From: a bacterium
Lineage (GTDB): Bacteria; Auribacterota; UBA3054
Assembly (NCBI GenBank): GCA_017963805.1
Contig: JAGCTE010000048.1
Coordinates: forward strand, 1-64,000
Direction: 5' to 3'
Length of the DNA stretch: 64,000 nt
Within the stretch, counting starts at the first letter, position 1. Every line of letters starts with the position of its first letter. Below are positions 1-64,000 of this stretch, piece by piece. The position numbers were made by a program, and so were the translations under genes. The notes beneath the pieces are model-generated. The model was given only the letters and a program-made list of their open reading frames with translations. It ran no database searches and had not been told where the DNA came from.

Positions 1-692
1 CCAAGCGTCAGTTTCGACATCAGGGCGTGGTAGCCGTAGCCCCAAGGGTCCCTTTCAGGGTGCCAGGTCAGAAGGAAGCGCTGCTTCTGATAGTTTTTCA
101 GAAGGAACATCCAGACAGGCGGGAAAGCCGCCACCACGCCGAGGAAAGTCGTTAAGAGCAGGCTCAGTTTCGTGCCGGTCACAAGGAACATGGCGACGAC
201 GACCGGGAAAAACGTCAGCATCGTCCCCAGATCCGGCTGGAGCAATATGAGGGCCATGGGAATGGCAAGGATGCCGAACGACATCAAATAATATTTCCAG
301 CTGTAGCGGTGCTCCTCGAAATCCGCGAAATAACGCCCGAAAAGGAAAATTACGGCTATTTTGCAGAATTCCGACGGCTGTATCCCGAATGAGCCGAAAC
401 CCAGCCAGGCTTTCGCTCCGTTGCGTTCCTGGCCTATTATGAGGACCAAGAGCAGGGAAAGAAGCGAAACCGCGTAGATGATGGTCGCGTAGTGGTGGAA
501 AAAAAGGTAGGGGATAAGCGAGACGGAAGCGGCCAGGGCGATCCCTATGAGAAGCCACATCAACTGCCTGGAAACATAGTCGGAATGGTAGCCCAAAGAG
601 GCGGAATAAATGGCCAGAACTCCCGTGACGCAGAGAAGAACGGCCGGGATCCATAAAAAGTAGCAGATATGGTAGTGCCTGAGATCCCTCAT
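1..692 (-). CDS. rodA: RodA/FtsW-family peptidoglycan polymerase, 3' part beyond the window edge
   Basis: The minus frame is open from an ATG at 692-690 to the left edge and encodes about 230 residues of a polytopic membrane protein of the SEDS family. SEDS proteins polymerise glycan strands from lipid II at the cytoplasmic membrane, and RodA serves the elongasome. Several hydrophobic segments are visible, with family motifs: GAKAWLGFG followed by IQPSEFCKI, then LLQPDLGT, and near the edge DPWGYGYHALMSKL, which matches the DP.G.GY loop. The ATG overlaps the stop of riboflavin synthase as ATGA, so the start is well fixed. RodA is favoured over FtsW because no division genes surround it, but that choice is an inference. 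The C-terminal part lies outside the window. Confidence 0.88.
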   Translation of the reverse strand, partial: MRDLRHYHICYFLWIPAVLLCVTGVLAIYSASLGYHSDYVSRQLMWLLIGIALAASVSLIPYLFFHHYATIIYAVSLLSLLLVLIIGQERNGAKAWLGFGSFGIQPSEFCKIAVIFLFGRYFADFEEHRYSWKYYLMSFGILAIPMALILLQPDLGTMLTFFPVVVAMFLVTGTKLSLLLTTFLGVVAAFPPVWMFLLKNYQKQRFLLTWHPERDPWGYGYHALMSKLTL

Positions 693-1270
693 TTTCGCAA
701 GGCGTTCACAACGTATTTCCCAAGAATGTCTGTCTCTATATTGATTTGGTCTCCGACCTTCAGATATTTCAGCGTGGTGTTTTCAAAGGTCGCCGGGATG
801 ATGTGCAGAGATATGTCGGGGGAGACGTAAGCGATCGTAAGACTTATGCCGTTGACGGCGATATAGCCTTTCTCCACGGCGTATTTCATATATTCCGGAG
901 GAAGCGTAAAGCGCAGGACCATATCGTCGCCTTCCCGATGAAAGGAGCGCAGGGGAACGCAGCAGTCGATATGCCCTTCGACGAAATGACCGCCGAGCCT
1001 CGTAGACGGCGTGACGGCGCGCTCAAGGTTGACAAATTGCCCGTATTTGAGGGAGCCAAGAGAGGTGCGCTTTATTGTTTCGCCCTGCAGCTGCACGGAA
1101 AAGGAAACGTCGTCTTTTTTCGTCACGGTCGTGCAGACGCCCTCTACGGCCACGCTCTCGCCGAGCGCAAGCTCGCCGGCGAAGGGCGCCTTAACGGTCA
1201 GGCCGAGGACGTGCCCCTCTCTTCTGAGTTCAAGGACTTGACCAACTTTTTCTACGATGCCTGTGAACAT
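689..1270 (-). CDS. ribE: Riboflavin synthase, alpha chain
   Basis: Converts two 6,7-dimethyl-8-ribityllumazine molecules to riboflavin in the cytosol. The 193-residue protein starts MFTGIVE, the usual N-terminus of the family, so I place the start at 1270 although the frame extends 15 bases upstream. It shows the typical two-fold repeat of lumazine-binding barrels: VAVEGVCTTV in the first half and IAVNGISLTI in the second, with GGHFVEGHID between them. The gene overlaps the end of accD by 19 bases and the start of rodA by ATGA, so the three should be translated together. No other rib gene is visible here. Confidence 0.93.
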   Translation of the reverse strand: MFTGIVEKVGQVLELRREGHVLGLTVKAPFAGELALGESVAVEGVCTTVTKKDDVSFSVQLQGETIKRTSLGSLKYGQFVNLERAVTPSTRLGGHFVEGHIDCCVPLRSFHREGDDMVLRFTLPPEYMKYAVEKGYIAVNGISLTIAYVSPDISLHIIPATFENTTLKYLKVGDQINIETDILGKYVVNALRK

Positions 1271-2088
1271 AAGTATTTGAGGCACTTCGACAGCGTCTCT
1301 TTAAGTTTTCCGCGCGGCGTTATGATGTCTATCTGCCCGTGTTCCAAAAGGAATTCCGCCGTCTGGAAGCCTTCCGGCAGATCCTGGCGGATGGTCTGCT
1401 TGATGACGCGGCCGCCCGCGAAGCCTATCATGGCCTTCGGTTCGGAAATGATGATGTCGCCGAGCGTCGCGAAGCTCGCGGTCGTTCCTCCGTAGGTCGG
1501 GTTCGTCAATATGACGACGTAGGGGACGCGCGCGTTTTTCAGTTTTCCTATGACGGCCGCGGTCTTCGCCATCTGCATCAGTCCGACTATGCCCTCGTGC
1601 ATCCTGACGCCGCCTGAGGCCGTGACCACGACGAGCGGGATCCTTTTTTCAAGGGCGAGTTCCGCGGCCCTCGTGATCTTTTCGCCGACCGCCGAGCCGA
1701 TGGAGCCGCCCATGAAATCGAAATTCATGACGGCTAAGACTATGTCCTGGCCGTCGACTTTCCCGACTCCCGTTATGACGGCTTCGGGCTCCCCGGTCTT
1801 CTCGCGGTTCTCAGCGTGCTTTTCGGGATAGGGTTTCCCGTCGTTGAAGGCGAGGGGGTCGCCGGAAATGAGGGAGTGGTCGGTCTCGGAAAAGGAATCC
1901 TCGTCGCAAAGGAGACAGATGCGTTCGGCTACCGGCAGTTTGTAATGAAAGCCGCATTTCGGGCAGACTTCGGAAGCTTCCGTAAGCTTTTTGGCGTAAA
2001 TTATCTCACCGCATCCCGAGCATTTGGTCCAGAGACCGTCGGGGATAACTCTGCGCTTTTTGCGCAAGCGGGAAAAATTGTTTATCAA
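1252..2088 (-). CDS. accD: Acetyl-CoA carboxylase carboxyltransferase subunit beta
   Basis: Beta half of the carboxyltransferase that moves the carboxyl group from carboxybiotin to acetyl-CoA, the first step of fatty-acid synthesis. The protein has 278 residues, normal for the family. Its N-terminal zinc ribbon is complete, with Cys pairs at about 23/26 and 42/45, followed by the crotonase-fold core with the GGSIGSAVGEKI and TASGGVRMHEG segments. accA is not adjacent, and the biotin ligase lies elsewhere in the window (11231). The gene begins about 20 bases after tRNA-Leu on the same strand, so it probably shares that transcript. Confidence 0.95.
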   Translation of the reverse strand: MINNFSRLRKKRRVIPDGLWTKCSGCGEIIYAKKLTEASEVCPKCGFHYKLPVAERICLLCDEDSFSETDHSLISGDPLAFNDGKPYPEKHAENREKTGEPEAVITGVGKVDGQDIVLAVMNFDFMGGSIGSAVGEKITRAAELALEKRIPLVVVTASGGVRMHEGIVGLMQMAKTAAVIGKLKNARVPYVVILTNPTYGGTTASFATLGDIIISEPKAMIGFAGGRVIKQTIRQDLPEGFQTAEFLLEHGQIDIITPRGKLKETLSKCLKYLCSQAS

Positions 2089-2108
2089 TTGCTACCTCGG
2101 GGAGAGAG

Positions 2109-2192
2109 TGCCGAGGGCCGGACTCGAACCGGCACGTGCAAAAGCACAAGGGATTTTAAATCCCTGGCGTCTACCAATTCCGCCACTTCGGC
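2109..2192 (-). tRNA. tRNA-Leu (anticodon TAA)
   Basis: Class II tRNA of about 84 bases on the minus strand with a long variable arm. Acceptor GCCGAAG pairs with the 3' end CCTCGGC (with a G-U type mismatch), the anticodon stem AGGGA/TCCCT encloses loop TTTAAAA giving anticodon TAA, and the T arm carries GGTTCGAGTCC. The discriminator is A. The 3' CCA is not encoded. It lies between tRNA-Cys and accD, all on the same strand. Confidence 0.95.
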
Positions 2193-2207
2193 ATTTAAAG
2201 ATGAAAT

Positions 2208-2283
2208 TGGAGGCGGCGATCGGAATCGAACCGATGAATGAAGGTTTTGCAAACCTTTGCCTTAGCCACTTGGCTACACCGCC
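2208..2283 (-). tRNA. tRNA-Cys (anticodon GCA)
   Basis: Minus-strand tRNA with acceptor GGCGGTG pairing to CGCCGCC, anticodon stem AAGGT/ACCTT and loop TTGCAAA, giving anticodon GCA. The discriminator is T (U73), as expected for tRNA-Cys. The CCA end is encoded at 2210-2208, unlike the neighbouring tRNA-Leu. It is the first gene after the promoter at 2307-2335. Confidence 0.95.
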
Positions 2284-2306
2284 TTTTTTTAGAAATTGTG
2301 TTGATT

Positions 2307-2335
2307 ATCCTACCAAAAAGAGCCTTTCAAGTCAA
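2307..2335 (-). promoter_or_regulatory. Promoter of the tRNA-Cys/tRNA-Leu/accD/ribE/rodA unit
   Basis: On the minus strand a -35 TTGACT (2335-2330), a 17-base spacer and a -10 TAGGAT (2312-2307) preceded by TGG. The predicted start of transcription is near 2300, about 17 bases before tRNA-Cys. The -35 directly abuts the stop codon of the upstream YbbR-like gene. Confidence 0.75.
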
Positions 2336-3349
2336 TCAGCCTTTCGGAGGCCTTTCCGGTTTCGCTGGCCTCGCGGGCTTGACTATTGAGACTTTGATCT
2401 CTTTGGGCTCTATGTGCTTTACCCTTCCGGCCTTCACCGGAAGCACTTTCACGGGGAGCGTGTATTCCGAGGGGGCGAGGTTGCTTATGTCGACGAAGGC
2501 TTTGACATCCTTGGGATCGAACAGCTCGACGTCGTCCACCGGCACTTCCATGGTGATGTCGACCGTGGCGGGCGTGAAGGTCGCCTCGCAGCTGCCCTGC
2601 GGCGTGCCGAAGTGCTCCACGGCGATCTTTTCCATGGAGACGATCTTGGGCGCGTGGCTGATGTCAAGCCTGACCCTTACGTTCCTGGTGTGCGTCTCGA
2701 TCTTTTCCGGGACGATGACGGAGCAGAAGGTGTCGAGGTTCTTCTTGACGCCTTCCACGCTGAGGCTTTCCGTCATGACGCCTTCCATTTTGGAAAGCAG
2801 TTCTCCCGGGCCCTTGACGGTCACAAAGGAAGGCGTTATGTTCGTGGCGGAAACGGCGTAGCCGTCGCCCGGCTCGCCCTTGATGTCGACTATGACGGGG
2901 AGGCTGCGGTCCGTTATGGTGTCTATGACGGCCTTCAGGCGCTTGGGCTCGATGTCCACTACGTTGAATTTGCCTTTGAAATCCTGGGGACCCATGTAGC
3001 GGGCCATGGAAGGCTTCAGTTCCAGGGCGGGGATTATGTTCTGCTGCGTCTCGCCGGAAAAGTCGAGCATCAGCGAAAAGTCGTCCGGTCTTACGAGGTC
3101 GCGGTCCATCTTCGTGCAGAGGACCTTCAGCTCCACGCTGTTCACTTCCTCGGTGGAGTTGGTATGGCAGGTGAAGGCTGTGAACTTTTCGGGGTCGCTC
3201 ACGTTGCAGAGTATCTCGGCCTTTATGGTGAATTCCTCGGCGCCGCTCAGCTTGTAGCGCCCCCAAAGGAAAAGCGAGAGTCCGATGGAGATGAGGATAA
3301 CGGTCGTCAGCCTCGTTCCCTTGAATTGATTGAATTTGAAATCCGCCAT
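2336..3349 (-). CDS. YbbR-like (CdaR-type) repeat protein
   Basis: A 337-residue protein with one N-terminal membrane segment (about residues 14-30) and an extended outer part of tandem beta repeats. One repeat, running from TPSFVTVKGPGELL to the SVEGV segment, has the usual YbbR form of a P..V.v.Gp strand followed by a ldv.g strand. Similar repeats can be traced before and after it. The tail is rich in Pro and Lys. In Firmicutes YbbR/CdaR regulates the diadenylate cyclase CdaA, but no cyclase gene is seen here, so the role stays open. The gene starts 1 base after the exosortase stop and is probably the last of the panE-pyrF-exosortase operon. Confidence 0.65.
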   Translation of the reverse strand: MADFKFNQFKGTRLTTVILISIGLSLFLWGRYKLSGAEEFTIKAEILCNVSDPEKFTAFTCHTNSTEEVNSVELKVLCTKMDRDLVRPDDFSLMLDFSGETQQNIIPALELKPSMARYMGPQDFKGKFNVVDIEPKRLKAVIDTITDRSLPVIVDIKGEPGDGYAVSATNITPSFVTVKGPGELLSKMEGVMTESLSVEGVKKNLDTFCSVIVPEKIETHTRNVRVRLDISHAPKIVSMEKIAVEHFGTPQGSCEATFTPATVDITMEVPVDDVELFDPKDVKAFVDISNLAPSEYTLPVKVLPVKAGRVKHIEPKEIKVSIVKPARPAKPERPPKG

Positions 3350-3350
3350 T

Positions 3351-5411
3351 TTATTTCTCGTAGGTAAGGTAGGGTTCCAGTTCGTTCAAAAGCTCTTTTA
3401 TTTTGGCCGCGCCGTCGTCGTAGGTCTCGTCATTTTCCACGGGAGCGGAGAAACGGATGAAGGACCAGCGGTCGCCCAGACCCTTAAAGACAAGGTCGAA
3501 GGTCGTCTTGAAGGGGAGCCACATGTAGCGCCTGGTGGCGTAGAGTATGGGCGAGGTCTCATGAAGCTTGTGATCGCACTGGTACCAGTAGATTATAGTT
3601 TCCTTGATGTTCGCCTGGATGAAGCTGACGTCCATCCTGGCGGCGTTGAAACTTGTCTCTCCCACGGTCAGCGGGAAGTCCGTGGGTTCGTCGATGGTCC
3701 AGCCCTGGCTCGGGAAGCAGGCTTCCGGCGCGTGGATGGAGTGGTGGTCCTTGTCGTTCTGGACGATGGCGAGCATCGTCGATTCCGGCGCGCGGTGCAG
3801 CTGGATCAGCTGGACTAGGGCGTAGCTGCGCAAGAGCTGCGTCTGCTGCATCACTCTTCCCCTGTCGTCGGCGGTCTTGGCCTCCTTGGCTTTCAGAACC
3901 AGGTTGGAGCGCCAGAAGGAGGCGCTGCGGACTATCTGGGTCGCGATAAGAGCGTCTATAGGCGTTTTGGAAGCGACTTCCCCCAGCGCCGCGAAACGCT
4001 CTTCGTCCCCGGCCGTGTTTAAAAAGAGCTTGTTGATCACTTTGCCGTAGGAGGCGTAGAGATCTTTCGGCATGTAGTAGGCTCTGAAATAGGCGGTGTC
4101 TTCCGGCAGTTCCTTCAGCTCGAGTTCCGAGACCGGGACGGGGACGCCTATCCTTTTTTCCGTCTGCAGGGGAATGTTCGTGATTATGGGCAGCATCCTT
4201 ATCGAGATGCCGTCGCCGGTCACCATGTAGGGGATGGTGGCGTAGGCCAGGCCCGGAGTGTACTGGATGTTCTCCTTGACCTTGCCGGCCAAAAAGAGGG
4301 TGATCAAAGTCAGGGCAAGCACGATAAGAGCGTGCTTCCAGATCTTGGCGTAATAGGGAGAGGCCATGTTCTCGTCATAGTCCTCATTGATCTCCTCCTC
4401 CTTGACTTCCGTTTCGCCTCTTTCCTTCGCCTCGCGCTTTGCCTGTTTTTCGGCTTTGCGTTTCGCAGCCAGCTCGCGCTCGACGCCCGGCAGTTTCTCA
4501 AGGATGGCGCAGGCGACGAAGATCATGATGAAACCTAAGGTGTAGACCACGACGCCGGGATATTCGTGGAAGGCGCCGAAGGCCACGTTGCGGCCCCAGC
4601 CTTCCGAGAGATTAAGCTTGTGCTCTAAGAAAGTGAAGAACGATCCGCAGTAGGCGATCAATACGATGCGCAGCGAATTGTTGAGGACGGCGATGGGCGC
4701 GATGAGAAGGACCATGACGGCCCGCTTCCACCAGGTCTTAAGGCAGAAGTAAGCCATGACCAGGCAGAGTACGCTCGTCATGATGAGCGACTGCAGGCCG
4801 CTGCAGGGCGCGGCCACGTCGAACTGCACGTCGGGAACGTTGACAAGGGAGACGTTGGTGCCCTGGCGTATGACCTGGATATCCCAAAGTTTGCCGGTAA
4901 AGTTGATGAAGCGGCAGGCAAGATCGGTGGAAAGTATCCTCAGATGCGTCGAAATGATGCTGCTGCCCAAGCCCCACTGGACTGAGAAAAGCATGATGAA
5001 GAGCGGGAAGATGGCGAAAGAGGCCATTTTCCAGCCGCCCAGATAGAGCAGGGCGGACCAGAAGCAGAAGAGGCAGAAGACCGTCTGGGCGGCGTTGAAG
5101 TCCGCTCTCTTAAGTCCCAGCGTGCAGGCAAAGCCGAAAACGAGGAAGACAAGGCCTAAGTAGGAGACGGCCTTGCTTGCGGCTTTCATGCTTTTCCTGG
5201 CCGCGAAGAGCAGGTACGTGCTGCCCAAAAAGATGATGAGGCCGTTGGAATTGTAGCCGTGCTGGCTGTTCCAGCTCTGGTAAGTTCTCAGAAGGGGATA
5301 GCGGTAAAGGACGAAGAAGGCCACGGCCGCCAGAACGAGGGCGGCGATCGTTATCATCCTGTAACGCTTGTTCTGTTCGTGGATCTTTGTGAAGTCGGGA
5401 TATTCTTCCAT
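3351..5411 (-). CDS. Exosortase fused to EpsI (DUF3485) domain
   Basis: A 686-residue membrane protein. Residues 1-310 form a polytopic exosortase/archaeosortase domain with the catalytic triad visible: Cys203 in APCSGLQS, Arg248 in NNSLRI and His282 in FHEYPG. An early HGYNSNG loop also fits the family. A charged Lys/Glu linker (about 310-345) leads to one more membrane segment and an outer C-terminal domain with HSIHAPEACFPSQGW, the EpsI/DUF3485 signature. Exosortases process PEP-CTERM-type surface proteins and the EpsI fusion is often tied to exopolysaccharide loci. No PEP-CTERM target is seen in this window. It overlaps the pyrF stop (TAATG). Confidence 0.9.
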   Translation of the reverse strand: MEEYPDFTKIHEQNKRYRMITIAALVLAAVAFFVLYRYPLLRTYQSWNSQHGYNSNGLIIFLGSTYLLFAARKSMKAASKAVSYLGLVFLVFGFACTLGLKRADFNAAQTVFCLFCFWSALLYLGGWKMASFAIFPLFIMLFSVQWGLGSSIISTHLRILSTDLACRFINFTGKLWDIQVIRQGTNVSLVNVPDVQFDVAAPCSGLQSLIMTSVLCLVMAYFCLKTWWKRAVMVLLIAPIAVLNNSLRIVLIAYCGSFFTFLEHKLNLSEGWGRNVAFGAFHEYPGVVVYTLGFIMIFVACAILEKLPGVERELAAKRKAEKQAKREAKERGETEVKEEEINEDYDENMASPYYAKIWKHALIVLALTLITLFLAGKVKENIQYTPGLAYATIPYMVTGDGISIRMLPIITNIPLQTEKRIGVPVPVSELELKELPEDTAYFRAYYMPKDLYASYGKVINKLFLNTAGDEERFAALGEVASKTPIDALIATQIVRSASFWRSNLVLKAKEAKTADDRGRVMQQTQLLRSYALVQLIQLHRAPESTMLAIVQNDKDHHSIHAPEACFPSQGWTIDEPTDFPLTVGETSFNAARMDVSFIQANIKETIIYWYQCDHKLHETSPILYATRRYMWLPFKTTFDLVFKGLGDRWSFIRFSAPVENDETYDDGAAKIKELLNELEPYLTYEK

Positions 5412-6109
5412 TATCTGTTCTCGATCTCTTTTAAAATATTTTCCATGGCAACCGCTGGATCACTCGCTTCCGTTATCGGTCTGCCGACCACGATGTAGTT
5501 GGCGCCGTCATTGATCGCCTCGGCGGGCGTTTTGATCCTTTTCTGGTCGCCGACGGCCGAGCCTTTGGGCCTGATGCCGGGCGTCACGATAAGGAAGTTC
5601 TGCCCGCAGCATTCCCTGATGGCCGTTATTTCCTTGGGGGAGCAGACGACGCCGTCCACGCCGCTTTCCTTCGCGAGCATGGCCAAACTCTTTACCTGTT
5701 CAAGCACGCTTTTCGTTACGCCCAGTTCGTTCTGCAGCGTTTCCTCGTCGATGGAGGTGAGGACGGTCACGGCCAGCACTTTCGTTTTGGAACCGGCTTC
5801 CTTTACGCCTTCCACAGCGGCTTTCAGCATGGCGCTTCCGCCGGAGGCGTGCACGGTCAGCAATTCCGCGCCTAAAATCCCGGCGTTCTTGGCGGCTTTC
5901 TTTACGGTGTTGGGGATGTCGTGCAGTTTAAGGTCCAGCATGACTTTGCCTCCTCCTCCGATCACTTCCTTCACTACTTCCGGGCCGAAGCCCACGAACA
6001 TTTCCAGGCCTAGTTTAAAGACGCCGCCGTAAGGGGCGAGCTTCTTTATGAGCGCGCGCATCGCTTCGCGGTCGCTGACGTCGAGAGCGGTTATAACAGG
6101 GTTGGTCAT
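5411..6109 (-). CDS. pyrF: Orotidine 5'-phosphate decarboxylase
   Basis: Decarboxylates OMP to UMP, the last step of de novo pyrimidine synthesis. The 232-residue TIM barrel has the catalytic Asp-Lys-Asp set in LDLKLHDIPNTV (Asp59, Lys61, Asp64), the early ALDV strand, and the late TPGIRP and VGRPIT phosphate-binding segments. Length and motifs are those of the bacterial group I family. The start overlaps the panE stop by ATGA and the stop overlaps the exosortase start, placing it in the middle of a translationally coupled operon. Confidence 0.97.
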   Translation of the reverse strand: MTNPVITALDVSDREAMRALIKKLAPYGGVFKLGLEMFVGFGPEVVKEVIGGGGKVMLDLKLHDIPNTVKKAAKNAGILGAELLTVHASGGSAMLKAAVEGVKEAGSKTKVLAVTVLTSIDEETLQNELGVTKSVLEQVKSLAMLAKESGVDGVVCSPKEITAIRECCGQNFLIVTPGIRPKGSAVGDQKRIKTPAEAINDGANYIVVGRPITEASDPAVAMENILKEIENR

Positions 6110-7038
6110 TTCAAATACTCGCTTTGTTTAAAATAAAGTTGCTGTTCCAGCATTCTGATCTTTTTCAGGTCGGCGCCGTTTTGCGAAGCGGCTTCCAGGG
6201 GATTGGAATAGATCCCTTTTATCTCCATGGGACGCTTGGCGTCGTAATCAAGTTTCATGCTCGGCGCGTAGGGAACCATCGAGTCGGTGTAGGCAAGCAT
6301 CTTCTCGACGAATTCGCTTTCGATCTTCACGCCGCAGGACAGGGCCCCCTGCAGCGTCTCCAGCATCAGGTCTTTTATGAGCTTCCTGGTCTCGGGGTTC
6401 CGCATGAGCTTGTCGGTACTGGTGTCCATGACGACGGTCATGCCGTTGTAGGGGATGTTCCAGACAAGCTTGCGCCAGCGGAGCGTCGGGAGATCATCTT
6501 CCACGGAGGCCTCCACGCCGCAGGCGATGAAGTCGTCCTTAACCTTTTCAAGGAGTTTGCAGGACGTTTCGCTCTTTTTGAGCAGGGCGAAGCTGATGTG
6601 CCCGAAGTCGCAGTGTTTGATGTGCCCGGGGGCGACCTTGAAGGAGCAGATGAAGGCCGAGGCGCCGGCGACGGAGAGGCCCGGCATTTCCGCGCTGAGC
6701 TCTTCCTCGAAGAGCAGCCCGTTCTGCACGAGGATGACGAGCGTATCTTCCTTGAGGATGGGCTTCAGCATAGCTGGCAGGATATCGTTGGCGGTGGTCT
6801 TCAGGCAGACCAGAACGACGTCCGCTTTCGGCATGTCGTCCGTTTTGGCGTATATTTCGGCGTCTGGGAGCGCAAAGTCGCCGCCGCGGGACTCCACGAC
6901 GAGGCCCTGCTTTTTGACTTCCTCAAAGCCCGTGCGGACCTGGAAGCAGACGCGTCTGCCGCCCTTGGCGAGCATCCCGCCGTAGTAGCCTCCGAGGGCG
7001 CCGGTCCCCAGGACGGCGTATGTAAGGTCGTTTCCCAT
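6106..7038 (-). CDS. panE: 2-dehydropantoate 2-reductase (ketopantoate reductase family)
   Basis: NADPH-dependent reduction of ketopantoate to pantoate for coenzyme A synthesis. The 310-residue protein has an N-terminal Rossmann motif GTGALGGYYG (about residues 11-20), the VLVCLKTT and QNGL segments, and the C-terminal helical domain with the conserved Lys and Asn in RWRKLVWNIPYNG. These are the family hallmarks, although related enzymes with other substrates share them. It is the first gene of the minus-strand operon panE-pyrF-exosortase-YbbR and diverges from the DUF2723 gene. Confidence 0.85.
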   Translation of the reverse strand: MGNDLTYAVLGTGALGGYYGGMLAKGGRRVCFQVRTGFEEVKKQGLVVESRGGDFALPDAEIYAKTDDMPKADVVLVCLKTTANDILPAMLKPILKEDTLVILVQNGLLFEEELSAEMPGLSVAGASAFICSFKVAPGHIKHCDFGHISFALLKKSETSCKLLEKVKDDFIACGVEASVEDDLPTLRWRKLVWNIPYNGMTVVMDTSTDKLMRNPETRKLIKDLMLETLQGALSCGVKIESEFVEKMLAYTDSMVPYAPSMKLDYDAKRPMEIKGIYSNPLEAASQNGADLKKIRMLEQQLYFKQSEYLK

Positions 7039-7063
7039 AAATGCATTTTAATCTTAAAACTAC

Positions 7064-7072
7064 ATTATAACA
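7064..7072 (-). promoter_or_regulatory. Extended -10 upstream of panE
   Basis: Minus strand TATAAT (7069-7064) preceded by TGT, an extended -10. I see no convincing -35. The predicted leader to the panE ATG at 7038 is about 19 bases. Confidence 0.5.
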
Positions 7073-7117
7073 TTAATCATAGCGGAGAAGATACACCTTT
7101 TGGGGGGCCTTCTATCG

Positions 7118-7146
7118 TTGACTTGAAGCCGGAATCCTTGTATAAT
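7118..7146 (+). promoter_or_regulatory. Strong sigma-70-type promoter of the DUF2723 operon
   Basis: TTGACT (7118-7123), a 17-base spacer and TATAAT (7141-7146). It is one of the two clear promoters in the window without the TGn extension. It is followed by an AT-rich leader of about 30 bases holding AAGGAG before the ATG at 7185. Confidence 0.85.
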
Positions 7147-7184
7147 TTAAATATTAAACTGAAATAATGAGTATAAGGAGAATT

Positions 7185-10100
7185 ATGGACGCAAATAAGA
7201 AAGAGACATCCTGGTTTGCCTGGTTCAGCCCTGTCAACTGGATCTCGGCTGTTTTGTCATATGCTGTCTCTCTTTCGGTATACATCTATACCCTTCAGCC
7301 GACCGTAGGTTTGGAGGATTCCGGCGAACTCGTCACCGCCGCCTACCGCCTCGGCGTTCCGCATCCGCCGGGATATCCCTTCTGGACCATCATGTCCAAA
7401 ATCTTCTCGCTTCTGCCCATAGGGCACGACATCGCCTACAGGGTGAACCTTTGGTCCGCCTTCACGGGCGCCCTGGCGGCCGGCATGATCACGCTTATCA
7501 TAACGAAGGCCGGCGAGCTTTTCTTTGACGACGAGAACGACGAGCTGCACAAGATGCACATCATTCCCGCCCTGGAGAAATACGGCCTTACGGTCCCGAC
7601 GCTCGTCAACTCTTTGTGCGGCATCGCCGCGGGCGTGCTCTTCGCCCTGACGCCCGGAACCTGGTCGCAGTGCACCATTACGGAAGTGTATTCCCTGAAC
7701 GCCTTCTTCATGGTCCTTCTGATGTTCCTCTCCTTCATTTTGATGTTCAATCCTGAGAAGAGGGGCGTTTTCTACGCCATGGCTTTCGTTTTCGGTTTCG
7801 CGAACACGAACCACTACACGGTCTTCATGATGATAGGCGGGTTGTCCTGGGCGGCCTGGTGCGCCAAGAAGTCCATCGAGGAGTACATTACCCTCTGTCT
7901 GAACGCCATTCTGCTTCTGCTTTTCTCTCTCTACGTCTTCAATTATCTCAAATACAACGGTACGCTCGTTAGGCTGACGCCTTTCCACTTCGACAATGTC
8001 TTGATAGAAGGCAACTTCTTTTTGATGTTCATTCTGCCTTTCGTGGCTTACCTTGTCGTCTCCGACTGGGTCAACAGGAAATTCTTCAACTACAAGGAGT
8101 GGGGGAGGCTTTTGTTCTCCTTCTTCCTCGGCCTTAGCATGTATTTCTGGCTGCCCATCGCTTCTTCCACGAACCCTCAGCTGAACTGGGGGCGCCCCCG
8201 CACGACGCAGGGCTTGTGGCACGCCATCTGCCGCGGGCAGTACGAGCAGCTCTCCTTCGCCAGGGGCATTAAGACTTTCCTTTTGCAGTGCTGGTTCTAT
8301 CTGAAGGACACGTGGGACCAGTATCCCATGACGCTCATTTTCGCCTTCCTTTCCATCGTCACGATCATCGTGGTCGCGAAGAAGGAGAAGCTGAGGAACT
8401 GGCTCGTCTTCGTTTTGGTGACCTTCTTCTTCTGCGGCATCGGCATGTGCTACCTTATGAACCCGAAGCTTGACGTCACCAGCCAGTACATCAACCGGGT
8501 CTTCTTCATCATGTCGCACGCCGCCCTCGCCGTTTTGGTCGGGACCGGCATGATCACCATTACGGCCGTGCTGCTGCCCATGGCGAAGAACGTCGGCAAC
8601 AAGTGGCGCGAGCTGGCGCTTTCCGTCGGCGGAGCTTTCCTTGCCTTCGGCCTTTTCTTCATAGCGGCCGTGCCTATAGAGGCCGCGAATCCCGGGACTT
8701 TCAACTACTTTTTGGTCAGCGCCGCGCTGCATCAGCTGGGCCAAGCGTCCGTCGCCGTCGGTATCCTTTACGGCGCCATCTTCGCCCTTATCGGCGCCTC
8801 GATCTTCCTGGCCGTCCTGAAGCCGGACAGGATCGGGAAGTGCGCCATAGCGATCGCGCTTTTGTGCTTTGTGACGCCTTTCATCACGGCCACCGAGAAC
8901 TGGGGCGAGAACAATCTTCGCTATAAGAATTTCGGCTACATCTACGGCGAGGAGATCATGAAGATCTGCAAGCCGAACACCATCTACTACGGCGGCACCG
9001 ACCCCGGCCGTTTCGTCCCGATGTACATGATCAACGTCGACCGCATGAGGGAGGACTGCTGGCTCATAACCCAGAACGGCCTGGCGGATGATTCCTACAT
9101 GACGGTCTTAAGGGACCGCTACTGCGAACCCAGGCAGGTCTGGGGCTGGGCCAGGACGCTTCTGAAGTGGCTCAACGCCTCCAGGGAAGACCACAAGAAA
9201 GGCGTAGACACCATCTACATTCCCTCGGATTACGATTTCCAGTATTCCTTCGAGCTCTATTACAAGGATGTCGAGAAGAGGATCAAAAGGGGAGAGTACG
9301 TCGGCGAGGAAGTCAGTCTGGACGGCGGCAAGATCTCCATCCGCGGCATCGAGGGCGTCATACGCCTCAACTCCATCCTGACGAAAATGATCTATGACAG
9401 GAACATCAAGAAGCACCCCTTCTTCCTGGAGGAGAGCTATACGATCGAGTGGATGTACCCCTATCTGAAGCCAGCCGGCATAATAATGGAGCTTTGCGAG
9501 AACAAGGTCGACATCACGCCGGATATCGTCGAAAAGGACACGGCTTACTGGGACAACATCATGAAGGTCTTCGACGAGGGCGGCACGCTTTACTTCGAGG
9601 ACATAAACAATGGGAGAAAGGGCAAAGTCGACGTGGTCGCGAAAGAATTCTTCGAGGACCTGACCGCGAGGAAATCCTTCGCCAAATGCCGCACGGCCAT
9701 CGGCGGCCTCTACGAGTACCACAAGATGTACAAGGAGGCCGAGAAGGCCTACCGCGACGCCATCTGGCTCAACGACATGTCCGCCGAGGCTTACATGCGC
9801 CTTTCCAACATGCTCGCCAGGAACGGCAGGGAACAGGAAGGCCTCGAGATCATCAAGGAGTACCTGAAGAAGGACCCGATGAACTTCTCCATGGCCCAGT
9901 ACGTGAACATGCTTACGATGGAAGTCGAAAGGAAGCAGATGCACGAGCAGCTCAAAGAAGAGCTGATGGACGACAAGGAGATCGATTGGAAGAAATACAT
10001 GGCGATGGCCGACAAGTGGGAGAAGGTCAAAGACTACCAGTTCGTCAACCTGATCTATTCCGCGCTGCTCTCCCGCGACGACTGCCGGGACGCCGAGCTG

Positions 10101-10409
10101 TTCGAAAAGATCGGCAGATCCTTCCAGCGTCAGAAACGCTACGACGAGATGGCGATCGCCTACATCCGCGGGCTGACTCTCGCGGAGCTTTCGAAGCCTA
10201 AGGAAGCGGAATTCGCCCTTCAGGTCGCCTCGGCCATGATCGCCAAGGGCCGCCATGAAGAAGCCTTGAAATACATTGAGACAGCCTACAAGGCCGACAA
10301 GAGCAAGACCAGGGGCAGGCTCATCAACGATCCGGCCTTCGATCCCATGAAGCTCAGCGACGATTCGAAGATCGCCGGCAAAATGAAGGATTTCCTGGAG
10401 GGGAAGTAA
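7185..10409 (+). CDS. DUF2723 membrane protein with C-terminal TPR region
   Basis: A 1074-residue protein. The N-terminal ~590 residues are polytopic and carry the DUF2723 signature: EDSGELVTAAYRLGVPH followed by PPGYPFW, near residues 43-65. This family is related to the TMEM260-type protein O-mannosyltransferases (GT-C fold), so glycosyl transfer at the membrane is a reasonable inference. The last ~300 residues are soluble and contain TPR-like helical pairs (for example YEYHKMYKEAEKAYRDA). I chose the ATG at 7185 because AAGGAG lies 4 bases before it; an in-frame ATG at 7167 would place that site inside the gene. nadC starts directly after its stop. Confidence 0.85.
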   Translation: MDANKKETSWFAWFSPVNWISAVLSYAVSLSVYIYTLQPTVGLEDSGELVTAAYRLGVPHPPGYPFWTIMSKIFSLLPIGHDIAYRVNLWSAFTGALAAGMITLIITKAGELFFDDENDELHKMHIIPALEKYGLTVPTLVNSLCGIAAGVLFALTPGTWSQCTITEVYSLNAFFMVLLMFLSFILMFNPEKRGVFYAMAFVFGFANTNHYTVFMMIGGLSWAAWCAKKSIEEYITLCLNAILLLLFSLYVFNYLKYNGTLVRLTPFHFDNVLIEGNFFLMFILPFVAYLVVSDWVNRKFFNYKEWGRLLFSFFLGLSMYFWLPIASSTNPQLNWGRPRTTQGLWHAICRGQYEQLSFARGIKTFLLQCWFYLKDTWDQYPMTLIFAFLSIVTIIVVAKKEKLRNWLVFVLVTFFFCGIGMCYLMNPKLDVTSQYINRVFFIMSHAALAVLVGTGMITITAVLLPMAKNVGNKWRELALSVGGAFLAFGLFFIAAVPIEAANPGTFNYFLVSAALHQLGQASVAVGILYGAIFALIGASIFLAVLKPDRIGKCAIAIALLCFVTPFITATENWGENNLRYKNFGYIYGEEIMKICKPNTIYYGGTDPGRFVPMYMINVDRMREDCWLITQNGLADDSYMTVLRDRYCEPRQVWGWARTLLKWLNASREDHKKGVDTIYIPSDYDFQYSFELYYKDVEKRIKRGEYVGEEVSLDGGKISIRGIEGVIRLNSILTKMIYDRNIKKHPFFLEESYTIEWMYPYLKPAGIIMELCENKVDITPDIVEKDTAYWDNIMKVFDEGGTLYFEDINNGRKGKVDVVAKEFFEDLTARKSFAKCRTAIGGLYEYHKMYKEAEKAYRDAIWLNDMSAEAYMRLSNMLARNGREQEGLEIIKEYLKKDPMNFSMAQYVNMLTMEVERKQMHEQLKEELMDDKEIDWKKYMAMADKWEKVKDYQFVNLIYSALLSRDDCRDAELFEKIGRSFQRQKRYDEMAIAYIRGLTLAELSKPKEAEFALQVASAMIAKGRHEEALKYIETAYKADKSKTRGRLINDPAFDPMKLSDDSKIAGKMKDFLEGK

Positions 10410-11234
10410 GTGAGATTCTCCCTTAGAGAACGCAAATGCGCGGAAAAACTCCTTGAGCGCGCCCTCTTCGAGGACAAAGCGGACAAAGACCTGACGAGCA
10501 TCCTCTCCTGCTCGGACAAGCTGTCCCGCTTCAGTTTGAGGACGAGGCAGGATGTCGCCGTTTCCGGTTTGGAGATCGTCGAGCTTGGCTTCCCTAAGGC
10601 GAAGGTCGAGACCAAATGCAAAGACGGCGACAAGCTCAAAGCCGGCGCCACGCTTGCCGTTGTGGAAGGGCCGCTTAGGCCTATACTGACGGCTGAGCGT
10701 TCCGTTCTCAATCTGCTGCAGAGGATGTGCGGCGTGGCGACTCTGACCGCAAAATACGTCGCCGCCGCGCAGGGAAAAGTCAAGATCGTGGACACAAGGA
10801 AGACCATGCCGGGCATGAGACTCCTCGACAAGTACGCCGTCAGGTGCGGAGGAGGCGTGAACCACCGCATGGACCTTTCCGACATGATAATGCTGAAAGA
10901 CAATCACCTCGCGTATTCGGGCCTCAGCTATGAAGAGCTCTTCCGAAAAGCGAGGAAAGATTATCCCGGCGTTCCCGTCGCCGTGGAAGCGGAGAATTAC
11001 GACCAGGCGCTTATGCTCGCGGCTCTCAAGCCGGACCTTCTGATGCTTGACAACATTCCCCCTTCCGAGATGAAAAGGATAGCCGCCGCGCTGAAAGGCA
11101 AGGTCCTTTTGGAAGCGACGGGCGGCGTGACGCTGGAGAATATTTCCCTGGTCGCCGAATGCGGTGTCGAACGCGTATCGATTGGCGCCATAACGCACAG
11201 CGCTCCCGCGGCGGACTTGGGGCTCGACGCATGA
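10410..11234 (+). CDS. nadC: Nicotinate-nucleotide diphosphorylase (quinolinate phosphoribosyltransferase)
   Basis: Converts quinolinate and PRPP to nicotinate mononucleotide in NAD synthesis. The 274-residue protein has the family core: ERSVLNLLQRMCGVAT, DTRKTMPGMRLLDKYAV and the RCGGGVNHRMDLSD segment with the catalytic and substrate-binding Arg, His and Lys residues, then MIMLKDNH and a TIM-barrel C-terminus. The start is GTG, immediately after the stop of the DUF2723 gene. Its end overlaps the biotin ligase start by ATGA. nadA and nadB are not here. Confidence 0.96.
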   Translation: MRFSLRERKCAEKLLERALFEDKADKDLTSILSCSDKLSRFSLRTRQDVAVSGLEIVELGFPKAKVETKCKDGDKLKAGATLAVVEGPLRPILTAERSVLNLLQRMCGVATLTAKYVAAAQGKVKIVDTRKTMPGMRLLDKYAVRCGGGVNHRMDLSDMIMLKDNHLAYSGLSYEELFRKARKDYPGVPVAVEAENYDQALMLAALKPDLLMLDNIPPSEMKRIAAALKGKVLLEATGGVTLENISLVAECGVERVSIGAITHSAPAADLGLDA

Positions 11235-11809
11235 AAGCGGTACATTTGACACAATGCGCCTCCACTATGGACGAAGCGAGGCTCCTTATAGACAAAGGGG
11301 AAGCTGCGCCGTTCTATCTTTTCAGCGACCGCCAGTCGAAGGGCAGGGGACAGTACGGCAAAAGCTGGGAATCGTACGAGGGCAACCTTTTCCTCTCCGT
11401 TGCGGTGAAAAGCGGCGCGGTGAGGGAGCCGGCGCTCCTTTCGCTGACGGTGGGGATCTCCGTGGCGGAAGCCCTGGCGAAGGAGGGCCTGCGCCCAAAT
11501 CTCGTCTGGCCGAACGACGTCATGATAGACGGCGCGAAGACGGCGGGGATACTCATAGAGAAGCACGGCGGGGCCTTCATAGCGGGCGTGGGACTGAACC
11601 TGAACGCCCCCGGCGGGCCGACGGTCTTGGAAGACGGCAGGCTTATAAATTCCGTCTCCTTTCACACCGGCAGGAAAGAGGACGTCGAAGGCTGGGCAAT
11701 GACTTTGGCGGAAGCGGTAATGAACAGAATCGATTTGGGAGAGGAAGAGATACTGCCTTCCTGGCGTCTCTTCTCCCAAGCGCAGCATACAGGAGAAATG
11801 GCGGAATGA
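11231..11809 (+). CDS. birA: Biotin--[acetyl-CoA carboxylase] ligase, short form
   Basis: Activates biotin with ATP and attaches it to the biotin carboxyl carrier protein. The 192-residue protein has the catalytic core motifs SKGRGQYGKSW (the GRG.G..W loop), VWPNDVMI, KTAGILIE and GVGLNLN. There is no N-terminal helix-turn-helix, so it cannot act as the BirA repressor. It is also short at the C-terminus: the SH3-like domain that usually follows the catalytic domain is missing. The ATG overlaps the nadC stop (ATGA) and its own stop overlaps the next ATG, so the shortness is not explained by a misplaced boundary. Confidence 0.88.
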   Translation: MKAVHLTQCASTMDEARLLIDKGEAAPFYLFSDRQSKGRGQYGKSWESYEGNLFLSVAVKSGAVREPALLSLTVGISVAEALAKEGLRPNLVWPNDVMIDGAKTAGILIEKHGGAFIAGVGLNLNAPGGPTVLEDGRLINSVSFHTGRKEDVEGWAMTLAEAVMNRIDLGEEEILPSWRLFSQAQHTGEMAE

Positions 11810-12291
11810 AATATGAACTTGTAGAGCCGACTTTGGGCATGATGCACAAAGTCTACGAGCTTATAATGAGCGAGGCGGCGGAAGAGAAGCTTCTGCCCCG
11901 CGCCCTCTCGGACCTCTATGAGCACGTCCACGATTTCATCGTGGCTCAGGACAAGGAAACGGGCGAGATAGTGGGCTGCGTGGCCCTCAACATCGTCTGG
12001 GAGGATCTCGGCGAGATACGCTCCCTTACCGTGGCGGAAGGACACAAGGACATGGGCATCGGCAGAATGCTTGTCAACGCCTGCATAGAAGACGCCAAAG
12101 CCCTTGGCTTGAAAAGAATGTTCGCCCTCACCTACGTGCCGAAATTCTTTCTGAAATGCGGATTCAAGAAGATCGAGAAAGAGCGTCTGCCCCACAAGAT
12201 CTGGAGCGTCTGCATCAACTGCCCGAAATTCCCGGACTGCGACGAGCAGGCCGTGGAACTTTTACTGGAAGACAAACCTACCGAACAGTAG
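11806..12291 (+). CDS. GNAT N-acetyltransferase, possibly N-acetylglutamate synthase type
   Basis: A 161-residue single-domain GNAT enzyme. The acetyl-CoA site is visible in the segment SLTVAEGHKDMGIGRMLVNA (the R/Q..G.G.G/A loop), followed by the KCGFKKI strand. The C-terminus has LPHKIW and then CINCPKFPDCDE, a cysteine-bearing tail that I associate with short ArgA-like N-acetylglutamate synthases. That assignment comes from memory of the family and is only probable. It overlaps the birA stop by ATGA and is part of the 7185-14209 operon. No arginine genes are adjacent. Confidence 0.7.
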   Translation: MKYELVEPTLGMMHKVYELIMSEAAEEKLLPRALSDLYEHVHDFIVAQDKETGEIVGCVALNIVWEDLGEIRSLTVAEGHKDMGIGRMLVNACIEDAKALGLKRMFALTYVPKFFLKCGFKKIEKERLPHKIWSVCINCPKFPDCDEQAVELLLEDKPTEQ

Positions 12292-12320
12292 TATCAATAA
12301 ACTCTATCAGGAGTAACTCT

Positions 12321-12884
12321 ATGTCAGATTTCATCAGCAACACCTCGCCGCAGCGTGAAAAACCTCTGAGAGTCATGGGACTCTGGGAAGAAAAAGACCA
12401 GAACGGAAACATGATGCTCTCGGGCAACCTCACAGGGCGCGCCCGCGCCATCATCACCGTCAACAACTTCAAGAAGGGAGACCGGGACCCCGACTACTAT
12501 CTCTCGGTTGCCCAGACGGAGAGGCCGGACCAGCAGGGCGAGGAGCAGCCTCAGGAACCGCAGGTCAGATCCACCATCAGGCTGACCGGGCTTTGGCGCA
12601 ACACGGACCGCAAGGGCAAAGATTACCTCAGCGGCTCTCTGCAGTCCTTAAGGATCCTGATCTTCTCCAACAACTATCATCAGTCCGACAGGGACCCGGA
12701 TTACATTCTCTACGTCTGCCAGAGCGACCGCCAGCCCAACCAGCAGGGCGGCTTCTCAAGCCAGGGCGGCTTCATGAACCAGGGCGGAGGCTTCGGCTCC
12801 AGGGGCGGAAGCCAAAACGAAAGCCATGGCAGCCAGACTTCCGGTTCCGGAGACATCAACGAATACGGAGAACCTCCCTTCTGA
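12321..12884 (+). CDS. Duplicated small-domain protein with Gly/Gln-rich linker and SSB-like C-terminal tail
   Basis: A 187-residue protein with two copies of one domain of about 55 residues. Copy 1 (about 15-66) has MGLWEEKDQNGN, LSGNL and DRDPDYYLSVAQ; copy 2 (about 85-136) has TGLWRNTDRKGK, LSGSL and DRDPDYILYVCQ. Copy 2 resembles small phage- and plasmid-type proteins of the form GLWkn.dk.G..YLSG..., loosely DUF736-like. From 138 on it is a low-complexity Gly/Gln/Ser/Asn stretch that ends in an acidic peptide DINEYGEPPF. This layout imitates the flexible linker and PPF-type tip by which SSB recruits DNA repair and replication proteins. A nucleic-acid role is an inference. AGGAG lies before the ATG. 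Confidence 0.7.
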   Translation: MSDFISNTSPQREKPLRVMGLWEEKDQNGNMMLSGNLTGRARAIITVNNFKKGDRDPDYYLSVAQTERPDQQGEEQPQEPQVRSTIRLTGLWRNTDRKGKDYLSGSLQSLRILIFSNNYHQSDRDPDYILYVCQSDRQPNQQGGFSSQGGFMNQGGGFGSRGGSQNESHGSQTSGSGDINEYGEPPF

Positions 12885-13276
12885 TGAAAGAAGTAGAACT
12901 TACCTACCGCGTCCCGTACGCTGACACCGACCAGATGGGCGTCGTTTACTACGCCAATTACCTGGTCTTCTTTGAGAGGAGCCGCAACGAGCTGATGCGA
13001 AGCCTGGGGCTCACTTACAAGGAAATGGAAGAAAAAGGCATCGGGCTTCCCGTTCTGGAAGCCCATGTCGAATATCATTCGCCCGCCCGCTACGACGATT
13101 CTCTTACGATAAGAGCGAGCGTGGACGGTTTCGAAGGCATAAAACTAAGAGTAAAGTGTGAAGTGAAAAGGGGAGAGACGCTCCTTGTGGAAGGATATAC
13201 GCTGCACGTTTGTTTGGATTACAAGCAGCTGCGTCCCGTGAGGCCTCCCGAATGGTTCAGCGATCTTCTTAAATAA
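12884..13276 (+). CDS. ybgC: YbgC-type acyl-CoA thioesterase
   Basis: A 130-residue hot-dog-fold thioesterase that hydrolyses acyl-CoA esters. The catalytic loop YADTDQMGVVYYANYL contains the conserved Asp and the GVVYYANY helix start, followed by FFERSRNEL. In many Gram-negative bacteria ybgC belongs to the tol-pal cluster; here tolB is far away, at 39424. The ATG overlaps the preceding stop by one base (TGATG), so the two are translationally coupled. Confidence 0.9.
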   Translation: MKEVELTYRVPYADTDQMGVVYYANYLVFFERSRNELMRSLGLTYKEMEEKGIGLPVLEAHVEYHSPARYDDSLTIRASVDGFEGIKLRVKCEVKRGETLLVEGYTLHVCLDYKQLRPVRPPEWFSDLLK

Positions 13277-13279
13277 CTT

Positions 13280-14209
13280 ATGGCGACTTATCTTGTAACG
13301 GGCGGCGCGGGCTTCATCGGCTCGCACCTTGCAGAGGAACTAGTGAAACGCGGAGAACGTGTCCGCGTAATAGACAACTTTTTCTCGGGAAAAGCCGAGA
13401 ACATGGCCTCCTTCATAAACGAAATCGAGTTTTATGAAGGCGACATCCGCGACACCGATCTTTTGAAGAAGATCATGCCGGGCGTCGACTACGTTCTCCA
13501 CCACGCGGCCGTCGCATCCGTGCCGAGGTCCGTCGAGAATCCCGAGGAAAGCACGGACGTGAACGTCGCGGGGACTTTGAACATCCTGAGAAGGGCGGCG
13601 GAGAACAAAGTGAAAAGGCTCGTCTACGCCGGCTCCTCCTCGGCGTACGGCAATTCCGAAACGCAAAGGAAGAGCGAAACGGAAGCGCCGGATCCCATTT
13701 CCCCTTACGCCGTGACCAAGCTGGCGGGGGAATACTACTGCCGGTCTTTCGCGTACATCTACGGCCTTGAGACGGTCGTTTTGCGCTATTTCAACGTCTT
13801 CGGCGAACGCCAGGATCCCAAGTCGCTTTACTCCGCCGTCATTCCGCTTTTCTGCGCGGCGGCAAGGGAAGGCAGGCCCGCCACCATCTACGGCACGGGC
13901 AAACAGACCAGGGACTTCACCTACGTGAAAAACAACGTGGAGGCGAACCTTCTGGCCGCCAAAGCGCCCGGCATTTCCGGCGAAGTCATAAACATCGCCT
14001 GCGGCCGGACGGTCGATCTTCTCGAGCTGCACTCCGCCATCAACAGGATCATGAAAAAAGACCTTCCGCCCGTCATGGCTCCCCCAAGGGTCGGCGACGT
14101 GATGCACTCCAGCGCCGACATATCCAAAGCCAAAAGGCTTCTCGGCTTCGAACCGAAATTTTCTTTCGAGGAAGGCCTCGAGAGGACCTGCGAATTCTTT
14201 TCCCATTAG
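13280..14209 (+). CDS. NAD-dependent sugar-nucleotide epimerase, GalE/WbpP-like
   Basis: A 309-residue extended SDR enzyme. It has the NAD-binding motif GGAGFIGSHLAEEL at residues 8-21, the catalytic Ser in GSSSAYG, and the Tyr/Lys pair in SPYAVTKLAGE. FNVFGERQDPKSLYSAVIP fits UDP-sugar 4-epimerases of the WbpP (UDP-GlcNAc/GlcNAcA) branch more than GalE proper, but substrate cannot be fixed from sequence. The product would feed cell-surface polysaccharide synthesis. It starts 3 bases after the ybgC stop. Confidence 0.88.
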   Translation: MATYLVTGGAGFIGSHLAEELVKRGERVRVIDNFFSGKAENMASFINEIEFYEGDIRDTDLLKKIMPGVDYVLHHAAVASVPRSVENPEESTDVNVAGTLNILRRAAENKVKRLVYAGSSSAYGNSETQRKSETEAPDPISPYAVTKLAGEYYCRSFAYIYGLETVVLRYFNVFGERQDPKSLYSAVIPLFCAAAREGRPATIYGTGKQTRDFTYVKNNVEANLLAAKAPGISGEVINIACGRTVDLLELHSAINRIMKKDLPPVMAPPRVGDVMHSSADISKAKRLLGFEPKFSFEEGLERTCEFFSH

Positions 14210-14220
14210 CTCCCTAAATT

Positions 14221-15540
14221 ATGTCGAAATATTTACAAAAATCAGGCCTTTTCATCGCTTGCGTTATCCTTCTGCTGGTGATAACATCGTTTCCCGCCAA
14301 AGCTCTGACGGAATATGTTCCCGGGCCGGAGGCGATAGATCCCGCGCTTTTTGCGCCGAAAGACGATTATGAGTCTTTGGCCGATGCCGCCCGCTCAGGC
14401 AACGCTGCCGCCCAGACCAAATTGGCGAAGCTTTATGAGGACAAAAACGATCTTGAATCCGCTGCCTATTGGTTCGAACAGGCCGCGGAAAACAGCGATC
14501 CCGAGGCCGAATACAAAATTGGCCGCTACTATCTGCGCGGACTGGGCGGCAAGCCGCAGGACCCCGACACGGCTTTGAAACACATATCCGCCGCGGCCCG
14601 CTTGGGTCATACCGAAGCCGTTACGCTGATGGGGAATTATTGCTATTACCTGAAGGATTACGACAACGCCCTGGGCTGGTTCAGAAACGCGGCCGCCAAG
14701 GAGGATCTCGAGGCTATCTACAGGCTGGGACTGATGTATGAGAACGGCGAAGGCGTCGAAAAAAACGACGCCGAGGCTTTCAAGCATTTCAAAACGGCCG
14801 CCGGAAAAGGCCACGACGACGCCTGGATCAACCTTGGCATAGATTATCTGCTCGGGAGGGGAACGAAAGCTGATTACAACCTGGCGAAGCATTGGATCGA
14901 AAAGGCGGCCGAGGCCGGGAAGCCGGCCGCGCAGGCGATCCTTGGCGACATCTATTGCAACGGCTGGGGCGTCAAGGCCGATTACACCGCCGCCCAGAAC
15001 TGGTATGAAAAGGCGATCCAGGGCGGATCGACCGAAGCCAAGGATAAACTATCGCGCCTGAGATCCCGGGAAAGCGCCAGGGAGAAAGTAAGGGAAAAGG
15101 CCAAGGAGACGGCGAAAATCGAAGAAAAGCCGAGGGCAGCCACGATAAGGAAAAGGCAGGAACAGCCGAAACAAAGCAAAAAAGGCACCGCGCCCGGCAT
15201 CTACAAAGCCGTGCTCGACCTGAAGTTCACCGGTCCGACGAATGCCAAGGTCGGAGACCGTTACAAGTATGTCGTTTCAATCAAGAATTCCGGTTCCGAG
15301 ACGGCCGAGAACGTAGTCATCGACTACACGCTTCCCATTGGGATCCTGCTTGCCAGCGATCCCGGCACCAAAAGCTTCATCGTAAACGTCGGGAACATGG
15401 CTCCGGGCACCAAGAAGAGCTACAACGTGGATGTCGTCGCCGATTACGCCGGCATCTTCATCAACAGCGTCAGCGTAAAAGGCGCCAACGCCCACGACAA
15501 GCATTCTTCCATCTGCACGAAGGTGATCAACCGCCGGTAA
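14221..15540 (+). CDS. Exported Sel1-repeat protein with DUF11-like domain
   Basis: A 439-residue protein with an N-terminal signal peptide (basic start, hydrophobic core at about 9-27). Residues ~45-285 hold about six Sel1-like (SLR/TPR) repeats, each with the A.Y.LG..Y..G.G......A..W...AA pattern. A very basic/acidic linker (about 285-325) follows, then a C-terminal beta-sandwich of DUF11/CARDB type, starting LDLKFTGPTNAKVGD and including SIKNSGSETAENVVI. SLR proteins scaffold envelope complexes; no partner is evident. It ends just before the long inverted repeat. Confidence 0.82.
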   Translation: MSKYLQKSGLFIACVILLLVITSFPAKALTEYVPGPEAIDPALFAPKDDYESLADAARSGNAAAQTKLAKLYEDKNDLESAAYWFEQAAENSDPEAEYKIGRYYLRGLGGKPQDPDTALKHISAAARLGHTEAVTLMGNYCYYLKDYDNALGWFRNAAAKEDLEAIYRLGLMYENGEGVEKNDAEAFKHFKTAAGKGHDDAWINLGIDYLLGRGTKADYNLAKHWIEKAAEAGKPAAQAILGDIYCNGWGVKADYTAAQNWYEKAIQGGSTEAKDKLSRLRSRESAREKVREKAKETAKIEEKPRAATIRKRQEQPKQSKKGTAPGIYKAVLDLKFTGPTNAKVGDRYKYVVSIKNSGSETAENVVIDYTLPIGILLASDPGTKSFIVNVGNMAPGTKKSYNVDVVADYAGIFINSVSVKGANAHDKHSSICTKVINRR

Positions 15541-15580
15541 AAGTTTCACGTCGCAAAAAAGCACACTCCCTGGCTTAAAC

Positions 15581-15677
15581 GCGAAAAAGGTGTGCGCCTC
15601 CGCTCACAACTGCCGCCGCCTTTTCTTAGGAACGTATGGCTCCCGTGAGTTCGCTTGAGGCGCACACCTTTTTTCGC
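15581..15677. repeat. Long imperfect inverted repeat between convergent genes
   Basis: Left arm 15581-15600 and right arm 15657-15677 pair over about 20 bases with one extra A in the right arm. Inside, CTCAC (15603-15607) can pair with GTGAG (15645-15649), leaving a loop of about 37 bases rich in C and G. It lies in the 156-base gap between the Sel1-repeat gene and purF, which converge. The arms contain A and T runs, so it could act as a terminator in both directions, but the loop is unusually large and structured for that. It could also be a stable RNA or a dispersed palindromic element. Confidence 0.7.
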
Positions 15678-15696
15678 TTGGGAGGGTATGCTTGCG

Positions 15697-17103
15697 CTAT
15701 TCTTTGCCGGTCCAGCAGAAGGTGCAGACTTCGTCCTTGGGGAGCCCGATGGCGTCAAGCATGTCGTCGAGGTTCTGATAACGCAGTGTTGTCATCGAGA
15801 ATTCTCTCCTGATGTGGTCGACCATCGCTTCGTATTTGTCGGAGCCGTATTTCAGGTATTCTTCGGGAACGCTTTCCGAGAAGCCTTCCAAGTGGTTGAT
15901 GGCTCTTCTGGCGGCCAGGGAAAGCACGTTGCTGCCCGATCTGGAGAAGTTCAGATATTTGCAGGTGAAAAGGTACGGCGGGCAGGCGGAGCGGAAGTGC
16001 ATTTCCTTCGCGCCGGCGGAGAAGACTCTCGAGACGATGTCTCTCAGCTGCGTGCCCCTGACTATGGAGTCTTCCGTGAACAGGACGCGCTTCTGGTCGA
16101 GAAGCGGCTTGACGACGAGTATCTTCATCCTGGCGATGACTTCCCTGACGCTCTGGGTCGTCGGCATGAAGCTCCTGGCCCAGGTGGGGGTGTATTTCGT
16201 GAAGGGGCGTCCGAAGGGGACGTGGCGCGCGTTGGAGTAACCTATGGCGTAGCCCATGCCGGAATCGGGGACGCCGGCGGCCAGGTCGATCTCGACATGA
16301 TCGTTCTCGGCCAGCTTCTGTCCGGCGGCGTAGCGGAATTTCTCGACGTTCAAGCCTTCGTAGGTCGAGGCGGGGAAGCCGTAGTAGACCCAGAAGAAGG
16401 CGCAGACTTTCCTTTTGCCGCAGGGAGCGAGAACCTGTTCGGTGCCTTCCGGAGTGATCTTCACTATTTCGCCGGGGCCAAGCTCCCTCACGGTCGAGTA
16501 GCCGAGGTTCAAGAAGGCGGTGCTTTCCATCGTGATGGCGCGGGCGCCGTCCTTTTCGCCCAATATTACGGGCGTTCTTCCGTAAAAGTCCCTGGCGGCG
16601 TAGAGGCCGTCCTTTGTCAGCAGCATGAGAGAGCAGGAGCCGTCGATCCTTTTGAAGAGGTTCTGTATGCCGTCCGTGAAGCTCTCGCCTTCGTTGATGA
16701 GGACGGCGGCCAGCTCGGTCATGTTGATCTCGCCAAGGCTGGTCTCAGAGAAGTGCACGGCGTGGCGCTGGCAGACTTCCTCGATGAGTTCCTTGGTGTT
16801 GTTGATGATGCCGACGGTCACTATGGCGTATTCGCCAAGGTGCGACCTTATGATCAAAGGCTGCGCGTCGAAGTCGCTGATGACGCCCATGCCCATGTTG
16901 CCGGAGAAGGAGTCGAGTTTCTCCTCGAAGCGCGAGCGGAAGGGGGCGTTGCTGATGTCGTGGATGATCCTAGTTAGGCTGCCGTCCTTGGCGACGAAGG
17001 CCATGCCGGCGCGTCTGGTGCCTAAGTGAGAGTGGTAGTCCGTTCCGAAGAAGACGTCGAGTTTGCACTCGGATTTGGAAGCAACGCCGAAAAAGCCGCC
17101 CAT
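15697..17103 (-). CDS. PurF-like amidophosphoribosyltransferase lacking the catalytic cysteine
   Basis: A 468-residue homologue of glutamine PRPP amidotransferase, which makes phosphoribosylamine for purine synthesis. The N-terminus reads MGGFFGVAS where true PurF has (M)CGIFG: the nucleophile Cys1 is replaced by Gly. The rest of the Ntn domain is recognisable (GTDYHSHLGTRRAGM, ARDFYGRTP). The PRPP loop is intact (VLFTEDSIVRGTQ, about 340-352), and four cysteines at 234, 374, 460 and 463 match the iron-sulfur cluster ligands of the Bacillus-type enzyme. It may use free ammonia or do something else. It lies 23 bases downstream of tRNA-Ser on the same strand. Confidence 0.85.
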   Translation of the reverse strand: MGGFFGVASKSECKLDVFFGTDYHSHLGTRRAGMAFVAKDGSLTRIIHDISNAPFRSRFEEKLDSFSGNMGMGVISDFDAQPLIIRSHLGEYAIVTVGIINNTKELIEEVCQRHAVHFSETSLGEINMTELAAVLINEGESFTDGIQNLFKRIDGSCSLMLLTKDGLYAARDFYGRTPVILGEKDGARAITMESTAFLNLGYSTVRELGPGEIVKITPEGTEQVLAPCGKRKVCAFFWVYYGFPASTYEGLNVEKFRYAAGQKLAENDHVEIDLAAGVPDSGMGYAIGYSNARHVPFGRPFTKYTPTWARSFMPTTQSVREVIARMKILVVKPLLDQKRVLFTEDSIVRGTQLRDIVSRVFSAGAKEMHFRSACPPYLFTCKYLNFSRSGSNVLSLAARRAINHLEGFSESVPEEYLKYGSDKYEAMVDHIRREFSMTTLRYQNLDDMLDAIGLPKDEVCTFCWTGKE

Positions 17104-17125
17104 TTTTTGACTCCTTTTTGTTTAG

Positions 17126-17215
17126 TGGCGGAGAGAGTGGGATTCGAACCCACGGTACGCATAAGCGTACACCGGTTTTCGAAACCGGACCGATCGACCA
17201 CTCCGGCATCTCTCC
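17126..17215 (-). tRNA. tRNA-Ser (anticodon CGA)
   Basis: Class II tRNA on the minus strand with acceptor GGAGAGA/TCTCTCC, anticodon stem CCGGT/ACCGG and loop TTCGAAA giving CGA, and a long variable arm (GTACGC/GCGTAC). The discriminator is G as expected for Ser, and CCA is encoded at 17128-17126. The purF-like gene follows it on the same strand. Confidence 0.95.
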
Positions 17216-17240
17216 ACTTATGGTCTCAAACTGTTGAAAA

Positions 17241-17269
17241 AGTTTAGCAAATAGGACTGGCAAAAGCAA
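17241..17269 (-). promoter_or_regulatory. Promoter of tRNA-Ser and the PurF-like gene
   Basis: Minus strand -35 TTGCTT (17269-17264), 17-base spacer, -10 TAAACT (17246-17241) preceded by TGC. Predicted transcription begins about 20 bases before the tRNA. Confidence 0.7.
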
Positions 17270-17290
17270 GGCGATTTACTGCCTTAGCGT

Positions 17291-17320
17291 TTGCTTTTTT
17301 GAGGTGCATTATGGTATAAT
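17291..17320 (+). promoter_or_regulatory. Promoter of the reductase-lipoprotein-rng-hisF operon
   Basis: TTGCTT (17291-17296), 18-base spacer, TATAAT (17315-17320) preceded by TGG. It overlaps the upstream part of the open frame, which argues for the downstream start at 17352. Confidence 0.75.
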
Positions 17321-17351
17321 CCCCTTATTTACTGAGATTATCGAAACGATT

Positions 17352-18560
17352 ATGGAAAGCAACACTAAGAAAACGGTTTTCCTTACCGGCGGCACCGGCT
17401 TTCTGGGAGGACATTTGGGACGCGAGTTCCTCTCCCGCGGCTGGCACGTGCTGTATCTGGCAAGGGCTAAGCGGTCGGTTTCCGCTAAAGACCGTGTTTT
17501 GACTGTTTTGGAAGCGATAGACCCCAAATGGCGGGAACTTCCCGGCACCTTCGAACTGGTCGAGGGCGACATCTCGCTGCCCAATTTGGGAGTCGACGAC
17601 GCGCTTTGGGGCGAGAAACTGAAAACTGTCGACGAGTTTTGGCATTCCGCCGCTGTCCTCTTCTTCTCTGAGGACCAGCGCGAAGTGACCGAGAAAATAA
17701 ACCACCAGGGAACCCTGAACGTCCTTGACTTCGTGAAACGCTACGGCATCAAGCGCCTTCAGCACATCAGCACGGCCTACGTGAGCGGACTTTGCGATCA
17801 CATTGTCAAGGAAGAAGTCACAAAGTGCGACTGGGAGTTCCGCAATCCCTATGAAGAGACCAAATACGCCGGCGAGCAGGCTGTCAAAAAATTCGCCGAC
17901 GAGACGGGCGTCAAGACCACGATCTACCGCCCGGCGGTCATAATAGGGGACACCGTGAACGGGAAGTGCCTGTCATTCACGGGATTTTATAACATCGCCA
18001 AGGTCTTCGCCTTGATGAAACGCCTTGTGGTGCGCAAGATCAACGGAGACGCCGAATTTTACAAAAAGCACGATCTTTACACAAACGGAAACTACGTCAA
18101 CTATCCTTTCCGCTTTCCCTGCCCCTCCGACACGACCGTGAACCTCATTCCGGTCGACTGCGTCGTAAGCAATATCATGAATCTCTGCGAGCGGCCCGAG
18201 TCCGTCGGCCAGGTCTATCATCTGACTCACCCGAATCCTCCCAAAATCCGCGAATTGCTGGTCGAGGGATGCAAATGGATCGAAATGGGCGGAGTGGAAT
18301 TCGTCGACTGCACGTTCGAGCAGTCCGAGCAAGTTTTGAGGGAAGAGGTGAAGAAATTCGCCGCTCTCGGGATCAACATCAGTTTTTGTTTGGAAATCAG
18401 CGAGTATCTGCGCTACCTGTTCGGCGAGCCCGTCTTCGACGTCTCCAACATACGCGCCGCTTTGAAGGAAAAATACTTCGAAGCACCCGTTATCGACAAG
18501 GCCTTCTTGAGGAAGATCCTTGACTTCGGAGCGGGGTGCCAATGGCATGGCGTAGTCTGA
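17352..18560 (+). CDS. Extended SDR, fatty acyl reductase/thioester reductase-like (NAD_binding_4)
   Basis: A 402-residue protein with an N-terminal Rossmann fold: FLTGGTGFLGGHLG at about residues 10-23, a Ser/Thr-rich active-site strand HISTAYVSG and the Tyr/Lys pair in NPYEETKYAGEQ. These features and the length fit the NAD_binding_4 group that reduces thioester-bound acyl chains, or a related long-chain dehydrogenase. The substrate is unknown. I place the start at 17352 because the promoter TATAAT (17315-17320) lies inside the upstream part of the open frame. The end overlaps the next lipoprotein gene by 19 bases. Confidence 0.75.
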   Translation: MESNTKKTVFLTGGTGFLGGHLGREFLSRGWHVLYLARAKRSVSAKDRVLTVLEAIDPKWRELPGTFELVEGDISLPNLGVDDALWGEKLKTVDEFWHSAAVLFFSEDQREVTEKINHQGTLNVLDFVKRYGIKRLQHISTAYVSGLCDHIVKEEVTKCDWEFRNPYEETKYAGEQAVKKFADETGVKTTIYRPAVIIGDTVNGKCLSFTGFYNIAKVFALMKRLVVRKINGDAEFYKKHDLYTNGNYVNYPFRFPCPSDTTVNLIPVDCVVSNIMNLCERPESVGQVYHLTHPNPPKIRELLVEGCKWIEMGGVEFVDCTFEQSEQVLREEVKKFAALGINISFCLEISEYLRYLFGEPVFDVSNIRAALKEKYFEAPVIDKAFLRKILDFGAGCQWHGVV

Positions 18561-19120
18561 TCCTTTTTGCCCTGCTTTTCCTTTTGGGCTGCAGCTCGAC
18601 GCTCGTCCTTCGCAACGCCGACGTAAAGGTCGCGGAGCAGGCCGATCTCGGAAGTCCCGCCGTCTTCTTCCTCGACAAGGTCGTAGTGCCCGTTCTGCCG
18701 GACGGGAGGATCGGCAAGATAAGGGCCATCGCCGACGGTCAGTGGAGCTGGGTCAAAACGCAAAGCGACCTTTCCGCCTGGGCTGACAAGGAATGGGAGA
18801 TCTTCCTGAGGCGCCACGGCCAGACGATGGTCACAGATCCCAAAAAGAGCGACTATCACGTTCTGTGCGACGTGGTCAAAATATACGCTGAAAAATTCAA
18901 CGAGTACATGGGGGCTCACAAATTCGCGGCCCATGTAGTGATGCGCGTGACAATAAAGCGCGCCTCGGACGGGAATTCCGTCTACGCTAAAGAAATAAGG
19001 CAATCATTTGCCGTCACTGTTCCGGTCAAAGGCCTGGAGAACGCCGGGGACGAAGCCATTTACAATTACTGCCTGTCCGCGGTTTTCCAGAATTGCCTGG
19101 AAAAAATAAGGCTGCCTTGA
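18542..19120 (+). CDS. Outer-envelope lipoprotein of unknown function
   Basis: A 192-residue protein with a lipoprotein signal: a short basic start, a hydrophobic stretch and the lipobox LLGCSS, so Cys17 should be lipidated. The mature part has mixed alpha/beta character with no motif I recognise; the ending with two cysteines (YNYCLSAVFQNC) is notable. The ATG at 18542 is preceded by GGAGCGGGG. Its location inside the operon between a reductase and RNase G gives no clear hint. Some lipoproteins of transport complexes have this size, but I cannot assign it to one. Confidence 0.75.
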   Translation: MAWRSLILFALLFLLGCSSTLVLRNADVKVAEQADLGSPAVFFLDKVVVPVLPDGRIGKIRAIADGQWSWVKTQSDLSAWADKEWEIFLRRHGQTMVTDPKKSDYHVLCDVVKIYAEKFNEYMGAHKFAAHVVMRVTIKRASDGNSVYAKEIRQSFAVTVPVKGLENAGDEAIYNYCLSAVFQNCLEKIRLP

Positions 19121-19147
19121 GACCCGGGAAAAAATTATCCAAAATAA

Positions 19148-20728
19148 ATGAAGAATCAAAAAATAGAAAGAGAGATCATCATCGACACCGAGCAGGCCCA
19201 GGAGCGCCGCGTCGCCGTCGTGGAAGACAAGCAGCTTGAGGAATACTACATCGAGCGCGACGAGCAGCACCGCCACATGGGCAGCGTTTACAAGGGCAGG
19301 GTCGAGAACATCATTCCCGCCATCAACGCGGCATTCATCGACATCGGCCTTGAGAAAAACGGCTTCATCCACATCGACGACGTTTTCGCCTCCAACTTGG
19401 ACGCCATGGAGCTTGACGACGAGGACGAGGAAGAGGGCGAGAAGAAAAACCAGAACCAAAACCAAGGGAAGAACCGCCCGAAAAACCGCAAGGACCTCAA
19501 GATCTCCGACATCCTGAAAGAAAAGCAGGAGATCATCGTCCAGGTCGTGAAAGAGCCCATCAGCACGAAAGGCTGCCGCCTTACGACCGACATCAGCCTG
19601 CCGGGCCGCTTCCTTGTCCTTATGCCCTTCGAAAAGCAGATCGCCGTTTCCAGGCGCATCAGCAACGTCCAGGAAAGAAAGAGACTGCGCCAGATGGCCA
19701 GGGAAGTGAACCTCCCTGAAGGCTGCGGCCTCATAATAAGGACCGCGGCGGAAGGCTGCACGCAGAAAGCTTTCGAAAACGACGTGGCCTACCTTGTCAA
19801 CACCTGGAAGGAAATTGAGGAAAAGCATAGGACAACTTCCGCTCCTGCTCTGTTGCATCCCGAACTCGACCTCGTTTTGAGGACGATCAGGGACAGCTAC
19901 GGCGAGGACGTTTCAAGGATCGTCGTCAACACCAAGGAAGACTACGACCGCATCATGACCTTCGTCAAGAGCTTCGTGCCGGAGGCGAAGAACAATGTCA
20001 GGCTCTACGAAGGCGACGTCCCCATCTTCGAGAGGTGGAACGTCCAGAAAGACATCGACCGCGCCTTCAGGCGCAACGTCTGGCTGAAGAGCGGCGGATA
20101 CATCGTCATCGACCAGACCGAGGCCATGATCGCCATAGACGTGAACTCCGGACGCCATACTTCCTCAGACAACCAGGAAGAGACCGTCACCAAGACGAAT
20201 CTCGAGGCGGCCGACGAGATCGCCCGCCAGCTCAAATTGAGGAACATCGGCGGCCTGGTAGTCGTGGACTTCATCGACATGCATTCCAAGCAGAACCAGA
20301 AGGAAGTCGTGATGCGCCTCCAGAGCGCCTTAAAGCGCGACAAAGCCAAGAGCAGCATCCTACCCTTGTCCGAGTTCGGCCTCTTGGAAATGACGCGTCA
20401 GCGCGTCACAGAGTCCATCAGACAGTCCGTCTACGACGAGTGCCCCTACTGCCACGGCAGGGGACTGGTGAAATCACTGCTTTCCATCTGCCTTGAATTG
20501 CAGCGCGCGCTGCAGTCCCTGCTTTCCATTGAGAAGGAAAAGGACGTCAGGATCGACGTCAATCCCAGCGTGGCTGTCAGCTTAAGGGAAAATCTGGACA
20601 TTCTCAAGAAGATCGAAGAGCAGTACAACGCGAATCTGACCATAACTTCCAATCCGAAGATGGACCTGGAGGATTACAAATTCTACGATGCCCTGAGCGG
20701 CAAGGCGCTGCAGTTGAAGCGCCGTTAA
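19148..20728 (+). CDS. rng: Ribonuclease G/E family
   Basis: A 526-residue endoribonuclease that cuts single-stranded RNA in rRNA maturation and mRNA decay. An N-terminal S1 domain starts at GSVYKGRVENI, followed by the RNase H-like and DNase I-like parts. Metal ligands are Asp331 in AIDVNSG and Asp374 in VVDFID, and the Zn-link is CPYCHGRG at 432-439. The S1 domain contains an insertion at about residues 86-116, acidic then Asn/Gln/Lys-rich, as in several non-proteobacterial members. The C-terminal scaffold of RNase E is absent, so RNase G is the better name. The ATG lies 27 bases after the lipoprotein stop. Confidence 0.95.
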   Translation: MKNQKIEREIIIDTEQAQERRVAVVEDKQLEEYYIERDEQHRHMGSVYKGRVENIIPAINAAFIDIGLEKNGFIHIDDVFASNLDAMELDDEDEEEGEKKNQNQNQGKNRPKNRKDLKISDILKEKQEIIVQVVKEPISTKGCRLTTDISLPGRFLVLMPFEKQIAVSRRISNVQERKRLRQMAREVNLPEGCGLIIRTAAEGCTQKAFENDVAYLVNTWKEIEEKHRTTSAPALLHPELDLVLRTIRDSYGEDVSRIVVNTKEDYDRIMTFVKSFVPEAKNNVRLYEGDVPIFERWNVQKDIDRAFRRNVWLKSGGYIVIDQTEAMIAIDVNSGRHTSSDNQEETVTKTNLEAADEIARQLKLRNIGGLVVVDFIDMHSKQNQKEVVMRLQSALKRDKAKSSILPLSEFGLLEMTRQRVTESIRQSVYDECPYCHGRGLVKSLLSICLELQRALQSLLSIEKEKDVRIDVNPSVAVSLRENLDILKKIEEQYNANLTITSNPKMDLEDYKFYDALSGKALQLKRR

Positions 20729-20746
20729 CACAAAGGTAAAATTGCC

Positions 20747-21007
20747 ATGCCGACTTACGAATACCGCTGTAAAAAATGCGGATATGAGTTCGAGAAATTC
20801 CAGCAGATAACCGCGGAACCCTTAAAGAAGTGCCCCGAATGCGGAGGGCACGTGGAAAGACTGATCAGTGGGGGAGCGGGAATAATCTTCAAAGGCAGCG
20901 GCTTCTACGAGACCGACTACAAATGCAAGGCATCTGAGTCCTGCCACCAGATCGAGCACGAGCACGGCGCCTCCTGCGGCTGCGAACATTGTCACCACAA
21001 AAAATAG
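20747..21007 (+). CDS. FmdB/CxxC-type zinc ribbon protein
   Basis: An 86-residue protein beginning MPTYEYRCKKCG, the standard start of the FmdB-type putative regulatory zinc ribbon family. A second pair CPEC at about residues 29-32 completes the ribbon. The segment SGGAGIIFKGSGFYETDY is conserved in the family. The C-terminus adds a Cys/His-rich tail (CGCEHCHHKK), a possible second metal site. Function is unknown. It sits between rng and hisF with 9 to 18 base gaps and should be co-transcribed. Confidence 0.88.
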   Translation: MPTYEYRCKKCGYEFEKFQQITAEPLKKCPECGGHVERLISGGAGIIFKGSGFYETDYKCKASESCHQIEHEHGASCGCEHCHHKK

Positions 21008-21016
21008 GAAGACATT

Positions 21017-21868
21017 ATGACCACCCCGAAAAGAATCATCCCCTGCCTCGACACGAAGGGCGGAAGATTGGTGAAAGGCGTTAATTTCCTCGGTCTGGCC
21101 GACGTCGGCGACCCGGTGGAATACGCCAGGAAGTACAACGAACAGGGCGCGGACGAGCTTGTCTTCCTTGACATCACCGCTTCCCACGAGGGAAGGGACA
21201 CGATCGTCGACCTCGTCTCAAGGACCTCCGAAGTCATCTTCATGCCGCTTACCGTCGGCGGCGGCATCAAAAGTACCGACGACATGCAGCGCATCTTGAG
21301 AGCCGGCGCGGACAAGGTCGGCGTAAACACCGCGGCCGTCATGCGCCCCGAGATCTTAAAGGAAGGCGCCAGGATGTTCGGCACGCAGTGCATCTGCCTC
21401 GCCGCGGACGCCAGGGACCGCCGTCTCAACACTAAAGTGAACGTTGAGGAAGCTCACAAGATCGAATGGGGCTGGGACATTTCTCCCGTGGCCGTCGACG
21501 AGAACACCATATGGGAAGTTTACGTCCACGGCGGCCGCACGGCGACCGGCATCGACCTCATCAAGTGGTGCAAATACGCCGTAAGCTTAGGCGCCGGCGA
21601 GATCCTCCTGACCTCCATGGACAAGGATGGCACCAAGGACGGCTACGACAACGCTATGAACAAGGCTGTGCATGACGCCGTCAACGTTCCTCTTATCGCC
21701 TCCGGCGGCGCCGGCTGCCTGGAAGACTTCTACAAAGGCGCCGTGGAAGGCGAAGCGGACGCCCTTCTCGCGGCCTCGCTCTTCCATTTCGGCACCCTTA
21801 CCGTTCCGCAGGTGAAAGAATACCTCGCGAGCAAAGGCGTGCCTGTAAGGCCGATAGAAAAGAAATAA
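21017..21868 (+). CDS. hisF: Imidazole glycerol phosphate synthase, cyclase subunit, with insertion
   Basis: With HisH, HisF forms imidazole glycerol phosphate and AICAR in histidine synthesis. The 283-residue TIM barrel has the catalytic Asp12 ([15 protein letters not shown]) and Asp131 (LAADARD), the phosphate sites LTVGGGI and IASGGAG, and the [10 protein letters not shown] strand. It is about 30 residues longer than usual; the extra part lies at about residues 134-163, directly after the catalytic Asp131 strand. hisH and other his genes are not nearby, so it stands alone as the last gene before a terminator. Confidence 0.95.
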
Positions 21869-21875
21869 GCAAAAC

Positions 21876-21903
21876 AAAAAGGCGGCATTTGCCGCCTTTT
21901 TTA
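21876..21903. terminator. Intrinsic terminator, usable in both directions
   Basis: A run of A, the perfect stem GGCGGC/GCCGCC with an ATTT loop (21881-21896) and a T run. It closes the hisF operon and also lies right after the stop of the minus-strand secreted protein at 21905. Confidence 0.9.
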
Positions 21904-21904
21904 A

Positions 21905-23038
21905 TTACCTCTTCAGCATCTTTTCCAGCTTACGAAGTTTTGGGAAAGACACGCTATCCTCTATTTCCCAGACAGTATCGAAGTTCCAGCCCTTGTAGGT
22001 CTCCTTTTTCTTCAGCTTTTCGTTGGAGATTCCCACCTTGTCGGCGTCTTTCAGAGTTTTTCTGATATTTTCGGCGCTGTAAAAGGAATTTTCAACGGTC
22101 GCGGAATCTGAGAAAGTTATGACCTTCTCTTTCTGCCTGTCGGTTAAAATGGAATTGAGGACAAGGCAGTTGTAAAGATAGTAGTTGCCTCCGCCTATTA
22201 GGAAGATGGAGTAATAGGCATCCTTTGCTTTCCCGGCCTTTCTCACTGTGCGGGCACTGTAGCCGGTTCTGATCCTGGAATCATCCGGGACGTCCATGCT
22301 GTACTGGAAGGTTCCGGTGGACAGGAAATTTTTCAATACTGTGTTCTGGGAGGAAGAGAAACAGCCGAAGGCGTCGCATTCGCGGTTCTTGAATTCTATA
22401 TCGGTCCCGCATTCCTCCAGGCAGGAATTGTTGCAAGTCAGGGCAATTCCGGCCGCCGTTTTTTCGCTTCTCAGCTTTCCGGAGATATAAACCCCGGAGA
22501 TCATGGCGAAATCGATGTTGCAGGAGAGGCCCGCAGCCAGATCTTTCCCGAAGAAGCTGCAGTTTACGAGCGCGAGATCTTTTACCGTGGCGAATTCTTT
22601 GGAGCGCTGGGCCAGGTTTTCGAGAACGTTGGTCGAAAAGTCAAAATTCTGCACAGGCGTGCCGATCCTGGCGAAAAGCGCGGCGCCTTGTTCTTTCCTG
22701 TCTATGAAAAGGTTGGAAACAATGTGCCCGCCGCCGTCGAAGCATCCCCTGAAGGGGTAGGAGGAATAGGCTTTTTTGTTTTCGTGCGTAAAGCCGATGG
22801 GCAGGAAACCTCTGCCGCTGTTCCAAGATTTGGTCTCGGAGGCGTCGATATCGGCTGTCAGGCGGAAACATTTCGCTGAGACGTTGGTAATGTTTTCTCC
22901 CAGCCAGACAAGATGCTCGATCCTGCTGATAAGGAAAGGATCGTCTTCGCTGCCGCTGCCGGTAGGCTTAACGGGTTTGTTTTCCGCCAGAGCGGAAAGC
23001 GAAAGCAGAAGTATCGAAGCAACTAGCAGTAGTTTCAT
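21905..23038 (-). CDS. Secreted protein with GLUG-like repeat region
   Basis: A 377-residue protein with a cleavable signal peptide (hydrophobic core 3-17, likely cut after ALA). The mature start GSGSEDDPFLISRIEHLVWL is typical of secreted right-handed beta proteins with GLUG-type repeats. Later segments such as RGCFDGGGHIVSNLFIDR and GAALFARIG repeat the GxxxGxG..NL pattern of those proteins, which form surface adhesin or carbohydrate-associated beta helices. No catalytic motif is seen. The start codon lies 6 bases after a -10 element, so the message is probably leaderless. Confidence 0.65.
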   Translation of the reverse strand: MKLLLVASILLLSLSALAENKPVKPTGSGSEDDPFLISRIEHLVWLGENITNVSAKCFRLTADIDASETKSWNSGRGFLPIGFTHENKKAYSSYPFRGCFDGGGHIVSNLFIDRKEQGAALFARIGTPVQNFDFSTNVLENLAQRSKEFATVKDLALVNCSFFGKDLAAGLSCNIDFAMISGVYISGKLRSEKTAAGIALTCNNSCLEECGTDIEFKNRECDAFGCFSSSQNTVLKNFLSTGTFQYSMDVPDDSRIRTGYSARTVRKAGKAKDAYYSIFLIGGGNYYLYNCLVLNSILTDRQKEKVITFSDSATVENSFYSAENIRKTLKDADKVGISNEKLKKKETYKGWNFDTVWEIEDSVSFPKLRKLEKMLKR

Positions 23039-23044
23039 ACTTCT

Positions 23045-23053
23045 ATTCTAGCA
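23045..23053 (-). promoter_or_regulatory. Extended -10 for the secreted GLUG-like protein
   Basis: Minus strand TGC then TAGAAT (23050-23045). Only 6 bases separate it from the ATG at 23038, so transcription should start at or next to the start codon. No -35 is visible. Confidence 0.6.
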
Positions 23054-23074
23054 GAAAAATGGAATTAAATCCGT

Positions 23075-24256
23075 TTACCTGTTTTTCGCGAGGTAGCGCC
23101 AGTAGGCCATGAGGCTCTTGGGGTCGTCGGTGACTTGCGAGAGGTCCTTTAGGGGGATTATCTCCACCCTGATCTTTTCGTTTTCGTCCTGGCAGCCGCA
23201 GATCCTTCCCTTGAGGGATTCGAGCTCTTCTTTTGTCAGGTCTATTTCCGCGGAGAAAAGGTAAATTATTTCGTCACTGATGCCGTAGGTGGGGAAGAAG
23301 CCGCCGAGGTCGGCAACGTTTTCTTTTTTTATTTCGAGCCCGGTCTCTTCCTTTACTTCCCTTATGGCGGTGGTCAGTTTGTCGGTGGAGTCGTCGAGCA
23401 TGCCGGCGGGGATCTCTTTCGTCTCGTAGATGCCGGCGGCGAACCTTGGCTGGCGGACGATGACGGTGTATTTTTCTTCTTCGCAGCTGATGACGATGAG
23501 GACGGCGGAGGCGTCGCCTCTAAGGAGGACGGCGCCGGGGACCTGGCGGCCGTCCTGGTCGTAGGCTTTGACGAAGAGCTTGGCGAAGAGAAGGCCGCCA
23601 CTGTGTCTTCTGTCCACGGCCTGGACTCTGATCTCCTCAATTCTGAAGCGCTGGTCCATTCTCTTTATCCAGTTGGCGTACTGAGTGGAGGTGCGGACCA
23701 TCTCTATGTCTTCTTTGCTGCCTTTCCAGATGAAGCTGTCGAAGGAGACCTCTTCCTCGAGGCTGTTTCCTTCGAGGGAGTCTATCCATTCCTTTATCGC
23801 GACGTAAAGAGGCTGCTTGAAGCCTACCACGTAAGGGTAGAAATCCTCCCATTTCCTCCACTCGAAGGCGCTGAATTCCTTTTCGAAGTCTTCGCTTTCA
23901 AGGGCGAGATTAAGGGCCTCCTTAGGGTCTCCATTGTAGCGGAAAAGGAACCATTTCTGAGTCTGGCCGCGGTAGCCGAAGAAGGTTGGTTTGTTCCTGG
24001 GGACTTCGTAGGTGAGCCAGAAGGGGCATTCGGCCGTTAGCTCGACTTCCTTTTCTGTTAGGCCGGTCTCTTCCCTTAGTTCGCGCCAGGCGGCTTCCCT
24101 TGGCGTTTCGCCGGGATCTATGCCGCCCTGGGGCCACTGCCAGGAGTCTTTGAAACTTAGGCGCTCTCCCGTCCAGAAGAGGCCCTCTTCGTTCATGACG
24201 ACAAGGCCTACGCAGGGGCGGAAAGCGTTGTTGATAGGTGTCATTTGAGTACGCAT
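23075..24256 (-). CDS. Fusion of two Nudix hydrolase domains
   Basis: A 393-residue protein. The N-terminal domain (about 10-165) is RppH-like, with FRPCVGLVV, WQWPQGGIDPGE and a full Nudix box ending RELREETGL; RppH removes pyrophosphate from 5' ends of RNA or cleaves dinucleoside polyphosphates. The C-terminal domain (about 195-393) resembles ADP-sugar/GDP-mannose pyrophosphatases. Its Nudix helix REVKEETGL is intact, but the Glu in the preceding GX5E is replaced by Thr (GMLDDST). I do not know a standard fusion of this kind. The ATG at 24256 lies 6 bases after a -10, suggesting a leaderless mRNA; an in-frame ATG 12 bases later is the alternative. Confidence 0.85.
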   Translation of the reverse strand: MRTQMTPINNAFRPCVGLVVMNEEGLFWTGERLSFKDSWQWPQGGIDPGETPREAAWRELREETGLTEKEVELTAECPFWLTYEVPRNKPTFFGYRGQTQKWFLFRYNGDPKEALNLALESEDFEKEFSAFEWRKWEDFYPYVVGFKQPLYVAIKEWIDSLEGNSLEEEVSFDSFIWKGSKEDIEMVRTSTQYANWIKRMDQRFRIEEIRVQAVDRRHSGGLLFAKLFVKAYDQDGRQVPGAVLLRGDASAVLIVISCEEEKYTVIVRQPRFAAGIYETKEIPAGMLDDSTDKLTTAIREVKEETGLEIKKENVADLGGFFPTYGISDEIIYLFSAEIDLTKEELESLKGRICGCQDENEKIRVEIIPLKDLSQVTDDPKSLMAYWRYLAKNR

Positions 24257-24262
24257 AGAGCC

Positions 24263-24271
24263 ATTATAGCA
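24263..24271 (-). promoter_or_regulatory. Extended -10 for the Nudix fusion
   Basis: Minus strand TGC then TATAAT (24268-24263), 6 bases before the ATG at 24256. It lies back to back with the promoter of the ABC operon. Confidence 0.65.
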
Positions 24272-24285
24272 TAAGCGCTTTTGGT

Positions 24286-24314
24286 TTTACATTTAACCAC
24301 TTTTATACTATAAT
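24286..24314 (+). promoter_or_regulatory. Promoter of the Gld-like ABC operon
   Basis: TTTACA (24286-24291), 17-base spacer, TATAAT (24309-24314). The leader to the ATG at 24347 is about 26 bases. No TGn extension is present. Confidence 0.8.
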
Positions 24315-24346
24315 CTAATTTATACAATCAATAATATAAGGGTATT

Positions 24347-25273
24347 ATGATCCAAGTCAAGGAACTTGTAAAAACCTACGCCGACCTTACGGCGGTGGAC
24401 CACATCTCCTTCAATGTGGAGAAAGGCGACGTGGTGGGACTTCTCGGCCCGAACGGGGCGGGGAAGACGACTACCATGAAGATCCTTACCTGCTTCATGC
24501 CGGCTACTTCCGGCGAATGCAAGGTGGCCGGCCACGATGTTTTCAAGGAATCGCTGGAAGTCAGAAAGCACATCGGATATATGCCGGAGAACGTTCCCCT
24601 TTACACCGATATGCGCGTTATCGAATTCCTCGCTTACAGGGGAAGGCTGAAAGGCCTGAAGGGGCAGAATCTGATAAACCGCATCAACTGCGTGATAGAC
24701 GCCTGCGAACTGGGACAGGTGAGGACGAGGATAATCGAGCAGCTGAGCAAGGGCAACAAGCAGCGCGTAGGGCTTGCGGACGCTTTGATAGGGGACCCGG
24801 ACATATTGATCCTTGACGAGCCGACAATCGGCTTGGACCCCAACCAGGTCAGGAAAGTCAGGGAGCTTATTAGGGAGATAGGCCGGGACAGGACGGTCAT
24901 ACTGTCAACGCACATCCTCCCGGAAGTCGAGATGGTCTGCGAAAAGGTCATCATAATGTACAAAGGGAAGATCGTGGCCGAGGACTCGATGTCGAATCTG
25001 AGAAGCGGCAACAAGAAACGCTACGTGGTCGAGATCTTCGCTCCCAAATCGGAAGTGGAAAGGGCCTTGCTTGAAGTCAAGGAAGCCTATGAGATAAGGA
25101 CTTCCGAATCGGAGGGCTGGGTGAGGGCCGAGATGCTCTCCCGTCTGCCCGAGGAAAACATATCGGAAAAGATCTTCCTTGCCCTCCAGAGACCGAATTG
25201 GAGAATAAGGCTTCTGACGACGGTCATGCCGACTTTGGAAGACATCTTCGTGGAAATGACGACAAAACATTAA
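24347..25273 (+). CDS. ABC transporter ATPase, GldA-like
   Basis: A 308-residue ATPase. Walker A is GPNGAGKTTT (about 34-43), the Q-loop/PENVPLY segment follows, the signature is LSKGNKQR and Walker B is ILILDEPTIGLDP; the switch His is in LSTHILPEVE. The C-terminal ~80 residues form the extra domain found in GldA/NatA-type exporters. With the next two genes it matches the GldA-GldF-GldG ABC system, used for gliding and secretion in Bacteroidetes and present without gliding in many other phyla. The permease starts 6 bases downstream. Confidence 0.92.
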   Translation: MIQVKELVKTYADLTAVDHISFNVEKGDVVGLLGPNGAGKTTTMKILTCFMPATSGECKVAGHDVFKESLEVRKHIGYMPENVPLYTDMRVIEFLAYRGRLKGLKGQNLINRINCVIDACELGQVRTRIIEQLSKGNKQRVGLADALIGDPDILILDEPTIGLDPNQVRKVRELIREIGRDRTVILSTHILPEVEMVCEKVIIMYKGKIVAEDSMSNLRSGNKKRYVVEIFAPKSEVERALLEVKEAYEIRTSESEGWVRAEMLSRLPEENISEKIFLALQRPNWRIRLLTTVMPTLEDIFVEMTTKH

Positions 25274-25279
25274 GGAAAC

Positions 25280-26020
25280 ATGCGGAATTTCAGAACACTT
25301 TTCAGAAGGGAGCTTGCGACCCTCTACTATACGCCGACGAGCTACGTCGTCATGTGCGTGTTTTTGATCGTGGTCGGCTGGCTCTTCTGGATCCTTGTCA
25401 ACTATTTGAACGCGCCCAGCAAGCCGATCGACGCCAACGTCTTCGGATATCTTTTCGGCGGAACTTTCATTTACTGGATGGTGGTGGCGGCCGTCACCTC
25501 CGCGCTTACTATGCGTTCTTTCTCGGAAGAATACCGGAGCGGTACCATCGAGATGCTGATGACCACTCCCGTGACCGACACGCAGGTCGTTTTGTCAAAG
25601 TTCGCGGCGGCCCAGGCCTTCCTTATGATCATGTGGGTGCCGACGCTCGTTTACGTCTACGTCCTCTCGCGTTTCACCACGGTTGACTACGGGGTGGTCG
25701 CGGCCGGGTATCTGGGAACTTTTCTTCTGAACTGCATGCTGACAAGCCTGGGGATCATGATCTCCTCGACGAACAGGAGCCAGTTCGTTTCCTTCTTCGT
25801 GACCTTCATCGGGATATTGATGCTCTTTTCCCTGAATTTCATGCAGGACGTCGTCAGCAACCGCTGGAGGGTCGTTTACCGCTACGCTTCCGTTTTAGAG
25901 CAGTTCAACCCCTTCACCAAGGGCGTCATCAGCTCGCAAAGCGTCGTCTATTTCGCAAGCATCACGCTCTTCCTTTTGTTCTGCACCATAAAGAGCGTGG
26001 AATCCAGGAAGTGGAGATGA
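25280..26020 (+). CDS. ABC-2 permease, GldF-like
   Basis: A 246-residue integral membrane protein with about six hydrophobic segments and no signal peptide. The start RNFRTLFRRELATLYYTPTSYVV, read here as two pieces RNFRTLFRREL and YYTPTSYVV, and the inner motif SFSEEYRSGTIEMLMTTPV are typical of the ABC-2/GldF permease family. It forms the membrane part of the exporter powered by the upstream ATPase. The substrate is unknown. Gap to the next gene is 4 bases. Confidence 0.9.
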   Translation: MRNFRTLFRRELATLYYTPTSYVVMCVFLIVVGWLFWILVNYLNAPSKPIDANVFGYLFGGTFIYWMVVAAVTSALTMRSFSEEYRSGTIEMLMTTPVTDTQVVLSKFAAAQAFLMIMWVPTLVYVYVLSRFTTVDYGVVAAGYLGTFLLNCMLTSLGIMISSTNRSQFVSFFVTFIGILMLFSLNFMQDVVSNRWRVVYRYASVLEQFNPFTKGVISSQSVVYFASITLFLLFCTIKSVESRKWR

Positions 26021-26024
26021 TCCT

Positions 26025-27470
26025 ATGAAAGAGACGATTATTAGAAGACTGACTTACGGCGCCAACGTCGGCATAGGCATCATATTGGCCTTCATACTGG
26101 TCGTTTTGGCGAACGCCTTGGCCGCCAAATACCCGAGGCGTTACGACTTCATCCAGAAGCAGGAACTCTACAAGCTCTCCGAAAAGACTCTGAACGTTCT
26201 GAAAGAGCTTCAGGAGCCGGTGGAGTTCTATGTTTTCGGCAACCCGCAGAACTCGGAGCTCTATCCTAAGGTCAAGCGCTTAATCGACCAGTATTGCGAC
26301 GCCAGCTCGAAAGTGACCTGCATTCTGGCGGACGACTACATTTTAAGGGATCCCGGCAAGATCCAGAAGATCAAGAACCAGTTCAACGTGACCGACTGGG
26401 ACACCGTCATCGTGAAAGTGGGCGAGGAGACGAAGGAGCTCAAGGAAAACGACATGGGCGACTTCAAGTTCGAGCACAACTACTACGACTACGGCCAGAA
26501 GAAGAAACTGGTGCTCTTCAAGGCCGAGCAGGCCCTGACTTCCGCCATACTTGAATTGCAGAACCCCGAGCAGAAGCACGTTTACTTTACGGTCAACCAC
26601 GGCGAGAGAAGCATATTGAGCAAGGAGGACCGCAACTATTCCATCGTGAAGGAATACCTTGAAAGGGACCGCGTTATTTGCGCGCCGCTGGAACTCTACA
26701 GGCTCTCCGACATGACGGAAACGAACTGCGACCTTCTTGTCATAGCCGGCCCGACCAGGGACTTTTTGGAGGAGGAAGTGGAGATCCTGCGCCGCTACAT
26801 CATGCAGGGCGGCCGCGCGCTAATTATGATCGACCCCAATTCCGACTGCAAGAGCATTCCGAAACTTCTGACATCCTGCAACGTCAACGTCGGAGACGAC
26901 GTGACGGTCGACCCGACGACCAGGATCGCGGGCACCGGCTGGTTCGACCTTGTCATCCCCGGCTACCCCGAGCACGAGATAACGAAAAACCTCGATTCGC
27001 TCAGCATATTCTACATGGCGCGTTCCGTCATGGAGATCAATCCTGAGAACAAGGATTACATCGTCACGCCTTTTTTGCAGACTACCTCGGACGGCTGGGG
27101 CGAGACGAAGTACCACGGCACTTCCTATCACTTCGACGAGAAGACCGACCTCGGGGGCCCTGTGACGATCGGCGCGGCCGTTGAGAACAAGCGCACCGGT
27201 TTGAGGCTCGTGGTAATCGGCGACGCCGATTTCGCGGACAACTTCTACGCGGAGCGCCCCATTTCCAACAGGGACATCTTTTTGAACGCCTGCAACTGGG
27301 CGATGCAGAGGGAATTCCTCGTAAGCATCGGCCCGAAGACGATCCAGGAGATCAGGAGCCTGAAATTAAACCGCAAGCAGATCTCTCTGATAAGAACATT
27401 GGTAATAGTTTTGGTGCCGGCCCTGGCTCTCTCTCTTGGCCTTCTCGTTTATGTGCGCCGCCGCCAGTAA
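26025..27470 (+). CDS. GldG-like ABC auxiliary protein
   Basis: A 481-residue protein with an N-terminal membrane segment (about 14-34), a large extracytoplasmic domain and a C-terminal membrane segment (about 455-475). The outer part has the ABC-auxiliary/GldG pattern: KLSEKTLNVLKEL and PVEFYVFG near the start, then FTVNHGERSI, LVIAGPTRDFLEEE and ALIMIDPNSD. In the Gld system this protein pairs with the ABC-2 permease. It is followed after 9 bases by the DUF4340 protein. Confidence 0.88.
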   Translation: MKETIIRRLTYGANVGIGIILAFILVVLANALAAKYPRRYDFIQKQELYKLSEKTLNVLKELQEPVEFYVFGNPQNSELYPKVKRLIDQYCDASSKVTCILADDYILRDPGKIQKIKNQFNVTDWDTVIVKVGEETKELKENDMGDFKFEHNYYDYGQKKKLVLFKAEQALTSAILELQNPEQKHVYFTVNHGERSILSKEDRNYSIVKEYLERDRVICAPLELYRLSDMTETNCDLLVIAGPTRDFLEEEVEILRRYIMQGGRALIMIDPNSDCKSIPKLLTSCNVNVGDDVTVDPTTRIAGTGWFDLVIPGYPEHEITKNLDSLSIFYMARSVMEINPENKDYIVTPFLQTTSDGWGETKYHGTSYHFDEKTDLGGPVTIGAAVENKRTGLRLVVIGDADFADNFYAERPISNRDIFLNACNWAMQREFLVSIGPKTIQEIRSLKLNRKQISLIRTLVIVLVPALALSLGLLVYVRRRQ

Positions 27471-27479
27471 GGAATTTTC

Positions 27480-29291
27480 ATGAAATTTAAGACAACGTTG
27501 TTTTTGCTTATTCTCGTTTTGGCAGTCGGCGGCTACATCTGGTTCGTCGACCGCTTCAAACCGTCCACGGCCGAACTGAAGCAGACCGAAAAGCGCGTCC
27601 TCCAGGACTTCCGCCCCGAATTGATAACGAGGATCACCATAGCGAGGCAGGTGAGGGAAAACGACACCGGCAAGGTGCTGCGTCTTGAAACCTACGAACT
27701 GGAAAAAGAGACGCTCGGCTGGAAGCTCGTGAAGCCGGTGAACTTCCCGGTCAACACGCCTTTGGTCCGCCAGATACTCGACAACTTGAAGAAAGTCGAC
27801 CAGAACCGCTTCATTTCAGGCAGCGAATACGAGAACATCAACCGCGACGCGACAGGCCTCAACGCCCCGGACATAATAGCGACCTTCGAGACGCCGCAGA
27901 CGTCCGTCGTATTGAGAGTCGGCGCGCAGGTTCCTTTGGGCTGGGAATACTATGCCGAACTGAAGGGCAAGCGCCAGGCTTACTTTATTCCGAACCAGAT
28001 GCGCGACATCCTCTGCTTCGAGACCGACAGTTCCGAGCAGGACGTCAGGCGCAGGAGAGTCTTCGACGTCGCGCCCGAATACGTGAACGCCGTGCAGATG
28101 ACGATCGACGGAGTTGAGATCGACCTCAGGAAGGGGAAAGACATCCTCAGCTGGTACACCCAGACGCCCGTCTACGACAGGGGCGACGACAAGCTCATCG
28201 GCGAAATGGTGAAGAATCTTTCCAAGATCGACGTTCTGAAATACATCGAACAGCCGAGGGAGAAGATCGACTTCAAATATTCCGTGGCGCTGGTGCAGAG
28301 GGAGAATTCCCAGCGGCTCCAGATAAGCGACGTCGTCATAGAAGTGGACGAATGGGACGAGACCAACCGCTTCTGCTACGCGAGGAGATCCGAATACGGC
28401 CAGTTCTTCACGCTGCATCCCGACGTCCTCGCTTCCTTCGTTCCCGACGTCGACCACTACCGCGCCAAGACGCTCATCGCGCCCGGCGTTTTCGACGACG
28501 TTTGCGAGCTTGAGCTGAAAAAGGACGGGAAAACGATGAATTTCTCCTACGACAAGCAGGAGAACAAATGGGACCTCTCGAGCATGCTGACCACGACATT
28601 AAAGGACGAGATGGCGATAGAGGACTACGTCTTCCTCTGGATGGATATGCCGATCGCCCGCTTCGCCGGAGCCGAGGAAGCAAATTCGGCCCTGCGGGAG
28701 AAGTTCCTCGAACTCAGGGTGCGCTACCAGGACAGGGACGAATACGAGAACTACGTCATCTCCGCGCCGAAGGACGGATTGATGTTCATGGAGCGCATGA
28801 CGAACGTCTACGTCGCCGTGAGCGCCGAAAACGTCGGGAAGCTCTATACGACGAACGTCTTCCGCTTCCTTTCGAGGGAGGCTATGAACGTGCCCGAGAA
28901 CGAAGTCGAAAAGATAGAATTGGAGACGCAGGAAACTTCCGTTTCTTTGAACTACGGGACGAACTTCTGGATCGCTACCGAGAACGACAGGTCGCGCCAG
29001 ATCCTTCCCAGGGTGAGGGACGAAATTGCCAGCCGCATGCCTGTCCTCATCGACCATTACGTCAAGGAGTGCTCCGAGCTGGACCTGCCGGATTACGGGC
29101 TCGACAAACCTTTCCTGAAGATCTCCTTCGTTTTGAAAAACGGGGAAAGCAAAACGATCTCGCTTGGCAAAGAAACGGAAGGGGGACGCTACGGGATGCT
29201 TGGCGAACAGCCCTACGTTTTCGTCGTGAACAAGGAGACGGCGCTCTCGCTGGAGCAGTTCATGGAATTAGCCAGAATATATCGTGAATGA
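27480..29291 (+). CDS. DUF4340 envelope protein
   Basis: A 603-residue protein anchored by an N-terminal membrane segment (about 5-22) with the rest outside the cytoplasm. Repeated modules of the form I.......V.L......W.....V, such as YELEKETLGWKLVKPVNFPVN, mark DUF4340, which is regularly encoded next to GldG-like genes. Three to four such modules can be traced. The biochemical role is unknown; with GldG it may couple the exporter to periplasmic partners. Its end overlaps an upstream alternative start of the next gene, but the RBS-supported start lies 19 bases downstream of the stop. Confidence 0.85.
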   Translation: MKFKTTLFLLILVLAVGGYIWFVDRFKPSTAELKQTEKRVLQDFRPELITRITIARQVRENDTGKVLRLETYELEKETLGWKLVKPVNFPVNTPLVRQILDNLKKVDQNRFISGSEYENINRDATGLNAPDIIATFETPQTSVVLRVGAQVPLGWEYYAELKGKRQAYFIPNQMRDILCFETDSSEQDVRRRRVFDVAPEYVNAVQMTIDGVEIDLRKGKDILSWYTQTPVYDRGDDKLIGEMVKNLSKIDVLKYIEQPREKIDFKYSVALVQRENSQRLQISDVVIEVDEWDETNRFCYARRSEYGQFFTLHPDVLASFVPDVDHYRAKTLIAPGVFDDVCELELKKDGKTMNFSYDKQENKWDLSSMLTTTLKDEMAIEDYVFLWMDMPIARFAGAEEANSALREKFLELRVRYQDRDEYENYVISAPKDGLMFMERMTNVYVAVSAENVGKLYTTNVFRFLSREAMNVPENEVEKIELETQETSVSLNYGTNFWIATENDRSRQILPRVRDEIASRMPVLIDHYVKECSELDLPDYGLDKPFLKISFVLKNGESKTISLGKETEGGRYGMLGEQPYVFVVNKETALSLEQFMELARIYRE

Positions 29292-29310
29292 CTGTAAAAG
29301 GAGTCAAAAC

Positions 29311-32262
29311 ATGAGAAAAGCCATATTCATTCTTTCTTTACTTTGCCTTTTTAGCTGCTGCGTCAAAGCCGAGGACATCGTCGGCATGGCGCCGAGAGAG
29401 ACGAGCGTGGTGGTGCGCACGCAGAAAAACCTGAAGTCTTTCCTCCGCATTCCCTCGCCGGGCTTCTGCTATGACGAAATGAAGTACACGGCCCGCGTCG
29501 TTTCCGAACCGAAAGTTACGATCTTCCAGGTCAGCATGCTGGCGCCGACCAACCAGCCCGACAGGATCGTCATGCCTTACGCCAGGATACTCCGCCCGGA
29601 CTATACGGAAGTCGCCGCCAACACTTTCACCAACGCGGTCTTCTGGGCCAACGGGCAGATACTTGCGCAGCGTTTCATAGTCCCGGAAGCGATGAGCCAG
29701 TATCTCATTGCGGTGGGATATGTGGATTACAGGGACGCCAGGCACCGCCATATCAGCGGCGGGCCTTACGAGACGGTCATCGACCAGAAGGGCAGGATCG
29801 TCCACCGCGGCGAAGTTTTGAACAAATCGCAGTACAAGTCGTCTTTCAGCATAGATTCGGACATCCTCTTCCTGGACGACGAGCTTGAGATACAGGTGAC
29901 TCAGGACGAAGTCAGAAAGGGCGTCACGAACGTCGTGGAGACTTTGTTCAGCTATACCGTAGTGAACCTCGACACAGGCAAGGTAGTCCTGGACAAAGAG
30001 GACGTCAAGAAGCCCGTCATTAAGATGAAGACCCTTGGCAACTACGCCGTCGACATCAGGACGTCCAGGAACGGCAAGACTTTCTGGCACGGTATGAAGG
30101 GCTATTGCGTGCTGCCGAGGCTTGAAAGGACCTTCGATCCGGATTATATCGGCAAGCTCACCTTGAACGACGGCATACTCTGCGGCTCTTCCAACGACCT
30201 CCACCAGCTCCAGGACGGACGCTATTCCCCGGCCGTCAAGGAGAGGATCAGCCAGCGCATCTCCTCGTCGGAGATAACCAACATTTTTGGCGGCAGGGGA
30301 CGCATCATAACCCAGGACAGGGGATACGTGAGCTACATACTCGGCGTCAACCTTAAGCTGAACATGCCGTATCTATTGGAAATAGAGTATCCCGAAGACG
30401 CGCCGCGCACGCTTGCGGTCTCCGTCAACGGAGGCACCTATTCTCCCTGCGTCCAGACCGGCCACACCATGCCTTACCAGGAGCCCAGCCAGTTCGTGGA
30501 ACAGCTGCAGCTGCCTCTGAACGGCAACGTCAACAAGATGCGCTTCATCGTCTGGGCGGGCGACGACGAGATCAGAAACGGCTTCAACGTCGCCATAGCC
30601 GACCCCGGCGACGTCAACGCGCCCTTCAGCAAGAAGCCTCTTGTCCTGAGGATCAACCTCTATTCTTTCCTGACCATCGCCGTCCCTCAAATGAAAGAGC
30701 ATTTCCCCAGGGAATACCAGCGCTACGTCTGGACGGAAGGCGAGCAGATGATGGGGCGCGACGGCGTTTCCTTCGCGCCTGTTCTGAACAGCCTTTTCTA
30801 CGGCCTGAACTCTTTTTCGCCGCTCGCTCTGGCCTGGAACTCGCACGCCGGCAGCAACGGGACGGTGCTCTTCCCGACGGAGCACTACACTATTTCTTAC
30901 ATGACGGAGATCAACGGCGTGGAGTACGCGAGCGACCGCAAGGAAGACAACAGCAAGCGTGAAAACTACATCGGCGGCGCCGCCGACCTTGCGCGCTACC
31001 TGAAGATGAAGATCTTCCCGAGGATCGAATACGGCGGCAGCGACAAGCTGATAGGCAAGTTCGCGGTCGGCCCCGACGGCCTGCCTTACCAGCCCTACAT
31101 CTACGACAGCAATTCCGCCCCGCTCTTCGATTCCGTGGACGTGACCTACGACGGCGTCCTGGAAGACTGCGTCGGCATCATAAAGGAAATGATCAAAGCC
31201 GTCCCCGAAGACTCCAAGGGGAGTTTTGAGAACCTCATCATGAGGCAGCGCGCCAACTTCACGCCCGTTTCTTACAGCGACAACGCCCTTAAGCTTTACG
31301 CCAGGGAAAAGGGCCTTTCCATAGCGGAAAGCGATCTGCGCAACGAGATCGTGATGAAGCGCCAGGACGACTACAGGGTCTGGTACCAGAACAAGAAGTA
31401 CGCCTTCTTCGCCAATGTGAACGAAGCTTACAACAGCCTTCTGAAAAGGAAAGGCAGCCTGCTCTTCTACAACTGGAGAACAGGCGGCATGCCCTACGAG
31501 GGCCTCTATTACCACGACCCCGCCTCCTGGACGGAGATCAAAAGGGTGAGGTCCCTGCCCGTGGAAGGCTTCCCGCTTCCCGCTATCACGAGCGAGCAGT
31601 TGTCCGGCGCGGTCTCGAAGTGGACCAACGACGAGGACGCGCTCCTAAGGGACGTCTTCAATTACGGCTTGACGCCGGTCTGCCCGGTCTTCGGGACGCT
31701 GGCGGCCACTTCCCAGAATTATCACGATCTTTTCCGCAAGGACAAGAACAGTCTCGACATTGCCGTTAAGATAACGCCGAACGTGCAGTCGAAGACGCTC
31801 GTCCTGGATTGCAAAAAAGTTCCCAGCCTGGCCGGCCAGACGATGTACCGCTCGAGGGAATACTCCATGTACGATCCTCTCATGGCCTTCGTTTACGCCA
31901 ACCCCAAATACCTCGCTTTCGAGCAGTCGCACCAGTCCTGCTTCCCGTTCGCGGAAACGACAAGGCGCTTCATGATGAATTACCTTGCCCTGCCGCTCGT
32001 GCCTTTCGGCGAAGTCAAGCAGCCGGAGGGGACGCCTTTGAACGTCTATCTCGGCGTTTACAACGGGAGCCCCTACGTCGCGGTCGCCAACCAGACCCTC
32101 AAGCCTGTCTCGGCGAGGGTAACCCTTCCGCTGGCGGGCGTCAAGCAATTGAGGCCTCTCGTCACGAAGGAAAAGCGCCAGCCCTATTTCGTCAAGGAAG
32201 ACACCATCGAGGTCGATCTGACGCTTCAGCCCATGGAACTCAGGAGTTTCAAGGCGGAATAA
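29311..32262 (+). CDS. Large exported protein of unknown function, glycoside-hydrolase-like layout
   Basis: A 983-residue protein with a signal peptide that contains LFSCC, so lipidation is possible though the lipobox is imperfect. Start at 29311 is supported by AAAAGGAG 8 bases upstream. The N-terminal ~400 residues look beta-rich. The middle (about 430-800) has alternating helices and strands with many Trp, Tyr, Asp and Glu residues (YVWTEGEQMMG, LAWNSHAGSNG, FYNWRTGGMPYEGLYYHDP), as in a TIM-barrel hydrolase. The final ~90 residues end in a beta domain (LQPMELRSF) like the closing domain of many glycoside hydrolases. I cannot name a family. Its position behind the Gld-like exporter suggests a partner or substrate. 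Confidence 0.55.
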   Translation: MRKAIFILSLLCLFSCCVKAEDIVGMAPRETSVVVRTQKNLKSFLRIPSPGFCYDEMKYTARVVSEPKVTIFQVSMLAPTNQPDRIVMPYARILRPDYTEVAANTFTNAVFWANGQILAQRFIVPEAMSQYLIAVGYVDYRDARHRHISGGPYETVIDQKGRIVHRGEVLNKSQYKSSFSIDSDILFLDDELEIQVTQDEVRKGVTNVVETLFSYTVVNLDTGKVVLDKEDVKKPVIKMKTLGNYAVDIRTSRNGKTFWHGMKGYCVLPRLERTFDPDYIGKLTLNDGILCGSSNDLHQLQDGRYSPAVKERISQRISSSEITNIFGGRGRIITQDRGYVSYILGVNLKLNMPYLLEIEYPEDAPRTLAVSVNGGTYSPCVQTGHTMPYQEPSQFVEQLQLPLNGNVNKMRFIVWAGDDEIRNGFNVAIADPGDVNAPFSKKPLVLRINLYSFLTIAVPQMKEHFPREYQRYVWTEGEQMMGRDGVSFAPVLNSLFYGLNSFSPLALAWNSHAGSNGTVLFPTEHYTISYMTEINGVEYASDRKEDNSKRENYIGGAADLARYLKMKIFPRIEYGGSDKLIGKFAVGPDGLPYQPYIYDSNSAPLFDSVDVTYDGVLEDCVGIIKEMIKAVPEDSKGSFENLIMRQRANFTPVSYSDNALKLYAREKGLSIAESDLRNEIVMKRQDDYRVWYQNKKYAFFANVNEAYNSLLKRKGSLLFYNWRTGGMPYEGLYYHDPASWTEIKRVRSLPVEGFPLPAITSEQLSGAVSKWTNDEDALLRDVFNYGLTPVCPVFGTLAATSQNYHDLFRKDKNSLDIAVKITPNVQSKTLVLDCKKVPSLAGQTMYRSREYSMYDPLMAFVYANPKYLAFEQSHQSCFPFAETTRRFMMNYLALPLVPFGEVKQPEGTPLNVYLGVYNGSPYVAVANQTLKPVSARVTLPLAGVKQLRPLVTKEKRQPYFVKEDTIEVDLTLQPMELRSFKAE

Positions 32263-32640
32263 ATGTCCGAAGTCTGGCGGGACAAAGACGACAAAAGGAA
32301 TCTTTCGCCTTCGTGTCTTGTGACGGCGCTCGTTTTTTGCGCTGCGCTCATACTCGGCCTTTTCTTCCTCGCGAACTTCGTGACGGAAAGGTGCGGAGAC
32401 CTTTTGAAGATGACGTATCCTTACGTCGTGCCTTTCATGGACAAGGACGTGACAAGCGATGAGCGGAAGGAATTCTCGAATTCCTGGTTCAGGATCGCCG
32501 GCTGCATAAGCAGAGATCCCCTCATCCTGACCAACAGCAGCGTCATGATAATCAAGAACGTAGTGTTGGACAGAAGCGTTACGAAAGAGGAGATCGAGGA
32601 TCTGAAAAAATTGGCGGAGCGTTTGGAAGAGAATGAATAA
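32263..32640 (+). CDS. Small single-pass membrane protein, unknown
   Basis: A 125-residue protein with one clear membrane segment at about residues 18-42 (SCLVTALVFCAALILGLFF region) and a C-terminal extracytoplasmic part of about 80 residues ending in a charged helix (EEIEDLKKLAERLEENE). No motif is recognised. It starts at the base after the stop of the large exported protein and its end overlaps the next gene by 8 bases. Confidence 0.65.
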   Translation: MSEVWRDKDDKRNLSPSCLVTALVFCAALILGLFFLANFVTERCGDLLKMTYPYVVPFMDKDVTSDERKEFSNSWFRIAGCISRDPLILTNSSVMIIKNVVLDRSVTKEEIEDLKKLAERLEENE

Positions 32641-33337
32641 GGCGTTTTTCCTAACTCTCGCGGCTCTCTCTCTTTGCGCCGAAAGCTACTTTACGGTCGA
32701 TCTGCCCGAGAATTGGCAGAAGGTGCCTAATAGCAGCCTCTCCATCTACAATCACGCCGAGGACGCTCTGAAAAACGAAAAGGTCGGCACCTACAGCGCG
32801 GCGTACGAGCGCAAGGCGCTTTTGGATTTCACGCTGCCGTATATCTTGGTCGAGCAGGAGAAGCGCGCGCCCTACAGCGTAAGCGAACTGGAGAGCATGG
32901 CCGAGGAGATGCCCTCCATCATAAGGCAGGCTTACCTTCCTCTGCACCGCGCCGGCAAATTCGGGGAAGTGAAGGTCATGCCCGGGATCTACGACCGCGA
33001 GCGCAACATGGTCTTCACCTACTACGAGATGGTCCGCGCCAAGCCGAGGGAGGAGATGTTCGCCTTCACGGCCTGCTTTCCGAGCAGAATAGGCCTTGTC
33101 AAACTGCACGGCTTCGGCAAAAGGTCCGACTACGAGAAAAGCATGGCGGAGATGGAGCAGATCCTCAACTCCTTCACTTTCGGAAGCAATTACTTTTACA
33201 CACCACCCCTTAGGAGCTCGAAAAAGCTCAAAGCCCTGCCGGCAGTTTGCATCGGCGCCTTCGTGCTGCTCTACGCCCTGCGCTTTATCGGCAGGCGCCA
33301 GTCGGGAGGAAGGGAGCCTTTTTCAAAAAAAGCATGA
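32633..33337 (+). CDS. Exported protein with C-terminal membrane anchor, unknown
   Basis: A 234-residue protein with a short signal peptide (residues 1-17), a globular outer domain (about 18-185) and a C-terminal membrane helix (about 205-222) followed by a basic tail. The domain starts YFTVDLPENWQKVP, a pattern seen in periplasmic PsbP-like/DUF proteins in which a mature chain begins with F...LP..W..., and a late segment is FTACFPSRIGLVKLHG. The function is unknown. It overlaps both neighbours by a few bases. Confidence 0.6.
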   Translation: MNKAFFLTLAALSLCAESYFTVDLPENWQKVPNSSLSIYNHAEDALKNEKVGTYSAAYERKALLDFTLPYILVEQEKRAPYSVSELESMAEEMPSIIRQAYLPLHRAGKFGEVKVMPGIYDRERNMVFTYYEMVRAKPREEMFAFTACFPSRIGLVKLHGFGKRSDYEKSMAEMEQILNSFTFGSNYFYTPPLRSSKKLKALPAVCIGAFVLLYALRFIGRRQSGGREPFSKKA

Positions 33338-34422
33338 ATATGAAAAAATTATTGTTGTTTGCGGCTTCGCTGCTGATCCTTTGCGCCTGCTCAAAGCGGG
33401 ACACGAAAACTCCCGCCTGGCAGGATATGCCAAAGGCCAAATCCTTTAGCGGCGCCCTAGGCGACGGCGTCCTGGAGCTTCCCGGAACGAACCGCTGCCT
33501 GCTCATGGAAAAGAAACTTGCGCTGCCAAAATACGCCGCCTTCTACAGCGAGCCGGGTCAGGATCCGAAAAGCATAGTTCCCATCATCATCGCGATAGGG
33601 GAGAAGCAGTATTTTTCCGGTTCGATGTACGCGGACACAAACAAAGTGGGAAGTTTCAAGGCGCCCTCTTTCTTTCTCGGCACCTGCGTCTCAAAGCACA
33701 ACTATTTCAGCCGTTCCGTCTTCGCGCCGATAAGGCTTCCCCGTGAAGTCGCCAACATCACCCTCTGGGGCAACCAGAGCGCCATCAGGGAAGCGAACGT
33801 AAGGCGCTGGAACGATATTTTGAGCTATCATGACGACGCCTACAGGGAGCGCATGGCCAAGGCGAACAGGACCAACAATCTGCAGACAGACGAGGTCTGG
33901 GACGACAATGTCGACCTCACCGTGAGGATCCGCTACATCCTGGAAGGCTACACTTACATGTTCTACAATTCCGGCAACACCGCCTTGACTCCGGGAGAAG
34001 TGAAGCCGATAGACGTCTTCAAAAAACTGACGGCGGAGATAGAAACGCGCGAAAATCCAACCAATAAAAATCTTCGCGACGTGATGCTTTATTTCTCGTA
34101 CAACGGCGGGCCGCGCTACTACATGTACAAGCGCGATTACGATCTGGAAGCCTGCTACTGGCGCCAGGCGGAGCACGTGACGCTTCAGAACGACCCTTCC
34201 AAGGTGAGCGTCAGCATGCTGCTTAAGCACAAGGGCGCCGTTATTGAAAGCCGCACTCTCCCTCTTTCGGATTTCGTCGCCAATTATTTCCCTTACGCCA
34301 CCTTCACGAACTGCGTCAGCAAAGTGACGATCGAGGAACCGCCGGAAGACACGATACTGAAGGTCGCCGTTGACGGCGGACCTTTTTACGGCATCATCGA
34401 AGCGGAAAAACAGATCAAGTGA
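33334..34422 (+). CDS. Lipoprotein, unknown, last gene of the Gld-like operon
   Basis: A 362-residue protein with a lipoprotein signal (LLILCACS, Cys18 or Cys20 region) and a beta-rich mature part. No known domain is recognised. The start overlaps the preceding stop by ATGA. The gene ends at 34422, directly against the stop codon of hom on the other strand, with no intergenic base. Confidence 0.7.
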   Translation: MNMKKLLLFAASLLILCACSKRDTKTPAWQDMPKAKSFSGALGDGVLELPGTNRCLLMEKKLALPKYAAFYSEPGQDPKSIVPIIIAIGEKQYFSGSMYADTNKVGSFKAPSFFLGTCVSKHNYFSRSVFAPIRLPREVANITLWGNQSAIREANVRRWNDILSYHDDAYRERMAKANRTNNLQTDEVWDDNVDLTVRIRYILEGYTYMFYNSGNTALTPGEVKPIDVFKKLTAEIETRENPTNKNLRDVMLYFSYNGGPRYYMYKRDYDLEACYWRQAEHVTLQNDPSKVSVSMLLKHKGAVIESRTLPLSDFVANYFPYATFTNCVSKVTIEEPPEDTILKVAVDGGPFYGIIEAEKQIK

Positions 34423-35724
34423 TCAGAATCCGGATTCCACTCTGAGCATCACGGTCCTGGACTGGATGCAGTCGAGCTTGTCGAGCTCAGAAATGGCGTC
34501 CTTTATCTTCGCCTCGTTCGTTTCCCTTGTCATGAACGTCACTATGGAATAAGGCTGGGCTTTGGCGAATTCGTGCAGAATGACGGAACTGATGCCGATA
34601 TCTCTTTCGGTCAGGACATTCGAGAGAGCCGCGATGACGCCCGGCTTGTCGTCCGTTTTCCAGCGCAGGTAGTAGCGCATCTCCATTTCGGGAGCGGGCA
34701 CGACTTCCGTTTCCTTGTCCAGCGCGAAAATGGGCAGCCTGCCTACCGAGCCGCTGTAAATGTTCCTGGCGACGTCTATTATGTCCGCGGTCACGGCGCT
34801 GCTCGTCGCGTCCATTCCGGCGCCTTCGCCGTAATAGAGGGTGCGGCCTATGGGGGTCCCGTTTATCTCAACAGCGTTGTAAGCGTCGGAGACTTTGGCC
34901 AGCATGCTTCCTTTGTCGATGAGCGTCGGGGCGACCATGCACTCCAGCTTGCCGTCGTTCATTTTCGCCCAGGCCAGGAGCTTTATGACGTAGCCGAGCT
35001 CGTAGGCGCAGCGGATGTCGGTCTGGTCCAGGTTGACGATGCCTTCCGTGCATATCGATTCGGGCCTGACCCAGGAGCCGAAGCAGTTGGCGCAGAGCAA
35101 AACCAGCTTGTGCAGGGAATCCTTGCCGATAAGGTCGAAGGTCGGGTCCGCTTCGGCATACCCGTTTTTCTGGGCCGCTTTGACGGCGTCGTCGAAAGCC
35201 ATGGAATCTTTGCCCATCCTGGTCAGAATGTAGTTGCAGGTTCCGTTGACTATGCCGCGCACGCTCTTTATCGTGTCCGCGGTCAGACCTTCGCGCACGG
35301 CTTTGATGACCGGGATCCCGCCGCAGACGGCGGCTTCGTAATAGAGGTCGACGCCGTTTTCCTTGGCAAGCGCGGCCAATCTCGGGCCGTATTCGGCCAA
35401 AAGAGCCTTGTTCGCCGTCACGACGTTCTTCTTGTTCTCGAGGGCTTTCGTTATGACCTGCAGCGCTATGCCGCAGCCGCCTATAAGCTCGACGACGATG
35501 TCGATCTCAGGGTCGTTTAAGATGTCGTCCGCGTTGGTGGTGAAAAGGTCGAGCGGGATCCTGTACGGGCGTTCCTTGTAGGGGTAGAGGTCCGCGATCT
35601 TCTTCAGCCTGAGCTCGCAGGGGAGATGGCGTTTCTGCGCGGTCCCGTTCACAAGGTTGTTGGCGACGCCGGTGCCGACGACGCCGCAGCCGATCAATCC
35701 TACGTTTATGCAGTTCTTAGTCAT
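34423..35724 (-). CDS. hom: Homoserine dehydrogenase with ACT domain
   Basis: Reduces aspartate semialdehyde to homoserine for threonine and methionine synthesis. The ~433-residue protein has an NAD(P) motif GLIGCGVVGTGVANNL, NVVTANKALLAEYG, the GIVNGTCNYILTRM segment and the catalytic Lys region, then a C-terminal ACT domain (DKPGVIAALSNVLTERDIGI) for feedback control. I use the ATG at 35724; a GTG six bases upstream, better spaced from AGGA, is an alternative start. It lies 15 bases after glnN. Confidence 0.95.
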   Translation of the reverse strand: MTKNCINVGLIGCGVVGTGVANNLVNGTAQKRHLPCELRLKKIADLYPYKERPYRIPLDLFTTNADDILNDPEIDIVVELIGGCGIALQVITKALENKKNVVTANKALLAEYGPRLAALAKENGVDLYYEAAVCGGIPVIKAVREGLTADTIKSVRGIVNGTCNYILTRMGKDSMAFDDAVKAAQKNGYAEADPTFDLIGKDSLHKLVLLCANCFGSWVRPESICTEGIVNLDQTDIRCAYELGYVIKLLAWAKMNDGKLECMVAPTLIDKGSMLAKVSDAYNAVEINGTPIGRTLYYGEGAGMDATSSAVTADIIDVARNIYSGSVGRLPIFALDKETEVVPAPEMEMRYYLRWKTDDKPGVIAALSNVLTERDIGISSVILHEFAKAQPYSIVTFMTRETNEAKIKDAISELDKLDCIQSRTVMLRVESGF

Positions 35725-35739
35725 GATCACTCGTTATTC

Positions 35740-37926
35740 CTAGTTTATGAAGAGAAGCTCGCGGTATTTGGGCAGCGGCCAGAGGTCGTTGTCGACCAGT
35801 TCCTCGAGCCTGTCTATGGGCTTCCTGACGACTTCTATCATATCGGCCACCTCGTGGTAGGCGAGGGCTTTTTCAAAGATGTCCTCGATGACGTTGGCTT
35901 TCTTGCGGGCTTCTATGAGCGCGTCGACGTCGGCGCGGATCTCGGCGATAAGGTTTGACACTTCCTTCGCCAGCTCGATCTCCGGTCCTGAAGTTGCGAG
36001 GTATTCTTCGGGGAAGATCTCCTTCGAGAGCGAAACGCTCTTAAGAAGCCTCGTCTTGTATTCAAGGGCGGCCGGGATGACGTGGTTCATTGCCATGCGG
36101 CCTATCACGCGCGCTTCGATCTGGACCTTCTTGACGTAGGTCTCCCATTTGACTTCGTTGCGGGCGATAAGCTCTTTCACGGTATAGACGCCCGTCCTGC
36201 GGAACATCTCGACCGCTTCGTGCTCCGTGAAAGCCGTGAACATTCTGGGGACGCAGCTTTCGGTGTCCAAGCCGCGCTTTTCCGCTTCCTTTTTCCATTC
36301 CTCGGTGTAGCCGTTGCCGTCGAAGCAGATCGTGTCAAGGGCCTCTTTGATCATGGGTTTCAGAAGATCCATGATGGCGATCCGCAAGTCCTTCCCGGAA
36401 GAAAGATCCTTGCTGAGCGAGGCGTAGAAGCTTGTGAGCTGGTCCGCGACCGCGGCGTTCAGAGTCGTCAGCGCGCCGGCGCAGTTGGCGGAAGAGCCGA
36501 CGGCCCGGAACTCGAACCTGTTGCCGGTGAAGGCGAACGGGCTGGTCCTGTTGCGGTCGGTGTTGTCGATAAGTATCTCGGGGATCTCCACGAGCCCGAT
36601 CTTTTTCCCGTGCTTGCCCATGATCTCTATGGGCGTGTCGGAGGGAACTTCCAGGATCTTTTTCAAAACGCTCGTCATGGCTTGGCCAAGGAACACCGAA
36701 ATAATGGCCGGAGGAGCCTCGCTTGCCCCCAGTCTGTGCGCGTTGGTGGAAGACGCTATGCTTGCCTTCAAAAGGCCGTTGTAGCGCTTCACGGCAATTA
36801 GAGTGTTGACGAGGAAGGTCAGGAACTGCAGGTTGCCCGCGGCGTCTTTGCCGGGCGCGAAAAGGGGAACGCCCGTGTCGGTGCCAAGGGACCAGTTGTT
36901 GTGCTTTCCGCTGCCGTTGATGCCGGCGAAAGGCTTCTCGTGCAAAAGAACTACGAAGCCGTGCTTCCTGGCCACGTGGTTCATAAGGTTCATGACCTGC
37001 TGGTTCTGGTCGTTGCTAAGGTTCATCTCGCCGTATATGGGCGCGATCTCGTACTGGTTGGGCGCGACCTCGTTGTGCCTCGTCTTCAGGGGAATGCCGA
37101 GCTTGAAAGCCGCGATCTCCAGTTCGCGCATGAAATTCACGACCCTGGCGGGGATGAAGCCCATGTAGTGGTCGTCCAGCTGCTGGCTCTTGCTCGATTC
37201 GTGCCCCATAAGCGTCCTGCCGGCCAGCGTCAGGTCAGTCCTGGCGGCGTAGAGCTCCTCGTCCACAAGGAAGAACTCCTGCTCCCAGCCGAGGTAGGCT
37301 TTCACTTTTCTGACGTTCTTGTCGAAAAGCTCGCAGATGGGGAGCGCGGCTTCCGTCAGAGCCTTCAGGGATTTTTTCAGAGGCGTCTTGTAGTCCAAGG
37401 CCTCGCCGGTGTAGGCAAGGAAGACCGTGGGAATGCAGAGCGTGTCGCCCTGGATGAAAACGGGGGAGGTCGGATCCCAGGCAGTGTATCCTCTGGCTTC
37501 GAAGGTCGCCCTTATGCCGCCGTTGGGAAAGCTTGAGGCGTCCGGCTCCTGCTGGATCAATACCTTGCCGTCGAAAACTTCGATCATGCCGCCCTTGCCG
37601 TCGTACTCCAGAAAGGAGTCGTGCTTCTCGGCGGTGGAATCGGTGAGGGGCTGGAACCAGTGCGTCGTGTGGGTGGCGCCGTGCTCCAGAGCCCATTTCT
37701 TCATGCCTGAGGCGACTTCGTCCGCTATGGCAAGGCTCAGGGGTTTTCCGTTGTCTATGCAGTCGATCAAGGCTTCGTAAGTCTTGTGATCGAGGTATTC
37801 CTTCATCTTGGCGCGCGTGAAGGTCAGTTCTCCGAAGTATTCGGAGGGAAGTTTATCGGGGGTATCCACGGGGATGGGCTTCTTGTTGAAGGAGGCCCTG
37901 ACCGCTTTGAATCTAAGGTTGCTCAT
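35740..37926 (-). CDS. glnN: Glutamine synthetase type III
   Basis: ATP-dependent amidation of glutamate to glutamine. At 728 residues it matches type III enzymes (about 700-730) rather than types I or II. Visible features include the N-terminal FGELTFTRAKMKEYL region, the glutamate/ATP segment HNNWSLGTDTG and the type III signature NRTSPFAFTGNRFEFR. Type III enzymes are typical of Bacteroidetes, cyanobacteria and several PVC lineages. It is followed by hom and preceded at 30 bases by the DJ-1 gene on the same strand. Confidence 0.97.
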   Translation of the reverse strand: MSNLRFKAVRASFNKKPIPVDTPDKLPSEYFGELTFTRAKMKEYLDHKTYEALIDCIDNGKPLSLAIADEVASGMKKWALEHGATHTTHWFQPLTDSTAEKHDSFLEYDGKGGMIEVFDGKVLIQQEPDASSFPNGGIRATFEARGYTAWDPTSPVFIQGDTLCIPTVFLAYTGEALDYKTPLKKSLKALTEAALPICELFDKNVRKVKAYLGWEQEFFLVDEELYAARTDLTLAGRTLMGHESSKSQQLDDHYMGFIPARVVNFMRELEIAAFKLGIPLKTRHNEVAPNQYEIAPIYGEMNLSNDQNQQVMNLMNHVARKHGFVVLLHEKPFAGINGSGKHNNWSLGTDTGVPLFAPGKDAAGNLQFLTFLVNTLIAVKRYNGLLKASIASSTNAHRLGASEAPPAIISVFLGQAMTSVLKKILEVPSDTPIEIMGKHGKKIGLVEIPEILIDNTDRNRTSPFAFTGNRFEFRAVGSSANCAGALTTLNAAVADQLTSFYASLSKDLSSGKDLRIAIMDLLKPMIKEALDTICFDGNGYTEEWKKEAEKRGLDTESCVPRMFTAFTEHEAVEMFRRTGVYTVKELIARNEVKWETYVKKVQIEARVIGRMAMNHVIPAALEYKTRLLKSVSLSKEIFPEEYLATSGPEIELAKEVSNLIAEIRADVDALIEARKKANVIEDIFEKALAYHEVADMIEVVRKPIDRLEELVDNDLWPLPKYRELLFIN

Positions 37927-37956
37927 TTTTACAGGGGTATTGATTGCTAAAAAAAC

Positions 37957-38511
37957 TCAGTTGAACATCGTGTCGTTTTCGAGTTGCTGTCGCGCCGACT
38001 TGTCGTACAGAAATTCGACAAGCTTGAGCGCGAAAAGATAGGCCGCGCCGGGCCCTTTCCCGGTTATTATGTTCCTGTCGCAAACGACCGGCTCCTGCGT
38101 GCGCCACTTGGTTTTCGAATACCCTTCCTCGCAGGAGGGGTAGCAGGTAGCCTCATAGCCGTCAAGCACGCCTTTCTCGGAGAGGATGAAGGCCGGGGCC
38201 GCGCAGATGGCGGCGATCGCTTCGCCTTTTTCCGCGCGCTTTCTCAAGATTTTGTCGAGCGCCTCGCAGTCCCTCAGGTTGTAGGCTCCGGGGAGCCCGC
38301 CGGGCAGCACCACAAGGTCGAAAGGTTCGTTTTCGACTTCTTTTACCGCGCAGTCGCTCGCGACCGCAAGGCCGCGGGACATGGAAACGAGGCCGCCCTT
38401 TGGGGAGGCGAGCGTCACTTCCGCCCCGGCTCTTATGAGAAGGTCGTAAGCCGTCAAAGCCTCGATCTCTTCGCTGCCGTCGGCTATGGCTATAAGAACT
38501 TTTTTGGTCAT
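37957..38511 (-). CDS. DJ-1/PfpI family protein (YajL-like)
   Basis: A 184-residue protein of the DJ-1/ThiJ superfamily. It starts MTKKVLIAIADGSEEIEA with the conserved Glu near residue 15 and has the nucleophile elbow AAICAAPAFIL with Cys103, plus VVLPGGLPGAYNL. YajL-type members act as chaperone-like or repair proteins against oxidative and carbonyl damage. I place the start at 38511, where this family normally begins; the frame extends further upstream into the PfkB gene. One base separates it from the PfkB stop. Confidence 0.9.
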   Translation of the reverse strand: MTKKVLIAIADGSEEIEALTAYDLLIRAGAEVTLASPKGGLVSMSRGLAVASDCAVKEVENEPFDLVVLPGGLPGAYNLRDCEALDKILRKRAEKGEAIAAICAAPAFILSEKGVLDGYEATCYPSCEEGYSKTKWRTQEPVVCDRNIITGKGPGAAYLFALKLVEFLYDKSARQQLENDTMFN

Positions 38512-38512
38512 T

Positions 38513-39427
38513 TTATTTCGAGAGGAAGCGGAGCGCTTCGACGCGCTCCTCAATTTTTTCAAGCGTAAGGTGGCGGAAGGCGTCGATAGAGAAAGCGGTG
38601 ACAAGGAAGGAGCCCATGGCCGTCCCGTAGCGGACGGCTTCCGTAACGTTTTCGTCAGTCAGCCTTCCTTTCCTGGCGATGAAGCCCAGAACGCCGCCCG
38701 CGAACGAATCGCCGGCGCCCGTCGGGTCGATGACCCTTTCGGTCGGGAAGGCGGGGACGGCTTTCATGAAGCCGTTGCGCCCGAATACAAGAGAGCCGTG
38801 CTCGCCCTTCTTCAGCAAAAGATATTCCGGGGCGAAACGCTCCATGATCTTTTTGCCGGCCGCTATGAGGTTCTGGCAGTCCGTGAACATCTTCGCCTCG
38901 CCGTCGTTCATGACGATGACGTTGACTTTCTCGAAGACTTTCTCGAGCTCGTCCCTGGCGGAGTTGATGTAGAAGTTCATGGTGTCGCAGACTTTGTAGC
39001 TTTCCGGCATCTCTTCTATGACTTTCATCTGCAGGGAGGGGAGAATGTTCGCCAAAAAGAGCGTTTTCGCCTTCTTGTAATTTTCCGGGATCTTGGGCTC
39101 GAAAGTCGCGAAGACGTTCAGCATCGTGCAGTGCGTGTCGGCGGCGTTGACGTCGTTCAGGTACGAGCCGGACCAGCGGAAAGTTTTCGCGCCTTTTACG
39201 ACTTCCAACCCTTCGAGGTCGATGCCGTGCGCTCTTAAAAGCTCGGTGTGCTCTTTGGGGAAATCGTCGCCAACGACGCCGATCAACCCGACCTTGGCCT
39301 GGAAGGAGGCGCTCATGGAGAAATAGACGGCGGAGCCGCCCAGGCAGTTCTCATGCGTGCCGTAGTGCGTCGTGACGGTGTCGAGGGCCATGGAGCCCAC
39401 GGCGGTTATGTCGGGGATCATGCTCAT
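38513..39427 (-). CDS. PfkB-family carbohydrate/nucleoside kinase
   Basis: A 304-residue ribokinase-fold enzyme. The N-terminus has GSMALDTV and the GGSAVYFS glycine pair; the anion hole and catalytic Asp are in DPTGAGDSFAGGVLG. The substrate is not clear. The GSMALDTVTTHYG start with a short substrate-binding lid is typical of the PfkB subfamily that is common in PVC and Deltaproteobacteria and whose substrate is unproven. It overlaps the tolB stop by ATGA and the DJ-1 start follows within one base. Confidence 0.85.
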   Translation of the reverse strand: MSMIPDITAVGSMALDTVTTHYGTHENCLGGSAVYFSMSASFQAKVGLIGVVGDDFPKEHTELLRAHGIDLEGLEVVKGAKTFRWSGSYLNDVNAADTHCTMLNVFATFEPKIPENYKKAKTLFLANILPSLQMKVIEEMPESYKVCDTMNFYINSARDELEKVFEKVNVIVMNDGEAKMFTDCQNLIAAGKKIMERFAPEYLLLKKGEHGSLVFGRNGFMKAVPAFPTERVIDPTGAGDSFAGGVLGFIARKGRLTDENVTEAVRYGTAMGSFLVTAFSIDAFRHLTLEKIEERVEALRFLSK

Positions 39428-40677
39428 GGCTCAAGCGCGGGCGAGGTGTTGCTGCCGCCGGAGATCAGCGTGGTCTCTTTTCCGGTCTCGCTGTCCACGA
39501 TCATGATGGAGGAGCCGGCGCGGGTGAAGACGATGTGGCGGGAGTCGGCGGCCCAGCAGGGGAACTCGTCGTTGGAGGGATTGTTCGTAATGTTCTTGGA
39601 GTTTCCGCTCGCAAGGTCGCAGACGCAGACTTCGTAGTTGCCGCCGATCTGGGCGACGAAGGCGATCTTCTTGCCGTCGGGCGACCAGGCCGGGCTTGTG
39701 CAGTAGCGGGAGACGTTGCGGCAGATCCTGGTGCGGCCGCCGCCACTTGCGTTCATGATGTAGATCTGCGGGCTCTTGCCCTCGTCGCAGGAGAAGACGA
39801 TCTTATTGCTGTCCGGCGACCAGGAGGGGGAGGACTCGTTGTCGCGGCCCCTGGTCAGGCGCTTGTGCGAGCCGCCGTTCAGGGCGTAGGTGTAGAGTTC
39901 CGGGAAGCCGTCCTTGTCAAGGATGGCGGCCAGCTGCCTGCCGTCCGGGGAAACGCAGCCGGAGGTGTTCATGCCGGGCATGGCCAGAAGCTTCTGCGTC
40001 TTGCCGCTTGTCAGATCAAGCTTGTAGATGACGGCGTGGTTGGCGCGGTAGCTTGTGTAGAGGATGTTCTTGTGATCGGGGTACCAGTCCGGGAAGGTGT
40101 TGAGGTCGCTGCCGCTCGTAAGGTTCTTCCTGTCGCCGCCCAGAATGTCGCACATCACGATGTTCTTCGAGCGGCCGTAGCCCGAGGAGTAGAGCATCCT
40201 GGACTGGAAGAAGCCTTTCTCTTTGAGGACGTCCTGGACGATGTCGTTGGCGATGGCGTGGGCCACCCTGCGAGGGGAGACGGAGCCCATGTTGTAAGTC
40301 CTGCCCATGACGACGGCGCCGTTCGCGGTGTTGTAGAGCTTGAAGGTCAGAGTGGAGCCGGCAACTTCGCCCTTGCCGATCAGCGCGCAGCCCAGGTTGC
40401 GCCAGTTCGGAAAGTGGATGCCCTGGGCGTAGTCGGCGTTGTTGAGAGTCGTCGCGTCGCTAGAGGAGATGCGCGCCAGGGAAAAACCGCCGTGGAGGTT
40501 GAGGTCCTTCCTGACGACATCGGCAATGGAGACCGCGCCGCCCCTGAAGTCGCAGACGTAAATAGGGATGCCCTGGCGCTGCGCCGTTCCGCGCACCGTT
40601 CCGGGGTTGATGACGTCCTCCGCGAAAGCGGAAGACACTACTAAGAGCGAAAGAAGACAGAGAAGCGATTTTTTCAT
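39424..40677 (-). CDS. tolB: TolB-like periplasmic protein
   Basis: A 417-residue protein with a signal peptide (cut near SSAFAED). The N-terminal alpha/beta domain (about 30-165) and a C-terminal six-bladed beta propeller are seen. The propeller carries PD40/WD40-like repeats such as NTFPDWYPDHKNILYTS, SSPSWSPDSNKIVFSC and TSPAWSPDGKKIAFVA. TolB of the Tol-Pal system links the inner and outer envelope layers and helps keep the outer membrane tight. pal and tolQRA are not adjacent. The PfkB gene overlaps its stop. Confidence 0.93.
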   Translation of the reverse strand: MKKSLLCLLSLLVVSSAFAEDVINPGTVRGTAQRQGIPIYVCDFRGGAVSIADVVRKDLNLHGGFSLARISSSDATTLNNADYAQGIHFPNWRNLGCALIGKGEVAGSTLTFKLYNTANGAVVMGRTYNMGSVSPRRVAHAIANDIVQDVLKEKGFFQSRMLYSSGYGRSKNIVMCDILGGDRKNLTSGSDLNTFPDWYPDHKNILYTSYRANHAVIYKLDLTSGKTQKLLAMPGMNTSGCVSPDGRQLAAILDKDGFPELYTYALNGGSHKRLTRGRDNESSPSWSPDSNKIVFSCDEGKSPQIYIMNASGGGRTRICRNVSRYCTSPAWSPDGKKIAFVAQIGGNYEVCVCDLASGNSKNITNNPSNDEFPCWAADSRHIVFTRAGSSIMIVDSETGKETTLISGGSNTSPALEP

Positions 40678-40774
40678 GGCATTATCCCTATGTTAGTTTT
40701 AACCTTTATTTGTTTATTTTATCTTAAAGGGGGTTTTTATGCAATAAAAAGCCCCTTCGCCTTGAGCCCGCCAC

Positions 40775-40803
40775 TTGTTTTTTAGCCCTCGTTGTGGTAG
40801 CAT
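40775..40803 (+). promoter_or_regulatory. Promoter of tRNA-Pro
   Basis: TTGTTT (40775-40780), 17-base spacer, TAGCAT (40798-40803) preceded by TGG. Predicted transcription starts about 8 bases before the mature tRNA. Confidence 0.65.
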
Positions 40804-40817
40804 AAGGGGAAATGTGT

Positions 40818-40894
40818 CGGAGCGTAGCGCAGCCTGGTAGCGCACTTGACTGGGGGTCAAGTGGTCGCTGGTTCAAATCCAGTCGCTCCGACCA
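40818..40894 (+). tRNA. tRNA-Pro (anticodon GGG)
   Basis: Acceptor CGGAGCG/CGCTCCG, anticodon stem CTTGA/TCAAG with loop CTGGGGG giving GGG, T arm GGTTCAAATCC. The discriminator is A and CCA is encoded at 40892-40894. It sits 18 bases before the flippase ATG on the same strand. Confidence 0.95.
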
Positions 40895-40912
40895 TTTTTT
40901 TATTATCGGCGT

Positions 40913-42379
40913 ATGCAGATCAACCGTGTCCTGAGAAACACTTTTTCCCTCTTTACCGGCAAAGCCGCCTCCCATGCTCTGACGGCTCTTTTCAACATCT
41001 ATTTGACGCGGGCCTTGGGGAAGGAATTCTACGGTGATTTCACCGGCGCCCTCTCCTGGATAGTAATGTTCTCTATAGTCGCGGAATACGGCCTTGGCAC
41101 GCTCATTACCAGGATCGTGGCCAGGGAGCCCAGCCGCAGCGGCGAGCTTTTCTGGAATTCCGTTGTTCTTAAGACTTTCTGCTCCGTTTTCGCCGTCGCT
41201 TTGGCGCTCGGCGCGCTCGTTCTGAGGGATCTTTCGGGCTTCGGAGCGGGCGGCGAAGATCTGACGCTCATCGCGCTCTTCTGCCTTTTCCTTTTCGCCA
41301 ACGCCTGGTACATGTCGATGGCGGCCGTTTTAAGGGGCCACCAGGACAACCACCTCGAGGCGGCGCTTTTCCTGATCGGGAAAGTGATCTACGTTGCCCT
41401 CGGCTTCGGAACTCTCTGCTTTGCGAAATGCGGCTTGGACGTTAAGACGAGGCTTATGGCCGTTTATTTCGCCCTCGGTTCCTTCGTTCCCCTTGTTTTG
41501 GGAACGGTCATCCTGAGAGCGCGCTACAAGCTCGGCTTTTCGAAACCGAGCCTCAAAGTGATAAAGGAGATGCTGACCCAGGGGTGGCAGTTTTTCACGA
41601 TCATGTTCACCTCAACGCTGCACCTCAAATTCGACCACGTCCTTTTGTGGTGGTTCGGCTTCAAGGCGCAGCTGGGAGTTTACGGCGCCGCCTACAATCT
41701 GGTGCTTATCCCGCTCTTTCTGACGAACTCTTTCACGGAGTCGATGTATCCCGCTTTAGCCAGCAGCAAAGAAGCGGGGGAGGAGGACTTCTGGCAGAGG
41801 GTCATGGTAAGTTTACGCTGGATCGGCTGCTTAGGCTTCCCCTTCCTTTTCTGGGCGACGCTGGAAGCCCCCAGGATCCTTGACCTCGTCTACGGCAAGG
41901 AATTCGTGGAGGGCGCCCTGGCGCTCCAGATCCTGATCTGGGGCCAGGGGCTCGACCTTTTCTGCCCCTTCTTCGGGCACGTGCTTTACGTCAAGGAAAA
42001 GGAGCGCAAGGTCTTCTTCATAAACCTGGCCAGTCTGATCGGCAACATCCTGGCCAACGTGATACTGATCTACTTCCTCTGCCTGAAGAGGGGCAACGAC
42101 CCGACTTTGGCGCCCATAGCTTCCGCTCTTTCCATGGTCGTTTCCCTTTCCATCATGTTCATAGGCTACGTCATAAGCTTTGCCGAATTTGGCAAAGCCA
42201 AAGCGAGCCTTCTGGCGCTCGCCCTTCCGGCTGTCCTGGCGCTTGTCACTTTGCCGGTCGTTTTCCTTGTAAAGCCCTATGTTCCGGTCTATCTGACCTG
42301 GCTCGTTTACGGTATTGTCTTCATGATATTGGCTTTCGCCCTTAAGGTCGTGAAGCTTTCCGACTACCGCCGTTTCTGA
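40913..42379 (+). CDS. Polysaccharide flippase (Wzx/RfbX-like)
   Basis: A 488-residue polytopic membrane protein with about 14 hydrophobic segments, of the MOP/oligosaccharide flippase superfamily. The N-terminus (RNTFSLFTGKAASHALTAL, FNIYLTRALGKEFYGDF) matches the family, in which lipid-linked sugar units are moved to the outer face of the inner membrane. No glycosyltransferase cluster surrounds it. It begins 18 bases behind tRNA-Pro and is probably read from the tRNA promoter. Confidence 0.88.
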   Translation: MQINRVLRNTFSLFTGKAASHALTALFNIYLTRALGKEFYGDFTGALSWIVMFSIVAEYGLGTLITRIVAREPSRSGELFWNSVVLKTFCSVFAVALALGALVLRDLSGFGAGGEDLTLIALFCLFLFANAWYMSMAAVLRGHQDNHLEAALFLIGKVIYVALGFGTLCFAKCGLDVKTRLMAVYFALGSFVPLVLGTVILRARYKLGFSKPSLKVIKEMLTQGWQFFTIMFTSTLHLKFDHVLLWWFGFKAQLGVYGAAYNLVLIPLFLTNSFTESMYPALASSKEAGEEDFWQRVMVSLRWIGCLGFPFLFWATLEAPRILDLVYGKEFVEGALALQILIWGQGLDLFCPFFGHVLYVKEKERKVFFINLASLIGNILANVILIYFLCLKRGNDPTLAPIASALSMVVSLSIMFIGYVISFAEFGKAKASLLALALPAVLALVTLPVVFLVKPYVPVYLTWLVYGIVFMILAFALKVVKLSDYRRF

Positions 42380-42391
42380 TTTCTTTCGGGC

Positions 42392-42421
42392 TTTACAGAA
42401 CGCCGCCCACTTTGCTAAAAT
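42392..42421 (+). promoter_or_regulatory. Promoter of transketolase
   Basis: TTTACA (42392-42397), 18-base spacer, TAAAAT (42416-42421) preceded by TGC. The leader to the ATG at 42470 is about 42 bases. Confidence 0.75.
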
Positions 42422-42469
42422 CTCTCTATCAATTGTGTGTGTATCTAAAAACAAGGCCCAGGTCTACCT

Positions 42470-44392
42470 ATGAGCATTTTAAAACGCGGTTTTTTTGAAG
42501 AAAAACTGAGCGGGGAAGAGATTTCCGCCCTTAACGAGCAGCTGAAAGTCAGCCGCGGAGCCATCGTCAAGATGACGACTCTGGCCGGCTGCGGACACCC
42601 CGGCGGTTCGCTTTCATCCCTTGAAACTTACACTCTGCTTTGGCAGTGCGCGAATGTCGATCCCAAGGAGCCGAGGAAATTCGGCCGGGACACCATAGTT
42701 GTCAGCCACGGGCATACTTCGCCTGGCGTTTACGCGGCCTTGGCGGGCGCGGGCTTCATCGACCTTAGGGAAGCGGTGGTGACTTTCCGCCAGAAGGGCG
42801 GCTCTTTCCCGGGACACATCGAGCAATGCGTGCCGGGCGTCGAGTGGGACACCGGCAACCTGGGCCAGGGTCTCTCCGCCTGCGTAGGCTTCGCGCTCGC
42901 GGACCGCATGACCGGCGTCAAGGCGAAAGTGTGGTGCGTGATGGGGGACGGCGAACAGCAGAAAGGCCAGATCGCCGAAGCTAGAAGAACGGCCGTCAAA
43001 TACGCCCTGCCCCTGGCCGCCATAATAGACTACAACGAACTGCAGATCTGCGGCGACATCCACAAAGTGATGTTTCAGCCGCTTAAGGCCGAATGGGAAG
43101 CCGATGGCTGGGACGTAATCGAAGTGAACGGCCACGATCTCCAGGCCCTCTACGGCGCCTTGAGAAAGGCTTACCTCTCCGAAAAGCCTGTCATGATCCT
43201 GGCCAAAACGATCATGGGGCACGGCATCTCCTTCATGGAGAACCAGGCGAAATACCACGGCTCCGCGCTAAGTATGGATCTCTGCCGCGAAGCGCTCAAA
43301 GAACTCGGCCTTCCCGACGATCTCGACGAACTTATGGCGGAACGCAAAGCCAAGACGCCGCGCCCGCCCGTTCGTCCCAAGAGCCCCGACATCACGCTCG
43401 ACCCCGGAACGCCCGAGCTCTACACCGAGAGCACAGACAACAGGAGCGCCTGGGGCAAAGCGCTCGCCGACATCGCGAAGGCGAACAAGGACAAAGCCGG
43501 CGCCAGCCCGATGGCCGCGCTTGACTGCGACCTCAAGGGCAGCGTGAAAGTCGCGGACTTCGAGAAAGTCTGGCCCGAGAACTTCTTCCAGATCGGCATC
43601 CAGGAACACAACGCGGCGGTCATCGCCGGCGCCATGAGCACAAGAGGCGTCCAGTCTTTCTGGGCCGACTTCGGCGCTTTCGGCGTGGACGAGACTTACA
43701 ACCAGCACCGCATGTCCGTGATGAACGGCGCCTTCCCGAAGATCGTCTGCACGCACTGCGGACTTGACGTAGGCGAAGACGGCAGGACGCACCAGTGCGT
43801 CGACTACCTCGGCCTCTACAGGAACCTCCTCGGCTTCGAGGTCATCGTTCCGGCCGACCCGAACCAGACCGATCGCGCCGTCAGATACCTCGCCCTTACA
43901 AAGAAGCCGACGCTTCTGGTCATGGGCCGCTCGAAAGTCGCGATCATCGCCAAGGAAGACGGCACTCCTTTCTTCGGCACGGACTACAAATACGCTTACG
44001 GCAAAGCCGACCTTCTGCGCACCAAATCTGATCCCAAGGCCGCGGTTCTAGTCTGCGGCACTCCTTGTGCGAACGCCGTCGCCGCTTCCGACGAACTGGC
44101 GAAGCAGGGGACGGAGGTTGCCGTTTACAACATCTCTTCGCCTCTGGAAATAGACGTTGATGCGCTGAAGGCTGCGGCCAAGACAGGCCTCATCGTGACC
44201 GTCGAGGATCACCTCGTCGTCAGCGGGCTGGGCATGAGCGTCGCGGAAAAACTTCAGGAACTCGGTTTGAACTGCAAGCTCGTGAAGCTCGGCGTCACTT
44301 CTTTCGCCGGCTCCGCCACGCCCAAAGAACTCTATGCCGAATATTCCCTGGACGCCCCAGGCATAAAAAAGGCGATAGAAGCCGCGCTTTAA
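42470..44392 (+). CDS. tkt: Transketolase
   Basis: Thiamine-diphosphate enzyme of the pentose phosphate pathway that transfers two-carbon units. The 640-residue protein is single-chain with both halves. The ThDP/Mg site is GDGEQQKGQIAEA, with GCGHPGGSLSS near the N-terminus and VVSHGHTSPGVYAAL after it. The pyrimidine domain contains FQIGIQEHNAAVIAGAMS with the catalytic Glu, FWADFGAFG and HCGLDVGEDGRTHQ. Length is normal. It heads a run with the YfhO protein, which starts one base after its stop. Confidence 0.95.
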   Translation: MSILKRGFFEEKLSGEEISALNEQLKVSRGAIVKMTTLAGCGHPGGSLSSLETYTLLWQCANVDPKEPRKFGRDTIVVSHGHTSPGVYAALAGAGFIDLREAVVTFRQKGGSFPGHIEQCVPGVEWDTGNLGQGLSACVGFALADRMTGVKAKVWCVMGDGEQQKGQIAEARRTAVKYALPLAAIIDYNELQICGDIHKVMFQPLKAEWEADGWDVIEVNGHDLQALYGALRKAYLSEKPVMILAKTIMGHGISFMENQAKYHGSALSMDLCREALKELGLPDDLDELMAERKAKTPRPPVRPKSPDITLDPGTPELYTESTDNRSAWGKALADIAKANKDKAGASPMAALDCDLKGSVKVADFEKVWPENFFQIGIQEHNAAVIAGAMSTRGVQSFWADFGAFGVDETYNQHRMSVMNGAFPKIVCTHCGLDVGEDGRTHQCVDYLGLYRNLLGFEVIVPADPNQTDRAVRYLALTKKPTLLVMGRSKVAIIAKEDGTPFFGTDYKYAYGKADLLRTKSDPKAAVLVCGTPCANAVAASDELAKQGTEVAVYNISSPLEIDVDALKAAAKTGLIVTVEDHLVVSGLGMSVAEKLQELGLNCKLVKLGVTSFAGSATPKELYAEYSLDAPGIKKAIEAAL

Positions 44393-44393
44393 G

Positions 44394-46739
44394 ATGGGTA
44401 ACGAGAGGAAAGAGCTGAAATGGTTCGGGGCAGCTCTGCTTGCCCTCGGGCTTCTTTGGCTCTTCAGATCCGTGCTCCTGGGGACGGGCTTCTTTTTCGG
44501 CGACTTCGCCAACCAGGATCTTCCCAAGCTTTTCTTCAACGCCGGGGAATTGTTGAACGGCCGCTTCCCGGCCTGGTGCCCCTACCACGACTTAGGACGT
44601 CCCTTCGGGCAGATGGCCTGGCACTCCGTCTTCTACCCGCTGTATCTCCTTTGCGTTCCCCTCGCGAAAGACCTGGCCGCCTTTGAAAAAGCGGTCTCCT
44701 TCATCTACGTTTTCCAAGTCTTCTTCGGCGCGCTGGGCGTTTATTTTCTCCTGAGATTTTGGAAAGTTTCCAGGCCCGCCGCCACTGCGGCCGCGGCGGC
44801 CGCAGGCTACTGTGCCTCGGTCGTCATCACCATGACGAGCGCCAACAACGGCGCGGGCTACGGTTTCATTCCCTGGGTCATGCTAAGCTTGGAGCACATG
44901 AGAGCGGAGGCGGAAAACAAACTAAGCCTGAAAACGCTTTCCCTTTCCCTTATAGGTGGCGGCGCATTGGGCTGCTGTTTTTTAGTGGGCGTCATCCAGA
45001 GGATGCCGTACATGGCGGCTTTCCTTTGCGCTTTCTTCCTTTACGAACTGATCGAGCTCAGAAAAGAAAAGCAGGCGCTCCTAAGGTTCCTCCTTCATGG
45101 CGCGCTCTTACTGGCCGTCGGGCTTTTGATCTCCGCTATCCTTGTCGTTCCCGGTCTGGAGTATTACGGCAACAGCGGACGTCCCGAACAGGACATCTAC
45201 AAGAACGTCAGCGACCAGGCGAGCTGGTATTTCTTCCTGACCAACATCATTCCCGATCTTTTCGGCCGCGTTAAGGCGCCGAATTCCGGCAGCGACTGGA
45301 ATATCTTCTGGGGAGGGGACAACTGGCACATAGGGCAGTTCTGGCAGTACTGGTGCCGCGTTGCTTACACCGGGCTCTGGCCTTTCCTGGCGCTCCTCTT
45401 GGTTCCGGCCTATCTGAAAAAACATTTCTCCGTCAGGGCTCTGGTCTTTTTCCTGATCGCCATTATCGCGGTGCTCTACATTTACGGAATCGAAAATCCA
45501 TTCCAGTATTTCCTCGCTTATCTTGTCAAGCCGCTGAGAAACCTTAGGATCCCGGTAAGGTACGCTTATTTCATCTCGCTCCCTGTCAGCCTGCTCTTCG
45601 CCTTCCTGTTCGACCAATTCTGGCCTACTGAAAAGACCGAAATAAAAAAGGGTTTCTGGCTCTTCCTCTTCGCGAGCCTTTTTATCATCGGGATCGCCGT
45701 CGTCATTGGGCTCAATAAGGTTCCCGACAACGCCGTTACGAAAGCCGTTTTCAACTTCGCGGTCTTGAGGCAGTATGTCATCTTTTTGATCGGCATTGCG
45801 CTCTACCTCATCGCCTGCAAAAAAGAGCAGACGATCACCAAGTGGGCCTTCGCCGCGCTCATAGTTTTCGACCTGGCCTCTTTCGGCGGCGAGATCAACG
45901 CCTGCCCTCAGTCCGCCGCGGAATCCAACGCCGCCAATCCCGTTTCCATGGCGCTGAAAGGCGACCAGATCTCCAAGGGGCCTCAGGGTCGCTGCCGCTA
46001 CCGCTGGGACGCCGTGCAGGCCACGCAGAAGACCGTTATCTGGGGCCTTGATTCCGTCAACGGCTATATCATGACGAGGACAAGCTGGGAGCAGCCCTTA
46101 TGGAACGCCAGGAAGCAGGGAGAAGCGTATAAAAAGCGCTTCGACGAGCTCTTCAACATCCGCTACGACCTTAACAATCAGACGAGGCTTCCCGCCGAAA
46201 AGATCCCGAAATGGGCCAGAGGCTTCACCAAGTACGGCATTTTCGTCAAGGACAATATCTTCGCCATGCCGAGAGTTTGGTTCGTTCCCACGGCGGTCAG
46301 GGAAGACGATGATCCCGCTTCCATAGTCATGTCGAATGACTTCGAGCCCTCCCGCAAGGTCGTCATAAGCGGCGCTTCCATTCCCGAGCAGCTCTCAGGC
46401 GAAGCAGGGGAGGAAGGCCCCTTCGGCAAAGTGAACTTGACCGATTACGCTTCGCAGGAGATCAAAGCGAAAGTGAACGCCGAAGTGCCCGGCTACGTTG
46501 TCTTCAGCGAACTCTATTATCCCGGCTGGACAGCCGCGCTCGACGATAAGCCGACACCAATACTGCGCGCCGACGCCGCCCTGAGGGCTGTGCAAGTCGA
46601 CGCGGGCGAACACACGATAACGCTGCAGGCCAAGATCACTCACCAGAGCGCGCTCATAATTTGCTACGCAATGGGGCTCGTGCTTTTCCTTGCGGCCGCG
46701 GTCTACAGAACATCACTTCTTTTCATAAAAAAATCTTGA
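44394..46739 (+). CDS. YfhO-like polytopic membrane protein
   Basis: A 781-residue protein with about 12 membrane segments in the first ~500 residues and a C-terminal outer beta domain (about 560-745) closed by two further hydrophobic helices. The layout and motifs (FGDFANQDLPKLFF, PLYLLCVPL, SANNGAGYGFIPWVMLSLEHM split around its core, VVPGLEYYGNSGR) fit the YfhO/GT-C-like family, tied in other bacteria to glycosylation of wall polymers. Residues ~128-136 include a run of alanines from a GCC/GCG-rich tract. It precedes a small lipoprotein gene. Confidence 0.8.
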   Translation: MGNERKELKWFGAALLALGLLWLFRSVLLGTGFFFGDFANQDLPKLFFNAGELLNGRFPAWCPYHDLGRPFGQMAWHSVFYPLYLLCVPLAKDLAAFEKAVSFIYVFQVFFGALGVYFLLRFWKVSRPAATAAAAAAGYCASVVITMTSANNGAGYGFIPWVMLSLEHMRAEAENKLSLKTLSLSLIGGGALGCCFLVGVIQRMPYMAAFLCAFFLYELIELRKEKQALLRFLLHGALLLAVGLLISAILVVPGLEYYGNSGRPEQDIYKNVSDQASWYFFLTNIIPDLFGRVKAPNSGSDWNIFWGGDNWHIGQFWQYWCRVAYTGLWPFLALLLVPAYLKKHFSVRALVFFLIAIIAVLYIYGIENPFQYFLAYLVKPLRNLRIPVRYAYFISLPVSLLFAFLFDQFWPTEKTEIKKGFWLFLFASLFIIGIAVVIGLNKVPDNAVTKAVFNFAVLRQYVIFLIGIALYLIACKKEQTITKWAFAALIVFDLASFGGEINACPQSAAESNAANPVSMALKGDQISKGPQGRCRYRWDAVQATQKTVIWGLDSVNGYIMTRTSWEQPLWNARKQGEAYKKRFDELFNIRYDLNNQTRLPAEKIPKWARGFTKYGIFVKDNIFAMPRVWFVPTAVREDDDPASIVMSNDFEPSRKVVISGASIPEQLSGEAGEEGPFGKVNLTDYASQEIKAKVNAEVPGYVVFSELYYPGWTAALDDKPTPILRADAALRAVQVDAGEHTITLQAKITHQSALIICYAMGLVLFLAAAVYRTSLLFIKKS

Positions 46740-46749
46740 GGAAAAAACC

Positions 46750-46902
46750 ATGAAAAAACTGCTTTTTCTCTCTCTTCTCATCCTCTTCGTTTTAAGCTTA
46801 GCCGGCTGCGCCATGCAGGATTCCCTCGACGCCGACGCCCCCAACAACCACATCTTCAGGGACCCCGACCAGCAGAGCGTGGTCTATCCCGACGCGGAAT
46901 GA
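46750..46902 (+). CDS. Small lipoprotein (50 residues)
   Basis: ATG at 46750 after GAGGAAAAAACC. The 50-residue product begins MKKLLFLSLLILFVLSLAGC, a complete lipoprotein signal with lipobox LAGC and Cys20. The 30-residue mature part is acidic and Pro/Asn-rich. Its stop overlaps the start of the large secreted protein (ATGATG), so translation is coupled. It may be a membrane-bound partner of the protein encoded downstream. No homologous family is recognised. Confidence 0.75.
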   Translation: MKKLLFLSLLILFVLSLAGCAMQDSLDADAPNNHIFRDPDQQSVVYPDAE

Positions 46903-49277
46903 TGCTTTTGAAAACAGTTTTTTCTGTTTTCCTTTTTGCGCTGTTTGCGGTTCAGCTTGTTCCCGCGGTTGAACTGGGTGAGAACGACTATCTCAACGAG
47001 CATGACCTTCCGGTTGTCATAGAGGTCCCGTACTACGAAAAAGGCAGCAAAGAGGAACAGCCGCTGGAACTGGTCCTGCAGCCCGGAGACCTCTACAAGG
47101 GAAGGAACGGGCAAAACGCCCTCATTTACGAAAAATACGGTCTCGTTGAAAAGACCTTAGCGGAGTTTGTCAAAAAGGAAAGACCTGCGCCTGTCGTAAA
47201 TTGGAGAGACGGCAGACCGGCGGATGACAACGCTTACGAAAAATATCTGGCCGGCTTGAAAACAGAAAAAATGCCGGAGGATTGGGTAAAAAGATATCGC
47301 TCCTATTACTCCGACGAACTGGAAAACATCGAATACAAGATAAAAGACCAGCTGGAATGGAAAAAGACCAACGCTCACAACGAAAAAAGGCTCATGAAAC
47401 TGGAAAAAGACAAAGCTTTTTTCCAGAGCATCAGTTCCAGGATAGACGACCTTGAAGATCCCGCATCCGACCCTGATCAGGACGGACTCGACAACAGGAC
47501 AGAATACGCGAGGGGCACCAATCCCTTCCTCAAGGACTACGTCTCGGCCTATCCCATGTACTACGAGGTAGTCTACGACCACAGCCCGGTGGTCACCGGA
47601 ACTTTTTATCTTGTCAATTCTTTCAGCGAACCCTTCACGGTCCAATGGAGCAACGGCCTGAACGCCGGGTCCGACTTTTACAAGCTGAACGTTGACCTAA
47701 ACGGCCAGCCGGCCCCTCAGATGACCATGACGCTCCCGCCTGTTTCCACGAACAGATTGGACTGCTATTTCAGCGCCGAGGCTTTCCCCAGATATTTTGA
47801 CGATGCTTATGAAATTTATTTTTACGATGTTACAAACGAATACGAAACCGCCCGCTTCGGCGTAAGGTTCCACACTTACGAAGACAACAGCCAGCCCTTG
47901 ACAAGCCCTGAAATAACGGAACCTAAAAAAGGTTCGCTCTTTACAGTCAATGACAAGCTGACTTTACGCTGGGTCGAGCCGGAAGGCAAGAAAATGATAA
48001 GCGACCGCAGGGAAAGGATCAATTACAAGATCCAGCTGATAGATCCTTTCGGCAAGGACGGGGAAAAAGACGTCAGCAAGGGCGGAAACGCATTCGTGAA
48101 AAAGCATCAGAACTTCAAGGCGAACGATTTCAAGCCCGGCACCTACTTCTGGAGAGTCAACAAGCAGGATCGTTTCCACACTCCCGTAGGTTCCTCTTGG
48201 AGCTGGTTCGCCGTCGGGAAAGAAATGACGAAACCAATTCTCCCTATCAAGGGAGATTCGCGTTTGAGGTGCGATTTTTATTTAAAGTCCGGGGATGCTA
48301 ACAGGCACTATGTTTTCGATCTCACAAAGGGACTTCCTTTCAAACATGATGTTTTCGGCAAGGAAGGATCGCATTTCCGTTCCCCGCTTCCTGAAGGATT
48401 GTCTTATGTTCCCAGGGAAGATGACAAAAATAGATCTCTTATATCAGGCACGCCGGAAAAGGTAGGCAGATATACCAACCTGTTTGTTTGCGTCTGCAAT
48501 AGATACGACGGCAAAGATATCATAGAGACCCAAAGGTTCATATTCGTCGTTCATAACGACAGGAACAAATGTTTGTCGGAATCGTTTTATAACGCGACGA
48601 AGAAAGCGGTCGTGCATGATCTGACGGTCATGATCCCTTTTGAATACACGGCGAAAAGCATTCACGATGAGTTTTATTGCCAGGGAGGGCCGGCGTTGAA
48701 CGAGAATACGGATGCCGGGTTCCTTTACCCGCTGCCTGACGGTCTTGAAGGCAAACGCGCGGAAAACGGCGATTACGTCATATCGGGGACGCCTCTGAAA
48801 GGCGGGTGTCTCACCAATGTTTTCACCGTCAAATGCGGAACGGTCTCCTCAGAGGAACGGCATATCTTCAGGATCCAGGATCTTGGTGAACCGGTCCCCG
48901 AGGAAAAAAGAAAGTTTACCGAGTCGAAAACGTATTTTTGGACGAGCAATTATGAAGAAGTGAAGCACAAGTGCTTCTTTGACGTGTCGGTGAATTATTT
49001 TTTGAAGTACGATACGCCTAAAATAGGGTGGAATGATTTTGTCAAGGAAGGCAAATTTGAGTTGTTGGGAGAACTGCCGAAAGGTTTGAGGATCGACATG
49101 TGCGATCCGCCGCCGTCTATGGACACGAACAAATTCCACGCGACCTGGGCGATCTGCGGGAAGCCTTTAGAGGCGGGCGTTTTCACGAATTATATTCAAT
49201 ACACCGAAGGGGAAAAAGTTCGCAAGGTAAGACATGTTTTCAGGATAAAAGAAGAGCCGGCGGTCTGGTATAGATAA
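46899..49277 (+). CDS. Large secreted protein with calcium motif and putative-Ig repeats
   Basis: A 792-residue protein with a signal peptide (about 1-22). A coiled or helical region follows, then a thrombospondin-3-like calcium loop DPDQDGLDNRTEYARGTNPF at about 191-210. A fibronectin-III/Ig-like domain lies at about 340-450. Three putative-Ig (He_PIG-like) repeats have the LP.GL......I.GTP...G....F pattern, at about 499 (LPEGLSY), 612 (LPDGLEG) and 725 (LPKGLRI). The third has CGKPLEAG in place of SGTP. It is probably a surface or secreted binding protein. No anchor is seen at the C-terminus. Confidence 0.75.
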   Translation: MMLLKTVFSVFLFALFAVQLVPAVELGENDYLNEHDLPVVIEVPYYEKGSKEEQPLELVLQPGDLYKGRNGQNALIYEKYGLVEKTLAEFVKKERPAPVVNWRDGRPADDNAYEKYLAGLKTEKMPEDWVKRYRSYYSDELENIEYKIKDQLEWKKTNAHNEKRLMKLEKDKAFFQSISSRIDDLEDPASDPDQDGLDNRTEYARGTNPFLKDYVSAYPMYYEVVYDHSPVVTGTFYLVNSFSEPFTVQWSNGLNAGSDFYKLNVDLNGQPAPQMTMTLPPVSTNRLDCYFSAEAFPRYFDDAYEIYFYDVTNEYETARFGVRFHTYEDNSQPLTSPEITEPKKGSLFTVNDKLTLRWVEPEGKKMISDRRERINYKIQLIDPFGKDGEKDVSKGGNAFVKKHQNFKANDFKPGTYFWRVNKQDRFHTPVGSSWSWFAVGKEMTKPILPIKGDSRLRCDFYLKSGDANRHYVFDLTKGLPFKHDVFGKEGSHFRSPLPEGLSYVPREDDKNRSLISGTPEKVGRYTNLFVCVCNRYDGKDIIETQRFIFVVHNDRNKCLSESFYNATKKAVVHDLTVMIPFEYTAKSIHDEFYCQGGPALNENTDAGFLYPLPDGLEGKRAENGDYVISGTPLKGGCLTNVFTVKCGTVSSEERHIFRIQDLGEPVPEEKRKFTESKTYFWTSNYEEVKHKCFFDVSVNYFLKYDTPKIGWNDFVKEGKFELLGELPKGLRIDMCDPPPSMDTNKFHATWAICGKPLEAGVFTNYIQYTEGEKVRKVRHVFRIKEEPAVWYR

Positions 49278-49297
49278 AAATGCGCCGGAAGGACTTT

Positions 49298-49306
49298 TGC
49301 TATAAT
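49298..49306 (+). promoter_or_regulatory. Extended -10 of the MutL-like cassette
   Basis: TGC then TATAAT (49301-49306). Eight bases separate it from the ATG at 49315, so the transcript has almost no leader. No good -35 is found. Confidence 0.65.
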
Positions 49307-49314
49307 CTCTCCAT

Positions 49315-49593
49315 ATGATAAAGACTAGTCTGACAGTTGAGGAGACGGAAGAGATCGTCGAAAAGATCGCCAATTGGAGCAAGAAGTACGACTTGCCCGC
49401 GGCGACGACTTTCCTTTTCGAGGTCAACCGTCCCATCGCGCCCATCACCGCCCACATTCTTATCGGGTTCGGGGGGATACTGAACACGGTGATGCCGCTC
49501 GACATGCGGGACCTTGGTCTTTTTCTCCTGGAGGACGCCAATACTTTGAAATTAGAAGAAAGGATAAAGGAACTTACTGCAAAAAATGACTAA
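49315..49593 (+). CDS. Small conserved-looking protein of unknown function, first gene of the MutL-like cassette
   Basis: A 92-residue protein without signal peptide. Residues 1-30 form a charged helix; a central segment (about 27-65) with ATTFLFEVNRPIAPI and ILIGFGGILNTV is hydrophobic enough to be membrane-associated or buried; a charged C-terminal helix follows. I do not recognise a family. It overlaps the MutL-like gene by 8 bases, so it is translated with it and probably works with it. The ATG follows an extended -10 by 8 bases. Confidence 0.65.
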   Translation: MIKTSLTVEETEEIVEKIANWSKKYDLPAATTFLFEVNRPIAPITAHILIGFGGILNTVMPLDMRDLGLFLLEDANTLKLEERIKELTAKND

Positions 49594-51388
49594 AGACACT
49601 GAGAAACTGGAAGTGATGCTGGCCACCGACTGCGGCAGCACGACGACGAAAGCCATCCTGGTCGTCAAGACCGCGGAAGGCTACCGTCTGGCCGGCAGGG
49701 GAGAGGCGCCCACTACGGTGGAAGCGCCCTTCGACGACGTGACTGTTGGCGTCAAGAATGCCGTGGAGGAATTGGAGGACATCACGGGCCGCCGGCTGCT
49801 GGACGAGAACAGGAACCTCATTTGCCCCAGAAAGGGTGAGGACGGGGTGGATGCCTACTTCTCCACATCTTCAGCCGGGGGTGGCCTGCAAATGGCCTGC
49901 ACGGGCATCGTAGGCTCTATTTCGGGCGCCAGCGCGGAAAGAGCGGCCCTGGGTGCGGGCGCCATCGTCATCGACACCATTTCCCTCGACGACCCGAGAG
50001 AAAATTACGAAAGAATAGAACGTCTCCGCCACATCCGCCCCGACATGATCCTCATGGCGGGCGGTACCAACGGCGGATCCCGCCGGCACGTCGAGATGAT
50101 CTCGGAAATAATAAGGGCCGCCAAGCCGCAGCCGAGGTTCGGGCAGGGCTTCAACCTCCCGGTCATCTTCAGCGGCAACACGGAAGCCCGCGACGTGGTC
50201 GAAGACATGCTGGGCGGAGTGTGCTCAATAAGGAACGTCAACAATGTCAGGCCGGACCTCAACAGGGAAGACGTGGCGGAAGCGCGCCAGGCCATCCACG
50301 ATCTCTTTTTGGAGCACGTCATGCAGCAGGCGCCGGGATACCCGAAACTGATGGAGATCACTTCCGCGGACATTATGCCGACGCCCACGGCGGTCGGCAT
50401 CATCATCCAGGAAGTCGCCAGGGAAAGACACCAGAACGTTCTGGCCGTCGACATCGGCGGCGCCACGACGGACGTCTTCTCCGTTTTCGGCGGGCATTTC
50501 CACCGCACTGTCTCCGCGAACTACGGCATGAGCTACAGCCTCTGCAACGTTATGGCGGAAAGCGGTGTGGACAACATTCTGCGCTGGCTGCCCTTCAAGT
50601 TCGACGTGAAAGTTCTGCGCGACATTCTGCGCAACAAGATGATCCGTCCCACGACCATTCCGGAAACGAAGGAAGAACTATACATCGAGCAGGCCGCGGC
50701 GAGGGAAGCTTTGAGGCTTTCCCTCATCCACCACCGCTCCCTGGCGGTTGACGTGGCGGCCAACCAAAAGGACGCCGACAGCGACATCGGTTCCGCCCTC
50801 GACAACGACCAGTCCGTGCTGGTCGACCTCATGAAGCTCGACCTCTGCATTGGTTCCGGCGGCGTGCTTTCGCACGCGCCCGACAGGACGCAGTCGGCCC
50901 TCATGATGCTGGACGCCTTCCAGCTCGAGGGCGTGACGCAGCTGGCGGTCGACTCCATCTTCATGATGCCGCAACTGGGCGTCATGTCGCAATTGAATCC
51001 TGAAGCCGCCAAGGAAGTCTTCGCCAAGGACTGCATGATCGTTCTGGGAACGGCCATCGCGCCTGTCGGAACGGCCAAGGAAGGCGCGAAAGTCATGGAC
51101 GTGCTGGTGAAGATCGACGACCGCGAAGAGAAGATAACCATAAAGAGCGGGGACCTTCTGAGAGTGCCGCTGCCGACCGGCAAGAAAGCCAGAGTGCAGA
51201 TCTTCCCGACCAGGCGCTTCAACGTCGGCAAAGGCTATGGCAAGCCGATGGAGACCGAAGTGATAGGCGGCGTGGCCGGCATACTGCTGGACGGCCGCTG
51301 CCGTCCTCTCGTTTTCGACAACGACCAAACTATGAACGCCGCCCGCAGATTAAAAGACTACAAGGCGCTTTCGCTGCCGCTGGAATAA
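49586..51388 (+). CDS. MutL/GlmL-like ASKHA-fold protein
   Basis: A 600-residue protein of the MutL/GlmL family, accessory ATPases named after methylaspartate (glutamate) mutase. Phosphate motif 1 is TDCGSTTTKAIL (about 14-25), STSSAGGGL precedes the middle part, and phosphate motif 2 is DIGGATTDVFSVFGG (about 290-304). Known members are encoded next to the B12-dependent mutase subunits GlmE and GlmS; neither is here. It overlaps the small gene upstream by 8 bases and the barrel/KOW protein begins 3 bases downstream. The role in this cassette is unknown. Confidence 0.85.
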   Translation: MTKDTEKLEVMLATDCGSTTTKAILVVKTAEGYRLAGRGEAPTTVEAPFDDVTVGVKNAVEELEDITGRRLLDENRNLICPRKGEDGVDAYFSTSSAGGGLQMACTGIVGSISGASAERAALGAGAIVIDTISLDDPRENYERIERLRHIRPDMILMAGGTNGGSRRHVEMISEIIRAAKPQPRFGQGFNLPVIFSGNTEARDVVEDMLGGVCSIRNVNNVRPDLNREDVAEARQAIHDLFLEHVMQQAPGYPKLMEITSADIMPTPTAVGIIIQEVARERHQNVLAVDIGGATTDVFSVFGGHFHRTVSANYGMSYSLCNVMAESGVDNILRWLPFKFDVKVLRDILRNKMIRPTTIPETKEELYIEQAAAREALRLSLIHHRSLAVDVAANQKDADSDIGSALDNDQSVLVDLMKLDLCIGSGGVLSHAPDRTQSALMMLDAFQLEGVTQLAVDSIFMMPQLGVMSQLNPEAAKEVFAKDCMIVLGTAIAPVGTAKEGAKVMDVLVKIDDREEKITIKSGDLLRVPLPTGKKARVQIFPTRRFNVGKGYGKPMETEVIGGVAGILLDGRCRPLVFDNDQTMNAARRLKDYKALSLPLE

Positions 51389-51391
51389 ATT

Positions 51392-52501
51392 ATGGGAAAC
51401 GCATTCACACCTGGGCTTACGATAAGCCCGCACGTTAAGATAAGGAAAACGCGCCGCCTGCCCGTCAAGGGCGAGGTGGTGGTAGGTTTGGGCGACAAGG
51501 TCGAGCCCGAGACGGTCGTCGCGAAGGTCGACCTGCCGGGAACTCTCGCGGTCGTCAAGGCCGCGAACATACTTGGCTGCGGTCCTGACCAGCTTGAGAA
51601 GTTCGTTTTGAAAAAGGCCGGCGATCCGGTTAAGAAAGAGGAGCTGCTGGCGTCCAGGACGGTCTTCTTCAACCTCATCACCAACAACGTCACGTCGCCC
51701 ATAGACGGGTCCTTGGAATACATTTCCAAACTCTCCGGCAACATCGGCGTCCGCGGCGTGCCGAAACCTATTTTCTGCCACGCCTACATTTCCGGTGAAG
51801 TGGTCGAGATCATGGAAGAGGAAGGCGTGGTTATAGAGACCTACGGCGCGCTGGTGCAGGGCATCTTCGGCGTAGGAGGGGAGAGGCACGGAAAGCTTCT
51901 GTGGTTCGACAACGGACGCTCGATACTCACGGCAGACATGCTGCCAGAGAACTTGGAAGGCAAGATCATCATGTTCCCTGGGAAGATCGACGGCTCGGTG
52001 CTTTACGCCGCGGAAAAGAAAGGCATACTTGGCATCGTGGGCGCCGGCATCGTCGATTCCGAACTGATGGGCTTTTTGGGCTTCGACATCGGCGTGGCGG
52101 TTACCGGCGAGGAGGACATTCCCTTCACGCTTGTCCTGACGGAAGGCTTCGGCGACCTTACGATGCCGGAAAGGACCGCGCATCTTCTGCGCGCGCTGGA
52201 CGGGCATGTTGCCGCCATCAACGGCGCCACGCAGATCAGGGCGGGCGTCATCCGCCCGGAACTCATAGTCCCCGGCTACGAGACCAAAGAGGATCTGCAC
52301 GTCAACAATTCCGAACTGAAGCCGGGAGTAAGGGTGCGCCTTATCCGCCGCCCGCATTTCGGCCAAATAGGCAGAGTGTACGAACTGATAGAGAAGCCTA
52401 TCGAGATCGGCACGGGCTCCAAGGTGCGAGTCCTAAGTGTCGACATGGGGGACGGAAAGATAATAACAGTACCCAGGGCGAATGTTGAGATTTTGGATTA
52501 A
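51392..52501 (+). CDS. Barrel-sandwich/KOW-type protein of unknown function
   Basis: A 369-residue protein. The N-terminal ~115 residues contain two lipoyl-like half-sites (EVVVGLGDKVEPETVVAKV and ASRTVFFNLITNNVTSPIDGSLEY, the latter here described in part) typical of a barrel-sandwich hybrid fold. A central alpha/beta region (about 120-300) follows, and residues ~311-368 look like a KOW/SH3-type barrel (GQIGRVYEL, KVRVLSVDMGDGKIITVPRAN). There is no signal peptide. I do not recognise a named family. Because it follows the MutL-like gene by 3 bases, a joint function is likely. Confidence 0.6.
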   Translation: MGNAFTPGLTISPHVKIRKTRRLPVKGEVVVGLGDKVEPETVVAKVDLPGTLAVVKAANILGCGPDQLEKFVLKKAGDPVKKEELLASRTVFFNLITNNVTSPIDGSLEYISKLSGNIGVRGVPKPIFCHAYISGEVVEIMEEEGVVIETYGALVQGIFGVGGERHGKLLWFDNGRSILTADMLPENLEGKIIMFPGKIDGSVLYAAEKKGILGIVGAGIVDSELMGFLGFDIGVAVTGEEDIPFTLVLTEGFGDLTMPERTAHLLRALDGHVAAINGATQIRAGVIRPELIVPGYETKEDLHVNNSELKPGVRVRLIRRPHFGQIGRVYELIEKPIEIGTGSKVRVLSVDMGDGKIITVPRANVEILD

Positions 52502-52504
52502 ATG

Positions 52505-52534
52505 TTGCATATACCCCTATAAATATGCTAGAAT
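52505..52534 (+). promoter_or_regulatory. Promoter of the amino-sugar operon
   Basis: TTGCAT (52505-52510), 18-base spacer, TAGAAT (52529-52534) preceded by TGC. The leader is about 25 bases with AAGGAT before the ATG at 52566. Confidence 0.75.
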
Positions 52535-52565
52535 AATTTAAAAACATAACATTAAGGATAGACAA

Positions 52566-53984
52566 ATGAATACTTCTTTATTCGGCGGCAGGATCGTCCC
52601 GGAACTTGATCCGGAGTTTTCCCCCTCCTCAATCTTTGTCCGCAACTTCACCCAGGCCGCGAAGGCCGAGGGCGGAGTGCCCGTTACGATCGCCCTGGAA
52701 CAGGCCAACGGCTCGGTCTTCCATTTTGAGACCGTGGTCTTCCCGGAAAGCAGCGCCTACGCGAAATACAATCCCGCCTTCATCGAAAGGCTGGTGAAGT
52801 TTTTGCTCTGGTCCCGCGGCGGCTACCGCGTCACCGTGGCCGGCCCGGCGTATCTGGCCGATTATCTTAGAAAGCATTACGCCGAGACCGAAGTGGGCCG
52901 TTTCGACGCCGAGATCATGGGCGGCCGCATCTACGAGAAGCCCTTTGAAGTCCTGAACGTCGCCGACGCCAGTCAGCTGCCCGCTCCCAAAGAGAGCACC
53001 GCTCCTCTGGGCCGCCATTTCAAAGGCTGTCGCATCGGTTTCGACCTCGGCGCCAGCGACCGTAAAGTCGCGGCCGTCATCGACGGCGAAGTGGTCTTCA
53101 GTGAGGAAGTGGTCTGGGATCCTGTCAAGCAGAGCGATCCCGAATGGCACCATTCTGAATTCATGGCCATGCTGAATTCCGCCAAAGCGAAACTTCCGAG
53201 AGTTGACGCCATCGGCGGCAGCGCGGCGGGCGTTTACGTCGACAACCGAGTCAAAGTCGCTTCTTTGTTCCGCGGCGTTCTGGACGCTCCGGTGAAGGAT
53301 CCCGCGAAGGTCGCGGCCGCCAAGGACGTTTTCCTCCGCTTGAGAGACGAGTGGAAGGTGCCCTTCGAAGTCGTGAACGACGGCGAAGTGACGGCGCTGG
53401 CCGGCTCCATCTCCCTTAACGACGGCGCGGTCTTAGGCATCGCGCTTGGTTCCAGCGAAGCCGTCGGCTACTGCACTTCCCAGGGCAATATCACGACCTG
53501 GCTCAACGAGCTCGCTTTCGCGCCTGTGGATGTGAGAGAAGGCGCTCCCAAGGACGAATGGTCCGGCGACGCCGGCTGCGGCGTGCAGTACTTCTCCCAG
53601 CAGTGCGTCGGCCGTCTTCTGAAGCCCGCCGGCATCGAATGCGACGAAAACTTGAAGCTCCCCGAAAAGCTCAAATTTGTGCAGCAGCTGATGGCGGAAG
53701 GCGACGCCCGCGCCAGAAAGATCTACAACACGATAGGCGTCTTCATGGGCTACGGCGTGGCGCATTACGCCAGCTTCTACGACATCCGCCACATCCTTAG
53801 CTTGGGCCGCGTGACGAGCGGCGAAGGCGGCGCCATCATCCTTGAAAAGGCGCAGGAAGTTTTGAAAGCGGAATTCCCCGAACTCGCCGAGAAGATCGCT
53901 TTCCACACCCCCAGCGAACGCGACAAACGCCACGGCCAGGCCATCGCCGCCGCTTCTTTGGCTGTCGTTCCCGGTCAGGAATAA
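52566..53984 (+). CDS. ROK-like sugar kinase with N-terminal extension
   Basis: A 472-residue protein. The kinase part begins near residue 155 with GFDLGASDRKVAAVI (phosphate 1) and has EVVNDGEVTALAG, which contains the ROK catalytic Asp, then the LGIALGSSEAVGY phosphate-2 region. The zinc motif CxCGxxGC of many ROK proteins is not seen. The first ~150 residues form an extra alpha/beta domain of unknown role. Because deacetylase and NagB genes follow, the likely substrate is N-acetylglucosamine or a related amino sugar. That is an inference from context. Confidence 0.78.
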   Translation: MNTSLFGGRIVPELDPEFSPSSIFVRNFTQAAKAEGGVPVTIALEQANGSVFHFETVVFPESSAYAKYNPAFIERLVKFLLWSRGGYRVTVAGPAYLADYLRKHYAETEVGRFDAEIMGGRIYEKPFEVLNVADASQLPAPKESTAPLGRHFKGCRIGFDLGASDRKVAAVIDGEVVFSEEVVWDPVKQSDPEWHHSEFMAMLNSAKAKLPRVDAIGGSAAGVYVDNRVKVASLFRGVLDAPVKDPAKVAAAKDVFLRLRDEWKVPFEVVNDGEVTALAGSISLNDGAVLGIALGSSEAVGYCTSQGNITTWLNELAFAPVDVREGAPKDEWSGDAGCGVQYFSQQCVGRLLKPAGIECDENLKLPEKLKFVQQLMAEGDARARKIYNTIGVFMGYGVAHYASFYDIRHILSLGRVTSGEGGAIILEKAQEVLKAEFPELAEKIAFHTPSERDKRHGQAIAAASLAVVPGQE

Positions 53985-54014
53985 AATTTAATCAAACAAT
54001 ATAAGGCTTTAAAC

Positions 54015-54866
54015 ATGGAAAATCCGTATGTTACCCTGGCGCAGAAGTACGCCAAACTGTTCGCCGAAGGCAGAACTTTCCCCTGCGGCGGTTTTGAGAA
54101 ACTCCCCATGCCTCCCGCCGACGGTCCGACCGTCCTTTGGTTCGCTCCGCATCCGGACGATGAATGCATCTCCGGCGGCTGGGCTCTCCGTTTGAGAAAG
54201 GAAGGCTGCAATGTCATCGACGTGGCCGTCACCTTAGGCAGCAACAAAGCCCGCCAGCTGGGCCGCGAAGCGGAACTGAAGACCGCCTGCGAATATATGA
54301 ACTTCGGTTTGGAAGTTTCCGTCCCGGGCGTCGGACTTGAGCACGTCACCAAGAAGGAAAGGGAAGCCAATCCGGAAGAGTGGCAGAAGAAAGTCGACGT
54401 CATCAAAGGAATCATCGAGAAATACCAGCCCGCCATAATAGGCGTTCCGCACGCCGGCGACTGGAACGGCACGCATATCGGCACGCACTACGTCGTCGAG
54501 GACGCCGTCCGTCAGCTCAACTACAAGTGCACCTTCGTGGAAACGGAATTCTGGGGCGCCATGGACAAGCCGAACCTTATGTGCGAACTGCAGCCTGAGG
54601 ACGTGGCGGCCTTGATGACCGGCATCTCCTTCCACATCGGCGAAGTGAGCAGGAACCCCTATCATCTCTCGCTTCCGGGCTGGATGATCGACAACGTCAG
54701 ACGCGGCGGCGAAATAGTGGGCGGCCAGGGCGGCGCGGTTCCCGATTTCACCTTCGCGGCCATCTATTACGCCACGAAATTTGAGAACGGCGAATTCAAG
54801 CCCTTCTATGAAAAAGGCAAAATGCTCTCCAGCGAGGAATCCCTCAAGGATCTGCTCTTAAAGTAA
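54015..54866 (+). CDS. PIG-L (LmbE-like) N-acetylglucosamine deacetylase
   Basis: A 283-residue zinc-dependent deacetylase of the PIG-L superfamily. The metal/catalytic motif FAPHPDDECISGG lies at about 43-55 (His46, Asp48-Asp49) and the second site VPHAGDWNGTHIGTH gives His146 and His154/157. Known members remove acetyl from GlcNAc carried on inositol, diacetylchitobiose or N-acetylglucosamine derivatives. Located between a ROK kinase and nagB, it is placed to make glucosamine 6-phosphate from the acetylated form, a role normally filled by NagA. The gap to nagB is 17 bases. Confidence 0.88.
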   Translation: MENPYVTLAQKYAKLFAEGRTFPCGGFEKLPMPPADGPTVLWFAPHPDDECISGGWALRLRKEGCNVIDVAVTLGSNKARQLGREAELKTACEYMNFGLEVSVPGVGLEHVTKKEREANPEEWQKKVDVIKGIIEKYQPAIIGVPHAGDWNGTHIGTHYVVEDAVRQLNYKCTFVETEFWGAMDKPNLMCELQPEDVAALMTGISFHIGEVSRNPYHLSLPGWMIDNVRRGGEIVGGQGGAVPDFTFAAIYYATKFENGEFKPFYEKGKMLSSEESLKDLLLK

Positions 54867-54883
54867 AAAATTAAGGAAACATT

Positions 54884-55681
54884 ATGGAAGTCATCATTTG
54901 CAAAACGACGGAAGACGCCTGTCAGCTGACGGCCAAGATCATCGCCGATCTCGTTAAAAGCAAACCGGACGCGGTCCTTGGTCTCGCGACCGGCCGCACC
55001 ATGGAAAGAGTCTACGCCTGCTTAGCCCAGCGCGCCAAGGAAAAAGGCATCAGCTTCAAAGGCTGCTCTTCCTTCAACCTCGACGAATACTGGGGACTGC
55101 CCGGCACGGACAAAAACTCCTACCGCTACTACATGAACTACCATCTCTTCGACCACATCGACATCGACAAGGCTAAAACGCACGTTCCTTGCGGCACGGC
55201 CAAATGCGCGGTCGAGGAATGCGCCAACTATGAGAAAGCCATGAAGGAAGCGGGCGGCGTCGACCTCCAGCTCCTCGGCATCGGCGTGGACGGCCACATC
55301 GGCTTCAACGAGCCCTTGTCTCCCTTGTCATCCCGCACGAGGAAGGTCGTGCTTTCCGCGGAAACGCTGGAACAGAACTGCGAAATGTTCGGCGGCGACC
55401 CCAAGAACGTCCCGACGCACGCCCTGACGATGGGCGTCGGAACCGTTCTGGACGCCAAGGCCTGCCTCTTGCTGGCGACCGGCTCCTCCAAGGCCGAGAT
55501 CTTAGCCAAGGCCGTGGAAGGACCCGTCACGTCCATGATAAGCTCGTCCGCCCTGCAGTTCCACCAGCATGCCACGATCATCGCCGACGAGGCGGCCGCG
55601 GCCAAGCTGACGCGCCAGGCGCACTACCGCTGGGTCATGGAAAATGATCCGGACATGAAGGCCATACTCGAAGACAAGTAA
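54884..55681 (+). CDS. nagB: Glucosamine-6-phosphate deaminase
   Basis: Converts glucosamine 6-phosphate to fructose 6-phosphate and ammonia. The 265-residue protein matches NagB: LGLATGRTMERVY near the N-terminus, the catalytic NLDEYWGL, the active-site segment GIGVDGHIGFNEP, and later TMGVGTVLDAK. The length is near the usual 262-268. It follows the PIG-L gene closely, and ung starts at the base after its stop codon region, so all are likely one operon. Confidence 0.95.
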   Translation: MEVIICKTTEDACQLTAKIIADLVKSKPDAVLGLATGRTMERVYACLAQRAKEKGISFKGCSSFNLDEYWGLPGTDKNSYRYYMNYHLFDHIDIDKAKTHVPCGTAKCAVEECANYEKAMKEAGGVDLQLLGIGVDGHIGFNEPLSPLSSRTRKVVLSAETLEQNCEMFGGDPKNVPTHALTMGVGTVLDAKACLLLATGSSKAEILAKAVEGPVTSMISSSALQFHQHATIIADEAAAAKLTRQAHYRWVMENDPDMKAILEDK

Positions 55682-55682
55682 A

Positions 55683-56324
55683 GTGAACGCGATCCCCGAA
55701 TCCTGGAAAAGCTTTGTCGAGGAAGGAACCCTTGCTCAGATAAACGCTTTCCTGGAAGGGGAGAGGGCGCGGCATATTGTGTTTCCGACTGAGGAGCGCA
55801 TATACCGCGCCCTTTCTTTTTTCCCGCCCGAAGATACCAGAGCCGTGATCCTAGGCCAGGACCCCTACCACGAAAAAGGCCAGGCCGAAGGATTGGCTTT
55901 CTCCGTCCCCGACGATATCAAGACTCCGCCCTCTCTTCGGAATATAAAAAAAGAGCTTGAATTGGAATTCGGGAAGACCCTGAACGGCAACTCCCTCATT
56001 CCTTGGGCCAAACAGGGAGTGCTGCTTCTCAACGCAAGCCTTACCGTAAGGGAAGGCGAGGCCGCCAGTCACTCATCAATAGGCTGGCAAAACATAACAT
56101 TCCCACTGCTGAAAAAATTAAGCGCCCAAGGAAAGATCGTTTTCTTCCTCTGGGGCAACCACGCCAGGGCGCTCGCTCCTGAACTCGAAAAAGAAAACAA
56201 TCTCATCTTAGAGGCCGCGCATCCAAGCCCTCTCTCGGCTAGAAAATTCCTGGGCTGCGGTCATTTCAAACTCGCCAACGAATTCCTAGTTTCAATCGGC
56301 AAATCGCCGATCGTTTGGTGCTGA
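55683..56324 (+). CDS. ung: Uracil-DNA glycosylase, family 1
   Basis: Excises uracil from DNA. The 213-residue protein has the water-activating loop GQDPYHEKGQAEGLAFSVP and the His-containing loop HPSPLSA, with LLLNASLTVREG between them, all diagnostic for UNG family 1. The start codon is GTG, one base after the nagB stop. Its neighbours are metabolic genes; read-through of the amino-sugar operon is likely. Confidence 0.96.
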   Translation: MNAIPESWKSFVEEGTLAQINAFLEGERARHIVFPTEERIYRALSFFPPEDTRAVILGQDPYHEKGQAEGLAFSVPDDIKTPPSLRNIKKELELEFGKTLNGNSLIPWAKQGVLLLNASLTVREGEAASHSSIGWQNITFPLLKKLSAQGKIVFFLWGNHARALAPELEKENNLILEAAHPSPLSARKFLGCGHFKLANEFLVSIGKSPIVWC

Positions 56325-56327
56325 GCT

Positions 56328-57515
56328 TTAAAGCCCGTACTGCTTGGATAGTTCCGCGAACTTGGGAAGCGAATTTACGATCGTTTCGTAAGAGACGCAG
56401 TAGGCGATCCTGACGAAGCCCGGGCAGGCGAAAGCGCTGCCTGGTACCAAGAGGATGTTGAACTTTTTGGCGGCCTGAGCGAAGGCGGAATCGTCTTCCA
56501 CGGGCGTCTTCATGAAGAGATAGAAGGCGCCTTCCGGCTTGACTAACTTGAAGCCCAGTTTTGTGAGGCCGGTGTAGAGCGTTTCCCTGTTGCGGGCGTA
56601 ATAGGCGATGTCGGTCTTTTCTTCCAGGCATTCCGCGACCGCGAGCTGCATCAGACTTGGGGCGTTCACAAAGCCCAATATGCGGTTGGCGACGGTCATG
56701 GCTTGGAAGAGCTGCTCGAAGTCGTCGACTTCGCCGGGGACGACGACGTAGCCCAGACGCTCGCCGGGAATGGAGAGCGATTTGCTGTAGGAATAGCCGA
56801 CCAGGGTGTTGCGGTAGTATTTGGTCAGGTAGGGGACGAAAGCGTCCTCGTAGACGAGCTCGCGGTAGGGTTCGTCGGATATGAGGTAAATGGAGGTGCC
56901 GAATTCCTTCTGCTTCTCATCAAGTATGGCGGCGAGGCGCTTAACGGTCTCCTCGCTGTAGACGACGCCGGTCGGGTTGTTCGGGGAATTTACTATGACG
57001 GCCTTGGTCTGGGGATGGATGAGTTCCTTGAAGGACCTGAGGTCGGGCTGGAAAGTCTCGGTGTTGGGGGGGACGACGACCAGTTCGCCGTCGAAGTTGG
57101 CGACGTAGTTCCTGTATTCGCCGAAGAAGGGCGCGAAGGCGATGACTTCGTCGCCGGGGTTGAGAAGGGCCTTGAGGGCGACGTTGAGGCCGCCGGCCGC
57201 GCCGACGGTCATCAGAATGTTGGCGGAGGTGAATCCGGTCCCGAAACGTTTGTTTATGGAAAGGGCGATCTTTTCCCTGACGGTGGGGAAGCCGGCGTTC
57301 GGCATGTAGCCGTGGACCTTTACGGGATCATCTTCAGAAAGGATCTTAAGGGCGGCCTTTTTCAAAGCTTCCGGGGCGGGGACGTTGGGGTTGCCCAGGC
57401 TGAAATCGTAAACGTTTTCCTTGCCGTATTCCCTGGCGAGCTTGAGGCCTTCCTCAAACATCGCCCTGATGACGGAATTGGCGGCGACCATCTTCTGCAT
57501 GCGTCTTGAAATCAT
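56328..57515 (-). CDS. Class I/II pyridoxal-phosphate aminotransferase, aspartate aminotransferase-like
   Basis: A 395-residue fold-type I aminotransferase. The PLP lysine is in GYSYSKSLSIPGERLGY, with SPNNPTGVVYSEE and ISDEPYREL, and SLGNPNVPAPEAL at the N-terminus. The pattern fits a subgroup of aspartate/aromatic aminotransferases, but substrate cannot be fixed. It is a single gene converging with ung (3-base gap) and diverging from pta. GAGAGG precedes the ATG. Confidence 0.85.
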   Translation of the reverse strand: MISRRMQKMVAANSVIRAMFEEGLKLAREYGKENVYDFSLGNPNVPAPEALKKAALKILSEDDPVKVHGYMPNAGFPTVREKIALSINKRFGTGFTSANILMTVGAAGGLNVALKALLNPGDEVIAFAPFFGEYRNYVANFDGELVVVPPNTETFQPDLRSFKELIHPQTKAVIVNSPNNPTGVVYSEETVKRLAAILDEKQKEFGTSIYLISDEPYRELVYEDAFVPYLTKYYRNTLVGYSYSKSLSIPGERLGYVVVPGEVDDFEQLFQAMTVANRILGFVNAPSLMQLAVAECLEEKTDIAYYARNRETLYTGLTKLGFKLVKPEGAFYLFMKTPVEDDSAFAQAAKKFNILLVPGSAFACPGFVRIAYCVSYETIVNSLPKFAELSKQYGL

Positions 57516-57541
57516 TTTGTAACCTCTCTACTGTTTGGCTA

Positions 57542-57572
57542 ATTATAGCATAAGCTCTCCGTCTTGGGTCAA
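57542..57572 (-). promoter_or_regulatory. Promoter of the aminotransferase
   Basis: Minus strand TTGACC (57572-57567), a longish 19-base spacer, TATAAT (57547-57542) preceded by TGC. The leader is about 20 bases with GAGAGG before the ATG at 57515. Confidence 0.65.
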
Positions 57573-57632
57573 AGGCAAAATATGTGAGAATTTAGTAGAA
57601 TATTCAGAAACAAAAATAAAGGAGCAATATTT

Positions 57633-58628
57633 ATGAGTCGCAACATCATTTCCGAACTTAAGGAACGCGCGGCAAAGCTGCAGCGCACCATCATTCTCTC
57701 CGAATCCTGGGACCCCAGGATGGTAATCGCGGCCGACAAGACCGTAAAGGAAGGCTTCTGCAAAGTGGCCATGATCGGCAAGACCGACGAGGTCTACAAG
57801 CTGGCCAAAGAAAACGGCGCCAGTTTGGAAGGCGTCACCTTGTACGATCCGGACAAGGTCGTCGAGGAGCACTGCTTCGTCGAGAAGTTCTATGAAATGC
57901 GCAAGGCCAAAGGTCTGACGATGGACCAGGCGGCCGAAATGATGAAGAATCATCTCTACATCGCCGCCATGATGACTAAAGAGAACCTCGCTTACGGCTA
58001 CGTCGGCGGCGCCTTCAACTCCACGGCCAACATGCTTCGTTCCGCTTTGCACGTCCTGAAGACGAAACCCGGCATCAAGACTTTGTCCAGCTACTTCCTC
58101 ATGGTCGTTCCCAATTGCCCCTACGGCGCGGACGGCGCTTTCGTATATTCCGACTGCGGCGTGGTGCCTAATCCGACCGCCGAACAGCTGGCCGACATCG
58201 CCATCGCGGCTTCCGAATCCTGCCGCAACATCCTTCAGGTCGAACCTTACGTCGCGATGCTTTCCTTCTCCACCAAAGGCAGCGCCAAAGACGCCATCGT
58301 CGACAAGGTCATCGAAGCGACCAATATCGTCAAAGAGCGCGCTCCGGAACTGAAAGTGGACGGCGAATTGCAGGCCGACGCCGCTTTGATCGAAGCCATC
58401 GGCTCCAAGAAAGCCCCGGGCAGCCCCGTCACCGGCAAGGCCAACGTTCTGATCTTCCCGGATCTGAACGCCGGCAACATCGCCTACAAGCTGACCGAAA
58501 GGCTCGCGAAAGCGGAAGCCTTCGGCCCGCTGCTCCAGGGCTGCGCCCGCTCCGTCAACGATCTGTCCCGCGGCTGCAAGCCCGAGGATATCGTGACGGT
58601 CGCGGCCATCACTGCCGTCACCGAATAA
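57633..58628 (+). CDS. pta: Phosphate acetyltransferase
   Basis: Interconverts acetyl-CoA and acetyl phosphate. The 331-residue single-domain protein begins with the PTA/MaeB catalytic fold ([18 protein letters not shown]) and has [29 protein letters not shown] and [22 protein letters not shown], signature segments of the family. ackA is not adjacent. AAAGGAG precedes the ATG by 8 bases. The next gene begins 3 bases after its stop, so pta may be transcribed with the solute-binding protein and the esterase. Confidence 0.95.
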
Positions 58629-58631
58629 TTC

Positions 58632-59999
58632 ATGCGCTTAAGCACCCTCATTCTTCTTCTGGCCCTTTTAGCCGCCGTAGGAGGCTTTTTCCTGCGAAAA
58701 AGCCTCCGGGAGGCGGGCAAGGGAAACGCCTCCATTTCCTACGCCGGAACGCTTACGATCCTTTCCCCGCACTGGGAAGGCGTCAGGAACGAAGTTGAGA
58801 GAGCCTTCAACAGCAACAGAGTTGACAGGGGAGAGGCGCCCGTAAAATTCGACTGGCTCGACGTGGGCGGCACTTCCGACATCATCCGCTACATCCGCTC
58901 CTCTTTCCAGAATAAACCGACCGGCATCGGCGTCGATCTGCTTTACGGAGGCGGCACCGACCCGTATCTGGCCCTGAAAAAGGACGGCCTTCTGGCTGTC
59001 TGCGATCTGCCAAAGGAACTTCTGTCCACGATCGGCAAAGACTGCGCGGGAGTGCCCACCTATGACCCGGAAGGCTATTGGTACGGCGTGGGGCTGTCGG
59101 GCTTCGGGATCATCTACAACAAAGTCTTGCTGGAGAAACTGGGCATAGAGGAGCCGAAGAGCTGGAACGACCTGGCAAAGCCCGAGGCTTTTTCCTGGAT
59201 CGCGTCCGCCGACCCGAGGAAATCCGGCTCCGTCTTCATGATGTACGAGATCATCGCGCAGCGTTTCGGATGGACCGAGGGGATGAGGATCATAAGCGCC
59301 ATGAGCGGCAACTGCCGCTCTTTTTCCGGGAACGCCGGAAGCATTCCCAAGGACGTGGCGTTGGGAGAGGCGGCCTTCGGGCTCTGCATCGACGTTTACG
59401 CCCAGAACGCCATAATGGACGTGGGCGGAGACAGGCTGGGCTTCCTCCTGCCTCCCGGGGAAACGGTCATAACGCCGGATGCCATAGCGCTCCTTAAAGG
59501 CGCGCCGGAACCCGAGCTCGCGCGCGAATTCATCCTTTTCAATCTTTCCGAAAAAGGCCAGAAACTTTGGTCGCTGTTCCCGGGAACCGACCCGGACGCC
59601 CCGAAAGAATACGCGCTGCTGAAGATGTCGGTCTGCCCCTACATGTACGAGAAATACCCCAACGGCGCGACGCTGAAAAATTCTCCCTTCAAAATGGAGT
59701 CGAAATTTCGCTATAATATTGATGAAGCTTCGGCTAGAATGAACATCTTCAGGGATTACATCGGGATCCTTTTCGTGGATGAGATAAAAGAGTGCGCAAA
59801 GGCTTGGAAATTGGTGAAGGATCTCAAGGACGACGACCCGTGGAAGAAGATGTTCTTCGAGCATCCCGTTATGAACAACGAGGAATTCCTCGGACTGGGC
59901 GAAAAGGAATACAAAGATCCGGAAAAGAAAGCAAAACTGCAGACAGAGTGGGCGAACAACGCGAGGAAGCGCTACCTGTCGATCATAAAAAATCTTTAG
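58632..59999 (+). CDS. Extracellular solute-binding protein, iron/spermidine type
   Basis: A 455-residue protein with an N-terminal hydrophobic segment (about 5-22) that acts as signal or anchor; there is no lipobox. It has the two-domain periplasmic-binding fold of the bacterial SBP families 1/8, with LTILSPHWEGVRNEVERAF at the mature start, VDLLYGGGTDPYLAL and YGVGLSGFGIIYNKVLLEKL. Such proteins bind ions or small solutes for an ABC importer. No permease or ATPase is encoded beside it. It is linked to pta by a 3-base gap. Confidence 0.78.
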   Translation: MRLSTLILLLALLAAVGGFFLRKSLREAGKGNASISYAGTLTILSPHWEGVRNEVERAFNSNRVDRGEAPVKFDWLDVGGTSDIIRYIRSSFQNKPTGIGVDLLYGGGTDPYLALKKDGLLAVCDLPKELLSTIGKDCAGVPTYDPEGYWYGVGLSGFGIIYNKVLLEKLGIEEPKSWNDLAKPEAFSWIASADPRKSGSVFMMYEIIAQRFGWTEGMRIISAMSGNCRSFSGNAGSIPKDVALGEAAFGLCIDVYAQNAIMDVGGDRLGFLLPPGETVITPDAIALLKGAPEPELAREFILFNLSEKGQKLWSLFPGTDPDAPKEYALLKMSVCPYMYEKYPNGATLKNSPFKMESKFRYNIDEASARMNIFRDYIGILFVDEIKECAKAWKLVKDLKDDDPWKKMFFEHPVMNNEEFLGLGEKEYKDPEKKAKLQTEWANNARKRYLSIIKNL

Positions 60000-60012
60000 T
60001 GAGGCGAATCTT

Positions 60013-61836
60013 ATGAAGAAACTGCTCTTATTTTTCCTTTTGACAATTTCGTTCGCCGCCCAGGCCATGGTCTGGGAGACCAACAAGGTCTACCACTCCG
60101 ACAGCGTCGGCAGGGATCTCAGGTACGGCGTGCTGCTGCCTTCCGGCTACAACTGGCAGACCAACAAGTACTATCCCGTGGTCTACATGCTGCACGGCCG
60201 CGACCAAAACGACCAGACCTGGTATGAGGAAGCTTACGCGACTTTCATGGGAACCGACCACACCAATGAGTTCATCATCGTTTTCCCGCAGGGCAGCCGC
60301 TGGAAAGCGACCTATTACGAGAACTCCTGGTTCGAATACCAGAACGGATATATGGGCGCCGTCTGCCGCGATCTGCCCAAGCATATCGCGCAGAAATACC
60401 GCGTCAAGAACATCCGCGGCATAGGCGGCATCTCTATGGGCGGCTACGCGGCCTTCAGGATTGCCGGCTGCTGCGACGCCTACTTCAACTGCCGCTACTG
60501 CGCGGCTTCCTCGATGAGCGGCGCCTTCGTAGGCCCGAAGGTCTCGAAAGCTCTGGACAACATCCGCATCCTCGAGACGAACGAAGTGGCTACGGCCGTC
60601 GCGCCGAAAAAGTTCATAAAGCTCTTCTTCGACTGCGGAGACAACGACACCTGGATGGAGGTCTACAATCTGGCGGAGATCAACATGGACATGGCTAACT
60701 GCCTTATGCAGATGGGCAGAAGGAAAAACGTTGACCTCGTCTTTTCCCGCCCCGCCGGCGAACATGACTGGAAATACTGGCGCTCGAGGATCCCCGAACA
60801 TCTGGACTACTTCTCCAAGCAGCTGGCCTTGTTCCCGGACATCAAGATCCTCATTGACGGAAAGTATGAGGATGAGGACGAGGTGCCGGCCATTCAGGGT
60901 AAATACACCCTCACCGGCACGGCGGAATTCAAGGACGGCATCAAGAAAGTGACCGTGAAGCAAGTCTCAGCCAGCGGGACCAAAGATCTGGTGGCGGAAG
61001 GCACGACCAACTGGCAGTGCGAGCTGACCCTCGAGGAAGGCGCCAACAAGATCAAAGCTTACGCCATTGCCAACAACGGCTACACCAACTGGGCTTTCGT
61101 CAACCTGAGAGTGCCGAAGGAAGCCAAGCCCGAGATCGATATCCTCTCCCACAAAGCGGGCGAGAAATACTTCACCTACGATGAGACGATCGACATCTAC
61201 GGCACGGCCTACGCCGACAGCGGCGTCAGCAACGTCTATCTGTCAGTCAAAGGCCAGAAAGGGGAAGCGGAGACCTACTATTCCACCAACTGCGTGAACT
61301 GGTCCTTCACGGCCAAGCTTTACAAGGGCAACAACGCGCTGCGCGTTTACGCCGTCAGCGGTCACAACCTGACCAACAACGTTTCCATCACGGTATTCCG
61401 TGGCAGCACGGACTTCAGGGTCAAAAAGCTCATCGTGAACAAGAAGCGCAACGGCCTGAACCTCTACATCTCGAACATAACGCAGACGAACCTCGTTTCC
61501 GTCGCTCCCAACGGCGAGGGCAGCATAACGGTCGGCGACCTCACCTTCCCCCTGCAGCAGGGCGGCTGGGTGAAGGCGAACACCTTCGTCTCCAACTACA
61601 AGATCAAGACCAGCGACGACAAGGTCACCGGCAAGATCCATTCTAAGCCGAACAAGGACTTCTTCCAGTGCAACCTTAAGACCATCACGACCAACAGCGT
61701 CTACTGGGGCGGTTTGCAGACCATTCCCTTCAACTCCTCCGTTCCTCTGAAAGTCAGGATCGGGGATCACGAGGTCTCGACGAACCTTTTCCTTGACAGC
61801 CAGGGGAAATTCAAGAGCAACGCGCCCTGGTTCTGA
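60013..61836 (+). CDS. Secreted esterase (alpha/beta hydrolase) with Ig-like repeats
   Basis: A 607-residue protein with a signal peptide (about 1-18). Residues ~20-275 are an esterase D/putative esterase-type hydrolase: VVYMLHGRDQND, nucleophile elbow GGISMGGY with Ser141, Asp210 and His251 in AGEHDWKYW. Such domains often act as feruloyl or acetylxylan esterases. After it come beta repeats of about 90 residues that look like bacterial Ig or cadherin-like domains (GTAEFKDGIKKVTVKQ, GTAYADSGVSNVYLSVKG), then a C-terminal beta region. It ends 22 bases before a terminator. Confidence 0.82.
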   Translation: MKKLLLFFLLTISFAAQAMVWETNKVYHSDSVGRDLRYGVLLPSGYNWQTNKYYPVVYMLHGRDQNDQTWYEEAYATFMGTDHTNEFIIVFPQGSRWKATYYENSWFEYQNGYMGAVCRDLPKHIAQKYRVKNIRGIGGISMGGYAAFRIAGCCDAYFNCRYCAASSMSGAFVGPKVSKALDNIRILETNEVATAVAPKKFIKLFFDCGDNDTWMEVYNLAEINMDMANCLMQMGRRKNVDLVFSRPAGEHDWKYWRSRIPEHLDYFSKQLALFPDIKILIDGKYEDEDEVPAIQGKYTLTGTAEFKDGIKKVTVKQVSASGTKDLVAEGTTNWQCELTLEEGANKIKAYAIANNGYTNWAFVNLRVPKEAKPEIDILSHKAGEKYFTYDETIDIYGTAYADSGVSNVYLSVKGQKGEAETYYSTNCVNWSFTAKLYKGNNALRVYAVSGHNLTNNVSITVFRGSTDFRVKKLIVNKKRNGLNLYISNITQTNLVSVAPNGEGSITVGDLTFPLQQGGWVKANTFVSNYKIKTSDDKVTGKIHSKPNKDFFQCNLKTITTNSVYWGGLQTIPFNSSVPLKVRIGDHEVSTNLFLDSQGKFKSNAPWF

Positions 61837-61866
61837 TCCTGGAGCGCGTTTCGTCTCCCTTGAAAA

Positions 61867-61893
61867 CGGGCGGCCTTTGCCGCCCGCTTTTTT
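61867..61893 (+). terminator. Intrinsic terminator after the esterase
   Basis: Perfect 8-base stem CGGGCGGC/GCCGCCCG with a CTTT loop (61867-61886), then a T run. It closes the pta-SBP-esterase unit. Confidence 0.92.
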
Positions 61894-61917
61894 ATTTCCC
61901 CCAAATCGGGGCTAAAT

Positions 61918-61926
61918 TGGTATAAT
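61918..61926 (+). promoter_or_regulatory. Extended -10 of the TrkH-like gene
   Basis: TGG then TATAAT (61921-61926), eight bases before the ATG at 61935, predicting a nearly leaderless mRNA. No -35 is visible. Confidence 0.6.
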
Positions 61927-61934
61927 ATATAAAT

Positions 61935-64000
61935 ATGCTAATATTCCGTGTAAAAGAAGTCTTGGTCCAGAGGGAGACCAGGAACGCCCTGCTTTTGCTT
62001 TTGGCGGAGCTTTTTGCCAACGTCTTCCTCGTAGCCTTCGCTTTCGGAACGAACAGGCTGACAGATCCCTTGTTCCTTTCCATATTGGCGGGGAACGTCC
62101 TGCTTTTGGCCGGCGCCTTCTTCCTTGCCGTAAAAAGGCCTCTTGGGGCCCTGCTTTTGGGGGCGCTGCTCTCTTTCGTCTTCAGCCCGCTCTTCTTCCT
62201 TTGGACCAGCGACTGGCGCAGCTGGCTCTTGGGCCTGGCGCCCGCCATCTTCTGCGGCTTTCTGGTTTTCAGGGTGGCCTTCAACTTCTACCGCGCCAAC
62301 GTCGACGCGGAGGCGGCCGTTTTGAACGAGAAGCGCTGGCTGAAGCCGGTTTTCGGCCCCAGGACGATGCTCTTCATGCCCTTGAACTGGCTGGCGCTCT
62401 TCACGCTCGCTTTGCTGCTTTACCGCTCGGACGTCATGGGATGCGCGGCTTTCGTAACGAGCTCCGTTCTGGCCCTCTGGGCCTTGTACGGCAGCTTCAG
62501 AAGCGAGATCTATCTCTACAGGCGCAGCAAGGGGAAATTCTGCTTCTTCATCCTGACGGCCTTTGTCCTTACGCTCGCGGCCTTCTGTTTCGGCGAATGG
62601 TCGCTGGGCCTTCTTGGCGTGATGGCGGTTTTGATCCTTGTCCTTATCCATTATTTCGCCCGCTCCGCCGCTTTCGACCGTTTCAGCAATTATTTCTTCC
62701 AGCACCCGGCGCTCCTTCTGGTCGTGAGCTTCCTTGGCGTCATCCTTACGGGAACGTATCTCCTCGCTCTGCCCTGGGTCCTTAACAAGGGCTGCGACAT
62801 AGGCTTGGTGGACGCGCTCTTCATGTCGGCTTCCGCCACCTGCGTCACGGGGCTGGCGACGGTCGACATCTCGAAGGTCTTCTCCTTCAGCGGGCAGGTC
62901 GTCATCCTCGGCCTTATCCAGGTCGGCGGCCTCGGCATCATGACTTTGTCGACTTTCAGCGCGCTGGTTTTGGGAAGGGCGATAGGCTTGAGGCAGGAGT
63001 ATTTCGTCAGGGACATGCTGGGCGAGAAGCGCCAGTCGAACGTTCTGCCGCTTACGATCTTCATCTGCGCCGCGACCTTCATCATAGAATTGGTGGGCGT
63101 CGCTTTCCTTTTCCCGCAGATGCTGCACATGGGATTGGAATGGAAAACGGCGCTCTGGAAGAGCGTCTTCCACGCCGTCTCGGCCTTCTGCAACGGCGGC
63201 CTTTCCCTGCAGACCGACAGTCTGATGATGTTCCAGCACCACCCCTGGATCCTTCTGACGTTTACGGTGCTCATCGTGGCCGGAGGCTTGGGCTTCGGCG
63301 TGCTCTCCTGGATCAGCGATTTCGTGCGCTTCAAAAAGCCGCATTCCAACTTCTACGTCAGCGTCGTCATAGTGGGCACGCTCATTCTGGTCTTCGGCGG
63401 CATGATAGGCTTCCTTATCTGGGACCATGCCAGGGGCCTTTCCAATTTCGATTGGCCGGAGAAGATCTGCAACGCGCTCTTCTGCTCCGTCACGGCAAGG
63501 ACGGCGGGCTTCTCGACGTTCGACCTTAACGACATGAGCCGCGCCGGCCGCTTTTTGACCATGATCCTCATGTTCGTGGGCGGCGCGCCCGGATCTACCG
63601 CAGGCGGCGTCAAGCTGACTACTTTGGTGATCTTTTTGGCGCTTCTTTTGGCGGTGCTTAGGGGCCGCGACGACGTAACGCTCGGCCGCCACTCCTTCAA
63701 CGCCAACACCGTCTGGCGCGCCGTCACGGTCTTCATGCTCTACAACGTCTCGTTTTTGGTCGGCTTCATTCTGCTTCTGACCTTCGAGAACGGTGGCTAC
63801 GAGGAGATCCTTTTCGAGACGGTCTCCGCCGTCGGAACGACCGGTCTCTCCATGGGCATAACCGAGAAACTTTCCGTCATGGGCAAGCTCGTCATCACCG
63901 CCATGATGTTCATTGGAAGGATTGGGCCCCTTACGCTTTTGCTTTTACTGCCGACCAGGAAACGCTCGGCTATAGAATATCCCAAGACGCCTTTGATGGT
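61935..64000 (+). CDS. TrkH/KtrB-family potassium channel subunit with long N-terminal membrane domain, runs off the window
   Basis: The frame is open from the ATG at 61935 to the right edge (about 688 residues). From residue ~255 it is a TrkH/KtrB channel: pore loops SASATCVTGLATVD (~298), SAFCNGGLSLQTD (~414), TARTAGFSTFDL (~519) and SAVGTTGLSMGI (~629), plus GGAPGSTAGGVK (~548) and FIGRIGPLTL near the edge. The ~250 residues before this hold several extra membrane helices, longer than in KtrB and most TrkH. Such proteins need a cytoplasmic TrkA/KtrA regulator, which is not in this window. The last residues and stop lie beyond the edge. Confidence 0.92.
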   Translation, partial: MLIFRVKEVLVQRETRNALLLLLAELFANVFLVAFAFGTNRLTDPLFLSILAGNVLLLAGAFFLAVKRPLGALLLGALLSFVFSPLFFLWTSDWRSWLLGLAPAIFCGFLVFRVAFNFYRANVDAEAAVLNEKRWLKPVFGPRTMLFMPLNWLALFTLALLLYRSDVMGCAAFVTSSVLALWALYGSFRSEIYLYRRSKGKFCFFILTAFVLTLAAFCFGEWSLGLLGVMAVLILVLIHYFARSAAFDRFSNYFFQHPALLLVVSFLGVILTGTYLLALPWVLNKGCDIGLVDALFMSASATCVTGLATVDISKVFSFSGQVVILGLIQVGGLGIMTLSTFSALVLGRAIGLRQEYFVRDMLGEKRQSNVLPLTIFICAATFIIELVGVAFLFPQMLHMGLEWKTALWKSVFHAVSAFCNGGLSLQTDSLMMFQHHPWILLTFTVLIVAGGLGFGVLSWISDFVRFKKPHSNFYVSVVIVGTLILVFGGMIGFLIWDHARGLSNFDWPEKICNALFCSVTARTAGFSTFDLNDMSRAGRFLTMILMFVGGAPGSTAGGVKLTTLVIFLALLLAVLRGRDDVTLGRHSFNANTVWRAVTVFMLYNVSFLVGFILLLTFENGGYEEILFETVSAVGTTGLSMGITEKLSVMGKLVITAMMFIGRIGPLTLLLLLPTRKRSAIEYPKTPLM

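Follow-up and report, generated by a model that had tools for sequence, protein, structure and literature searches.

The canonical single-strand DNA-binding protein (SSB) of bacteria binds ssDNA without sequence preference and is essential; to our knowledge, the OB-fold SSB is regarded as universal as well as essential in bacteria. We know of no DDIPF tip in ThermoDBP of the archaea. ThermoDBP is reported to be a leucine-zipper dimer and the unrelated protein found instead in the Thermoproteales, a lineage that has lost its OB-fold SSB, which makes it a precedent for displacement (PMC8998557). Two further studies describe how the DDDIPF motif of the SSB C-terminus acts with DnaG and how RecO is bound through the last nine residues (PMC5872125, PMC7913777), and another reports that a phage SSB unlike the bacterial one partly restored growth of an Escherichia coli ssb-1 strain (PMC3208561), so that functional SSB swaps appear feasible. 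In the literature searched (subscription journals and preprints lying mostly outside its scope), no report was found of a bacterial lineage without an OB-fold SSB or of the protein described below, which we call a mini-SSB candidate.

The gene for this protein lies in a 64,000-nucleotide stretch of bacterial DNA, the whole of which is here called the window. Its product shares with canonical SSB (PF00436) the order of a core (DNA-binding in SSB and predicted to be so here), a linker, and an acidic PF tip, and the six canonical SSBs recovered from the same phylum carry the same tip type, one of them also ending in PPF. The two differ in the core, the OB fold being unrelated to the beta meander of ~53 residues predicted for the window protein, and in location, canonical ssb belonging to the rpsF-rpsR locus and the mini-SSB gene to a birA-GNAT-ybgC locus. 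In the 187-aa protein, a short N-terminus precedes the first domain copy (Table 1). An earlier note on this DNA had described two copies of ~55 residues with shared motifs, a Gly/Gln/Ser linker with the acidic end DINEYGEPPF, and a housekeeping-operon setting, and each of these descriptions holds: aligned along 53 residues, the copies are 45% identical (E 3e-16 when compared with each other by BLASTP) and have GLW, LSG.L, and DRDPDY in common; linker and tip are read in the 187-aa ORF; and the gene run comprises nadC, birA, GNAT, the mini-SSB gene, and the YbgC-type thioesterase gene, the neighbours being named from the Pfam families that they match, with the motif order GNAT–mini-SSB gene–ybgC kept in 14/14 loci, which represent four families within the order. 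In comparisons of the window gene with five relatives, the domains are under purifying selection (dN/dS 0.06–0.21), and linker plus tip are looser than the domains (0.10–0.68). Because the domain dN/dS is low and PPF is kept in 8/8 genus proteins although the linker shifts in length and sequence, the architecture of duplicated domain plus tip is more than chance. Scans of the window protein against Pfam, NCBIfam, and PHROG gave nothing above cut-off, and PDB sequence searches no match below E 0.2.

Table 1 Features of the mini-SSB candidate gene and its immediate neighbours (positions in the window).
Feature	Position	Strand	Basis
GNAT acetyltransferase, kept upstream neighbour	11806..12291	+	Pfam; synteny
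Mini-SSB candidate ORF	12321..12884	+	187 aa plus TGA
Beta domain, copy 1	12366..12524	+	Profile match E 1.0e-29; copy-to-copy BLASTP
Spacer between domain copies, Gln/Glu rich	12525..12575	+	Sequence
Beta domain, copy 2	12576..12734 (start about; BLASTP ~12573)	+	Profile match E 3.0e-31
Gly/Gln/Ser linker, length varying among species	12735..12851	+	Alignment; dN/dS
SSB-like tip DINEYGEPPF	12852..12881	+	PPF in 8/8 genus proteins; EDDIPF in six single-copy order relatives
YbgC-type thioesterase; ATG overlaps mini-SSB gene TGA	12884..13276	+	Sequence; Pfam 4HBT; synteny

With the window protein as query, 14 of 98 genomes matched, all within its own order (order and phylum being the kinship labels of the genome search), and a domain profile run over 384 genomes returned the same 14; beyond the order it matched G282 clearly (E 1.5e-14), and there were six weak matches, three of whose loci were viewed by eye. 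A second search centred on G282 (385 genomes) yielded G282 itself and one weak match, with no further clear relative. Within the phylum, a mini-SSB homologue is thus present in 14/15 order genomes against 0/29 others, G011 being the order genome in which the profile found none. The seven other genus members each have two domain copies and the PPF tip; G008, G009, G010, G012, G013, and G014 have a single copy and end in EDDIPF. The relative in G282, which lies outside the phylum, is a tailless protein of 64 aa (L044 1437-1674), set between an integrase, from which one small ORF separates it, and a CHC2/Toprim primase gene that directly follows.

The distribution of canonical SSB, for which PF00436 was the only family searched, is nearly exclusive of that of the mini-SSB within the phylum: PF00436 matches 28/44 genomes, 1/15 in the order and 27/29 outside (Fisher p 1.5e-8, to be read knowing that a single clade is a single event, so that the counts are not independent). 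The order genomes without a match include G000, G003, and G005 at 90–93% completeness, all 15 order assemblies being multi-contig drafts; in the two genomes outside the order that gave no match (G040 and G043), rpsR lies less than 240 bases from the contig start, so that ssb may be cut off there. The sole match in the order is on contig C156 of G013 (L022), beside a kinase gene. This SSB is 41–45% identical to the six phylum SSBs, which are mutually 54–69% identical, and the kinase is 32–37% identical to seven order kinases, which are mutually 44–87% identical; the G+C content around the SSB match (0.399) does not differ from that at G013's own locus (0.391) and is neutral on foreign origin. 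Judged by these alignments, C156 is probably a contamination of the public genome, and we rejected its SSB as the true SSB of G013, the contig being foreign by two genes.

At the usual location of ssb, the gene order pth-rpsF-ssb-rpsR-rplI was named by eye in four of five sister-phylum ssb loci (L024, L025, L027, and L029), the fifth (L023) having ssb elsewhere than between rpsF and rpsR. No SSB motif was found at the rpsF-rpsR loci of the order (15/15 loci). Since rpsF and rpsR stand together on one locus in 14/15 order genomes, the rpsF of G008 being missed by the motif, an assembly gap was rejected as the source of the SSB loss. The gap between rpsF and rpsR is occupied in the order by a lipoprotein-like ORF of ~270–320 aa (10 loci by motif, L070 by eye), and the one case scanned (L069 556-1410, on contig C10 of G000) matches no Pfam family. 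RecO_C (PF02565) was likewise matched in 0/15 order genomes against 26/29 other phylum genomes, with some positive genomes scoring as weakly as E 4e-6, so that the search could have overlooked a RecO that has diverged. The joint loss of RecO fits a changed SSB; it also takes away one known partner of the SSB tip.

A search of related genomes for the domain together with a PPF-type tail, as the earlier note had proposed, gave a uniform answer within the order, where 14/14 homologues end in PPF or DDIPF; homologues without the tail, which the note had named as a refuting result, were found only outside this chromosomal family, namely the 64-aa relative in G282 and six DUF736 proteins. The genus tip is GEPPF or DDPPF and is less acidic than EDDIPF, a point against an SSB-type role. 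When [DE][DE]IPF followed by a stop was searched as a DNA pattern over 15 whole order genomes, a pattern that leaves LPF and VPF tips outside, G008, G009, G010, and G014 each gave a single match, which is the mini-SSB gene, and G012 gave two, the mini-SSB gene and a site ending in TGG instead of a stop. The mini-SSB gene is therefore the only true site of this kind in these five genomes. In G013, the four matches are the mini-SSB gene, the foreign SSB, a further site at C380:4288-4305, and one TGG site. The pattern had no match in G011 or in G000–G007, in the latter because the tip there is PPF.

Relatives were also found in phages. Two phage proteins have the same motif order as the window protein: UOF80635.1 (L076 5998-6210; 70 aa; tblastn E 1e-2 and 1e-6), which ends in DDIPF and whose gene sits immediately ahead of an exonuclease gene, with DNA polymerase genes upstream of it, and WBK39815.1 (L086 5986-6243; 85 aa; E 2e-4), which ends in EDDLPF and belongs to the same gene run as an Erf annealing protein and an exonuclease. 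Both are annotated as hypothetical and look like unrecognised SSBs; used as queries in the phage collection, they found only themselves. A larger set was reached with a hand-typed phage mini-SSB probe, which gave 117 matches to phage records; among the 40 listed, 30 carry the annotation single-strand DNA-binding protein. Two PHROG models with that label, phrog_18154 and phrog_7364, match the probe, and the phage mini-SSBs discussed here are relatives of this probe rather than proteins assigned to those PHROGs one by one. All ten phage proteins fetched end in an acidic run followed by [ILV]PF; five of the ten genes adjoin a polymerase, annealing-protein, or exonuclease gene, the neighbours of the other five being shown unnamed or not at all. 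It may be only the tail that earned the phage proteins their SSB labels: NCBIfam SSB models match the VP2 and PP101 proteins over the tail only, and the VpV262 record is worded 'similar to single strand DNA binding protein C-terminus'. In IMG/VR, at least 589 stretches encode relatives of the phage family, among the 600 matches listed; of the 80 relatives kept from the matches listed, all but one include their stop codon, and among these 79 the last residues are P[FYW] in 75, a fraction biased upward because the ranking query included the tail. Pfam scans of 35 of the IMG/VR relatives matched DUF736 in ten (best E 0.0018); the Tower domain gave sub-family matches in 8/35 (best E 2.9e-4). Five scans of viral contigs with members of the exact family gave no relatives; plasmids gave no match with the G282 and G014 domains and one weak match (E 0.3) with the phage domain.

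The phage mini-SSBs (such as those of Vibrio phages VP2 and VpV262 and Acinetobacter phage DMU1) resemble the window protein in having one domain of ~50 residues, or two in Vibrio phage VP2 as in the window protein, followed by a linker and an acidic tip, and in carrying a KN..K...PDY motif, and their profile similarity to the window domain exceeds that of all shuffles. They differ in being phage-encoded, the window protein being chromosomal, and in placing LFKN..PDYKG first and W.K.GK.G second, an apparent circular permutation of the motif order of the window domain; alternatively, the two may be colinear, with two similar hairpins in place of a permutation. For the profile comparisons by hhalign, the domain was doubled end to end and each comparison was accompanied by 200 column shuffles. 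The doubled domain scored 61.5 against DUF736 (PF05284; shuffle maximum 19.2; probability 96.9%) and 37.4 against the phage mini-SSBs (shuffle maximum 21.6), 0/200 shuffles reaching the score in either case, and the undoubled domain scored 40.3 (shuffles 18.6) and 29.9 (21.9), respectively; phage mini-SSBs against DUF736 scored 26.5 (shuffle maximum 21.1). Other settings were weaker, the single domain reaching a probability of 79% against DUF736 and the full genus alignment 22.6%; when 35 phage proteins were set against the single domain, the probability was 71.8%, with just 16 columns aligned. The core of canonical SSB (seven sequences, the six phylum SSBs and that of the G013 contig) gave a probability of 0.35%, and the window protein had no match to PF00436 or to any PHROG model, phrog_18154 and phrog_7364 included, at E up to 10.

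The strongest profile score of the window domain is thus to DUF736, with which it shares a PDY segment followed by a W..(T/S)..G..YLS segment, and which differs in comprising plasmid and ICE proteins of unknown function. In direct Pfam scans, the DUF736 scores of the window protein (13.4 bits) and of the G014 relative (18.1) are below the gathering cut-off of 22.1; a DUF736 scan of 59 relatives was silent, as was its control, and so carries no information. Among plasmid records matching DUF736, 810/1189 are typed conjugative, and in a study on Mesorhizobium ICEs, DUF736 genes are reported on all elements compared (PMC8627217). No SSB tip was seen in six DUF736 members readable to their ends. 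A DUF736-type protein of Sphingobium (L083 98-505), whose gene is cut in the stretch read, has an acidic DEDIAPPF towards its C-terminal end.

From these comparisons, we consider it quite likely that the window protein acts as the chromosomal ssDNA-binding protein of its order, a non-OB mini-SSB of phage type that replaces the OB-fold SSB. This reading is based on the opposite distributions of PF00436 (1/15 versus 27/29) and mini-SSB (14/15 versus 0/29), on the missing ssb at the usual rpsF-rpsR locus and the mini-SSB gene being the only true [DE][DE]IPF-stop site in five genomes, on the profile scores against DUF736 and the phage mini-SSBs, which no shuffle reached, and on the phage homologues among replication and recombination genes, the tailless relative beside a primase, and the lack of RecO_C. 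These rumen bacteria and their relatives seem to have lost the standard ssDNA-coating protein and to carry an unrelated phage-type protein with the same docking tail. In the predicted mechanism, the small beta-meander domain would coat ssDNA, as two fused copies in the genus, whose fusion may strengthen binding or define the size of the binding site, and as one copy in the rest of the order; the flexible linker and acidic PF tip would dock replication and repair enzymes in the manner of the SSB C-terminus. The order would have lost the OB-fold SSB from its rpsF-ssb-rpsR locus, and RecO as well, a mini-SSB of the type now common in phages having taken over; transfer would have run from phage to host rather than the reverse, and the mini-SSB would be essential. 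It appears moderately probable that neither OB-fold SSB nor RecO is present in the whole order and that its chromosomes depend on a tip-bearing mini-SSB without an OB fold and of phage origin, a bacterial counterpart of ThermoDBP. The earlier note had foreseen a new kind of non-OB, tip-bearing nucleic-acid hub or SSB competitor. The hub fits the comparative evidence, though it is only in part a new kind: numerous small phage proteins are related to it in sequence and end in a tip of the same type. Competition with SSB was rejected, PF00436 being missing in 14/15 order genomes and the remaining match foreign-looking; with no canonical SSB found in the order to compete with, the protein is better described as a substitute. 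If the replacement is real, a core swapped while the tip is kept would be a natural experiment splitting ssDNA coating from partner docking. It would imply that bacteria can replace the OB core of SSB but not its tip, and would hint at what the many small phage proteins of this large family do, and likewise DUF736, which is widespread and associated with conjugation but has no known function.

Three other explanations have to be weighed against replacement. The protein could be an accessory one that recruits or competes for SSB partners by its tip, the true SSB being a divergent protein missed by PF00436; the search for SSB did consist of this one family, and non-OB ssDNA binders are known elsewhere (PMC8998557). 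We regard this as unlikely, since the two families are distributed almost exclusively of one another, the rpsF-rpsR locus is without an ssb motif, and in five of the six genomes with a single copy [DE][DE]IPF-stop occurs nowhere else, so that any further SSB in them would have to end in a different tip type, such as the LPF or VPF that the pattern excludes. That SSB is present and was merely lost in assembly or binning of draft genomes draws on the multi-contig state of 15/15 assemblies and on G011, which matches neither PF00436 nor the mini-SSB, and is nearly refuted by its absence from 14/15 genomes, three of them at 90–93% completeness, and by rpsF and rpsR lying in one contig stretch in 14/15.

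The strong profile link to DUF736, whose genes are common on conjugative plasmids (810/1189) and are reported on every Mesorhizobium ICE compared in one study (PMC8627217), would also be accounted for if a DUF736-like protein of a mobile element had been domesticated for some other task, such as RNA or dsDNA binding or conjugation, with the tip merely bringing it to replication forks. We find this very improbable in view of the conserved chromosomal operon in 14/14 loci, of a distribution in which the mini-SSB takes the place of SSB, and of the two phage relatives of the same motif order among replication and recombination genes.

The structure models are weak. For the window protein, AlphaFold gave a poor model (pLDDT 47.5) that consists nearly entirely of strands, four to five per copy; Foldseek with this model returned nothing at E 0.001 or below. 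The model of a phage relative is a four-stranded meander (pLDDT 66, domain blocks about 74–84), which had no match in the PDB at E 0.001 or below; VIA-align placed Pur-alpha and a Sub1/PC4 protein among many others with Z under 5; for Borrelia Pur-alpha, 50 residues aligned at 3.2 Å with Z 4.3, tied with unrelated rows. A Pur-alpha/PC4-like ssDNA-binding sheet is taken from these models as a lead only. The charge of the domain also weighs against the mini-SSB reading: it is only mildly positive in the two copies of the window protein (+0.8 and +1.8) and, although it reaches about +4 in three relatives with a single copy, the domain of phage ctOsX528 is negatively charged.
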